Origin: Synergistaceae bacterium
GTDB taxonomy: Bacteria; Synergistota; Synergistia; Synergistales; Aminobacteriaceae
Direction: 5' to 3'
Length of the DNA stretch: 36,066 nt
NCBI GenBank assembly: GCA_017443945.1
Contig: JAFSXS010000086.1
Span: forward strand, 1 to 36,066
A program made the position numbers and the translations under genes. Position 1 is the stretch's first letter; each line of letters opens with the position of its first letter. Shown here one piece after another: positions 1 to 36,066 of the stretch. The notes under the pieces are model-generated. The model did no database searches. It worked only from the letters and a program-made list of their open reading frames with translations, and had not been told where the DNA came from.

Positions 1-75
1 CACCCACCCTGCGGCGGCTTTGCACATCATCACGTTATCGCCAAATTAAATTTCCGCACAAAATATATAAATACC

Positions 76-84
76 TGATAGAAT
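76..84 (+). promoter_or_regulatory. Candidate extended -10 promoter of the LPP20/CsgG-type operon
   Basis: TGATAGAAT fits an extended -10 (TG-n-TAGAAT). No convincing -35 is seen 16-18 bases upstream. Transcription from about position 91 would give a leader of about 37 bases containing the ribosome binding site GGGAGG at 113-118, nine bases before the ATG at 128. Confidence 0.4.
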
Positions 85-127
85 TTAATCACACTAAATA
101 ATTTATCAAACAGGGAGGTTTTATTTT

Positions 128-1081
128 ATGAAGCGTTACCGTTTTATTGCAACATTATTCGTACTCGCAGCATTATTAATTTCTCCTGCACTCGCATTCG
201 AGGAAATCGACCACACCACAAGCAGGGACGACTCAACACCTACAACCGCTAATCCTCCGGTCGTTACGCAGAGAGAAAAAGGTTTAGTCGACTGGACAAA
301 TAATTATGTCGAGGCCACCGGAATGGCAGTCGCTCCAACAGGCACACGAGGCGCACAAGCAAAGGCTCTCGCACGAAGAGGCGCAATGTTGGATCTACAA
401 AGAAATTTACTTGAGTTCTTAGTCGGTGTACAAATTGACGCAGAAACCCGCATGGAAAATTTTATGGCAGAAGACAGAGTCAGATCCGAACTTCACGGAA
501 TTATCCGCAACGTTGAAGCAATCAGCGGCGAATGGGACGGAGAGTCTTACGTTCTCAAAGGAAGAATCAAACTCGGACAAATCAGACACATAATCGCACC
601 GAGCTTACCTCCCGCACCCGCCGTCTATCCTGAAGTAGGAGCTACTCCCGATGTTAATATTTATGTTGAACCAGAACCGGAACCAGCTCCAGCACCTACA
701 AGACCCGCACCCAGAGCACCCCGCAAACCTTCAACACCGAGAAGAGGCGGAAGATATACAGGACTCGTTATTGATGTTCGCCATTTGCCGTATGTACCGG
801 CTATGACATTTCAGGTTTACGACGCAAGCGGCCGGGCAGTCTATGGAATGAATTTTGTAAACCGTTCGAGTTATTTATCGTCGGGCATATGCTCGTATTT
901 CTCGAATATTAACGCGGCAAAAGGTGAAATCTTAGTAGCAAGCAATCCAATCGTAACTAAAGCTATAAGACTCGGCAAAACTAATGTCGATATTTTCATC
1001 TCTAACGCAGCAGCCGCACAAATCCGCAGCAGTTCTTATGATTTCCGCAAAGAGTGCAAAGTTATAATTGTCAGCAGGTAA
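128..1081 (+). CDS. Exported LPP20/FlgT-N-like protein with proline-rich linker
   Basis: A 317-residue protein with a Sec signal peptide (residues 1-23, cleavage after ALA; no lipobox). Residues about 58-155 form an LPP20/FlgT-N-like module with the characteristic ARRGAMLDLQRNLLE helix (about 82-96) followed by a GEWDG...YVLKGRI strand pair. A proline-rich linker (about 178-205, PEPEPAPAP and similar) leads to a separate C-terminal domain of about 110 residues that I do not recognise. Such proteins act in the periplasm or at the outer membrane. The family is linked to flagellar outer-membrane rings or lipoproteins in other bacteria, but no flagellar gene is present here. It opens a five-gene operon, and the next gene is a shortened copy of its LPP20 module. 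The start is set by GGGAGG nine bases upstream. Exact function is unknown. Confidence 0.8.
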   Translation: MKRYRFIATLFVLAALLISPALAFEEIDHTTSRDDSTPTTANPPVVTQREKGLVDWTNNYVEATGMAVAPTGTRGAQAKALARRGAMLDLQRNLLEFLVGVQIDAETRMENFMAEDRVRSELHGIIRNVEAISGEWDGESYVLKGRIKLGQIRHIIAPSLPPAPAVYPEVGATPDVNIYVEPEPEPAPAPTRPAPRAPRKPSTPRRGGRYTGLVIDVRHLPYVPAMTFQVYDASGRAVYGMNFVNRSSYLSSGICSYFSNINAAKGEILVASNPIVTKAIRLGKTNVDIFISNAAAAQIRSSSYDFRKECKVIIVSR

Positions 1082-1087
1082 TTTATC

Positions 1088-1354
1088 ATGAAACGCGCAT
1101 TATCACTCTTTCTGTTAGCAATAATTCTCACTGCGTCAGGAGTCGGCACAGCTCCACGAGGCGTTACACCTGCAAGAGCTCGTGCAATGGCCCGGCGCGG
1201 TGCAATTCTTGATTTGCAGAAAAATTTATTACGGCAATACCGCAAAGTCAGAAAAGGTTCTATACACGGCATAATGAAACACGTAGAAATAACTGACGGC
1301 GAGTGGGACGGAAAAACTTACACCGTTAAAGGCCGGCTCAGGTTAAAGAAGTGA
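1088..1354 (+). CDS. Small exported paralogue of the preceding LPP20-like protein, internally shortened
   Basis: An 88-residue protein: a signal-like hydrophobic N-terminus (residues 4-18) and then almost only the LPP20-like core (ARAMARRGAILDLQKNLL, then HGIMKHVEITDGEWDGKTY). Aligned by eye to the upstream gene, it lacks about 26 residues between the NLL helix and the HGI strand, plus the linker and C-terminal domain. It begins 6 bp after the upstream stop with only a weak AGGT as ribosome binding site, so translational coupling is likely. It could be a functional minimal domain or a decaying duplicate. The frame is intact and codon use looks like that of its neighbours, which favours a real gene. 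Confidence 0.65.
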   Translation: MKRALSLFLLAIILTASGVGTAPRGVTPARARAMARRGAILDLQKNLLRQYRKVRKGSIHGIMKHVEITDGEWDGKTYTVKGRLRLKK

Positions 1355-1367
1355 GGCAGATAGAATC

Positions 1368-2798
1368 ATGAAAAAATTTTTTGCGTTCTTAATTGCGAGT
1401 CTTGTATTAATTGCGTGTGCTGTTCCTGCATTTGCAAAAGTTACAGCTAAAGACGGTTATTACATCGTTGATGATGCAGAAGGTTACGCCCCCGTCAGAA
1501 ACGGCCAGAAAAAAGCTGCACGAGACGAAGCTATGAGAATGGCCTATCGTGATGCACTGGAAAAAGCTATCGGAGCATGTGTTACCGGCGTTACTGAAAT
1601 GGAAAATTTTGCAGTTACACGTGATAAAGTGTTCTCGAAAGCATCAGGACTCGTGAAAAATTTTAAGGTAATCAGCGAAAAAGTTGACAAAGACGGCGTT
1701 CTAAACATTATCGGTACTTGCAGAGTCGAAGAGAAAGCACTTGACGGCGTTCTTGGCCCGGACGTTATTGCAATGCTCGGCAACCCTAGAATAATGATTC
1801 TTGTAGATGAGAAAATCGAGGGCAGCACACCATTTATTTCGACGACTGAAGGCGAATTATTACGAGTATTTGAACGCGCCGGATATTTGCTCGTTGATCC
1901 TGAACAGGCCAAGACTCTTTTACACTTGGATCCCGCACAGGCATTTGACGACCCTTTGAGACTCACGGAGGCAGCAAAGACTCTCAGAGCTGATATTATA
2001 ATCGTTGCTAGAGCGTCGGCAGAGAGATTCGCGGATCAAAGGATTCACGGAATAAGATTATTCGGTGTGGGCGGAAAAGTTCAGATTAAAGCAGTATTAA
2101 CGCAGACAGCATATCAGGTAAGCTCTAAAAATGTCTCAGCAACAACAGGAAAGAAACCCGCTCAAACAGTCGCAGGAGGTGCAGAAAGGTGCTTCAAGCA
2201 GGCGGCTTCAATTGCAGCAGATCAGCTCGTTTATAAAATCGCTTACAACATGGCTTCGGCTGGCTCATCACTCGGCGGAATCACAGTAAATATCAAAATT
2301 GCCGGTGCTGCCTTCAAGGACGTTGAAGAGATAGAGGAAAAATTACGCGAACTGGCCGGCAAATCTGGTGAAGTCTTCGAGCGTTCTTATAATGATAATT
2401 TGCTTGAGGTCGATATTGTCTCGCAGAATACAGCTAGAAAAGTTGCATCGTTCTTGTCTAATATGGGAGTCGAAATTGAATCACTCACACAACAGACTAT
2501 TAACGGGCGAGTCAAGAAATCTCTCGAACGTCAAAGCAAACCCGAACCCGCACCAATCAGCGAAAAATTTATAAAAGTTGTAATCTCTGACGTTGACTCA
2601 TTCTCTGACGCAGGCAAAATTGAAGATTTCTTAAAGGATTTCGGCGAGATCGAGACGGGCTATAAGTCGAAAAAATTGACTCTCACGATAAAAACAAGCT
2701 CGTCAACAGCTAGAGAAATTGCAGCTAAACTATCAGATAACGGCGTTGAAATCGAAGCCCTAAGCAATGACTCAATTGAAGGGAGATTAACGCAATGA
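1368..2798 (+). CDS. Exported FlgT-N/LPP20-like protein with duplicated C-terminal domain
   Basis: A 476-residue protein with a signal peptide (cleavage likely after AFA, residue 23). A possible lipobox LIAC (14-17) makes a lipoprotein form conceivable. Residues about 40-130 resemble the FlgT N-terminal/LPP20 module (AARDEAMRMAYRDALEKAIG). Residues about 135-300 include a CsgG/FlgT-middle-like region (PRIMILVDEKIEG; ERAGYLLVDPEQA; LRADIIIVARAS). Two repeated domains of about 75 residues close the protein (about 305-385 and 402-475), each ending in a G/N-VEIE-L...I-GR-L pattern. It overlaps the next gene by ATGA, so the two are translationally coupled. A periplasmic or outer-membrane assembly role is inferred from family; the substrate is unknown. 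Confidence 0.75.
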   Translation: MKKFFAFLIASLVLIACAVPAFAKVTAKDGYYIVDDAEGYAPVRNGQKKAARDEAMRMAYRDALEKAIGACVTGVTEMENFAVTRDKVFSKASGLVKNFKVISEKVDKDGVLNIIGTCRVEEKALDGVLGPDVIAMLGNPRIMILVDEKIEGSTPFISTTEGELLRVFERAGYLLVDPEQAKTLLHLDPAQAFDDPLRLTEAAKTLRADIIIVARASAERFADQRIHGIRLFGVGGKVQIKAVLTQTAYQVSSKNVSATTGKKPAQTVAGGAERCFKQAASIAADQLVYKIAYNMASAGSSLGGITVNIKIAGAAFKDVEEIEEKLRELAGKSGEVFERSYNDNLLEVDIVSQNTARKVASFLSNMGVEIESLTQQTINGRVKKSLERQSKPEPAPISEKFIKVVISDVDSFSDAGKIEDFLKDFGEIETGYKSKKLTLTIKTSSSTAREIAAKLSDNGVEIEALSNDSIEGRLTQ

Positions 2799-3394
2799 AA
2801 AAATTTGTTGTCGCGATAATTCTTGTGTTGTGTCTCGCTAATTTCGCAAGTGCAGCAGGACTCAAGGGTAAACTTGATAATCACGTTTCAGGCCCGCGCT
2901 ATGATTATTCTAACGGAGGAGCAACAGACAACGGACGCAGCGTTTTACCTAAAAGGGGCGATATTGCAGTAGTCGTTACAGGTGATGACCCCCAGCACGT
3001 CAAGACAGCAGAAGCAATTATTGTCGAAATGTTACGCAGCAACGGTTATAGAGTCGTCGATGAAGCAAAAATGAGACGAATCAGACAGGCAGCAGCACGA
3101 GCACAGGCCGCACGCTATGCACTTGAGGGAAACGTTGACGCAATTATGAGAATCAACGCAAATTACAGCGCAGCAGCAACAGTCGTAGCACGAGTCAGAG
3201 CAGGTTATCCCGTTGTGAATGAATTTAATCTTTACACCGGCACAGCATCAGTGGCAATAATGGCCGTAACTTCACGAGGCACTAAATTAGGCGGAAAAAC
3301 TTCAATGGGAAAGCAGATCGGCTACACTGATGATGAAGCGTCATATAAAGCTATCTCGGCAGCAGTCGAAGCTGGTATGAGTCAAATGTTTTAG
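2795..3394 (+). CDS. Exported CsgG/FlgO-like protein
   Basis: A 199-residue protein with a signal peptide (cleavage after ASA, about residue 20). The segment GDIAVVVTGDDPQHVKTAEAI...LRSNGYRVVDEAKM (about 56-92) and the following ALEGNVDAIMRIN resemble the CsgG/FlgO/FlgT-middle fold, in which a strand and helix are followed by 'V-[VE]-...-LG-A-I'. Start ATG overlaps the stop of the upstream gene (ATGA). I infer an envelope protein working with its operon partners. No enzymatic motif is visible, and the assignment to a named family is tentative. Confidence 0.65.
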   Translation: MKKFVVAIILVLCLANFASAAGLKGKLDNHVSGPRYDYSNGGATDNGRSVLPKRGDIAVVVTGDDPQHVKTAEAIIVEMLRSNGYRVVDEAKMRRIRQAAARAQAARYALEGNVDAIMRINANYSAAATVVARVRAGYPVVNEFNLYTGTASVAIMAVTSRGTKLGGKTSMGKQIGYTDDEASYKAISAAVEAGMSQMF

Positions 3395-3415
3395 CAAGGA
3401 GGAAAAATTATAATC

Positions 3416-4792
3416 ATGAGAAAAATTTTACTCGCACTCGTAATATTATGCGTGTCAGTCAGCGCAGCAAGTTCCGAAGAAGTTTATCGAGTCGGAGTCA
3501 TGAGATTTCTTAACAAAGCTCCGGGCATGAGTTACGGTCAGGCAGAAATAATCACAGACATTTTTACGCGCATGATCTCTAACTCTCGAAAAATTGCAGT
3601 AATCGAACGCGAAAGACTCGAAACAATTGGCCGTGAACATAGGCTCTCAATGTCGGGGCTTGTAGATTCAAATATGGCCGTTCAGGTCGGAAGGCTCGCA
3701 GGCTGTCAATATATGATTCTCGGTTCAGTTACACAATTTGAGTCAAAGCATTCATCAACAGGTTTCGGAAATTTATTCCACGAGACGACTTACACCGCAG
3801 AAGTTACTATTGATATGAGAATTATAAATGTTACAACGGGTGAAGTAGTTCTCTCAATGGCCGAGACAGGCACAGCAAACGATAAATCAACAAGCGTTTC
3901 ATTTCAGGGCATAACAACAAATGAAGGCACAGGAATAAGCGCAATAGAATCAAAAGCAGTTGAGGACGCTGTTACAAAATTAGGCGTTAGAGTCCGTGAA
4001 ACCGTCGCAGATGAATATATGCAGGTCTTAGCAGCTGGAGGCCGAGACGTTACATTAAGTGTGGGGGCAACTTCAGGCGGGAGAAAAGGCGCACTTTACC
4101 GCGTTTATTCTGAAGGCGACTCAGTTCTTGATATGGACGGAAATGTTATCGGACGTAAGACTCAAACAATTGCAGTTGTGCAGATTATTGACGTTCAAAC
4201 AAGTTTCAGCATGGCAAGAGGCGTTAAAGAAGGTGGCGACACTTCATTAATTCGCAGGGGTGATAAGATTGCTCCCATTTCAGCGAGTGAGGCAAGAGAA
4301 TTAGCAAAACGTAAAGAATTTCCAAGATCGAGGCCGAGAGCTGCATTAGGATCTGACATTGAAGGACTTGACGCAGCTTTGAGAACGAGTCCGAGTCCTG
4401 CTGATGATTACACACCGGCACCAGCACCAAAGCCGGCACCAGTCAACACAGCAAATTTCGAGAATAAATCAACGGATCCCGCAAAAGTTATCGCAAGTTA
4501 CGGACTTCCAAGCGGCCAAGCAAACACGTTAAGAGTCGCACACATCAACGCACGCAGACTCAGGGGTGCAAATGCTTATAGAAAATATGTCGAGCTAGCA
4601 AACTCTAACTCAAGTGATTATCTTGCAGCATATAAGGCCGGTGAAACAGCTTTCTCGATGGGAAAGAGACCGGAGGCGCGTCAATGGTTCGAGACAGCAT
4701 TAAGAATCAATCCCAACTATGAGCCCGCAAAGAATGCATTAAACCGCATGGACGCAACTAACAGGCCGAGAAATTCTCGACGCAGAAAATAA
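3416..4792 (+). CDS. CsgG-family exported protein with C-terminal TPR-like repeat
   Basis: A 458-residue protein with a signal peptide (residues 1-20). The N-terminal half is a CsgG-type domain: YRVGVMRFLNKAPGM (about 24-38), AVIERERLETIGRE (about 61-74), GRLAGCQYMILGSVTQFE (about 92-109), a central TAEVTIDMRIINVTTGEV strand pair and a C-terminal VEDAVTKL helix. CsgG relatives form or assist outer-membrane secretion channels; curli genes are absent, so the cargo is unknown. A linker rich in Pro/Ala (about 330-345) leads to a TPR-like pair of helices (about 400-440, AAYKAGETAFSMGKRPEARQ). AAGGAGG lies at 3396-3402, leaving a long 13-base spacer to the ATG. It is the last gene of the operon, followed by a hairpin terminator. 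Confidence 0.8.
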   Translation: MRKILLALVILCVSVSAASSEEVYRVGVMRFLNKAPGMSYGQAEIITDIFTRMISNSRKIAVIERERLETIGREHRLSMSGLVDSNMAVQVGRLAGCQYMILGSVTQFESKHSSTGFGNLFHETTYTAEVTIDMRIINVTTGEVVLSMAETGTANDKSTSVSFQGITTNEGTGISAIESKAVEDAVTKLGVRVRETVADEYMQVLAAGGRDVTLSVGATSGGRKGALYRVYSEGDSVLDMDGNVIGRKTQTIAVVQIIDVQTSFSMARGVKEGGDTSLIRRGDKIAPISASEARELAKRKEFPRSRPRAALGSDIEGLDAALRTSPSPADDYTPAPAPKPAPVNTANFENKSTDPAKVIASYGLPSGQANTLRVAHINARRLRGANAYRKYVELANSNSSDYLAAYKAGETAFSMGKRPEARQWFETALRINPNYEPAKNALNRMDATNRPRNSRRRK

Positions 4793-4810
4793 TTCATCCA
4801 TAATAACAAA

Positions 4811-4847
4811 AGAGGCCGGCCCGCAATGAGTCAGCCTCTAAATTTTT
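4811..4847. terminator. Bidirectional hairpin terminator between convergent operons
   Basis: AGAGGC (4811-4816) pairs with GCCTCT (4834-4839), followed by AAATTTTT on + and preceded by an A-rich tract that reads as T-rich on the other strand. It sits between the stop at 4792 (+) and the stop at 4861 (-), so it can serve both. Confidence 0.6.
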
Positions 4848-4860
4848 ATGTAAATCGCTG

Positions 4861-6462
4861 TTACTTCACAAATTTAATTCTATTTTGGGACTCTCTGTAA
4901 CGTTCAGGGACGACTCCTAAATGCTTAAAATAGTGCGCTAATACGTCAGTGTCTACTATGAAATCACGCTCTACTAATCTTGCGCCTTTGAATGCGTGTC
5001 CGTCCCCGCCTCCGCGAATGACAAAATCTGTTCCGACGACTATATATTTTTTCTGCGGATCTATGGGTTTTCCGTTTACAAGTACATCACTGACTCTGCG
5101 TTCGCCCTCAATGCCTATAAATCTTTTGTGCTCGTCAACTTTTACAGGACTCGGAATTTTCCCGTTGACTGTGTAAGTCATTCCCGCAACATGAAGAAAA
5201 CCGCCGCTTCTGTAGGGATAAAGTCTCGCGCCGTGTTCTAACTCGTCAAGAATCGTCTGCCCGGAAATTTCATATAATCCGAAAGTATTTCCGAAGGGCT
5301 GTACTGATAACGCCTCATTATATGTAACCTCGCCGGCTTTAACATTTGTACGCATTCCGCCTGCGTTGATTAGTGCAATATCAGCGCGCCCCGTTTTTGT
5401 CTCAGTTGCTGCGAAAAGTGCCCCGTCTGTTACGAGATTACATAAATTTGTCTCGCCGTTCCTGATGAGCCATTCGCCTTTATCGTCCATTGCTAACAAA
5501 TCAAAGCTGACATAAGCTAAATGAGATTTTAACGTGTCTTCATAGCGCATTTTAATGCTTTCAACAAATTTTTCAGTGTCCGGGTCTTTGCCGTCAAGTA
5601 ATCCCGTCGTGATAGTGCCGTCAGTGTGAATTACAACTTGGCCGATATATGCTAATTTTGTGCCTGACTGAGTGATATTTATCTCGCGTCCGTCAAGATT
5701 CTTAATTTTCAGGGCGGGCGTTACTTCGTGTGAATGTCCGTCAATAAATGCATCAATCCCGCGTGTATTTGCAACAACAAAAGGCGCGCTCCACTCTGTC
5801 GGCACGTCTTCATACTCGCCCAAATGCCCGACTGCTATAACAAAATCTGCTCCGGCTGCTCTTGCGTCATCGGCTGCTTTCTGAATCGAGGCACATAATT
5901 TTTTGCCGTTGTCAGCACCGTCGAAATCGTAAATATATTTTCCGTTCTCGTCCATGAAGGTCATCGGCGTTGATTTAACAAGGGTTTCGGGCGTGCAGAT
6001 TCCGACATAAGCTACTTTCACATTTCCATACTGCAAAATTTTGTACGGCTGAAAAAATAATTTTCCCGTTGAAATCTCCCTGAAGTTACACGAAATATAA
6101 CCGCACTTGAGATTTTTTGCGAAATTCATAAACTGTCCCCAGCCGTAATCAAATTCATGATTTCCGGGAACTGCAATATCATAGCTCAAGAAATTCATTA
6201 TCTCGATTATATAACGCCCGTGAGAAATTGCGCCTATCGTAGCACCCTGCACAGCGTCGCCGGCATCAACAAGCGTTACATATGGGTGCAAAGACTTCAT
6301 TTGCTTGACGTAATAAGCGAGTCCGGCGTAACCGATATGATCTTCGATTCCGCAGTGTACATCGTTCGTGTAGATAATAAATATATCTTTGTCAGGGTTT
6401 GCAGCATATGCAGGAACGCACAAAGCCGCGAGAATTAACACAAACGCTAAAATTTTACGCAT
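4861..6462 (-). CDS. Periplasmic 5'-nucleotidase / 2',3'-cyclic phosphodiesterase family protein
   Basis: A 533-residue exported metallophosphoesterase of the UshA/YfkN 5'-nucleotidase family, which hydrolyses nucleotides or UDP-sugars outside the cytoplasm. There is a signal peptide (1-20, AYA). Metal-binding motifs are in the expected order: NDVH (33-36), GD (68-69), GNHEFDYG (100-107), GHLGE, and DGHSHE. The C-terminal 5'-nucleotidase domain follows (about 330-510), containing the NAGGMR and GGDGHAF segments used in substrate recognition. Length is normal for the family. It is the last gene of the 16-gene run; its ribosome binding site lies in the end of the ABC ATPase gene, 6 bp upstream. 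The context suggests phosphate or nucleoside release near the transporter, but no direct link is shown. Confidence 0.9.
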   Translation of the reverse strand: MRKILAFVLILAALCVPAYAANPDKDIFIIYTNDVHCGIEDHIGYAGLAYYVKQMKSLHPYVTLVDAGDAVQGATIGAISHGRYIIEIMNFLSYDIAVPGNHEFDYGWGQFMNFAKNLKCGYISCNFREISTGKLFFQPYKILQYGNVKVAYVGICTPETLVKSTPMTFMDENGKYIYDFDGADNGKKLCASIQKAADDARAAGADFVIAVGHLGEYEDVPTEWSAPFVVANTRGIDAFIDGHSHEVTPALKIKNLDGREINITQSGTKLAYIGQVVIHTDGTITTGLLDGKDPDTEKFVESIKMRYEDTLKSHLAYVSFDLLAMDDKGEWLIRNGETNLCNLVTDGALFAATETKTGRADIALINAGGMRTNVKAGEVTYNEALSVQPFGNTFGLYEISGQTILDELEHGARLYPYRSGGFLHVAGMTYTVNGKIPSPVKVDEHKRFIGIEGERRVSDVLVNGKPIDPQKKYIVVGTDFVIRGGGDGHAFKGARLVERDFIVDTDVLAHYFKHLGVVPERYRESQNRIKFVK

Positions 6463-6468
6463 AAAAAT

Positions 6469-7593
6469 TTACTTCCTTCCTAAAATTATATCAATGTGAT
6501 TCGAATCGCCCTCGTACCTGTAATTTATCTCGTCGGCGATCCGCTTTAACATTGCAATCCCTAAATGTATATTATCTGAGTCGCTGTCCTCGTCAATGTC
6601 GAACGGGTTAAACTTTTTCGCGTTGTTGGCCGTTAAATTTATGACAGTCGACGAGTCAGCCTCAGAATATGATACGCTGATGATAATATCAGGATTTGAT
6701 TTATTCTCATAGCAGCCCGCAATAACTTCGTACAAAAGCTCCTCACAACATAATTGCAGTCTGTATGAAAGTTTTGAGTCGATTCCGTATTTTTCCGCGA
6801 AATTGTGAATGCCTCCATGAAGTGCTAACAAGTCAAATTCAGGCGTATTAATCTCGTACGTGAAATATTTTAACTTGCGGATAAATGCAATAGTCTTCTC
6901 ACCTTTGGGCGAGTCAAAAATTTCTGCGGGCGTTCCCTGCTCGTAAATGCCTCCGTCAGCGAAAAATAAAACTCTGTCAGCAACTTCACGCGCAAAATTC
7001 ATCTCGTGAGTTACAATTAACATCGTCATATTATGTTTCGTCAACATTCTAATCATCGCAAGAACTTCACCAACCATAGTGGGATCTAATGCGCTTGTAG
7101 GTTCGTCAAATAATAAAACTTTCGGCTTCATCATCAGTGAACGGCAAATTGCGATTCTCTGCTGCTGTCCTCCTGATAATTTAGCGGGCATTGAGTGAGC
7201 CTTTGACGTGAGACCGACTTTAGACAGCCAGTCCATAGCTTGTGATTCGGCCTCTTTGCGCGGAACATTCAATAATTTTACGGGAGCAAGACACAAATTA
7301 TCAAGCACGTTCATATGTGAGAACAAATAAAATTTCTGGTAGACCATGCCCATTTTACGGCGTATTTGATTCACATTTGCATTCTTGGCCGTTATCTCGC
7401 TGCCGTCAATGAAAACTTGTCCGCTGTCAGGAACTTCGAGAAGCTCAAGAGAACGAAGAAAAACGCTTTTCCCGCAGCCTGAACCGCCTATTATCGCAAT
7501 TTTTTCGCCCTCGTTGATCTCTACACTTAAATTGTTTAGGACTTGACGACTCCCGAATGACTTACACAAATTTTTTACTTCAATTAAGCTCAT
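6469..7593 (-). CDS. Polar amino-acid type ABC transporter ATPase fused to an RsbW-like HATPase domain
   Basis: A 374-residue protein. Residues 1-240 are a complete GlnQ/HisP-type ATPase: Walker A GGSGCGKS (36-43), Q-loop, signature LSGGQQQR (139-146), Walker B VLLFDEPTSALD (159-170), switch His in VTHE. Known ATPases of this class end near residue 245. Here about 130 more residues follow that resemble the RsbW/SpoIIAB anti-sigma kinase fold: helix LQLCCEELLYEV (279-290) as N-box and a NIHLGIAMLKRIADEINYRY segment (341-360) as the G2 region. The N-box Asn is replaced by Glu (289), and the usual D-x-G of the G1 box is absent (LTANNAKKF), so ATP binding by this domain is doubtful. It may instead be a docking module for a STAS protein. 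The gene overlaps the permease gene by 4 bp. Confidence 0.9.
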   Translation of the reverse strand: MSLIEVKNLCKSFGSRQVLNNLSVEINEGEKIAIIGGSGCGKSVFLRSLELLEVPDSGQVFIDGSEITAKNANVNQIRRKMGMVYQKFYLFSHMNVLDNLCLAPVKLLNVPRKEAESQAMDWLSKVGLTSKAHSMPAKLSGGQQQRIAICRSLMMKPKVLLFDEPTSALDPTMVGEVLAMIRMLTKHNMTMLIVTHEMNFAREVADRVLFFADGGIYEQGTPAEIFDSPKGEKTIAFIRKLKYFTYEINTPEFDLLALHGGIHNFAEKYGIDSKLSYRLQLCCEELLYEVIAGCYENKSNPDIIISVSYSEADSSTVINLTANNAKKFNPFDIDEDSDSDNIHLGIAMLKRIADEINYRYEGDSNHIDIILGRK

Positions 7594-8270
7594 TCTGCCG
7601 CCGCCTCCTTGCGTGAATTAATATAATCCGAAAGCGCAAATAACCCGTGTACTATGTAAGCAAGAGCAAGATAAATCAACATTCCGATTATAATCGTAAT
7701 CATAGGCTGCATTGTTCTTGACGCAATATTGTTTATTACGCGCGTTAAATCAGTAATCGAGACATAACCGACAACACTTGTCCATTGAATCAAATTTATA
7801 ACTGTTGACTGATAAACGGGCTTTGCAATAGTAATTATCTGCGGTAGAGTAACGAGCCTGAACGACTGCCACGCTGAGAAACCCAGAGTCCTAGCTGCCT
7901 CGACTTGGCCGTAATCAGTTGCATTAATCGACGCACGCAATAATTCAGCAACATGGGCGGCAACATTCAGCGAAAAAGTTACGATTGCTATAGTGTTTGC
8001 TTCAAGTGAACTGCGCGCAAATATCCCGTAATACATCAGCATTAACAGCATTAAGACAGGAGATCCGCGCAAAATTACTATATAAACCGTCGCACAAAAA
8101 CTCAAAATTTTTATCTTGGACATTCTCAGCAGACACACAAACGCGCCTAATAATGTCCCCCATAACAGCGAAAATAAAGAAATCTCAACTGTTGCGCCAA
8201 GACCCTTAAGAATCGTCCAGTATGAACCGCCTTGAATCAATATTCTATAAAGTATTTCACTTAGAGTCAT
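7590..8270 (-). CDS. Polar amino-acid ABC transporter permease (HisM/GlnP type)
   Basis: A 226-residue inner-membrane permease with about five hydrophobic helices and the EAA loop that contacts the ATPase (GQVEAARTLGFSAWQSFRLV, about 122-141, followed by TLPQ). The N-terminal amphipathic stretch TILKGLGATVEISLFSLLWG is typical of this family. Only one permease gene is present, so a homodimer is expected. It overlaps the ATPase gene (ATGA) and starts 3 bp after the last of seven solute-binding-like genes, so it almost certainly belongs to the same transport unit. Confidence 0.92.
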   Translation of the reverse strand: MTLSEILYRILIQGGSYWTILKGLGATVEISLFSLLWGTLLGAFVCLLRMSKIKILSFCATVYIVILRGSPVLMLLMLMYYGIFARSSLEANTIAIVTFSLNVAAHVAELLRASINATDYGQVEAARTLGFSAWQSFRLVTLPQIITIAKPVYQSTVINLIQWTSVVGYVSITDLTRVINNIASRTMQPMITIIIGMLIYLALAYIVHGLFALSDYINSRKEAAAE

Positions 8271-8273
8271 GAT

Positions 8274-9098
8274 TTAATTCGAACCTTCCATAGCAGCTAA
8301 TTTCAAATGATAAATCGTATCAAACTGGTAATAAGGATCCGACACAATTACGCCCTCTGGTATATCAGGCTGAGTCTTTAGTCCGCGATAAATTTCGAAC
8401 CAGAACACTAAATCAGCACGTCCGGACGCAAGCGCAGAAGCTCTAGCAGGTGACTCAATGCTCAAGATTTCAACGTTAAATTTTAGTCTCTTGGCAATTT
8501 CCGCGAGTAAAGCAATGTTAAAACCGTCGGGCTTTCCGTCTGGAGCAGCAAAATCTATCGGGGGCAAATCTCCCGTTATAGCAGCTTTTATCGTTCTTGC
8601 TCCGTCAAATTTCGTGAAGTGAATCGGCGCAGGAGTCTCCATCATTGAGTCACGCGGCGTTATGTATTGTGCCTGAAGAGTTATTAATGTTCCGTCGCGC
8701 TTAAGTTCTGCAAGAGCCTTGTTAAATTCGTCCCTGAGTGCTTGATTATCGGACTTGAATCCAAACGCAAAGGCCATCGGATTATCTTTCATTATTACGG
8801 TGCAGTTAATTAAATAATTCGGATCAGCAGTCATTAAATATTCTGCTACGACTTCAGGCAAAGCGATCTCGTCAATTTTTCTAACCTGTAGAGCTAACTG
8901 CATTGCATTAATCGAGTCAAAATATTCAAATTCGGGCCTGCTCAAGTTTTCCAGCGAATAATATTGATAGCGGACACTTGACGCAAAATCAGAGGCATTC
9001 ATGCAAAGTTTTGCTAACATTCCGACACGATGACCCGCCGCAAATGACGAACCCGCAAATAAAGCAATTAATAATAAAGCAGCAAAAAATTTTTTCAT
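8274..9098 (-). CDS. Permuted solute-binding-like protein, paralogue 7 of 7
   Basis: A 274-residue exported protein (signal peptide 1-20, SFA). Residues 23-147 match the segment normally found in the C-terminal part of SBP_bac_3 proteins: HRVGMLAK, SINAMQLAL, KIDEIALPE, FAFGFKSDNQALRDEFNKAL and KRDGTL. Residues about 168-268 match the segment normally at the N-terminus: AITGDLPPIDF, DGFNIALLAEIAKRL, SGRADLVFW and VSDPYY. The half order is therefore reversed relative to HisJ-type proteins. It is the copy nearest the permease gene, so it may be the principal delivery protein. Ribosome binding site AGGAG lies 12 bases before the ATG. The ligand is unknown. Confidence 0.85.
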   Translation of the reverse strand: MKKFFAALLLIALFAGSSFAAGHRVGMLAKLCMNASDFASSVRYQYYSLENLSRPEFEYFDSINAMQLALQVRKIDEIALPEVVAEYLMTADPNYLINCTVIMKDNPMAFAFGFKSDNQALRDEFNKALAELKRDGTLITLQAQYITPRDSMMETPAPIHFTKFDGARTIKAAITGDLPPIDFAAPDGKPDGFNIALLAEIAKRLKFNVEILSIESPARASALASGRADLVFWFEIYRGLKTQPDIPEGVIVSDPYYQFDTIYHLKLAAMEGSN

Positions 9099-9113
9099 GA
9101 TATTACATCACTC

Positions 9114-9920
9114 CTATTTTAATTTTATGTGATAAAGCCTGTCCAAGTGCAAATAAGGATCAGATACAATTATTCCTTCGGGTATATCAGGCTGATTGTC
9201 TAGTTCGCGATAAAATTCAAGCCAGAATACTACATCAGCACGACCTGACGCAAGAGCAGCAGCCCTAGCACTAGAGTCTATATTTATGATCTCGACGTTA
9301 CATTTTAACCTGCGTGAAATTTCTGCAATTAAAGCTACATTATATCCTTCGGGCGTTCCGTCGGGTGCAACGTAATCGAGCGGGGGCAAGTCTCCAGTTA
9401 CAGCAATTTTTATTGTCTTGGCACCGTCAAATTTTGTGAATTTCACAGGGGCGGGCGGATTAACTAATGATTTGTCAAATTCCGAGTATTGAGCCTTAAT
9501 AAGTGCGAGAGTCCCGTCATTCTTCATTTCAGCAAGTGCCTTGTTTACTTCATCGCGCAGATTTGCATTATCAGCGTTAAACCCGAACACTAACGACGGA
9601 AAATTTTTTCCCAGAAGTATTATGCAATTAATCATATAGTCAGGGTTAATATCGAGCATATAATTAACAACAGGTTCAGACAATAAAATTTCGTCAATCT
9701 CTCCGGCCTTCAAAGCTAACTGCATTGCACTAATTGACGGATAATATTTTATTTCCGGTCTGCTCATAGCTGTACGTGTAAATATTTGAGAGTCAGCAAT
9801 TTTTGCTAGTTCTTCAGCGTCCGCATTGAGCTTTACGATTATTCCGACTCGATGACCCGCCGCAAATGACGAACTTGCAAATAAAGCTATTAACAACAGG
9901 GCAGTAAAAATTTTCCGCAT
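9114..9920 (-). CDS. Permuted solute-binding-like protein, paralogue 6 of 7
   Basis: A 268-residue exported protein (signal peptide to SFA, residue 20), closest to paralogue 7: the signal region and the AGHRVG start of the mature protein are shared. The lobe-II-like half comes first (SISAMQLALKAGEIDEILLSE; FGFNADNANLRDEVNKAL; KNDGTL). The lobe-I-like half is second (AVTGDLPPLDY; GYNVALIAEISRRL; SGRADVVFW; VSDPY), ending at residue 268 with almost no tail. The stop is 15 bp before the next gene. Role as ligand binder or sensor is inferred from the fold and operon. Confidence 0.85.
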   Translation of the reverse strand: MRKIFTALLLIALFASSSFAAGHRVGIIVKLNADAEELAKIADSQIFTRTAMSRPEIKYYPSISAMQLALKAGEIDEILLSEPVVNYMLDINPDYMINCIILLGKNFPSLVFGFNADNANLRDEVNKALAEMKNDGTLALIKAQYSEFDKSLVNPPAPVKFTKFDGAKTIKIAVTGDLPPLDYVAPDGTPEGYNVALIAEISRRLKCNVEIINIDSSARAAALASGRADVVFWLEFYRELDNQPDIPEGIIVSDPYLHLDRLYHIKLK

Positions 9921-9926
9921 AATAAA

Positions 9927-10799
9927 TTAATCCTCGTCTAATCTGACATGTAAAAATGTATCCCAATCAAAATATGAATCAGATAAAATTATTCCGTCGG
10001 GTATATCGTATTGAGCCTGAACGCTTCTATCGACTTCAAACCAGAAAACTACTTCAACACGTCCCGAAACAAGAGCCGCTGCCCTTGCCCCTGAGCTGAA
10101 CTGTACCGGCAAAATATTCACTCGTAAACGTCTGCCGATTTCTGCGAGCACTGCCTCATTAAAGCCTGCCGGGTGTCCGTTTGCGTCAATGTAATCAACT
10201 GGGGGCAAATCTCCTGTTACTGCGACTCTTATTAACGGCGCTCCGGGAAAATGCTCGAACTTTACCGCAAATTTTTCGCGCTCCTTCTTTGAGTTATTGC
10301 CGTAAAGATAATTATATTGCGGGTCATAGGCGTTGAAATCTTTTATGTACTTCTGCACGAGATTCATTAATACCCAGTCGGCCCTCATTGAACGTAAAGC
10401 AGCATTCCATTTATTAGCGAGCTCTTGATTATCCTTCATGAACCCAAAGCATAGACTCATTGTCCCCGACTTTGAGACGCACGAGACAGTATATTTTTTG
10501 TTCGTCTTGATTAAGTATTCCGCTACAAAATCAGGCAAAATCATTTCTTCAATGTCATTGCGGTCTACTGCTAATTGCATTTCAGAGAGAGAGTCATAAA
10601 ATTTTGCTGTACTTAATGCGTGATCACCGCCGAGAATCGCCCAGCCTCTAGTTGTCCATGACTCTTTTACGATTTTGTAGAACTCGTCGGGATTAGTCTT
10701 TAAGCGCGTCAAGAATCCAACTTCTAAATTTTCAGAGTCAGCAGCCCATACAGGACAGGCCGCTAACACAATCAAGCATAACACAAAAAATTTCTTCAT
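9927..10799 (-). CDS. Permuted solute-binding-like protein, paralogue 5 of 7 (divergent)
   Basis: A 290-residue exported protein. The N-terminus can be read as a signal peptidase I site (VWA, about residue 19) or a lipobox (LAAC, 12-15), so a lipid anchor is possible. It has the same permuted layout: SLSEMQLAVDRNDIEEMILPD and CFGFMKDNQELANKWNAAL, then AVTGDLPPVDY, AGFNEAVLAEIGRRL, SGRVEVVFW and LSDSYF. It is more divergent than its neighbours: the DGTL motif reads ADWVL, and an insert of about 20 residues (NAYDPQYNYLYGNNSKK) lies between the halves. This suggests specialisation. Ribosome binding site AGGAG is 11 bases before the start. Confidence 0.83.
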   Translation of the reverse strand: MKKFFVLCLIVLAACPVWAADSENLEVGFLTRLKTNPDEFYKIVKESWTTRGWAILGGDHALSTAKFYDSLSEMQLAVDRNDIEEMILPDFVAEYLIKTNKKYTVSCVSKSGTMSLCFGFMKDNQELANKWNAALRSMRADWVLMNLVQKYIKDFNAYDPQYNYLYGNNSKKEREKFAVKFEHFPGAPLIRVAVTGDLPPVDYIDANGHPAGFNEAVLAEIGRRLRVNILPVQFSSGARAAALVSGRVEVVFWFEVDRSVQAQYDIPDGIILSDSYFDWDTFLHVRLDED

Positions 10800-10803
10800 A
10801 AAA

Positions 10804-11670
10804 TTAATGTCTCCTGTACATGTTCAAGAAATCACGACGATAATTCCAGCTTGAAGAATTTACTTTTTCGGGGATCTTCTTAATGTGTATAAATTTGTTC
10901 CAGACATAATAAGGCTCGGACAAAATTACGCCGTCGGGAGTATCTGTCTTATCTCTGCCGGCCGTATCAATCTCGTACCAGAAAACAACATCAGCACGCC
11001 CTGACGATAAAGCAGCACTTCTCGCACCCGAATCAATATTTACAAGTTCAATATTTTTCTTCAGCAATGCCGCAATTTCCGACAATACAGCCGTATTAAA
11101 TCCCGCTGGAGTCCCGTCTGCCGCAATAAAATCTATCGGGGGCATGTCTCCTGTTACAGCAATTTTTATCGTCTCTGCGTTGTCGAAATGCTGAAATTTT
11201 ACCGGCTCAGGGTCTGACGTTGAATTTGTTATGTAAAGTCCTTCAATCGCTGATAATGTCCAGTCATCGCGGAGAGTCTGAAGAGCTTTATTAAATTCGT
11301 CGCGCAACTTTTTATTTTCTGCAAGGAAACCAAAAGCGAGTCCCCTTCCCGGTGCAGGCAATGCAAGAGCTGACTCAAAATTTTTGTTGCGATTCAGGAA
11401 ATAACCGGCGATAGATTCGGGTAAAATCATTTGATCGATTTCGCCTTTGTCTAGTGCCATCTGCATAGCTGTTAAAGTGTCATAAAATTTTGTGATGACG
11501 TTCAATATTTCGTTATGGGGCGCAAAAGTTTTTCTCCAAATATTTGCGTATTCAGACTCGGTGCTGTTCATTTTCGCGAGCAGACCAAGTTTTATTACGC
11601 GCATTTCAAGAGCTGAAGCACTCCCCGCCGTTAAAGCAAGGAGCAGAAACAAACATAAAAATTTTTTCAT
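10804..11670 (-). CDS. Permuted solute-binding-like protein, paralogue 4 of 7
   Basis: A 288-residue exported protein (signal peptide 1-20, ASA). First half: TLTAMQMALDKGEIDQMILPE, AFGFLAENKKLRDEFNKAL, DDWTL. Second half: AVTGDMPPIDF, AGFNTAVLSEIAALL, SGRADVVFWYE, LSEPYY. It differs from the others by a C-terminal tail of about 25 basic and aromatic residues (KVNSSSWNYRRDFLNMYRRH) after the fold should end, which could contact a partner or the envelope. AAGGAG lies 8 bases before the ATG. Confidence 0.84.
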   Translation of the reverse strand: MKKFLCLFLLLALTAGSASALEMRVIKLGLLAKMNSTESEYANIWRKTFAPHNEILNVITKFYDTLTAMQMALDKGEIDQMILPESIAGYFLNRNKNFESALALPAPGRGLAFGFLAENKKLRDEFNKALQTLRDDWTLSAIEGLYITNSTSDPEPVKFQHFDNAETIKIAVTGDMPPIDFIAADGTPAGFNTAVLSEIAALLKKNIELVNIDSGARSAALSSGRADVVFWYEIDTAGRDKTDTPDGVILSEPYYVWNKFIHIKKIPEKVNSSSWNYRRDFLNMYRRH

Positions 11671-11682
11671 GAGTATATCTCC

Positions 11683-12504
11683 TTATTTCTTAATTTCCAG
11701 TGCTGCACGTGAGTCCAGCAAATAAGGCTCAGAAATCACCGCACCCGTTAACTTGTCAAGCGGATAGGGCATTATCTCGCCTTTATCGTTATAAATCGAG
11801 CAAATCCAGAACAATAAATCAACTTTTCCCGACATTAAAGCACTTTCGCGCGCTCCTGTGTCAATATTTACAAGCTCAAAATTTTTGTTGATTCTCTTGC
11901 TCAAATCTGCGAGAAAAGCTGTGTTAAATCCTGCCGGCGTTCCATCAGCTAATATACAGTCCATCGGGGGCAAGTCTCCTGTTATAGCGATCTTGAGTGA
12001 TTCTGCACCGTCAATAACAGGAATTATAACCGGTTCAGGGTCATTATTGCCGAGTTCGAGAATATATTTTTGCTGTAATTTCGTGAGAGTCCCGTCGGCC
12101 TTCATGTCAGAAATTGCGCGGTTGACTGCTGTTAATATTTCCCGTTTCGGTTCGAGTGCTGCAAGAGAGTAGCCCATTACTTTATTATGATGATGATCGA
12201 TATAATTTAATTTGCTATTACGTGCAGCAATATATTTTGCAACTATTGAAGGCAGAGCGAATCTGTCAATTTTCCCCGCGTTCAGTGCCATTAGCATAGA
12301 CGTTAAATTATCGTAGAAAACTATAATATTTTCATTCTTGAAGCCTGCTTGTTTGCCCTCAAGAACTGCTATTTTTTCCGTCCATGTAAGAACGTCCGAC
12401 TCACTAAGGCCAATGCACGTAAGAGCCCCTATTCTCGCCGGAGCAGAAAAACTTACTCCCTCACAAAATATCACAAGCAAGACAGCTAATAAAATTTTAC
12501 GCAT
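11683..12504 (-). CDS. Permuted solute-binding-like protein, paralogue 3 of 7 (twin of paralogue 2)
   Basis: A 273-residue exported protein (signal peptide 1-20) that is a close duplicate of the next gene upstream: equal length, near-identical second half (PPMDCILADGTPAGFNTAFL) and a 39-base identical DNA stretch near 11840-11885. Half order is permuted. The usual FW-E segment after SGKVDLLFW is replaced by a Cys/Ile-rich ICSIYNDKG, and the end reads SEPYLLDSRAALEIKK. An HHH cluster (DHHHNK) replaces the region just before the FGF strand and is specific to this copy. There is no strong ribosome binding site, so coupling to the upstream gene 3 bp away is likely. Confidence 0.84.
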   Translation of the reverse strand: MRKILLAVLLVIFCEGVSFSAPARIGALTCIGLSESDVLTWTEKIAVLEGKQAGFKNENIIVFYDNLTSMLMALNAGKIDRFALPSIVAKYIAARNSKLNYIDHHHNKVMGYSLAALEPKREILTAVNRAISDMKADGTLTKLQQKYILELGNNDPEPVIIPVIDGAESLKIAITGDLPPMDCILADGTPAGFNTAFLADLSKRINKNFELVNIDTGARESALMSGKVDLLFWICSIYNDKGEIMPYPLDKLTGAVISEPYLLDSRAALEIKK

Positions 12505-12507
12505 AAT

Positions 12508-13329
12508 TTATTTCTTCACTTCCAATGCTGCACGTGAGTCCAGCAAATAAGGCTCTGAGACTGCTACACCAGTGAAATTATCAAGAGGATAGGGCATTCT
12601 GTCGCCCTTCTCATTATAGACCGAACGAGACCAGAATAACATATCAACACGACCCGATGATAAAGCAGTTTCGCGCGCTCCTGTGTCAATATTTACAAGC
12701 TCAAAATTTTTCTTGATTCGTTTGCTCAATTCCGCGAGAAAAGCTGTGTTAAATCCTGCCGGCGTTCCATCAGATAAAATGCAGTCCATCGGGGGAATAT
12801 CTCCTGTTACTGCGATTTTGAACGTGCTTTCACGATAAATAACGGGCATTGTAACAGGTTCAGGATCATTATTGCCGAGCTCAAGAATATATTTGCGCAT
12901 TAATTTAGCAAGAGTCCCGTCTGCCTTCATGTCAAAAATTGCAAGGTTGATTCCCATTAACATATTACGCTTTGACTCCGGCACTGCAATAGAATAACCG
13001 ATTACAGCGTTATTGTGATAATCTACGTAATTCAAATTTTCATTTCTGGCTGCGATGTAACGTGCACACATTGACGTTAAAGAAATTTTGTCAACCTTTC
13101 CTGCGTTGAGTGCCATTAAGAGACTCGTTAAATTCTCGTAGAAAGCTATACTATTTTCTTTGTCAACGGCTTCCGGCTGACCCTCAAGAGGCGCAATTTT
13201 CGACATCCATTCGATTACGCCATTCTCATCAAGTCCGACGGGTGAAAGCATACCGGTTTTTATCGGCGCAGAAAAACTCATTCCCGCACAACAAATTACA
13301 AGCAGAGAAGCTAATAAAATTTTACGCAT
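12508..13329 (-). CDS. Permuted solute-binding-like protein, paralogue 2 of 7 (twin of paralogue 3)
   Basis: A 273-residue exported protein (signal peptide 1-20). Permuted arrangement: NLTSLLMALNAGKVDKISLTS, then KADGTLAKLMRKYI in the first half; AVTGDIPPMDC, AGFNTAFLAELSKRI, SGRVDMLFW and SEPYLLDSRAALEVKK in the second. By eye it is about 70% identical to paralogue 3, which indicates a recent tandem duplication. GGGAGG lies 12 bases upstream of the ATG, inside the gap to paralogue 1. Confidence 0.85.
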   Translation of the reverse strand: MRKILLASLLVICCAGMSFSAPIKTGMLSPVGLDENGVIEWMSKIAPLEGQPEAVDKENSIAFYENLTSLLMALNAGKVDKISLTSMCARYIAARNENLNYVDYHNNAVIGYSIAVPESKRNMLMGINLAIFDMKADGTLAKLMRKYILELGNNDPEPVTMPVIYRESTFKIAVTGDIPPMDCILSDGTPAGFNTAFLAELSKRIKKNFELVNIDTGARETALSSGRVDMLFWSRSVYNEKGDRMPYPLDNFTGVAVSEPYLLDSRAALEVKK

Positions 13330-13332
13330 GAT

Positions 13333-14250
13333 TTATTTATTCCTCCCTATAATTAAATCAGTGTCCCAAGTGTAATAAGGCTCGGACAAAATTACTCCGT
13401 CAATAGAGTCCTTCATGTTTACGTTTTTACCCTTCAAGCCCTTAACGTTATTAGTGTTAAAGCCTTCAGTGTTCCTATACCAGAAAACGACATCAGCACG
13501 TTCTGACGATAAAGCCGCAGACCTTCCGCCAGCATCTACACTAATGAGCCTGATATTTTTCTTGAGTCTCTTGCCTATTTCGCTTAAAATCGCAGTGTTG
13601 TAGCCCGTCGGAGTCCCGTTCGCTGAAATAAAATCTATCGGCGGCAAATCTCCCGTTACTGCAACTTTTATAACGGCTGCTCCCTTGAAATTTTCAAATT
13701 TTACCGGCTGAGGCTCGCTGTTTCCCAAATCTGTAATATATTTGCTCTCGATACGCTTTAATGTTCCGTCCTTCTTCATTGCGTTAATAGCGGTGTTAAA
13801 TTCTTTCTGTAATTTCGTGTTCCCGCGCTTGAATCCAAATGAAATAGTTGACGGCATCATGTTTAACGAGAAATAAATATCATAATTTGAATTATTGTTC
13901 ACGAGATAAAGTGCTACGGCCTCAGGTAATGAAATCTCGTCAATTCTTCCCGCACGTAAAGCCATTTCCATAGCCATTAACGAGTCAAAAAATTTGATTA
14001 CCCTGCGCGTTTTGACAAGCGAAGCAAGAAAACCTTCTAAACGGTCATAGTTTGCCCACTCGCCTTTTTCGTCATCAGTCGGGATTAATGGAGCTACAGC
14101 CTTTCTCAAGTCGTCAAGACTCTCTTGAAATTCCTGCTCTGTAGTGCCCAAATAAGTTAATACACCTGCATTGACAGAATTTTTTTCCGCCGCAAAAACT
14201 GACTGACCCACCAGCAATAATAATATTACTGCACAAATAAATTTTTTCAT
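13333..14250 (-). CDS. Permuted solute-binding-like protein, paralogue 1 of 7 (longest)
   Basis: A 305-residue exported protein (signal peptide 1-20, VFA). It shows the permutation most clearly. After the signal peptide comes NAGVLTYLGTTEQEF (about 27-41), equivalent to the GVLQGTTQETF hinge-to-lobe-II segment in the middle of HisJ. GRIDEISLPEAVALYL (101-116) and FGFKRGNTKLQKEFNTAI...DGTL (138-164) follow. The canonical N-terminal segment AVTGDLPPIDF (197-207), GYNTAILSEIGKRL, DVVFW (253-257) and SEPYY (289-293) comes last. It carries extra insertions at about 50-82 and 263-280. AAGGAGG is 16 bases before the ATG, an unusually long spacer. It is the first of the seven copies to be transcribed. 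Confidence 0.85.
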   Translation of the reverse strand: MKKFICAVILLLLVGQSVFAAEKNSVNAGVLTYLGTTEQEFQESLDDLRKAVAPLIPTDDEKGEWANYDRLEGFLASLVKTRRVIKFFDSLMAMEMALRAGRIDEISLPEAVALYLVNNNSNYDIYFSLNMMPSTISFGFKRGNTKLQKEFNTAINAMKKDGTLKRIESKYITDLGNSEPQPVKFENFKGAAVIKVAVTGDLPPIDFISANGTPTGYNTAILSEIGKRLKKNIRLISVDAGGRSAALSSERADVVFWYRNTEGFNTNNVKGLKGKNVNMKDSIDGVILSEPYYTWDTDLIIGRNK

Positions 14251-14271
14251 GATAAAGCGTGTTAGACCTCC

Positions 14272-15474
14272 TTAAAATTTTGCATGAGATAAAATGTTCA
14301 TGTAACTTGTAAATTTAGGAAATAGATTTTGTCTCGCACTTGTTACGAATTTATTTATCTGAACCGGCGTAAAATTTCCCATACCAGGCAGAAGCGCAGA
14401 ATCTAATAACGCAGCAATCTTTATAATATATTCACGTTCTATTATGTCATTCAAGTCAAAGTATGCGCGAATCATTAAGTCATAGAAAATTTTTGCCCTG
14501 TTTGGCTCGAATCCCGTTAAAGATTTTGCAAATATATCTGACTCTAATACGTGAATCATATAAATTTCTGCGAGATCAAAAATTGGATTCCCGACACTTG
14601 AACCCGACATATTAAGCAAAATTATCTCGTCGTCCTGAACAAATACATTTCCAGCATGATAACTGCCGTAAACGAACGTATTTTTTTCCGGGACTGCATT
14701 TATTAAATTTGCAAGCTGTTCGATTTCATTCTTAGTGTAATGACTGGCCGCGTGCTTGAGATATTCAAGAACTAAACTTTTTGTCTTGGGAAAAATTCCC
14801 TCTTCAGGTACGCACGAATGAATTTGCTTGAGTGCTGTTCCCATATTGACGGCGTATTGATTTAGATTCCAGTCCTGAAAATTTACTAGTGATGCAACTG
14901 TGCGGGCGTTCGGCATCTCGTAAACAAGTCCGTATCTGTCATTATAATGCACTATATAATATGATATAAGCGTAGGGATTCCGCAAAGGAGTGCTGCTTT
15001 GGTCAATTTCATCTCGTTTTCCACGTCAGCAAGATTTTTCCCAGCCGGATATAATTTCATAAGCTCATCAGAATTAACCCTGAAAATTTCTGTTCCGTCA
15101 GACTTGCCGATTAATTGACCGTTAATTTGTGAAAGCTCCTTAACTTCAGACACTTTTATATTATCTTCAGCTACTGATACATCAAAAATTTGCGAGAAAC
15201 CTGTTACTTCGAGAATCTCATAAATTTTCGGTGATACATTAGTTAATACCACCTGAGAGTTACATTTTTTATGGATGGCCAGCATTGCACGAAGTCCCGC
15301 GCTGGAAATATAATCAAGACCCCTGCAGTCGATAATTACAGTAGAGTCATTCTTATCGCCTACATGAGACATTATGACGTTCAAGAAATTTTGTGAGCTG
15401 GCCGCGTCGAGTCTGCCCGAAATAGAAAATTTTAATGCACCCGCTTTTGATGTATTAATTGAAAATTTTTCCAT
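14272..15474 (-). CDS. STAS domain fused to an APH/Bud32-like pseudokinase
   Basis: A 400-residue cytosolic protein. Residues 1-100 are a STAS anti-anti-sigma domain with the phosphorylation-site motif DYISSAGLRAML (Ser57/Ser58). Residues about 118-390 align with the kinase domain of the fusion at 20230-21399, but key residues are lost. The glycine-rich loop is degraded (GKSDGTEIF). The HGD catalytic loop is YGSYHAGN (Asp to Ser271; Asn276 kept), and the metal-binding Asp of LID is Asn288 (LLNMSG). The N-lobe Lys (MKLY, Lys140) remains. Catalysis is therefore unlikely, and a scaffold or ligand-sensing role is inferred. The start overlaps the RsbW-like gene stop by one base (TAATG). Confidence 0.85.
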   Translation of the reverse strand: MEKFSINTSKAGALKFSISGRLDAASSQNFLNVIMSHVGDKNDSTVIIDCRGLDYISSAGLRAMLAIHKKCNSQVVLTNVSPKIYEILEVTGFSQIFDVSVAEDNIKVSEVKELSQINGQLIGKSDGTEIFRVNSDELMKLYPAGKNLADVENEMKLTKAALLCGIPTLISYYIVHYNDRYGLVYEMPNARTVASLVNFQDWNLNQYAVNMGTALKQIHSCVPEEGIFPKTKSLVLEYLKHAASHYTKNEIEQLANLINAVPEKNTFVYGSYHAGNVFVQDDEIILLNMSGSSVGNPIFDLAEIYMIHVLESDIFAKSLTGFEPNRAKIFYDLMIRAYFDLNDIIEREYIIKIAALLDSALLPGMGNFTPVQINKFVTSARQNLFPKFTSYMNILSHAKF

Positions 15475-15869
15475 TATGCAAGCCTCTTTGTTATCGTAAA
15501 AATATTTCTGTCGTCCTTGCGTTCATAATTAAGAGAGTCCATACTTTTTTTGACGAGATAAATACCAAGCCCGCCGATTTTGCGTTCTTCAGCAGGTAAA
15601 GTAACATCGGGATCAGGTTTCGCTAACGGGTCAAAGTATACGCCCTCATCAATAAAAACTATCTTGGCCGATTCAGAATTTATGTCAGTCAGGATAATTG
15701 CATATTCCGAACCTGAATAATGAGCGATATTCACAAAAATTTCTTCAATAGCAACATCGAGCTGCATTTGTATTTTCGGGCTGCAGCCGTTTTCTTCCAA
15801 GTCGGCATCAATGAACGCAAGAACATCATCAAGTTTATTTACGTCTGCTGAAACTTTAAGTTCTTTCAC
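15474..15869 (-). CDS. RsbW/SpoIIAB-like serine kinase (anti-sigma factor type)
   Basis: A 131-residue GHKL-fold protein with all boxes intact: N-box AIEEIFVNIAHYS (Glu42, Glu43, Asn47), G1 box IDEGVYFDP (Asp74, Gly76), and G2 box GGLGIYLVKKSMD (99-111). In known systems such kinases phosphorylate a STAS protein on Ser/Thr and bind either that protein or a sigma factor. Candidate substrates here are the STAS domains encoded at 18596-18892, 14272-15474 and 20230-21399. It overlaps the phosphatase gene by 4 bp and the STAS-pseudokinase gene by 1 bp, so the three are translationally linked. Confidence 0.9.
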   Translation of the reverse strand: MKELKVSADVNKLDDVLAFIDADLEENGCSPKIQMQLDVAIEEIFVNIAHYSGSEYAIILTDINSESAKIVFIDEGVYFDPLAKPDPDVTLPAEERKIGGLGIYLVKKSMDSLNYERKDDRNIFTITKRLA

Positions 15870-17506
15870 GTCTGATCACCTCCGAAATATCGCAGACATA
15901 ACATAGTAATATCATCAAATTGCGGGGCTTCTCCTGTGAAGTCGTCAACAGATTTCTTCATGTGAGTCAAAATCTCGTTTGCGTTGAAATTTTTTGTCTC
16001 GTTGAGGGCTGCTAACATTCTATCAGTGCCGTATAACTCTTCATGAATATTTGTTGCTTCTGCTACTCCGTCAGTGTAGATATAAAGATTTTCGCCGGGG
16101 TGTAAATCAAATTCGTACTGCCTGAACTTGATTCCTTCCATAGTTGCGACTGCTGGACTCTGTTTTGTCTTGACGAGCTCATAATCTGCACCGTTTTTAT
16201 TTACTGCCGGATATTCATGGCCTGCGTTGGAAGCGATAATTTTTCCCGTTGATATTTCGAGAATGCCAAGCCAGACGGTTACAAATAAATCTGCCTCGTT
16301 GCCCTCGCATAACTGATTATTTACGTCGCTTAATATTTCTGAAGGACTGCCGCCCATTTTTGCACGATCCTTTATTAAAGTTTTAGCGATTACCATAAAT
16401 AAAGCTGCGGGGACTCCTTTGCCTGATACATCAGCCATGACTAAAGCAATATGATTATTATCTATCATGAAGAAGTCGTAAAAATCGCCGCCGACCTCTT
16501 TTGCTGGTTTCATTGCTGCGTAGAGTTCAAATTCTTTGCGTTCGGGAAAATCTTTCGGGAGCATGTCAGCCTGAATCTGTGTAGCGACGTTTAACTCGGC
16601 TTTAATCTGCTCTTTCTCTTGAGTCACGCGCGTTAAATTCTCGACGTAGCTAATTATGTCCTTCTCCATTACGTCAATAGTGCGTGCAAGCTGGCCGATC
16701 TCGTTTCTTGTCTTGATTTCAGCGTGTAAAGTCTCTTCAGGGAGCGTATTTTTTCGTGCAAAACGTGTAGCTTCCTTTGCAATTTTCTGAATCGGTGCTA
16801 ACAAGTTGCGATTTAAATACAGCCCGTAAATAATTAACACAACGAGCAATAAAATTACTGCTGCCCTTAGAGTCCCGTATAAATATGCAAATCGAGCGGA
16901 GTCTAAATCTTCCATGCGCCTTTCAACGCCTATAACGCCTATAATATCGCCGAAACCTTCACGAATGCTGTAAATCGGGACGAAAACTGTTACATGATTC
17001 CCGGACTGATATTCATTTTCCGGCCTGTAGCTCGCAAATTCTGCCCTGTTTGAGCGTTTATCATAAATTTCACTGAAAGCCTTTAAATATACGGGGTCCG
17101 TCTGCGTGAATGAATGTCCCGGAGAATATGCGCCTATTCTCGTAAATTTCGGGTTTGCTACGTTCACTAAAAATGTTACTTCCTCGTGTTTGTCGCCTGA
17201 TGCCTTGAATAAATATATGTATGTAGCGTCTTGAGTCGTCGCGAGTCTGTTCCATTCAAGTTTTAAGCGGTTAAATTGCCTCTGCCAGTTAGTTGAAGTG
17301 TAATTTGTGCTGCTGACAAATGCTTTATTGAGTAATGAACTTGCAGTCCGTGCAGTGTTATAAGCTGAATTTGCGTATTGACTTTGAATCGCGCCGGTAA
17401 ATTCATAATAGCCTATAACACTTACAGTTAGAGTCAATGCAGCAAGAACAATGACAACTCCCGCGAGAATCTCAAATGCTATATTGTGCCTGAGTCTAAT
17501 TTTCAT
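15866..17506 (-). CDS. Membrane-bound RsbU/SpoIIE-type PP2C phosphatase with extracytoplasmic sensor and HAMP
   Basis: A 546-residue protein. TM1 spans about 10-32, then an extracytoplasmic domain of about 175 residues that looks like a Cache-type sensor (about 38-208), TM2 (about 213-233), HAMP (about 234-285), a short coiled coil (about 290-315), and a PP2C/SpoIIE catalytic domain. Metal-binding motifs are complete: GGDFYDFF (Asp341), ADVSGKGVPAALF (Asp359), NAGHEYP, YTDGVAEA (Asp479) and FDDITML. It should dephosphorylate phospho-STAS proteins in response to an external signal, reversing the RsbW-like kinase. It overlaps its neighbours by 4 bp on both sides. Confidence 0.93.
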   Translation of the reverse strand: MKIRLRHNIAFEILAGVVIVLAALTLTVSVIGYYEFTGAIQSQYANSAYNTARTASSLLNKAFVSSTNYTSTNWQRQFNRLKLEWNRLATTQDATYIYLFKASGDKHEEVTFLVNVANPKFTRIGAYSPGHSFTQTDPVYLKAFSEIYDKRSNRAEFASYRPENEYQSGNHVTVFVPIYSIREGFGDIIGVIGVERRMEDLDSARFAYLYGTLRAAVILLLVVLIIYGLYLNRNLLAPIQKIAKEATRFARKNTLPEETLHAEIKTRNEIGQLARTIDVMEKDIISYVENLTRVTQEKEQIKAELNVATQIQADMLPKDFPERKEFELYAAMKPAKEVGGDFYDFFMIDNNHIALVMADVSGKGVPAALFMVIAKTLIKDRAKMGGSPSEILSDVNNQLCEGNEADLFVTVWLGILEISTGKIIASNAGHEYPAVNKNGADYELVKTKQSPAVATMEGIKFRQYEFDLHPGENLYIYTDGVAEATNIHEELYGTDRMLAALNETKNFNANEILTHMKKSVDDFTGEAPQFDDITMLCLRYFGGDQT

Positions 17507-18591
17507 TTTGCACGTCTCATCCTCTGAATCTTCACTATAACACCGCCCATTAACAGCGCGTAAATAAAGCCTGCTAGACTCTTGAAGAACGCTTCAGCAG
17601 TAAACGGTACATACCAAAATTCCCAGCTTTTTATGGGAGCCTGTATCATGTCAGCAAATAAAGTCGCAAAAATTCTGTGAGTGAACATAAATACTAACGA
17701 ATTACGCCCTATGAACACAAAAAATTCTTCAGGAATGCTGAATTTATTTATCAGTCTGCACAAAACTATATAAGCATAGCCGCCGATAAATATTTGAATG
17801 AAGAAAATAAAGACTCCGAAATTTCCCGCGTTATCGTTTGCTATGGAGTTCGAGAATACCCAGAAACTTCCGAATTTGTAAAATATCATGATGTGAACAA
17901 TTAAAGCAATTACCGCAATAATATATTGATGAATGCCGGTAAAAATTTTATTCACTAAGTCATGACTCGATAGAAACGAACCGCACAATGCAGCAGCACA
18001 ATAAACAGGAACAAGAGTCAAGCTCCACGAAAATTTTGCATTATAAGGGTGAAGAATCGTACTGATAATCACAAGCAATGCACAGACAATAAATAAATTT
18101 AATGCCCGCTTATTTGTGAAATCTACTAGAACATAGAACAAAGGTGCAGCAAGAATCATCGTCCATATAAACCATACTGTCGAGATCATGTCGTAAATAA
18201 TGCCGTCGATTCTTACATCAGGAGAGATAAACACTCTATAAAATTCCGGCCTTAAGTAAGTTAATACAATATCGCGCGCAAATTCTTTGACCGTAACCCC
18301 GTGAAACATCATGCAGTAAATGCCCCATGAAAGCAGCAAAATTACAGTGTACTTCAACGAAGGAATTAATAAATGCTCGATCCTGTGAACAATGCCGGCT
18401 ATTAACGGGCGTTTATTAGGCTTATACAGATAACCCGATATAACAAAGAAAAACGGCAGAATAAACCAGATTCCTCCGAGTATCAGCATATCCGCAAAGC
18501 TCATTTCAGGTCTATATATAATATGATAAATACAGACGATGATTATTCCCAGACCCCTGGCTATGTCAAGAGTCGTGTTTCTGCTAGACAT
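17503..18591 (-). CDS. Integral-membrane acyltransferase (acyltransferase_3 / OafA-like)
   Basis: A 362-residue protein with about ten hydrophobic helices. The N-terminus TTLDIARGLGIIIVCIYHII carries the Arg and His (in the IYH motif) typical of acyltransferase_3 proteins, followed by the FFFVISGYLY helix. These enzymes O-acylate sugars or other envelope molecules at the inner membrane. Its place between a STAS gene (4-bp gap) and the sensor phosphatase (4-bp overlap) is unusual. Either it is a regulated output of the signalling module or it modifies a ligand. Substrate unknown. Confidence 0.85.
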   Translation of the reverse strand: MSSRNTTLDIARGLGIIIVCIYHIIYRPEMSFADMLILGGIWFILPFFFVISGYLYKPNKRPLIAGIVHRIEHLLIPSLKYTVILLLSWGIYCMMFHGVTVKEFARDIVLTYLRPEFYRVFISPDVRIDGIIYDMISTVWFIWTMILAAPLFYVLVDFTNKRALNLFIVCALLVIISTILHPYNAKFSWSLTLVPVYCAAALCGSFLSSHDLVNKIFTGIHQYIIAVIALIVHIMIFYKFGSFWVFSNSIANDNAGNFGVFIFFIQIFIGGYAYIVLCRLINKFSIPEEFFVFIGRNSLVFMFTHRIFATLFADMIQAPIKSWEFWYVPFTAEAFFKSLAGFIYALLMGGVIVKIQRMRRAK

Positions 18592-18595
18592 TTAT

Positions 18596-18892
18596 TTATG
18601 CAATATTGAGCAGCTCATCAAAGCCGGTTACTTCGAAAATTTCTTTGATTTCCTGATTGACGTTAGTTACAGTCATTTTGCCCTGCTTGTTCATGACCTT
18701 CTGCGCCTTGAGGAGAACGCGCAAACCTGCCGACGAAATATAAACAAGTTTCGACATGTCCATTGTAAGCGATTTCACGCCGTTAAGACATGAATTAATT
18801 TCTGCTTCGAGCTGAGGTGCTGTTGTTGTGTCGAGTCTTCCGTCGATTGAAATAGTAAGTTCGTCGCCTTTTGCATCTTTGTTGATTAACAT
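18596..18892 (-). CDS. Stand-alone STAS protein, anti-sigma factor antagonist type
   Basis: A 98-residue single STAS domain (SpoIIAA/RsbV type): ELTISIDGRLDTTTAPQLEA at the start, MSKLVYISSAGLRVLL with Ser53/Ser54 as probable phospho-acceptor, and a terminal FEVTGFDELLNI. Length fits SpoIIAA-like proteins. It is the likely main substrate of the RsbW-like kinase and the PP2C phosphatase in this operon. AGGAGG lies 10 bases before the ATG. Confidence 0.92.
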   Translation of the reverse strand: MLINKDAKGDELTISIDGRLDTTTAPQLEAEINSCLNGVKSLTMDMSKLVYISSAGLRVLLKAQKVMNKQGKMTVTNVNQEIKEIFEVTGFDELLNIA

Positions 18893-18906
18893 AATTTTTT
18901 GACCTC

Positions 18907-19545
18907 CTAAAATTTTTTGCTGATTACTAATTTTACACTATTGCGCGTGATTCCGACTTGAACATCATCGGCGATATTCGCAATAATTGATTTCTCAAGT
19001 TCGTCTGCTGCCTCGTCAAGCTCTGAGTCTTGATTTTTTTCGCGTGCTGCTTCGAGTTCGTCTTTATATTTCTGCATTGACCACGCATAAACAGCTTCTG
19101 ACATTCCAGCGTCTAACATTCCTAGTGCGCCATAATTGAAATTTCCTGCGCCTGTTTCGTTTTGCAGCTTGAAACTTTCTTCGAGTCCATAAATGCCGGC
19201 TTCAAAGATTCCGCGAATTTTTTCCATTATGCCGACGGGAGCTGTATTTTCTCCGGTGCTTGAGAGTTCTAAAATATTTCTGCGGTTCTCGTAGTTAATA
19301 TCTGAAGATTTGCCCTCAAGAAATAATTTGCAGGTTTTGTCTTCCTGTTCGAGCCATAAATCAGCCTCAAAATCTTTCGTTACAGCTTTTATCATGCTTA
19401 CTGCTTCTTCAGCCAAAAGCCGTAATTTCATAGAATTTTTGCTATTTAGTCCGATTGTGGCGGAGAAATTTTCTGCGAGCTTCAAGACTCCCTGTAATCC
19501 CTCGCCGTTATTAGAGACTTTAACTTTATCGGTCTGTAGATTCAA
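18907..19545 (-). CDS. HATPase-like (degenerate RsbW-related) protein, first gene of the operon
   Basis: A 212-residue cytosolic protein. Residues about 37-75 (KLRLLAEEAVSMIKAV...ADLWLEQEDKTCKLFLEGK) resemble the N-box helix and next strand of RsbW-like kinases. The Asn of the N-box is missing (AEEAVSM), no G1 Asp-x-Gly is visible, and a charged helical insert occupies about 155-185. The end (VQVGITRNSVKLVISKKF) resembles the last strand of the fold. It probably binds a STAS partner without being an active kinase. The start is TTG with GGGAGG 10 bases upstream; no ATG in this frame fits a ribosome binding site. It is followed 14 bp later by the STAS gene. Confidence 0.65.
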   Translation of the reverse strand: MNLQTDKVKVSNNGEGLQGVLKLAENFSATIGLNSKNSMKLRLLAEEAVSMIKAVTKDFEADLWLEQEDKTCKLFLEGKSSDINYENRRNILELSSTGENTAPVGIMEKIRGIFEAGIYGLEESFKLQNETGAGNFNYGALGMLDAGMSEAVYAWSMQKYKDELEAAREKNQDSELDEAADELEKSIIANIADDVQVGITRNSVKLVISKKF

Positions 19546-19770
19546 AATTTATTACCCTCCCGATTAAATATTACTTGACAATAATATCACGTTCATAAAA
19601 TTTCATGCTATAATGCTTGCAAAACTCTTCACGAGCAAATAAATTTTTCATGACTCAAAGAATATAATTTTACAACTACATTTACAACTACAAAAATGTT
19701 AAAATTTTTCAGCACTCATAATTGTTCACGAACAAAAAATTTTTCGTAACACATTAAAATTTTCGTATAC

Positions 19771-20110
19771 ATAAACTTTTATTGATTCTCAGCCGGATAG
19801 ATTTTCATTTGCGACTATAAAACGTTAAAATTTTTCCAGAACTCGTAATTAATCGCATATTAAAATTTTCTCGCGTCAATAAACTTTTATTGATTCTCAG
19901 ACCGGATAGATTTTCATTTGCGACTATAAAACGTTTAAAATTTTTCCAGAACTCGTAATTAATCGCACATTAAAATTTTCTCGCGTCAATAAACTTTTAT
20001 TGATTCTCAGACCGGATAGATTTTCATTTGCGACTATAAAACGTTAAAATTTTTCCAGAACTCATAATTAATCGCACATTAAAATTTTCTTGCGTCCATA
20101 AACTTTATTG
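19771..20110. repeat. Tandem repeat, unit about 109 bp, three full copies plus partial ends
   Basis: Units begin with ATAAACTTTTATTGATTCTC at 19771, 19879 and 19989, and a partial unit starts at 20098, giving periods of 108, 110 and 109 bases. Copies are nearly identical, sharing ACCGGATAGATTTTCATTTG, CGACTATAAAACGTT, CCAGAACTCGTAATTAATCG and TTAAAATTTTCTCGCGTC. A diverged half unit precedes them (19698-19770). There are no unique spacers, so this is not CRISPR. Function unknown; a regulatory or structural role in the divergent promoter region is possible. Confidence 0.9.
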
Positions 20111-20207
20111 CTAAAATCCCAACACATTTTAATTTTCGTGCTATTATTCCAGCTCAATGCATTATAATTGACAAAAAGCGCAAAGAGGCAAAAATTTTTC
20201 GCTATAT

Positions 20208-20213
20208 TATAAT
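20208..20213 (+). promoter_or_regulatory. Candidate -10 box of the STAS-kinase gene
   Basis: A perfect TATAAT lies 16 bases before the ATG at 20230, with AGGAGG (20219-20224) between them. Transcription would begin near 20220, giving a leader of about 10 bases. A TTGACA at 20168-20173 is 34 bases from this box and cannot be its -35. Confidence 0.45.
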
Positions 20214-20229
20214 TTTGCAGGAGGACTAC

Positions 20230-21399
20230 ATGAATACAATTTTTTTGACAGGACGAATCGACTCAAACAATGCCGGCGAATGGGAGAAAAAAATTATTGG
20301 CGATAATTTAATATTTGACGCGTCAGAACTTGAATATATTTCCAGCGCAGGACTTAGAGTCTTAATGAAGGCACGCAGGAAGTCAGGCCGAAAAATTAAC
20401 ATAATCAACGTATCACGCGAAGTCTATGACATTTTCGAGACTACCGGCTTCACAGAGTTATTCAACGTTAAGAAGGCTTTGCGCAAAATTTCCGTCGAAG
20501 GCTGCGAGGAAATCGGCTCCGGTTCTTACGGGCGAGTCTACAGAATCGACTCCGAAACTATCGCGAAAATTTATAATCCCGGCATAAATTTAGATTTTGT
20601 ACAGCGCGAACGAGACACAGCACAAAAAGTTTTCTTGCTTGGAGTCCCAACAGCTATATCTTATGACGTGATTCAATGCGGCGATTCTTACGGCACATTA
20701 TATGAATTGCTAAATGCTAAGACAGTTGCACAAATAATTTCAGAAAATCGCGAAAGAATACCAGAAATGGGCAAAAAATGCGCTCAATTGCTCAAACAGT
20801 TACATAATATAAAAGTTGAACAGGACTCAAACCTTCCAAGCCGTAAAGTTAAACTCTCGAACTTAATCAAGAGTCTTGCAGCTTACCTAAAGCCCGAAGA
20901 GTCAAATAAAATTTTAGCATTCATTGACACAGTACCAGACCGAAAAACTTTTTTGCACGGCGATTTTAACGCGAAAAATATCATGGTCGGCGATAACGGC
21001 GAATTTCAATTAATAGACTTAGGCGACGCAGCTTACGGCCACCCGCTTTGGGATATTGCCGGGATGATTATTCCTTATGTACATTTCGTGAAGACTGCCC
21101 CGTTAAGTGTTCAGGAAAAATCAAAAATGTTAGCTTTCAACTGTGAGGACGCGCCTATTTTCTGGAGTGAATTTTGCAAAGAGTATTTCACCTTCAAGAC
21201 TCAGCAGGAAATAGAGACCTTCACGGAAAAATTTATGATTTATTCATATTTGATTCATGTAGTATTCTCTATAAATTATGCGGGCGATAACAAAGAACTC
21301 AAGCAGCGGGCAATAAATTCAACAGTTCGAGGCGAGTTACTCCCGGCAATCGAGAAAATAAAAGATTTCAGCTTCATAAATGAATATTTCGAGTCATAG
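20230..21399 (+). CDS. STAS domain fused to an APH/Bud32-like kinase with intact catalytic residues
   Basis: A 389-residue cytosolic protein starting at the ATG five bases after AGGAGG; an upstream TTG at 20215 in the same frame overlaps the ribosome binding site and is rejected. Residues 1-88 form a STAS domain with LEYISSAGLRVLM (Ser38/Ser39). Residues about 91-370 are a small-molecule/protein kinase-like domain of the aminoglycoside phosphotransferase fold: GSGSYG loop (96-101), Lys113 (IAKIY), catalytic loop HGDFNAKN (Asp245, Asn250) and metal site LIDLGD (Asp263). Its paralogue at 14272-15474 has lost these residues. The substrate is unknown; phosphorylating a STAS protein or a small molecule are both possible. 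It converges with the CobD-like gene, overlapping by 6 bp. Confidence 0.88.
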   Translation: MNTIFLTGRIDSNNAGEWEKKIIGDNLIFDASELEYISSAGLRVLMKARRKSGRKINIINVSREVYDIFETTGFTELFNVKKALRKISVEGCEEIGSGSYGRVYRIDSETIAKIYNPGINLDFVQRERDTAQKVFLLGVPTAISYDVIQCGDSYGTLYELLNAKTVAQIISENRERIPEMGKKCAQLLKQLHNIKVEQDSNLPSRKVKLSNLIKSLAAYLKPEESNKILAFIDTVPDRKTFLHGDFNAKNIMVGDNGEFQLIDLGDAAYGHPLWDIAGMIIPYVHFVKTAPLSVQEKSKMLAFNCEDAPIFWSEFCKEYFTFKTQQEIETFTEKFMIYSYLIHVVFSINYAGDNKELKQRAINSTVRGELLPAIEKIKDFSFINEYFES

Positions 21400-22383
21400 C
21401 AATAATTTCATGACATCAACAAAAAATTTATTCTCGTCAGGGAATCTCGTCGCAACCCGTAAAAATTGGCCGTCCAGACTCGCAAAATTTCTCGTGTGCC
21501 TTGCTGTAATGCCGTTTTTGAGCAAGAGTCTTAGTGCCTCTATGTCATCATTGACTCGAATCAAGAAATAATGAACGTCAGAGTCAATTACTTCAAAGCC
21601 TGCAAGACGCAAATTTTTCATAAATTCCGGAGTAGCTGCCCTGTAAAAATTTAGTGTGCGTTCATAAAAATTTTTGTCATTCAAGAAATAAAGCGCGAGT
21701 TCTTGTGCAAATGCGTTGACGTTCCATGACGGGAGAAAATTTTTGAGCCGCTTAATAATTGACTCATTTGCGATAATATAGCCTATTCTTGCACCGCTTA
21801 AGTGAAAAATTTTAGTGAGTGAGCGCAATATAATCACGTTCTCAAAATCGCAGAGTCTTTCGCGCCTTCTGTCATCAAGCACAAAATCAATATAAGCCTC
21901 GTCGATTATGAAAATTTTGCCGGGATAAAAATTTATTATTTCAGCGAAATTATTTATATATTTTCCGGTCGGGTTATTGGGATTTACGAGAATTATATTA
22001 TCGAAATTATTTATATTATCCAGCGAAAAAATTTCATGAGCATTAACGAACGCACGCATATATTCATAATAACATGGCTGAAAAATTGCAGTGGTGCCCG
22101 TCAAAACTCGTTCAAGCAAAAAAATAGCCTCATTGACTCCGTTTGTGAATAAAATTTTTGCAGGATTTATATTTTCTTGTAAGGCTATAATATTCCGCAG
22201 TTTTTCGCATTCTGGATCGGGATAACGCGACGCAAGAGTCTCAATGTCAATTTTTATATTTTCCGGCCAAGCTATTATATTAGTGTTAGTGCTGAAGTCT
22301 ATAATTTTCTCCGGCATTACTATATTTAACGCGCGATATAAATTTTCAGGGTTTGCCCCGTGAAGAGTTAATAAATTATTCAT
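21394..22383 (-). CDS. cobD: CobD/HisC-like PLP-dependent enzyme, probable threonine-phosphate decarboxylase
   Basis: A 329-residue fold-type I aminotransferase-like enzyme. Visible features are the substrate-side NPNNPTG (134-140), the PLP-binding Asp161 in DEAY, the Schiff-base Lys191 in SLTKIFHLSGARIGY, and Arg199. The N-terminus HGANPENLYRAL...IIDFSTNTN resembles CobD, which makes aminopropanol phosphate for the cobamide lower loop. HisC is the alternative. Divergent cobyric acid synthase next door favours CobD. It is slightly shorter than typical CobD. Confidence 0.7.
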   Translation of the reverse strand: MNNLLTLHGANPENLYRALNIVMPEKIIDFSTNTNIIAWPENIKIDIETLASRYPDPECEKLRNIIALQENINPAKILFTNGVNEAIFLLERVLTGTTAIFQPCYYEYMRAFVNAHEIFSLDNINNFDNIILVNPNNPTGKYINNFAEIINFYPGKIFIIDEAYIDFVLDDRRRERLCDFENVIILRSLTKIFHLSGARIGYIIANESIIKRLKNFLPSWNVNAFAQELALYFLNDKNFYERTLNFYRAATPEFMKNLRLAGFEVIDSDVHYFLIRVNDDIEALRLLLKNGITARHTRNFASLDGQFLRVATRFPDENKFFVDVMKLLL

Positions 22384-22487
22384 GAACGAAATATTATCAC
22401 GTTTTTATAACTATGGAGAACACTTTTGCTGCGTCAATTTCCGTAACAGCGCAGACCGGGTATCGATTCATATTTAATTCGTCCCGG

Positions 22488-22503
22488 CCCCGCCCGCCCA
22501 CCC
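22488..22503 (-). repeat. Four-run G-quadruplex-type motif (G-rich on the - strand)
   Basis: CCCCGCCCGCCCACCC on +, four C-runs with one-base spacers. Related motifs lie at 26900-26914 and 35969-35983, and a truncated one at 3-9. The flank TTCGTCCCG before it resembles TTCGTTCCG before the copy at 26900. Confidence 0.7.
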
Positions 22504-22548
22504 GTTTTTAGTTTGCGGCGCATTCAACGAAACACTTTTTGCTGTATC

Positions 22549-22557
22549 TGCTAAAAT
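22549..22557 (+). promoter_or_regulatory. Candidate extended -10 of cobQ, implying a leaderless mRNA
   Basis: TGCTAAAAT with only six bases between it and the cobQ ATG at 22564. No Shine-Dalgarno sequence precedes that ATG. The expected transcription start coincides with the start codon. Confidence 0.45.
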
Positions 22558-22563
22558 ATTAAC

Positions 22564-23997
22564 ATGAACGGAATAATGATTCAGGGAACATCAAGCGACT
22601 CGGGAAAAAGTTTTATAGTTACAGGTCTTTGCAGGCTGTTATCTGACATGAATATAAAAATTTGCCCGTTCAAGTCGCAAAATATGTCAAATAACGCGTA
22701 TGTAACTCACGATAATTGCGAGATAAGCACTGCTCAAGCTCTACAGGCTCAGGCAGCAAGATTAACTCCGCAAGTTTTCATGAATCCGATTCTATTAAAG
22801 CCGCGTCATGACAAATCTTCAGAAATAATCTTAAACGGTCAGGCATTTCATAAACCGGCAGAACGAAATTATTATAAAATTTTTGCGCAGACTCACGGCA
22901 TTAACGCAATACGCAAAGCACTGCAATATATTCAAGCAAATTTTGACGCAATCATAATCGAGGGTGCTGGCAGTCCGGCAGAAATTAATTTAAACGCTCA
23001 TGAAATAGTAAATATGAGAATCGCACGTGAAGCAGACGTTCCCGTAATTCTCGTAACTGATGTAGACAAGGGCGGCTCTCTTGCATCAATAGTCGGGACT
23101 CTTGAGCTTTTGCAGCGCGATAGAGAACGCGTCAAGGGCATAATCTTTAACAAATTTCGGGGCGACATAAATTTATTCACTGACGCTGCAGCATGGACGC
23201 AAAATTATACAGGCATAAAAGTTTTAGGCGTTCTCCCATTCTTGAATAACATTAATTTATCGGGCGAGGACTCATTGACGCTAAAAAATTTTTACAGCAG
23301 CAATAATAATATCTCAATCGGAATTATAAATTTTCCAGGCATAGCAAATTTCACGGACTTTGACGCATTCAAATATGACGGAGTTAATTTAATTTACGTG
23401 AATAATTATCATGAACTTGCGAATCTTGACGCGCTCATTTTGCCCGGCACGAAAAATACTTTTGCTGCTCTCGAATGGCTGAAAGACTCGAATCTTGACT
23501 CGGCAATAAAAATTTTTCACGGCTCTATATTTGGAATCTGCGGAGGGCTGCAAATTTTGGGACTGCTTGAGATTCTGCCGGTTACTACAAGTTTTGACTC
23601 TCACGAAAAAATTACGCGCCAAATTTCCGGGACTCTAGCAAATAACAAAAATTTACACGTTTCAGGCTATGAAATTCATTACGGACGAACAATTTATAAT
23701 TATGATGAAGATTTCAGCCCGCTATTTATCACGGATTATGACGAGGGAATAACGAACAAAAATTTTACTCTTGCGGGGACATACATTCACGGAATATTTG
23801 ACAACGACAATTTTCGAGCTTTGTGGCTGAATAATATCAGACTCGCAAAAAATTACGAAGCACGCCCGGAAGTTGATACGCGCTCCGTAAAAGATGAGTC
23901 ATTTAATGCAATCGCGAAATTATTAGCTCAGAATCTCGACATTAAATTTATTCTTTCACTAGTTCGCCATGAAGACACCACGCCTCAGCACGAGTAA
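22564..23997 (+). CDS. cobQ: Cobyric acid synthase CobQ
   Basis: A 477-residue ATP-dependent amidase that amidates adenosylcobyrinic acid diamide in cobamide synthesis. The N-terminal dethiobiotin-synthetase-like domain has IMIQGTSSDSGKS (4-16) and the family signatures CPFKSQNMSNNAY and EGAGSPAEINL. The C-terminal glutamine amidotransferase domain has nucleophile Cys326 in FGICGGLQ and His409 in YIHGIFDN. Length is normal. No ribosome binding site is visible before the ATG. The last about 16 codons overlap the end of miaB on the opposite strand. Only cobD-like and cobQ are nearby; other cobamide genes lie elsewhere, if present. Confidence 0.95.
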   Translation: MNGIMIQGTSSDSGKSFIVTGLCRLLSDMNIKICPFKSQNMSNNAYVTHDNCEISTAQALQAQAARLTPQVFMNPILLKPRHDKSSEIILNGQAFHKPAERNYYKIFAQTHGINAIRKALQYIQANFDAIIIEGAGSPAEINLNAHEIVNMRIAREADVPVILVTDVDKGGSLASIVGTLELLQRDRERVKGIIFNKFRGDINLFTDAAAWTQNYTGIKVLGVLPFLNNINLSGEDSLTLKNFYSSNNNISIGIINFPGIANFTDFDAFKYDGVNLIYVNNYHELANLDALILPGTKNTFAALEWLKDSNLDSAIKIFHGSIFGICGGLQILGLLEILPVTTSFDSHEKITRQISGTLANNKNLHVSGYEIHYGRTIYNYDEDFSPLFITDYDEGITNKNFTLAGTYIHGIFDNDNFRALWLNNIRLAKNYEARPEVDTRSVKDESFNAIAKLLAQNLDIKFILSLVRHEDTTPQHE

Positions 23998-25276
23998 TTT
24001 TTACTTTCACGAACTCCCCTAAAAGTTTTTTGCTGCCCTCGAATAATACAACTTTATCGATTGGAGTCCTGCCCTGCAATAAATTCTCGCCTTTGGGTGC
24101 TGGTGCATCAACAAGAACATCAAAAATTTCACCGGTTAATTTCTCGTTTATAGCAAGTGTTATAGAGTCTTGCAGCGCGTTTAATTTATTGAGTCGTTCG
24201 AGTCTAAGCTCAACGGGTAAAGCTCCTTCCATTTTTGCCGCCGGTGTGCCGTCCCTTTCTGAATATGCTGCACTGTGAACGAGATCAAATTTTATTTCGC
24301 GAAGGGCATTTAATGAGTCCTCAAAATCTTGCTCTGACTCGCCAGGAAAGCCCACTATTAAATCAGTAGTGAGTCCCAGCCCCGGCACTTTTTCGCGCGT
24401 TAAATTAACTTTTTCGAGATATTCAGCGTAATTATATTTGCGGTTCATGAGCTTTAAAATTTTGTCGCTTCCTGACTGTATCGGCAAATTTAAAGACGGG
24501 CACACAGTTTTTTCACTCGCCATAACGTCAATAATATCGTTTGTAAAATCCTGCGGCAATGAAGTAACAAATCTTACCCGCTCAATACCTGACATTCTCG
24601 CAACTTTTTGCAGGAGCCACGCAAAATTTAAATTTATGTCTTTGCCGTAACTGTTCACGTTTTGGCCAAGTAAAGTAATTTCTTTCACGCCGTCATTGAT
24701 TAACATTTCGATTTCGCTGAAAATTTCTTCAGGTTTTCGCGACACAAACCGCCCGCGCACATAAGGCACTATACAATATGTACAAAAATTGTCGCAACCA
24801 TGAGCAATAGTTACATATGCTTTGTATTTATTTTCGCGCTTTATCGTGATGTTGTCAGAGTCAAAATTTAGGCTGTGAAATTCGCGCGGATCAGTGTCGA
24901 GCAAATTTATCCGCGATTTAGGGTGCTTTACTACTTGTTCTATAGCGTCAGGCAATAAACCTATATGACGAGGACCGGCAACAAGTTTTACATATGGGAA
25001 TCGATTCAAAGCACGTTCGCCGAGTCTTTGTGCGATACAGCCGGTTAACGCGACTAAAGGCCGTTGATTTTTTTTCCATGAAGGTTCATAGAGTCCCATT
25101 TCGCTCCAAACTTTTTGTTCTGCCTTTGCCCTGACACTGCAACCGGTTATCATGATTAAATCTGCGTCTGACTCGCCGGTTTCCTCCCATCCCCGCGAAC
25201 ATAAAACAGTTCTGACTCTGTCCGCGTCATAGACATTCATTTGACAGCCGTAAACTTTCACGCAAAAACGAGGCAA
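23948..25276 (-). CDS. miaB: tRNA-2-methylthio-N6-dimethylallyladenosine synthase MiaB
   Basis: A 442-residue radical-SAM methylthiotransferase acting on A37 of tRNAs. The N-terminal cluster ligands are Cys11, Cys46 and Cys80. The radical-SAM CxxxCxxC is Cys161, Cys165 and Cys168 (GCDNFCTYCIVPYVRGR), and a TRAM-like domain occupies about 375-440. The start is TTG placed directly after the purB stop codon (TAG-TTG), with GGGAGG inside the purB end. The 3' end overlaps cobQ by 50 bp on the opposite strand. Confidence 0.95.
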   Translation of the reverse strand: MPRFCVKVYGCQMNVYDADRVRTVLCSRGWEETGESDADLIMITGCSVRAKAEQKVWSEMGLYEPSWKKNQRPLVALTGCIAQRLGERALNRFPYVKLVAGPRHIGLLPDAIEQVVKHPKSRINLLDTDPREFHSLNFDSDNITIKRENKYKAYVTIAHGCDNFCTYCIVPYVRGRFVSRKPEEIFSEIEMLINDGVKEITLLGQNVNSYGKDINLNFAWLLQKVARMSGIERVRFVTSLPQDFTNDIIDVMASEKTVCPSLNLPIQSGSDKILKLMNRKYNYAEYLEKVNLTREKVPGLGLTTDLIVGFPGESEQDFEDSLNALREIKFDLVHSAAYSERDGTPAAKMEGALPVELRLERLNKLNALQDSITLAINEKLTGEIFDVLVDAPAPKGENLLQGRTPIDKVVLFEGSKKLLGEFVKVKITRAEAWCLHGELVKE

Positions 25277-26566
25277 CTAATTAAACCTCCCGAAAATTTC
25301 ATCAACGTAACGCAAATAAAATTCATTCTCGAACAAAGATTTTAATTTCTCATGGTCAACATCTTTTAATCTCTCGTCAGCTAACAATAAATCGAGGAAA
25401 GCTCCCCCGCCCGCAGCTGTCTTCATTGCGTTTTCCTGAACGATCGCGTATGAGTCCTCGCGTGATAATTTAAGTTCATCTAACAAATATGTTAAGACCC
25501 TTTGACTATATACGAGTCCGTGAGTCTGACTCAAATTTTCCCTGACTCTTTCTTCATCGACTACAAGACCGCGCAAAATTTTTGTCATGCTCCTAACCAT
25601 GAACGCAGCAATATTAAAAGCGTCCGGCCAAATTACGCGCTCAGTTGATGAATGGCTGATGTCTCTTTCGTGCCACAACGCAATATTTTCCATTCCTGTT
25701 AAAGCATACCCGCGCAAAAGTCTTGACATTCCGCAAATTCTTTCGCATTTAATCGGGTTACGTTTGTGAGGCATTGCGCTAGACCCTTTTTGACCGACTC
25801 CGAAAGGTTCGAAGGCTTCCCTTACTTCTGTGCGCTGTAAATTTCGAATCTCTAAGGCCATTCGTTCGAGAGTGCTTCCCATTACTGCAAGAGCATTCAA
25901 GACTCCTGCGTGCCTGTCCCGCTGTAGAATCTGATTAGAAATTTTTGCAGGTTCGAGTCCAAGCAGCTCACAGACTCTAGCTTCTAATTCGGGTGAACAC
26001 ATTGCATAAGTTCCGACAGCTCCGGAAATTTTACCTGCTGATACGTCCTTACGTGAATATTCGAGTCTTCCAATGTCGCGCAAAAGTTCTGAATGCCAGT
26101 TCAAAAATTTTAGTCCTAATGACATAGGCTCGGCGTGAATCCCATGAGTGCGGCCAATGCAGGGAAGATATTTATATTTTTTCGCGAGGTCAAATACAAC
26201 GGAGTCAAGTTCAGCAAGTGAGGCGAGAATTATATTTATTGAGTCGCGTAACATTATTGAGCTTGCTGTGTCAAGAATATCGCTGCTTGTCATTCCTAAA
26301 TGCAAATAACGCCCATTTTCGCCGATATTTTCTGCAACTGCGCTGACAAACGCTACAACATCATGCTGCGTCTTCTTCTCGATTTCCTGAACTCTTTCAA
26401 CTGTAAAGCGTGCATTTGCAATTATGTCATCGAGAGCGTTTTTAGGGATTCTTCCCATTTCTGCCCATGCCTTACAAACTGCGATTTCTACATCAAGCAT
26501 AACTTTAAGGCGGTTATATTCGTTCCATAGAGCTGTAATATCTTTCTCTGAATATCGTTCAATCAT
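25277..26566 (-). CDS. purB: Adenylosuccinate lyase PurB
   Basis: A 429-residue enzyme of the fumarase/aspartase superfamily, for two steps of purine synthesis (release of fumarate from SAICAR and from adenylosuccinate). Family signatures are KTQHDVVAF (65-73), TSSD (93-96), GRTHG (138-142) and the lyase signature GSSAMPHKRNP (261-271). Length is normal. AAGGAG lies at 26580-26585, leaving a 13-base spacer to the ATG. It is followed without gap by miaB, so the two form an operon. Confidence 0.96.
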   Translation of the reverse strand: MIERYSEKDITALWNEYNRLKVMLDVEIAVCKAWAEMGRIPKNALDDIIANARFTVERVQEIEKKTQHDVVAFVSAVAENIGENGRYLHLGMTSSDILDTASSIMLRDSINIILASLAELDSVVFDLAKKYKYLPCIGRTHGIHAEPMSLGLKFLNWHSELLRDIGRLEYSRKDVSAGKISGAVGTYAMCSPELEARVCELLGLEPAKISNQILQRDRHAGVLNALAVMGSTLERMALEIRNLQRTEVREAFEPFGVGQKGSSAMPHKRNPIKCERICGMSRLLRGYALTGMENIALWHERDISHSSTERVIWPDAFNIAAFMVRSMTKILRGLVVDEERVRENLSQTHGLVYSQRVLTYLLDELKLSREDSYAIVQENAMKTAAGGGAFLDLLLADERLKDVDHEKLKSLFENEFYLRYVDEIFGRFN

Positions 26567-26612
26567 GAATAAAAAATTTCTCCTTTGTTCACGTTTAAAT
26601 TATTTTGCTGAA

Positions 26613-26621
26613 ATTGTATCA
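26613..26621 (-). promoter_or_regulatory. Candidate extended -10 of purB-miaB
   Basis: Read on the - strand this is TGATACAAT, an extended -10. Transcription from about 26606 would leave a leader of about 40 bases containing the AAGGAG ribosome binding site. No clear -35. Confidence 0.4.
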
Positions 26622-26899
26622 CGTCATTAAATTATTATCGTGTGTGAAAATATTTTATGATTCATCATGCAATTAAAAAATTATCGCGATAAAAAATTTT
26701 TTAGCTTTGTGAGTCTTTATTATTTCATGAACGAGTCAACATTTTTGTATTAGCAAAAGTATTAGTAAAATATTTCTTGGCCGTTATAAAATTTTATGGG
26801 GAAAAATTTATAGATTTGAATTATATCATGAAGTTATAGTAATCGCACATAATTCCAGCTCAATGCAATTAATTTATCGCGCGAATATCGTTCGTTCCG

Positions 26900-26914
26900 C
26901 CCACCCACCCACCC
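26900..26914 (-). repeat. Four-run G-quadruplex-type motif with one-base loops
   Basis: CCCACCCACCCACCC on +, i.e. GGGTGGGTGGGTGGG on the - strand, the pattern known to form very stable parallel quadruplexes. It lies in a segment bounded by direct repeats GCGCGAATA, 41 bases apart. Confidence 0.8.
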
Positions 26915-27032
26915 GGATTGAAGGGGTAGCGCGAATAGGCAAAAATTTTTGAGAGTCTTAAAGTGTAATCGTGAACTTTTGCGCGTTTATAGTGTAAAAT
27001 ATGCTCAATTTCATAAAGAGGAGCGATTAATT

Positions 27033-29204
27033 TTGCAGAGGTCAATACGTTTAATTCTGTCAGCTTTACTGTTGACGTTAATATTTTCATCGAGTATATA
27101 CGCTTCAACAGCCGGCAACACAGGATTAACGGGACTCTGGGAATATCCGACGGCAGAAATTCCTGACGACGGCGGCGGAAGATTCGGTTACACTAAAGCA
27201 TCACCTTACGAATATTTTTTCCTCGACATGTCGTGGCTTCCGTGGCTTGAAATAAATGCGAGATTAACAACTTTTGACACAATTAGAATAAGCGATAACG
27301 GCGGAATTGGCTGGAGCGGAGAATTTAGAGGACGTAAATACATGGACAAAGCAATAGATTTAAAAGCTGTCTTATGGCACAACAGATTATCAAGTAAAAA
27401 TTGGTATCTGCCTTCTATCGCTGTCGGAGTCTTTGATGTAATGGGCACTGAATTATTTAAATCTTATTACGGAGTCGCCACTTGGAGATGGGACAAAACC
27501 GCATTGACTCTCGGTTACGGTTCAGACAGATTAAACGGCTTCTTCGCGGGAATTGAGTACGATTTTACAAACTGGCTCACGTTAAAGGCCGAGTACAGCC
27601 CGTTAGATTACACCGGAGATAAAGCAGGAAATTATCACGTCATGCGCGAACTTCCGAAGAAAAAATTTAATATAGGTCTCGTCGCAAAAACTAACTGGGG
27701 ACTCGAAGGTTCTATAAGCTGGCAAAGGGGCAACGAATTTGTATTTACTCTTTCACAAAGAATAAATCTCGCAGGCGGTTCATTCATAGGCCCCTACAAA
27801 AAAAGTTATTCAGCACCCGGAGACCCGCGCCCTGTAAACTGGGATGACATAAAATCAGATGAATTAATTTCGCGCATAAAAACGGGTCTTGAAAAATTTG
27901 CACGAGTCCGCGACGTTGATATAACTTTGCAAGACATTGAACACGGCCATAAATTAACACTAGCTTACGAAAATTACGGTTACGCCTCACACGCTGAAGC
28001 AATGACAAGAGTCTTGGTCGTCCTCTCTGCCGTGATGCCCGAAACTGAAGAAGTGTTATTAATCGCAAAAAATGCCGGTGTCCCGATCGTGCAAGCTGAT
28101 TTTCCCGGAACTATTTTATTTGACATACGTGCAAGATCTTTACGCGGTGAAGAATCTTTAAAGACTGCTATTTTTGCGTGGGCAGAAGGTAAACGCGATA
28201 AACCGGACTCAAACGTATTAGGCTCTAAAGCACGCCACGAAATAAAAGCTATGGTTACGTACGATCCGCGAATAGATCAGACTTTGGGAAAATCATATAT
28301 GGATCGCTGGAACATTGATTTAATTTACAAGGGCAGATACTCCAACGGCTGGCAGTCGATAATTGATGTAAAATTTCCTATAATTAATAATATCGAGACG
28401 CATGACAGAACGGGACTCTGGTGGGAAAAAGATTTAAACGATAAAATCAGGATTCAGCAGGCCGGTTTTACTTACGCACATAATATTTTGGGTTCAAATA
28501 AAATTTGGCTGTTCGGTGAGGGCGGTTATCTCAATGAAGAATGGTTCGGCGCAAATTTATGGGCGAGAATTTACGGCAAAGACGGCGGCTGGTGGATAGG
28601 AGCAAGAGCAGCTTATTTGCACGATAGAGACCCTTACTCATTTGCAGGACTCACAGAAGGGCGTTATATTTATCGTGATAACAGAGGCACTACTTTTGAT
28701 TCTAAGAGCGGCGATGAATGGCGTTTAAGAACGTGGCTTCAAGCAAATTATCACGTTAAGGGACTCGATCTTGATTTGCGGGCTGACTGGGGAAAATTTG
28801 TTGACGGCGATAAAGGCTGGAAATTTTCAGTTACACGTCATTGGGATGATACAGCGATTGGCTTCTGGTACATGGATACGGATGTTCACGCACCGGATAA
28901 AAGTTTCACGAAAGCCGGCGTTCATTTAGAGATTCCTGCTGATAAATGGTTTGGCACGTGGTTCGGTAATTCAAGCGCTCACACATGGGAGCAGGACACA
29001 TTATTAATTTCGACGTGGAGATCTCAATCAGGACGTGAGGGCGGCGTTATAAGGTCTCCTGAAAGATTTATGGATCAATTGAGGCCGGCTGCGTTAAAAT
29101 TAAATGTTCAGAAATTATTGCAGGATTATTGCTCCTACGATGAAGCGGAAATCAAGAGAGATTCTCAAGAAATTAGAGGTCTTCTCGATTACATAATAAA
29201 ATAA
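27033..29204 (+). CDS. YjbH-like outer-membrane exopolysaccharide export protein
   Basis: A 723-residue exported protein. I choose the TTG at 27033, nine bases after AGAGGAG (27017-27023), because it leaves a normal signal peptide (QRSIRLILSALLLTLIFSSSIYA); the frame is open further upstream but without signal or ribosome binding site. The mature protein begins GNTGLTGLWEYPTAEIPDDG, typical of the YjbH/DUF940 family, and has many short aromatic amphipathic strands (for example WRWDKTALTLGYG, WWIGARAAYLHDRD), consistent with a beta-barrel. YjbH proteins accompany Wza/GfcE-like exporters, exactly as here, 24 bp before the SLBB gene. No polysaccharide synthesis genes are in the window. Confidence 0.85.
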   Translation: MQRSIRLILSALLLTLIFSSSIYASTAGNTGLTGLWEYPTAEIPDDGGGRFGYTKASPYEYFFLDMSWLPWLEINARLTTFDTIRISDNGGIGWSGEFRGRKYMDKAIDLKAVLWHNRLSSKNWYLPSIAVGVFDVMGTELFKSYYGVATWRWDKTALTLGYGSDRLNGFFAGIEYDFTNWLTLKAEYSPLDYTGDKAGNYHVMRELPKKKFNIGLVAKTNWGLEGSISWQRGNEFVFTLSQRINLAGGSFIGPYKKSYSAPGDPRPVNWDDIKSDELISRIKTGLEKFARVRDVDITLQDIEHGHKLTLAYENYGYASHAEAMTRVLVVLSAVMPETEEVLLIAKNAGVPIVQADFPGTILFDIRARSLRGEESLKTAIFAWAEGKRDKPDSNVLGSKARHEIKAMVTYDPRIDQTLGKSYMDRWNIDLIYKGRYSNGWQSIIDVKFPIINNIETHDRTGLWWEKDLNDKIRIQQAGFTYAHNILGSNKIWLFGEGGYLNEEWFGANLWARIYGKDGGWWIGARAAYLHDRDPYSFAGLTEGRYIYRDNRGTTFDSKSGDEWRLRTWLQANYHVKGLDLDLRADWGKFVDGDKGWKFSVTRHWDDTAIGFWYMDTDVHAPDKSFTKAGVHLEIPADKWFGTWFGNSSAHTWEQDTLLISTWRSQSGREGGVIRSPERFMDQLRPAALKLNVQKLLQDYCSYDEAEIKRDSQEIRGLLDYIIK

Positions 29205-29228
29205 ATAAATTTTTGGGGTGGTCAGAAA

Positions 29229-31454
29229 TTGAAGAATTTTGCTCGTAAAAAATTTTGGTTATTGACAGGTTTATTATTATTCGCGTTGTGTAATGGCTCG
29301 TTTGCTGCTGATGTAATAGGCTCGTTAGCGGCTCTTGATGCAGTTACTAATCCGTCGGGGTCGAGTTCTACAAGTAATACAGCTCCTGCGACTCCTGCTG
29401 CGCCTTCATCAGGACTTAGCACAACGACTACAGGCGGCAATGTACAAAATATTGACTTGACTCAGGGAAATAACGCAAATGTAACTCCGAACGCTCAGAC
29501 GACATTAAATGCGCAGGAAATTGATAATTATTTCAACGACATTTTAAATTCTAAGACTTCAGGAAGTTCTATGTATAGTTTAATGCAGGGTCTTCCGCGC
29601 TATGGAATGTCATTTTTCAGCAATACAAATTATTCGCCGTCAGCTTCAGCTCCCATTACTCAAGGCTATAGAATCAACGTAGGCGACGAAATAACGCTAA
29701 CTTTATGGGGCATTCCCGAAGAAGGCATCTACAAAGTTAATATTAATCGTGATGGAATGGCCTCGATTCCTCATATCGGCGTGATTCGCCTGGCAGGTTA
29801 CACAATTCCGGAAGCAGAAAGAGTTTTACAATCGCGCTTAAATCAATATTACACCGGTTATCAAATGAATTTATCAATGGGGGCATTAAGCTCTATCACA
29901 GTTTATGTAACAGGAAATGCAAGCAGGCCGGGAGCTTACACTGTTTCGTCATTCTCGACTCTGATTAATGCGTTATTAGCGTCGGGCGGGCCATCTCCAA
30001 AAGGTTCTATGCGAAAAATTGAACTCAAGCGAAACGGGCGCACAGTTGCAATATTAGATATGTACGCTATGTTATTGCAGGGAGACCAGACTCAAGACGC
30101 GAGATTATATGCCGGCGACGTTATTTATATTCCACCTGTAGGGCCGTTAGTCGGACTCGCTGGAGAAATTCAGACTCCCGGCGTTTACGAGCTTAACGGA
30201 GCAACGAGACTCAAAGATTTATTATTTATCGCAGGAGGACTTAACGCGCAGACCTTCAGAGGCAGAATCCAATATTACAGAATCTTCAATCACGCATACG
30301 CAAGCGCACTCGAAGGGACTCTTGCAGAACTTGAGAACACAGAACTTCAAGACGGCGATATTATAAGGCTTTATCCGGTTTATAATTTCACGGCAAATGC
30401 AACTATATCAGGCCCGTTAATGAGACCCGGCCAATATGTAATCATTCCCGGACGTACAAAAGTTTCTGATATAGTCGAACGTGCCGGCGGACTTAGTCCA
30501 ACTGCAGCAGAATATGCAGAAGTTACGCGCGTTACTCCGAGTCTTGACGGCCCTGTTAATCAGCGTTTTACAATAAATATTCAGCAGGCTTTATTAGGCG
30601 ACCCGACAAATAATATTACTCTTCAGAATAACGACCACGTAACAATTTTAGTTATTCCAAACTGGAAGCAGCAAATTCACGTTACTATTGCAGGCGAAGT
30701 AGCAAGACCCGGCACTTATGCAATGTTTACGGGCGAAAGAATTTCAGATTTAATCAATCGTGCAGGGGGATTCACGTCAAAAGCGTTTTTACGGGGAGCA
30801 ATTTTCACGCGCAAAAGTGTTGCAGAAGAACAGAGAGAAGCACTTAACCTCATGGCCGACCAAATGGAACGCGATTTATTGCAGAGTGTACAGAACTCAG
30901 CCACCGGAAGCACGAACGCAACTGCAATGACCGCAGAATTTCAACACAGGCGGGAATTAATAAATAGACTAAGGAATGTTGACATAATAGGACGAGTCAT
31001 AACAAGAGTCGACACACCCAGAAATATAATAAATACTGCATGGGACTATGAATTACAGGACGGCGACTCGCTTAATATTCCAAATGTGCCGCTTACTGTC
31101 AACGTTATGGGAGCTGTATATTCGGCTTCATCGCAGGTTTTCCGGCCTGATATGGGCATAAACGCTTATGTAAATGCTGCCGGAGGTGCCGTCAAGACCG
31201 CTCATAAACGAATGATATATTTGCTCAAGAGTGATGGTTCTACGATAAAATTAACGCGCAACACGTCATTATTCAGTTCAAAGCAATGGACAGCTCCGCA
31301 GGGATTCTCGGCAAAAGTTGAACCAGGCGACACAATAGTAGTTCCATTAAAGTACATCGACAGGACTTCTATAGAGAGCGTGAAAGATACGATTGACATA
31401 ATTTATAAAGTTGCAGTTGCGACGGGCGTAATAATCAACGCTACTAAGGACTAA
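29229..31454 (+). CDS. Polysaccharide export protein with multiple SLBB domains (Wza/GfcE-like)
   Basis: A 741-residue exported protein, TTG start preceded by GGGGTGGT with a six-base spacer, signal peptide 1-26. After a Ser/Thr/Asn-rich stretch comes a polysaccharide-export domain (YRINVGDEITLTLWG, about 148-162). About five SLBB-type repeats follow, marked by ITVYVTGNASRPGAYTV, VGLAGEIQTPGVYEL, ATISGPLMRPGQYVI, VTIAGEVARPGTYAM and a later NVMGAVY. Proteins of this layout form the outer-membrane or periplasmic conduit for exopolysaccharide. At about twice the length of Wza it is of the long multi-SLBB class. It sits between the YjbH-like and DUF4177 genes in one operon. Confidence 0.9.
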   Translation: MKNFARKKFWLLTGLLLFALCNGSFAADVIGSLAALDAVTNPSGSSSTSNTAPATPAAPSSGLSTTTTGGNVQNIDLTQGNNANVTPNAQTTLNAQEIDNYFNDILNSKTSGSSMYSLMQGLPRYGMSFFSNTNYSPSASAPITQGYRINVGDEITLTLWGIPEEGIYKVNINRDGMASIPHIGVIRLAGYTIPEAERVLQSRLNQYYTGYQMNLSMGALSSITVYVTGNASRPGAYTVSSFSTLINALLASGGPSPKGSMRKIELKRNGRTVAILDMYAMLLQGDQTQDARLYAGDVIYIPPVGPLVGLAGEIQTPGVYELNGATRLKDLLFIAGGLNAQTFRGRIQYYRIFNHAYASALEGTLAELENTELQDGDIIRLYPVYNFTANATISGPLMRPGQYVIIPGRTKVSDIVERAGGLSPTAAEYAEVTRVTPSLDGPVNQRFTINIQQALLGDPTNNITLQNNDHVTILVIPNWKQQIHVTIAGEVARPGTYAMFTGERISDLINRAGGFTSKAFLRGAIFTRKSVAEEQREALNLMADQMERDLLQSVQNSATGSTNATAMTAEFQHRRELINRLRNVDIIGRVITRVDTPRNIINTAWDYELQDGDSLNIPNVPLTVNVMGAVYSASSQVFRPDMGINAYVNAAGGAVKTAHKRMIYLLKSDGSTIKLTRNTSLFSSKQWTAPQGFSAKVEPGDTIVVPLKYIDRTSIESVKDTIDIIYKVAVATGVIINATKD

Positions 31455-31469
31455 GCGGGGCGTTATATC

Positions 31470-31736
31470 ATGAGAAAAATTTTCGTTGCAGCATTAATGA
31501 CTCTCTGCTTTGCTTTTCCGGCAATGTCGGCGGCAAAATATGAATATAAAGTCGTCCCGCTCGGTTCTCTAACGTCATTGCAAAAAAGTAAGGAAGCAGC
31601 CTCAAAAACTGCACAGGTCGAGCAAATATTAAATAAATACGGCAAAGACGGCTGGGAATTATCAGAAATTTTTGCGGTGAGAACAACTTTTGATCCGAAT
31701 GTATTTTTTGTGATCATGAAACGTGAAATAAATTAA
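31470..31736 (+). CDS. Exported DUF4177-like small protein
   Basis: An 88-residue protein with a signal peptide (1-20, AMSA). The remainder matches the DUF4177 pattern: YEYKVVPLG at the start, ILNKYGKDGWELSEI in the middle and FFVIMKRE at the end. DUF4177 proteins are usually small and of unknown function; an exported version next to polysaccharide export genes suggests an envelope role. Only a weak GGGG precedes the ATG, 15 bp after the SLBB stop. Confidence 0.75.
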   Translation: MRKIFVAALMTLCFAFPAMSAAKYEYKVVPLGSLTSLQKSKEAASKTAQVEQILNKYGKDGWELSEIFAVRTTFDPNVFFVIMKREIN

Positions 31737-31740
31737 TGGC

Positions 31741-31768
31741 TTGAAATTTTCGAGAAATCATGTAAAAT
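31741..31768 (+). promoter_or_regulatory. Promoter of tRNA-Pro
   Basis: TTGAAA (31741-31746), 16-base spacer, TAAAAT (31763-31768). The -10 ends 13 bases before the mature tRNA 5' end at 31782. Confidence 0.65.
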
Positions 31769-31781
31769 ATTGCTCGTTTTT

Positions 31782-31857
31782 CGGGATGTAGCGCAGTCTG
31801 GCTTAGCGCATCTGCATGGGGTGCAGGGGGTCGGAGGTTCGAATCCTCTCATCCCGA
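31782..31857 (+). tRNA. tRNA-Pro, anticodon GGG
   Basis: Full cloverleaf: acceptor CGGGATG pairs with CATCCCG (31850-31856), D-arm GCGC...GCGC, anticodon stem TCTGC/GCAGG with loop ATGGGGT giving anticodon GGG, T-arm GGAGG TTCGAAT CCTCT. Discriminator A at 31857 is followed by TCA, so CCA is not encoded and must be added by a nucleotidyltransferase. It reads CCC (and CCU) codons. Confidence 0.93.
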
Positions 31858-31882
31858 TCATTAACGAAATAAGACAAATAAC

Positions 31883-31921
31883 AAGGCTTTCACGCGATAA
31901 AAAAATGTGAGAGCCTTTTTT
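31883..31921 (+). terminator. Rho-independent terminator after tRNA-Pro
   Basis: AAGGCTTTCAC (31883-31893) pairs with GTGAGAGCCTT (31907-31917) with one wobble, followed by a run of T to 31921. Confidence 0.85.
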
Positions 31922-31931
31922 CATGACTCTA

Positions 31932-31940
31932 TGCTATAAT
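31932..31940 (+). promoter_or_regulatory. Extended -10 promoter of the rpsF operon
   Basis: TGCTATAAT is a perfect extended -10. The place of a -35 is taken by the tRNA terminator, so recognition would rely on the TG element. The predicted leader is about 62 bases. Confidence 0.6.
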
Positions 31941-31952
31941 TTCACTTGCCCT

Positions 31953-31983
31953 GCCTCTTGTGAGTCGCACTAACGAGAGGCCG
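31953..31983 (+). promoter_or_regulatory. Possible S6:S18-binding leader structure before rpsF
   Basis: GCCTCT (31953-31958) pairs with AGAGGC (31976-31981), and a CCG (31981-31983) lies at the base. An mRNA structure with a conserved CCG bound by the S6:S18 complex is known upstream of rpsF in many bacteria. The stem is clear; the match to that motif is only suggestive. Confidence 0.35.
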
Positions 31984-32009
31984 AAGACCATAGGGAGGAG
32001 GTGTAGAGA

Positions 32010-32294
32010 GTGCGCAAATATGAAATGCTTGTAATTCTTGACGCTGCTTCAGATTCGGATCAGGCTGGAGAAATTGCGAAAATCGAGGAGCTTTTAAAGA
32101 ATCTCGGCGGCACTGTTTCAAAAATTGATGACTGGGGGAAGAAGACCCTCGCCTACCCAATCAGGAAGAAGACAGAAGGCTATTACGTGTTATTTAATTT
32201 CGAGCTTGAGCCCGCACAGACATTCGAGCTTAGACGTGTACTTGGCCTGCGTCAAAATGTTTATCGCCAATTAGTTATTGTGCTTGACGATTAA
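32010..32294 (+). CDS. rpsF: 30S ribosomal protein S6
   Basis: A 94-residue protein with the S6 pattern MRKYEMLVILDA at the start, DDWGKKTLAYPIRKKTEGYY in the middle, and VYRQLVIVLDD at the end. It binds 16S rRNA with S18. Start is GTG after a strong GGAGGAGGTG (31994-32003). First gene of the rpsF-ssb-rpsR-DUF2232 unit. Confidence 0.96.
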   Translation: MRKYEMLVILDAASDSDQAGEIAKIEELLKNLGGTVSKIDDWGKKTLAYPIRKKTEGYYVLFNFELEPAQTFELRRVLGLRQNVYRQLVIVLDD

Positions 32295-32308
32295 GGGAGG
32301 ATTTTGCG

Positions 32309-32797
32309 ATGAGAGGCTTAAACCGTGCGGTTATTGCGGGAAATCTGACTCGCGATCCTGAAATCCGTCAGACCGTTAATAAACGCTCGATTGCGAGATT
32401 TGCCGTTGCTATAAACCGTTCATACAAGGACAGTAACGGCGAGTACAAAGACGCTACAGAATATGTAAACGTTGTTGTCTGGGGACCATTTGCCGAACAC
32501 TGCGGAAAATATTTAAAGAAGGGCAGTCCCGTTTTAGTTGAAGGCCGTATACAAACTACAAGTTTTGACGCTAAAGACGGTTCCGGAAAAAGATACATGA
32601 CGGAAATTAACGCCGAAAATGTAATATTTCTGAATCAGGGACAAGGCCAACAGGGAAATAATAATATTCCTTCGTCGCAGCCATGGCCGGAAGAGTCAGA
32701 TCCTAATTTCGGAAGCAGCATAAATGAAACAGGATTCGGCGGCGGTTTTCCTGATAATAACGAGACAGCAGCACACGAAAGCGACATACCGTTTTAG
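32309..32797 (+). CDS. ssb: Single-stranded DNA-binding protein
   Basis: A 162-residue SSB. The OB-fold (about 1-108) begins GLNRAVIAGNLTRDPEIR and includes EYVNVVVWGPFAEHCGKYLKKG and VEGRIQT. A flexible Gln/Asn/Gly-rich linker follows, and the protein ends in the acidic partner-binding tip ESDIPF. GGGAGG precedes the ATG. The place between rpsF and rpsR is the usual bacterial order. Confidence 0.97.
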   Translation: MRGLNRAVIAGNLTRDPEIRQTVNKRSIARFAVAINRSYKDSNGEYKDATEYVNVVVWGPFAEHCGKYLKKGSPVLVEGRIQTTSFDAKDGSGKRYMTEINAENVIFLNQGQGQQGNNNIPSSQPWPEESDPNFGSSINETGFGGGFPDNNETAAHESDIPF

Positions 32798-32832
32798 ATT
32801 ATATTATGTGAAAGGAGATTATTACGTAAATC

Positions 32833-33141
32833 ATGAATGAACGCGAAAATACATCACGTGAAGCAAGACCCGCAGCACCCATGAGAAACGGCGCAAATGC
32901 AGGAGCTTTACGCACAGGACGCAGCAGTTCACGACGCAGGCCGAAATTTTGTTATTACTGTGTCGAGAAACAGGAAAAAGTTGACTACAAAGACGTTGAC
33001 AAGCTCAAGAAATACATCAGCGAAAGAGGGAAAATTATCCCCCGCCGTGTAACAGGAAATTGCGCAAAACATCAGCGTCTATTAACAGAAGCAATCAAGC
33101 GCGCAAGATATATGGCATTATTACCGTATTCGCTTGACTAA
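32833..33141 (+). CDS. rpsR: 30S ribosomal protein S18, zinc-binding (C+) form with N-terminal extension
   Basis: A 102-residue protein. The S18 core is about 35-102 (PKFCYYC..., [32 protein letters not shown]). Cys40, Cys43, Cys77 and His80 form a CxxC/CxxH set typical of zinc-binding S18. A basic, Arg/Ala-rich extension of about 33 residues precedes the core and is longer than usual. AAAGGAG (32811-32817) is 15 bases from the ATG, an unusually long spacer; a TAA in frame excludes an earlier start. Confidence 0.95.
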
Positions 33142-33156
33142 ATAAATTTCGCGGCC

Positions 33157-34092
33157 ATGAAGGGGAAAAATATAATTATTTGCGTATTGATAACGCTTGC
33201 ACTGATTTTAGCGGGGACATTTTTACCCGTCTTAGGTTTTGTCGGGCTTATGATTTGTCCTTTGCCTCTTGCTGTTCTCGGCTGTCTTGAGGGTCATAGA
33301 TCTTCAGGAATTGCTGAATTATTAATAGAAGCGACGTTATTTTTTGTGCTTTCTCCGTCAATGGCCGTATATTTCTTGATTGGGTGTGCTCCTGTTGCAG
33401 CTATGATATTTATGCTCTCACGTTCAGAATTTAAGCAGGTGAAAAAATTTACTGGTTCAGAGAGTTTATTATTTTGCGCGGGAGGTTCTCTCGTCATGAA
33501 AATTATTTTGCTGGTTGTCTTCTGGTTATTTACGGGACGAAATATTTTATTTCCTGACTCTGCACAGATGGACGCGCTTTTGTCGCAGTTGTATGCAAAT
33601 CAGCCCGAATTACAGAATGCAGTGAGACAAGTTTTAGCGATTTTCCCGTATATGCTGCCTGCAATGCTTGTAATTTATGTAGCTGCCGAGTCATATTTGA
33701 ATTACTCGATGTGTTCAAGTATTATGCGCAAGAGATTCCCAGAGTGTAAAAATTTCCCGCCTGCCCTGCCCGATTTTAAATTGTGGCGTTTTCCTGTCTC
33801 GTTATTGCCTGCGTTTGTGTTCTCGCTGGTGATTGGATATTTTATTGATCCTGAAAAATGGTTTGCGGGTTCAGCGTTCGTAATAAATTTGCAGATTATA
33901 TTAAATATTTTCATGTTCATACAGGGGCTCGCGCTAGTTTTCTGGTTAATGGCGGGCTATAAATTAAGGTTAGCTGTAAAAATTTTAATCTGCTTCATTC
34001 TCACGATTCCATTTTTCTGGCCGTGGCTTATAATTATGGGAATGTGCGACATGACTCTAAATCTTCGCGAACGAATCAAGACTAAATCATAA
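33157..34092 (+). CDS. DUF2232 (YybS-like) integral-membrane protein
   Basis: A 311-residue protein with about eight hydrophobic helices: two near the start (6-40), a cluster to about 135, and a C-terminal group from 205 to 300. The layout and the sequence GFVGLMICPLPLAVLGCLEG fit the DUF2232/YybS family, which often neighbours rpsR and rplI in other bacteria. Function is unknown in the family. Start 15 bp after rpsR without a clear ribosome binding site. rplI, often next in this neighbourhood, is absent. Confidence 0.8.
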   Translation: MKGKNIIICVLITLALILAGTFLPVLGFVGLMICPLPLAVLGCLEGHRSSGIAELLIEATLFFVLSPSMAVYFLIGCAPVAAMIFMLSRSEFKQVKKFTGSESLLFCAGGSLVMKIILLVVFWLFTGRNILFPDSAQMDALLSQLYANQPELQNAVRQVLAIFPYMLPAMLVIYVAAESYLNYSMCSSIMRKRFPECKNFPPALPDFKLWRFPVSLLPAFVFSLVIGYFIDPEKWFAGSAFVINLQIILNIFMFIQGLALVFWLMAGYKLRLAVKILICFILTIPFFWPWLIIMGMCDMTLNLRERIKTKS

Positions 34093-34093
34093 T

Positions 34094-34122
34094 TTGACAT
34101 AAAATTTTTCGGGTGATATATT
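34094..34122 (+). promoter_or_regulatory. Strong promoter of cstA
   Basis: TTGACA (34094-34099), 17-base spacer, TATATT (34117-34122) with a TG one base before the -10. Transcription should start near 34129. This excludes the GTG at 34113 as a start codon and supports ATG 34179. Confidence 0.8.
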
Positions 34123-34178
34123 TCACGCAATTTTCGCAAAATTTTAATTTGAAAGTTGAAAGAAGGAAATTTTATCAC

Positions 34179-35861
34179 ATGAACGGATTAACACTCGTAG
34201 GCATTGCAATAGTAGTGCTTTTGCTTGCGTATTTGATTTACGGCCGCTGGCTTGTTAAGACATGGGGAATTGACCCGAACGCAAAGACTCCGGCATATCG
34301 TTATGAGGACGGGCAGGACTATGTACCCGCGTCAAGATTTACAGTTTTCTCGCACCAGTTTAACTCGATTACAGGAGCAGGCCCGGTAACAGGTCCGATT
34401 ATTGCAGCGATGTTCGGCTGGCTTCCTGCTTTCTTATGGCTGTTAGTCGGGGGCGTATTTTTCGGAGCTGTGCAGGATTTTACGTCGTTATATGCTTCAG
34501 TAAAGAACGAGGGCAAATCGATGGGCTTAATTATTGAGCGTTATATCGGCAAGGCGGGCAGGAAATTATTTTTGCTGTTCTGCTGGCTGTTCACGCTGTT
34601 AGTAATTGCTGCGTTTGCTGATATTCTTGCTGGGACGTTCAACGGATTCACGAAGGACGGCGGAGAAAATGTACCGGGTGCGGCTGCTGCTTCGATTTCA
34701 ATGATATATATCGGAGTTGCAATTTTGTTCGGGATATTTATGCGCCGTAACAAAGCGGGCGAGCTGACAAAATTTATAATTGGTGCGATGCTTGTTGCGT
34801 TAATGCTCTGGGCCGGAATTGTGAACCCCTTATATTTTGACGCTGCTACATGGCGTTACATAGTATTTGGATATTGCTTTATTGCGTCAGTGCTTCCTAT
34901 GTGGCTATTAAAGCAGCCTAGGGACTATTTGAGCGTATTTTTATTATTGGGAATGATTTTCGGCGGTGCAGTAGGAATCATTATCGCGAATCCAGTTTTA
35001 GAGATGCCTGCGTTTGTTGGCTGGGAAGTCAAGAATCAACCGTTATTCCCGATTTTATTTATCACGATTGCGTGCGGAGCTGTTTCCGGCTTTCATAGTT
35101 TAGTCTCGTCGGGTACGTCGTCGAAATCAATTGCAAATGAGCGCGATATGTTGACTGTAGGTTATGGCGCAATGTTAGTAGAGACTCTGCTCGGAGTTGT
35201 AGCTCTTGTTATTGCATGTTCGGCTTCACAGGGCGGGGGGCTTCCGACTGGGACACCGTTTCAAATTTTCGGGCGTGCTGTAGGAGGCTTCTTTACGATG
35301 TTTGGTCTTCCTGCTCACGTTTCAGAATGCGTTATTATGATGTGTGTATCGGCTTTAGCAATGACGACAATAGACGCAGTTACGAGAATTGGGCGAATGT
35401 CATGGCAGGAATTTTTTGCACCGTCAGAGGGCGAACAGAGCAGCGTATTAATTAAATTTGTTACGAATAATTATGTATCGACTGTTATAACACTTGCGCT
35501 TGCATATGCGTTATGTCTTGCGGGATATAGCAGTATATGGCCGTTATTTGGATCTGCGAATCAGTTATTATCTGCGTTAGTGCTTACTGCTTTAGCTGTA
35601 TTTTTGCGCGTTACTGGGCGTAAAGGCTGGATGCTTTATGTTCCTATGACGTTTATGTTTGTTGTTACAATGAGCGCGCTTGTCATAAGTGTATATAAAA
35701 TTGTCGTGAAAATGACTCAAGGCGGATTTGTATTCATGGTTGACGGCCTGCAGTTAATTATTGCGCTTGCGTTGATGATTCTTGCGGTTCTGGTTGTGTC
35801 TAATTGCTGCAAAGAGCTTTTCTCGGATAAATCTGCAAATAACGCGGCTTTGAGTAAATAA
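34179..35861 (+). CDS. cstA: CstA-family transporter (peptide/pyruvate uptake)
   Basis: A 560-residue membrane protein with about 14-16 hydrophobic helices. CstA-family hallmarks: RYEDGQDYVP near the start, SITGAGPVTGPIIAAMFGW (about 63-81), GAVQDF, and GAVSGFHSLVSSGTSSKSI in the middle. Relatives import peptides or pyruvate, typically on carbon limitation. It is shorter than E. coli CstA (about 700), lacking part of the C-terminus, like many anaerobes' versions. GAAGGA (34162-34167) precedes the ATG by 11 bases. Single-gene unit with its own promoter and terminator. Confidence 0.93.
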   Translation: MNGLTLVGIAIVVLLLAYLIYGRWLVKTWGIDPNAKTPAYRYEDGQDYVPASRFTVFSHQFNSITGAGPVTGPIIAAMFGWLPAFLWLLVGGVFFGAVQDFTSLYASVKNEGKSMGLIIERYIGKAGRKLFLLFCWLFTLLVIAAFADILAGTFNGFTKDGGENVPGAAAASISMIYIGVAILFGIFMRRNKAGELTKFIIGAMLVALMLWAGIVNPLYFDAATWRYIVFGYCFIASVLPMWLLKQPRDYLSVFLLLGMIFGGAVGIIIANPVLEMPAFVGWEVKNQPLFPILFITIACGAVSGFHSLVSSGTSSKSIANERDMLTVGYGAMLVETLLGVVALVIACSASQGGGLPTGTPFQIFGRAVGGFFTMFGLPAHVSECVIMMCVSALAMTTIDAVTRIGRMSWQEFFAPSEGEQSSVLIKFVTNNYVSTVITLALAYALCLAGYSSIWPLFGSANQLLSALVLTALAVFLRVTGRKGWMLYVPMTFMFVVTMSALVISVYKIVVKMTQGGFVFMVDGLQLIIALALMILAVLVVSNCCKELFSDKSANNAALSK

Positions 35862-35872
35862 TAAAAATTTTC

Positions 35873-35907
35873 GGCTCTCCTGACCAAATGCGGGGGAGTC
35901 TTTTTTT
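35873..35907 (+). terminator. Rho-independent terminator of cstA
   Basis: GGCTCTCC (35873-35880) pairs with GGGGAGTC (35893-35900) with two wobbles, followed by seven T. Confidence 0.8.
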
Positions 35908-35968
35908 GTGCCATTACACTTGGAAATTTGTATAAACTTTTCCCTGAACGCGACTCCAGACTAATAAC

Positions 35969-35983
35969 GGGCGGGTGGGTGGG
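35969..35983 (+). repeat. Four-run G-quadruplex-type motif
   Basis: GGGCGGGTGGGTGGG, one-base loops. On the reverse strand it continues as CCCGTTATTAGTCTG, close to CCCGTTTTTAGTTTG next to the copy at 22488-22503, so the two belong to one repeat family. Confidence 0.75.
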
Positions 35984-36010
35984 CAGATCCAAATTTAAAT
36001 GCGTCAATAC

Positions 36011-36027
36011 CTCACTCATAAAGTGAG
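36011..36027. other. Short perfect inverted repeat
   Basis: CTCACT (36011-36016) and AGTGAG (36022-36027) around CATAA. No T-run follows, so it is not a clear terminator; it could be an operator of a gene beyond the window. Confidence 0.4.
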
Positions 36028-36066
36028 TCAAGAACAGAGCGATAAATTAATAGTATTATTCATTAA

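Follow-up and report, generated by a model that had tools for sequence, protein, structure and literature searches.

Family-3 solute-binding proteins (SBPs) are among the best-studied receptors and form the basis of many biosensors, and in their classical members a T-x-x-R arginine and an aspartate of lobe II hold the alpha-amino acids. An engineered member, cpLAO-BP, in which LAO-BP is cut at one of its two hinge linkers, still binds lysine, with a Kd of 107 uM against a reported 3 uM for native LAO-BP (PMC5087393), and in GlnPQ of Lactococcus tandem SBDs are fused to the permease (PMC8025302). Natural circular permutation is known from TpMglB-2 (Tp0684) of Treponema pallidum, designated 'Type Ic / Cluster Bc', for which a crystal structure and the binding of glucose have been described (PMC4990184). 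Circular permutation is also known among the glycine betaine binding proteins, a group that includes OpuAC and ProX (PMC2395249). An earlier note on the DNA analysed here knew of no described permuted SBP family of the type it proposed; TpMglB-2 and the glycine betaine group provide precedents from other classes of SBP, and for family 3 itself a literature search that covered mostly non-subscription papers returned no report of a natural permutation, which is weak evidence of novelty.

The window, as the whole analysed stretch of 36,066 nucleotides is called here, carries seven tandem SBP genes (Table 1). The source organism of the window is a rumen bacterium. Each of the seven proteins (268-305 aa, encoded on the minus strand at 8274-14250) has a signal-peptide-like N-terminus, and a purine-rich stretch lies directly 5' of the start codon in most of the genes. 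All seven match SBP_bac_3 (PF00497) with 49.6-70.6 bits, above the curated cut-off of 26.4 bits, with the best stretch pairing approximately profile positions 1-63 with protein residues 170-255. The NCBIfam family-3 models match all seven proteins in two pieces, the C-terminal part of the models (approximately 145-260) aligning with the first half of the protein (approximately 50-170) and the N-terminal part (approximately 23-110) with the second half (approximately 165-260), although copies 3 and 4 match only weakly over the first half when it is taken alone (E ~0.002-0.02). Likewise, a profile of the seven copies aligns to AncQR (PDB 4zv1) with residues 45-143 on 130-230 and residues 163-262 on 9-103, at an E-value of 1.5e-18 for the whole. 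Instead of the order found in PF00497 members, with the N-terminal part of lobe I followed by lobe II and the C-terminal helices, the halves are swapped in all seven; the TIGR01096 cut-off of 256.35 bits is not reached by any of them (best scores 65.2 bits native and 66.0 bits rotated).

Table 1 Features of the permuted SBP gene run and its flanks in the window
Feature	Position	Strand	Remarks
Polar-amino-acid-type ABC ATPase + C-terminal HATPase_c_2 (RsbW-like) fusion	6469..7593	minus	
ABC transporter permease (BPD_transp_1; HEQRo family TIGR01726)	7590..8270	minus	directly downstream of SBPs
Permuted family-3 SBP copy 1	8274..9098	minus	274 aa; lobe II precedes lobe I
Permuted family-3 SBP copy 2	9114..9920	minus	268 aa; structure predicted
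Permuted family-3 SBP copy 3	9927..10799	minus	290 aa; weak first-half match to NCBIfam models
Permuted family-3 SBP copy 4	10804..11670	minus	288 aa
Permuted family-3 SBP copy 5	11683..12504	minus	273 aa
Permuted family-3 SBP copy 6	12508..13329	minus	273 aa
Permuted family-3 SBP copy 7	13333..14250	minus	305 aa; transcribed first among the SBP genes
STAS + APH-type kinase-like domain fusion	14272..15474	minus	upstream, same gene run
Stand-alone RsbW-like HATPase (anti-sigma-factor kinase type)	15474..15869	minus	
RsbU-like membrane protein, HAMP + SpoIIE phosphatase domains	15866..17506	minus	

The swapped halves that the earlier note had proposed for all seven proteins are borne out by the two-piece profile matches and by a motif order that is the same in every copy. 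The motif positions that it gave for the protein at 13333-14250 are correct for DGTL (161), TGDLPPID (199) and SEPY (289), while GTT is found at 35 and not at 34. Two findings that it had named as fatal to the idea, a first half unrelated to SBP lobe II and a predicted structure with classical strand order, are absent, since the family-3 profiles and the AncQR alignment relate the first half to lobe II and the AlphaFold model of copy 2 has the rotated order. A lobe scan returned 463 ORFs with lobe II before lobe I (II-I), a figure that includes overlapping loci and is not a number of distinct genes, as opposed to 12 classical I-II ORFs that served as controls, and thereby excludes chance and a frameshift as the source of the swapped order. 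Together these data support the seven window SBPs as a circularly permuted SBP_bac_3 family.

A true permutation can be told from a loose resemblance by rotating the proteins in silico. The canonical permuted relatives, which keep the amino-acid-binding residues, are much closer to the classical proteins. Against a classical profile built from Negativicutes proteins, rotation raises their scores from 67-89 to 92-131 bits, a gain of 25-42 bits, and produces one contiguous full-length match, with the best cut always inside the linker between the halves, whereas both controls, one a classical protein from the window's genome and the other a held-out classical one, have their highest scores without rotation. 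One canonical permuted protein of the window's genome, L122, covers nearly the whole of AncQR, with residues 172-264 on 10-103 and 27-147 on 110-231. The window copies are more divergent, and with this narrow classical profile two of the seven gain from rotation and five do not; against TIGR01096, the rotated copies 1, 2 and 4 give a single stretch over approximately 23-250, whereas unrotated they match in two pieces or, for copy 4, in the same two parts. The first half comprises lobe II and the two C-terminal helices that in classical proteins pack on lobe I, and therefore the cut lies at one hinge crossing.

The AlphaFold model of copy 2, computed with 51 relatives, has a pLDDT of 91.5 and a pTM of 0.88 and displays one compact two-lobed binding protein in which lobe II is followed by the two C-terminal helices, a linker (residues ~125-147) and lobe I, where the comparison with the elements of GlnBP is our own reading of their order. 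In VIA-align, OpuAC of B. subtilis ranks first (Z 10.8, 201-207 aligned residues) and GlnP, LAO and others follow at Z 9-9.8 with approximately 170 residues; Z differences below 1 are ties, and the lead of OpuAC over the classical SBPs is only about 1. The ~170-residue, low-identity matches to classical proteins are read as a pseudo-symmetric superposition of lobe on lobe. Sequential alignments in Foldseek give TM scores of ~0.3-0.5 with an rmsd of 6-12; such values are expected for a permuted order and are not taken as a sign of a different fold. A second model, that of the canonical permuted L072, was built from 9 sequences only and is weaker (pLDDT 77, below 50 in the first 28 residues), but its lobe I alone aligns in true register at high identity, with 41% to TmArgBP and an rmsd of 1.7 Å. 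OpuAC is the best structural match by Z for both models. In the proposed arrangement, the chain would start at the hinge crossing that precedes lobe II, form this lobe and the former C-terminal helices, continue through a new linker of ~17 residues to the old N-terminus and end after the lobe I strand that formerly led into lobe II. The two-lobed Venus flytrap fold would be retained, and the termini would now lie at the hinge, one on each lobe.

The binding site sets the window type apart from the canonical permuted proteins. Among 211 window-type sequences, a T-G-D-x-P-P-x-D motif, an Arg, F-W, an Asp and S-x-P-Y are nearly invariant in lobe I, the classical T-x-x-R is unconserved and the position of the lobe II aspartate is not Asp; no T-x-x-[ED]-R-[KQ]-like match is present in any of the seven window SBPs. 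In the canonical permuted relatives T-x-E-R...DFS-PY is intact and lobe II has its Asp, with both the arginine and the aspartate at 100% in 38 sequences. The window positions were paired with the GlnBP residues by means of profile alignments. The window type therefore lacks the T-x-x-R in lobe I and the Asp in lobe II that mark amino-acid binding of the HisJ/GlnH type, and it may bind something else or nothing. Among the seven copies, the average identity is 51% in lobe I and 31% in lobe II, which, together with the motif conservation, may point to a common handle for the ligand in lobe I and a lobe II that differs from copy to copy.

The surrounding genes suggest a role in transport. In the order of transcription, the SpoIIE phosphatase, the HATPase and the STAS-APH fusion precede the seven SBPs, and the permease and the ATPase-HATPase fusion follow. 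The permease scores 68.6 bits against TIGR01726 (cut-off 42.2), the ATPase is GlnQ/EhuA-like by profile match, and the full set for a polar-amino-acid importer receptor, that is a secreted SBP, a permease of the HEQRo type and a cognate ATPase, is present in a conserved cluster. In all 30 related loci that show a permease, it lies directly behind one to six window-type SBPs, and in 24 of the 30 it is itself followed by the ATPase-HATPase fusion; some of the loci are cut off by the end of a contig. The seven paralogues would most likely act as interchangeable receptors for the single downstream permease and ATPase, and the upstream SpoIIE phosphatase, HATPase and STAS genes together with the HATPase domain on the ATPase may regulate expression or activity. 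The explanation as a whole, that of secreted permuted family-3 SBPs of duplication origin serving one importer as interchangeable receptors, is given a probability of roughly 0.7. The swapped order, the predicted fold, the family of both halves, the conservation of the cluster and the absence of the amino-acid motif from the window type are computed, and from there we infer the transport function, receptor sharing, regulation and the origin by duplication.

The same neighbourhood could also be read as a sensory system, in which the permuted proteins would report an outside signal through the permease, the ATPase-HATPase and the partner-switch genes with little or no import. That the window type has lost the amino-acid motif would suit such a role, as would the partner-switch genes upstream in the same run in the window and many relatives, where they are frequent, though not universal, beside window-type SBPs (an RsbU homologue occurs in 16 of the 30 loci), and the HATPase_c_2 domain on the ATPase, which is kept in 25 homologues including those of Selenomonadaceae and also in an isolate of Selenomonas ruminantium. 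However, the loci of Selenomonadaceae and S. ruminantium show the SBP-permease-ATPase core with no upstream partner-switch genes detected in the stretch read, the Walker and signature motifs are kept in the consensus of the ATPase half, and a full permease is always retained, all of which makes a purely sensory function unlikely.

In some relatives, permuted modules and permease are joined in one polypeptide, with one to eight II-I modules preceding the permease domain. Chains of the II-I-permease type are 505-541 aa long in Negativicutes and 507-515 aa in Synergistota, and longer arrays are found in L184 (2254 aa, eight modules and the permease), L183 (1851 aa, six modules) and L185 (1760 aa, six modules). 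The fused chains represent the GlnPQ architecture with permuted modules and are new here; no literature report of permuted modules in such an architecture was found. Tandem chains of this kind could in principle pair neighbouring lobes either way, and the order of the halves is also compatible with lobe I of one paralogue pairing with lobe II of another, as domain-swapped forms or heterodimers in which two chains together would make up classical binding proteins. Such pairing between chains is nonetheless highly improbable: the single-chain model is compact, stand-alone single-copy permuted SBPs exist (L121 and the S. ruminantium protein), and in the fused chains the signal region is followed immediately by lobe II, with most tandem chains ending with lobe I.

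By family-profile search, the window's genome contains 18 permuted family-3 SBPs, 14 of the window type and four canonical ones, which are located on C18, C57 and, in two cases, C100; all four keep the full amino-acid-binding motif and one adjoins its own permease and ATPase. The sole classical-order SBP_bac_3 match among the places found in this genome is L001 on C32, presumably similar to cyclohexadienyl dehydratase. The search of the family across Synergistota that the earlier note had proposed returned strong window-type matches in 42 of the 43 genomes of the window's genus and in g11. Permuted relatives also occur in other Synergistaceae, and single canonical permuted proteins are found beside classical ones in G036, G039 and G045, whereas the other sampled Synergistota have mainly classical full-length matches. 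In Negativicutes, window-type proteins are present in a subset of genomes, in Selenomonadaceae and Quinella. The isolate Selenomonas ruminantium TAM6421 has such a protein, WP_014431151.1, which the same lobe scan shows to be permuted; its gene lies on a complete plasmid, pSRC1, where a permease follows and then an ATPase that aligns over the whole of the ATPase-HATPase fusion. Circular permutation recurs across two bacterial phyla. Metagenome-assembled genomes are the source of most of the sequences, but an artefact of gene calling or assembly, or a frameshift, the last of which the earlier note had already discounted, is refuted by this plasmid and by the same order in many assemblies, which contain hundreds of such ORFs, intact and beginning with a signal peptide.

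As for the origin, L286, a secreted 503-aa protein from a related member of the order, has the layout I-II-I-II, and its linker from lobe II to lobe I is 16 residues long, compared to a median of 17-18 residues in the permuted proteins. The permuted L122 aligns straight across the middle of the GlnPQ tandem, from lobe II in SBD1 into lobe I in SBD2, and both observations fit a permutation by duplication. As a duplicated classical protein, likewise new here, L286 models a likely intermediate. Tandem duplication with shifted ends, as put forward in the earlier note, is a plausible route judging by the sequences: a classical SBP would have been duplicated into a tandem two-domain chain, which then likely lost the lobe I at its start and the lobe II at its end. 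In the tree, the window-type proteins form one group, the canonical permuted proteins another and the fused ones nearly so, but the permuted proteins do not all come together; the tree and the AU tests (p 0.46 for one permuted clade) are compatible with one origin as well as with several.

More tentatively, the hinge-cut permutation might constitute a distinct and successful lineage, which would have replaced the classical form for transport in the genus, been amplified into arrays sharing one regulated transporter, whose ATPase has a built-in anti-sigma-like domain, and been strung into single-chain importers because each lobe has one of the termini, so that one polypeptide would hold up to eight receptors and a homodimer sixteen. 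Irrespective of this, a natural and widespread hinge-cut permutation that matches the engineered LAO-BP offers ready-made scaffolds in which each lobe carries a terminus. As one phylum contains classical, duplicated and permuted forms side by side, it also allows the emergence of circular permutants to be studied. Domain databases and annotation give the permuted SBPs a generic name and leave the rearrangement unrecorded, WP_014431151.1 being annotated only as 'transporter substrate-binding domain-containing protein'.

Compared to the classical family-3 SBPs HisJ, LAO-BP, GlnH and ArtJ (PF00497/TIGR01096; type II, cluster F), the window proteins are homologous in both lobes by profile and adjoin the same kind of permease and ATPase, but their parts are swapped, with new termini at the hinge crossing and a new linker of ~17 residues, and the amino-acid clamp is lost in the window type while being kept in the canonical permuted relatives. 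Because of the family-3 homology, which places them in type II, they are unlikely to belong to the Type Ic class; TpMglB-2 is a type I sugar-binding protein with another cut site that adds a fourth crossover, and is not homologous at the family level. OpuAC and ProX belong to a different SBP family, with 10-15% identity in structural alignment. The rearrangement is of the same type as in cpLAO-BP, with a cut in a hinge linker and the old termini joined, except that the latter is man-made, with a (GGS)4 linker and fluorescent-protein fusions. Finally, GlnPQ resembles the fused chains of the relatives in having tandem SBDs before the permease domain, but it has two SBDs in classical order, whereas the chains described here have from one to eight modules in the permuted order.

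The C-terminal HATPase_c_2 domain of the ABC ATPase that closes the transporter gene run is retained in 25 homologues from two phyla. The consensus of these homologues has Glu at the position of the N-box Asn, and its G1 box appears degenerate; the role of the domain may therefore be partner binding and not kinase activity. Elsewhere in the window, two STAS domains are fused to APH-type kinase-like domains, with SpoIIE and HATPase genes alongside. A 212 aa protein, for which no Pfam match was found, has homologues adjoining arrays of window-type permuted binding proteins in many relatives.

Features discussed in this section (L-numbers, related loci in other sequences)
Feature	Location	Strand	Remark
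ABC ATPase with HATPase_c_2	window 6469-7593	-	homologues compared
STAS-APH fusion	window 14272-15474	-	adjoins SpoIIE and HATPase genes
212 aa protein without Pfam match	window 18907-19545	-	
STAS-APH fusion	window 20215-21399	+	adjoins SpoIIE and HATPase genes
Permuted binding modules and one permease domain, single chain	L184:2161-8922	+	
Permuted SBP - permease - permuted SBP, 843 aa	L202:3694-6222	-	
Secreted 503 aa protein, two classical binding proteins in tandem	L286:1090-2598	+	

On the Selenomonas ruminantium plasmid pSRC1, the permuted transporter is flanked by a chemotaxis receptor gene on one side and by indolepyruvate oxidoreductase and phenylacetate-CoA ligase genes on the other, a neighbourhood which faintly hints that its ligands might be aromatic compounds.

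Fused chains also occur: in L183, L184 and L185, six to eight permuted binding modules share a single chain with one permease domain, and the L202 chain may be a fusion of two neighbouring genes or a sequence error. Both classical binding proteins of the L286 tandem are complete, and the protein provides a model for a duplication intermediate.
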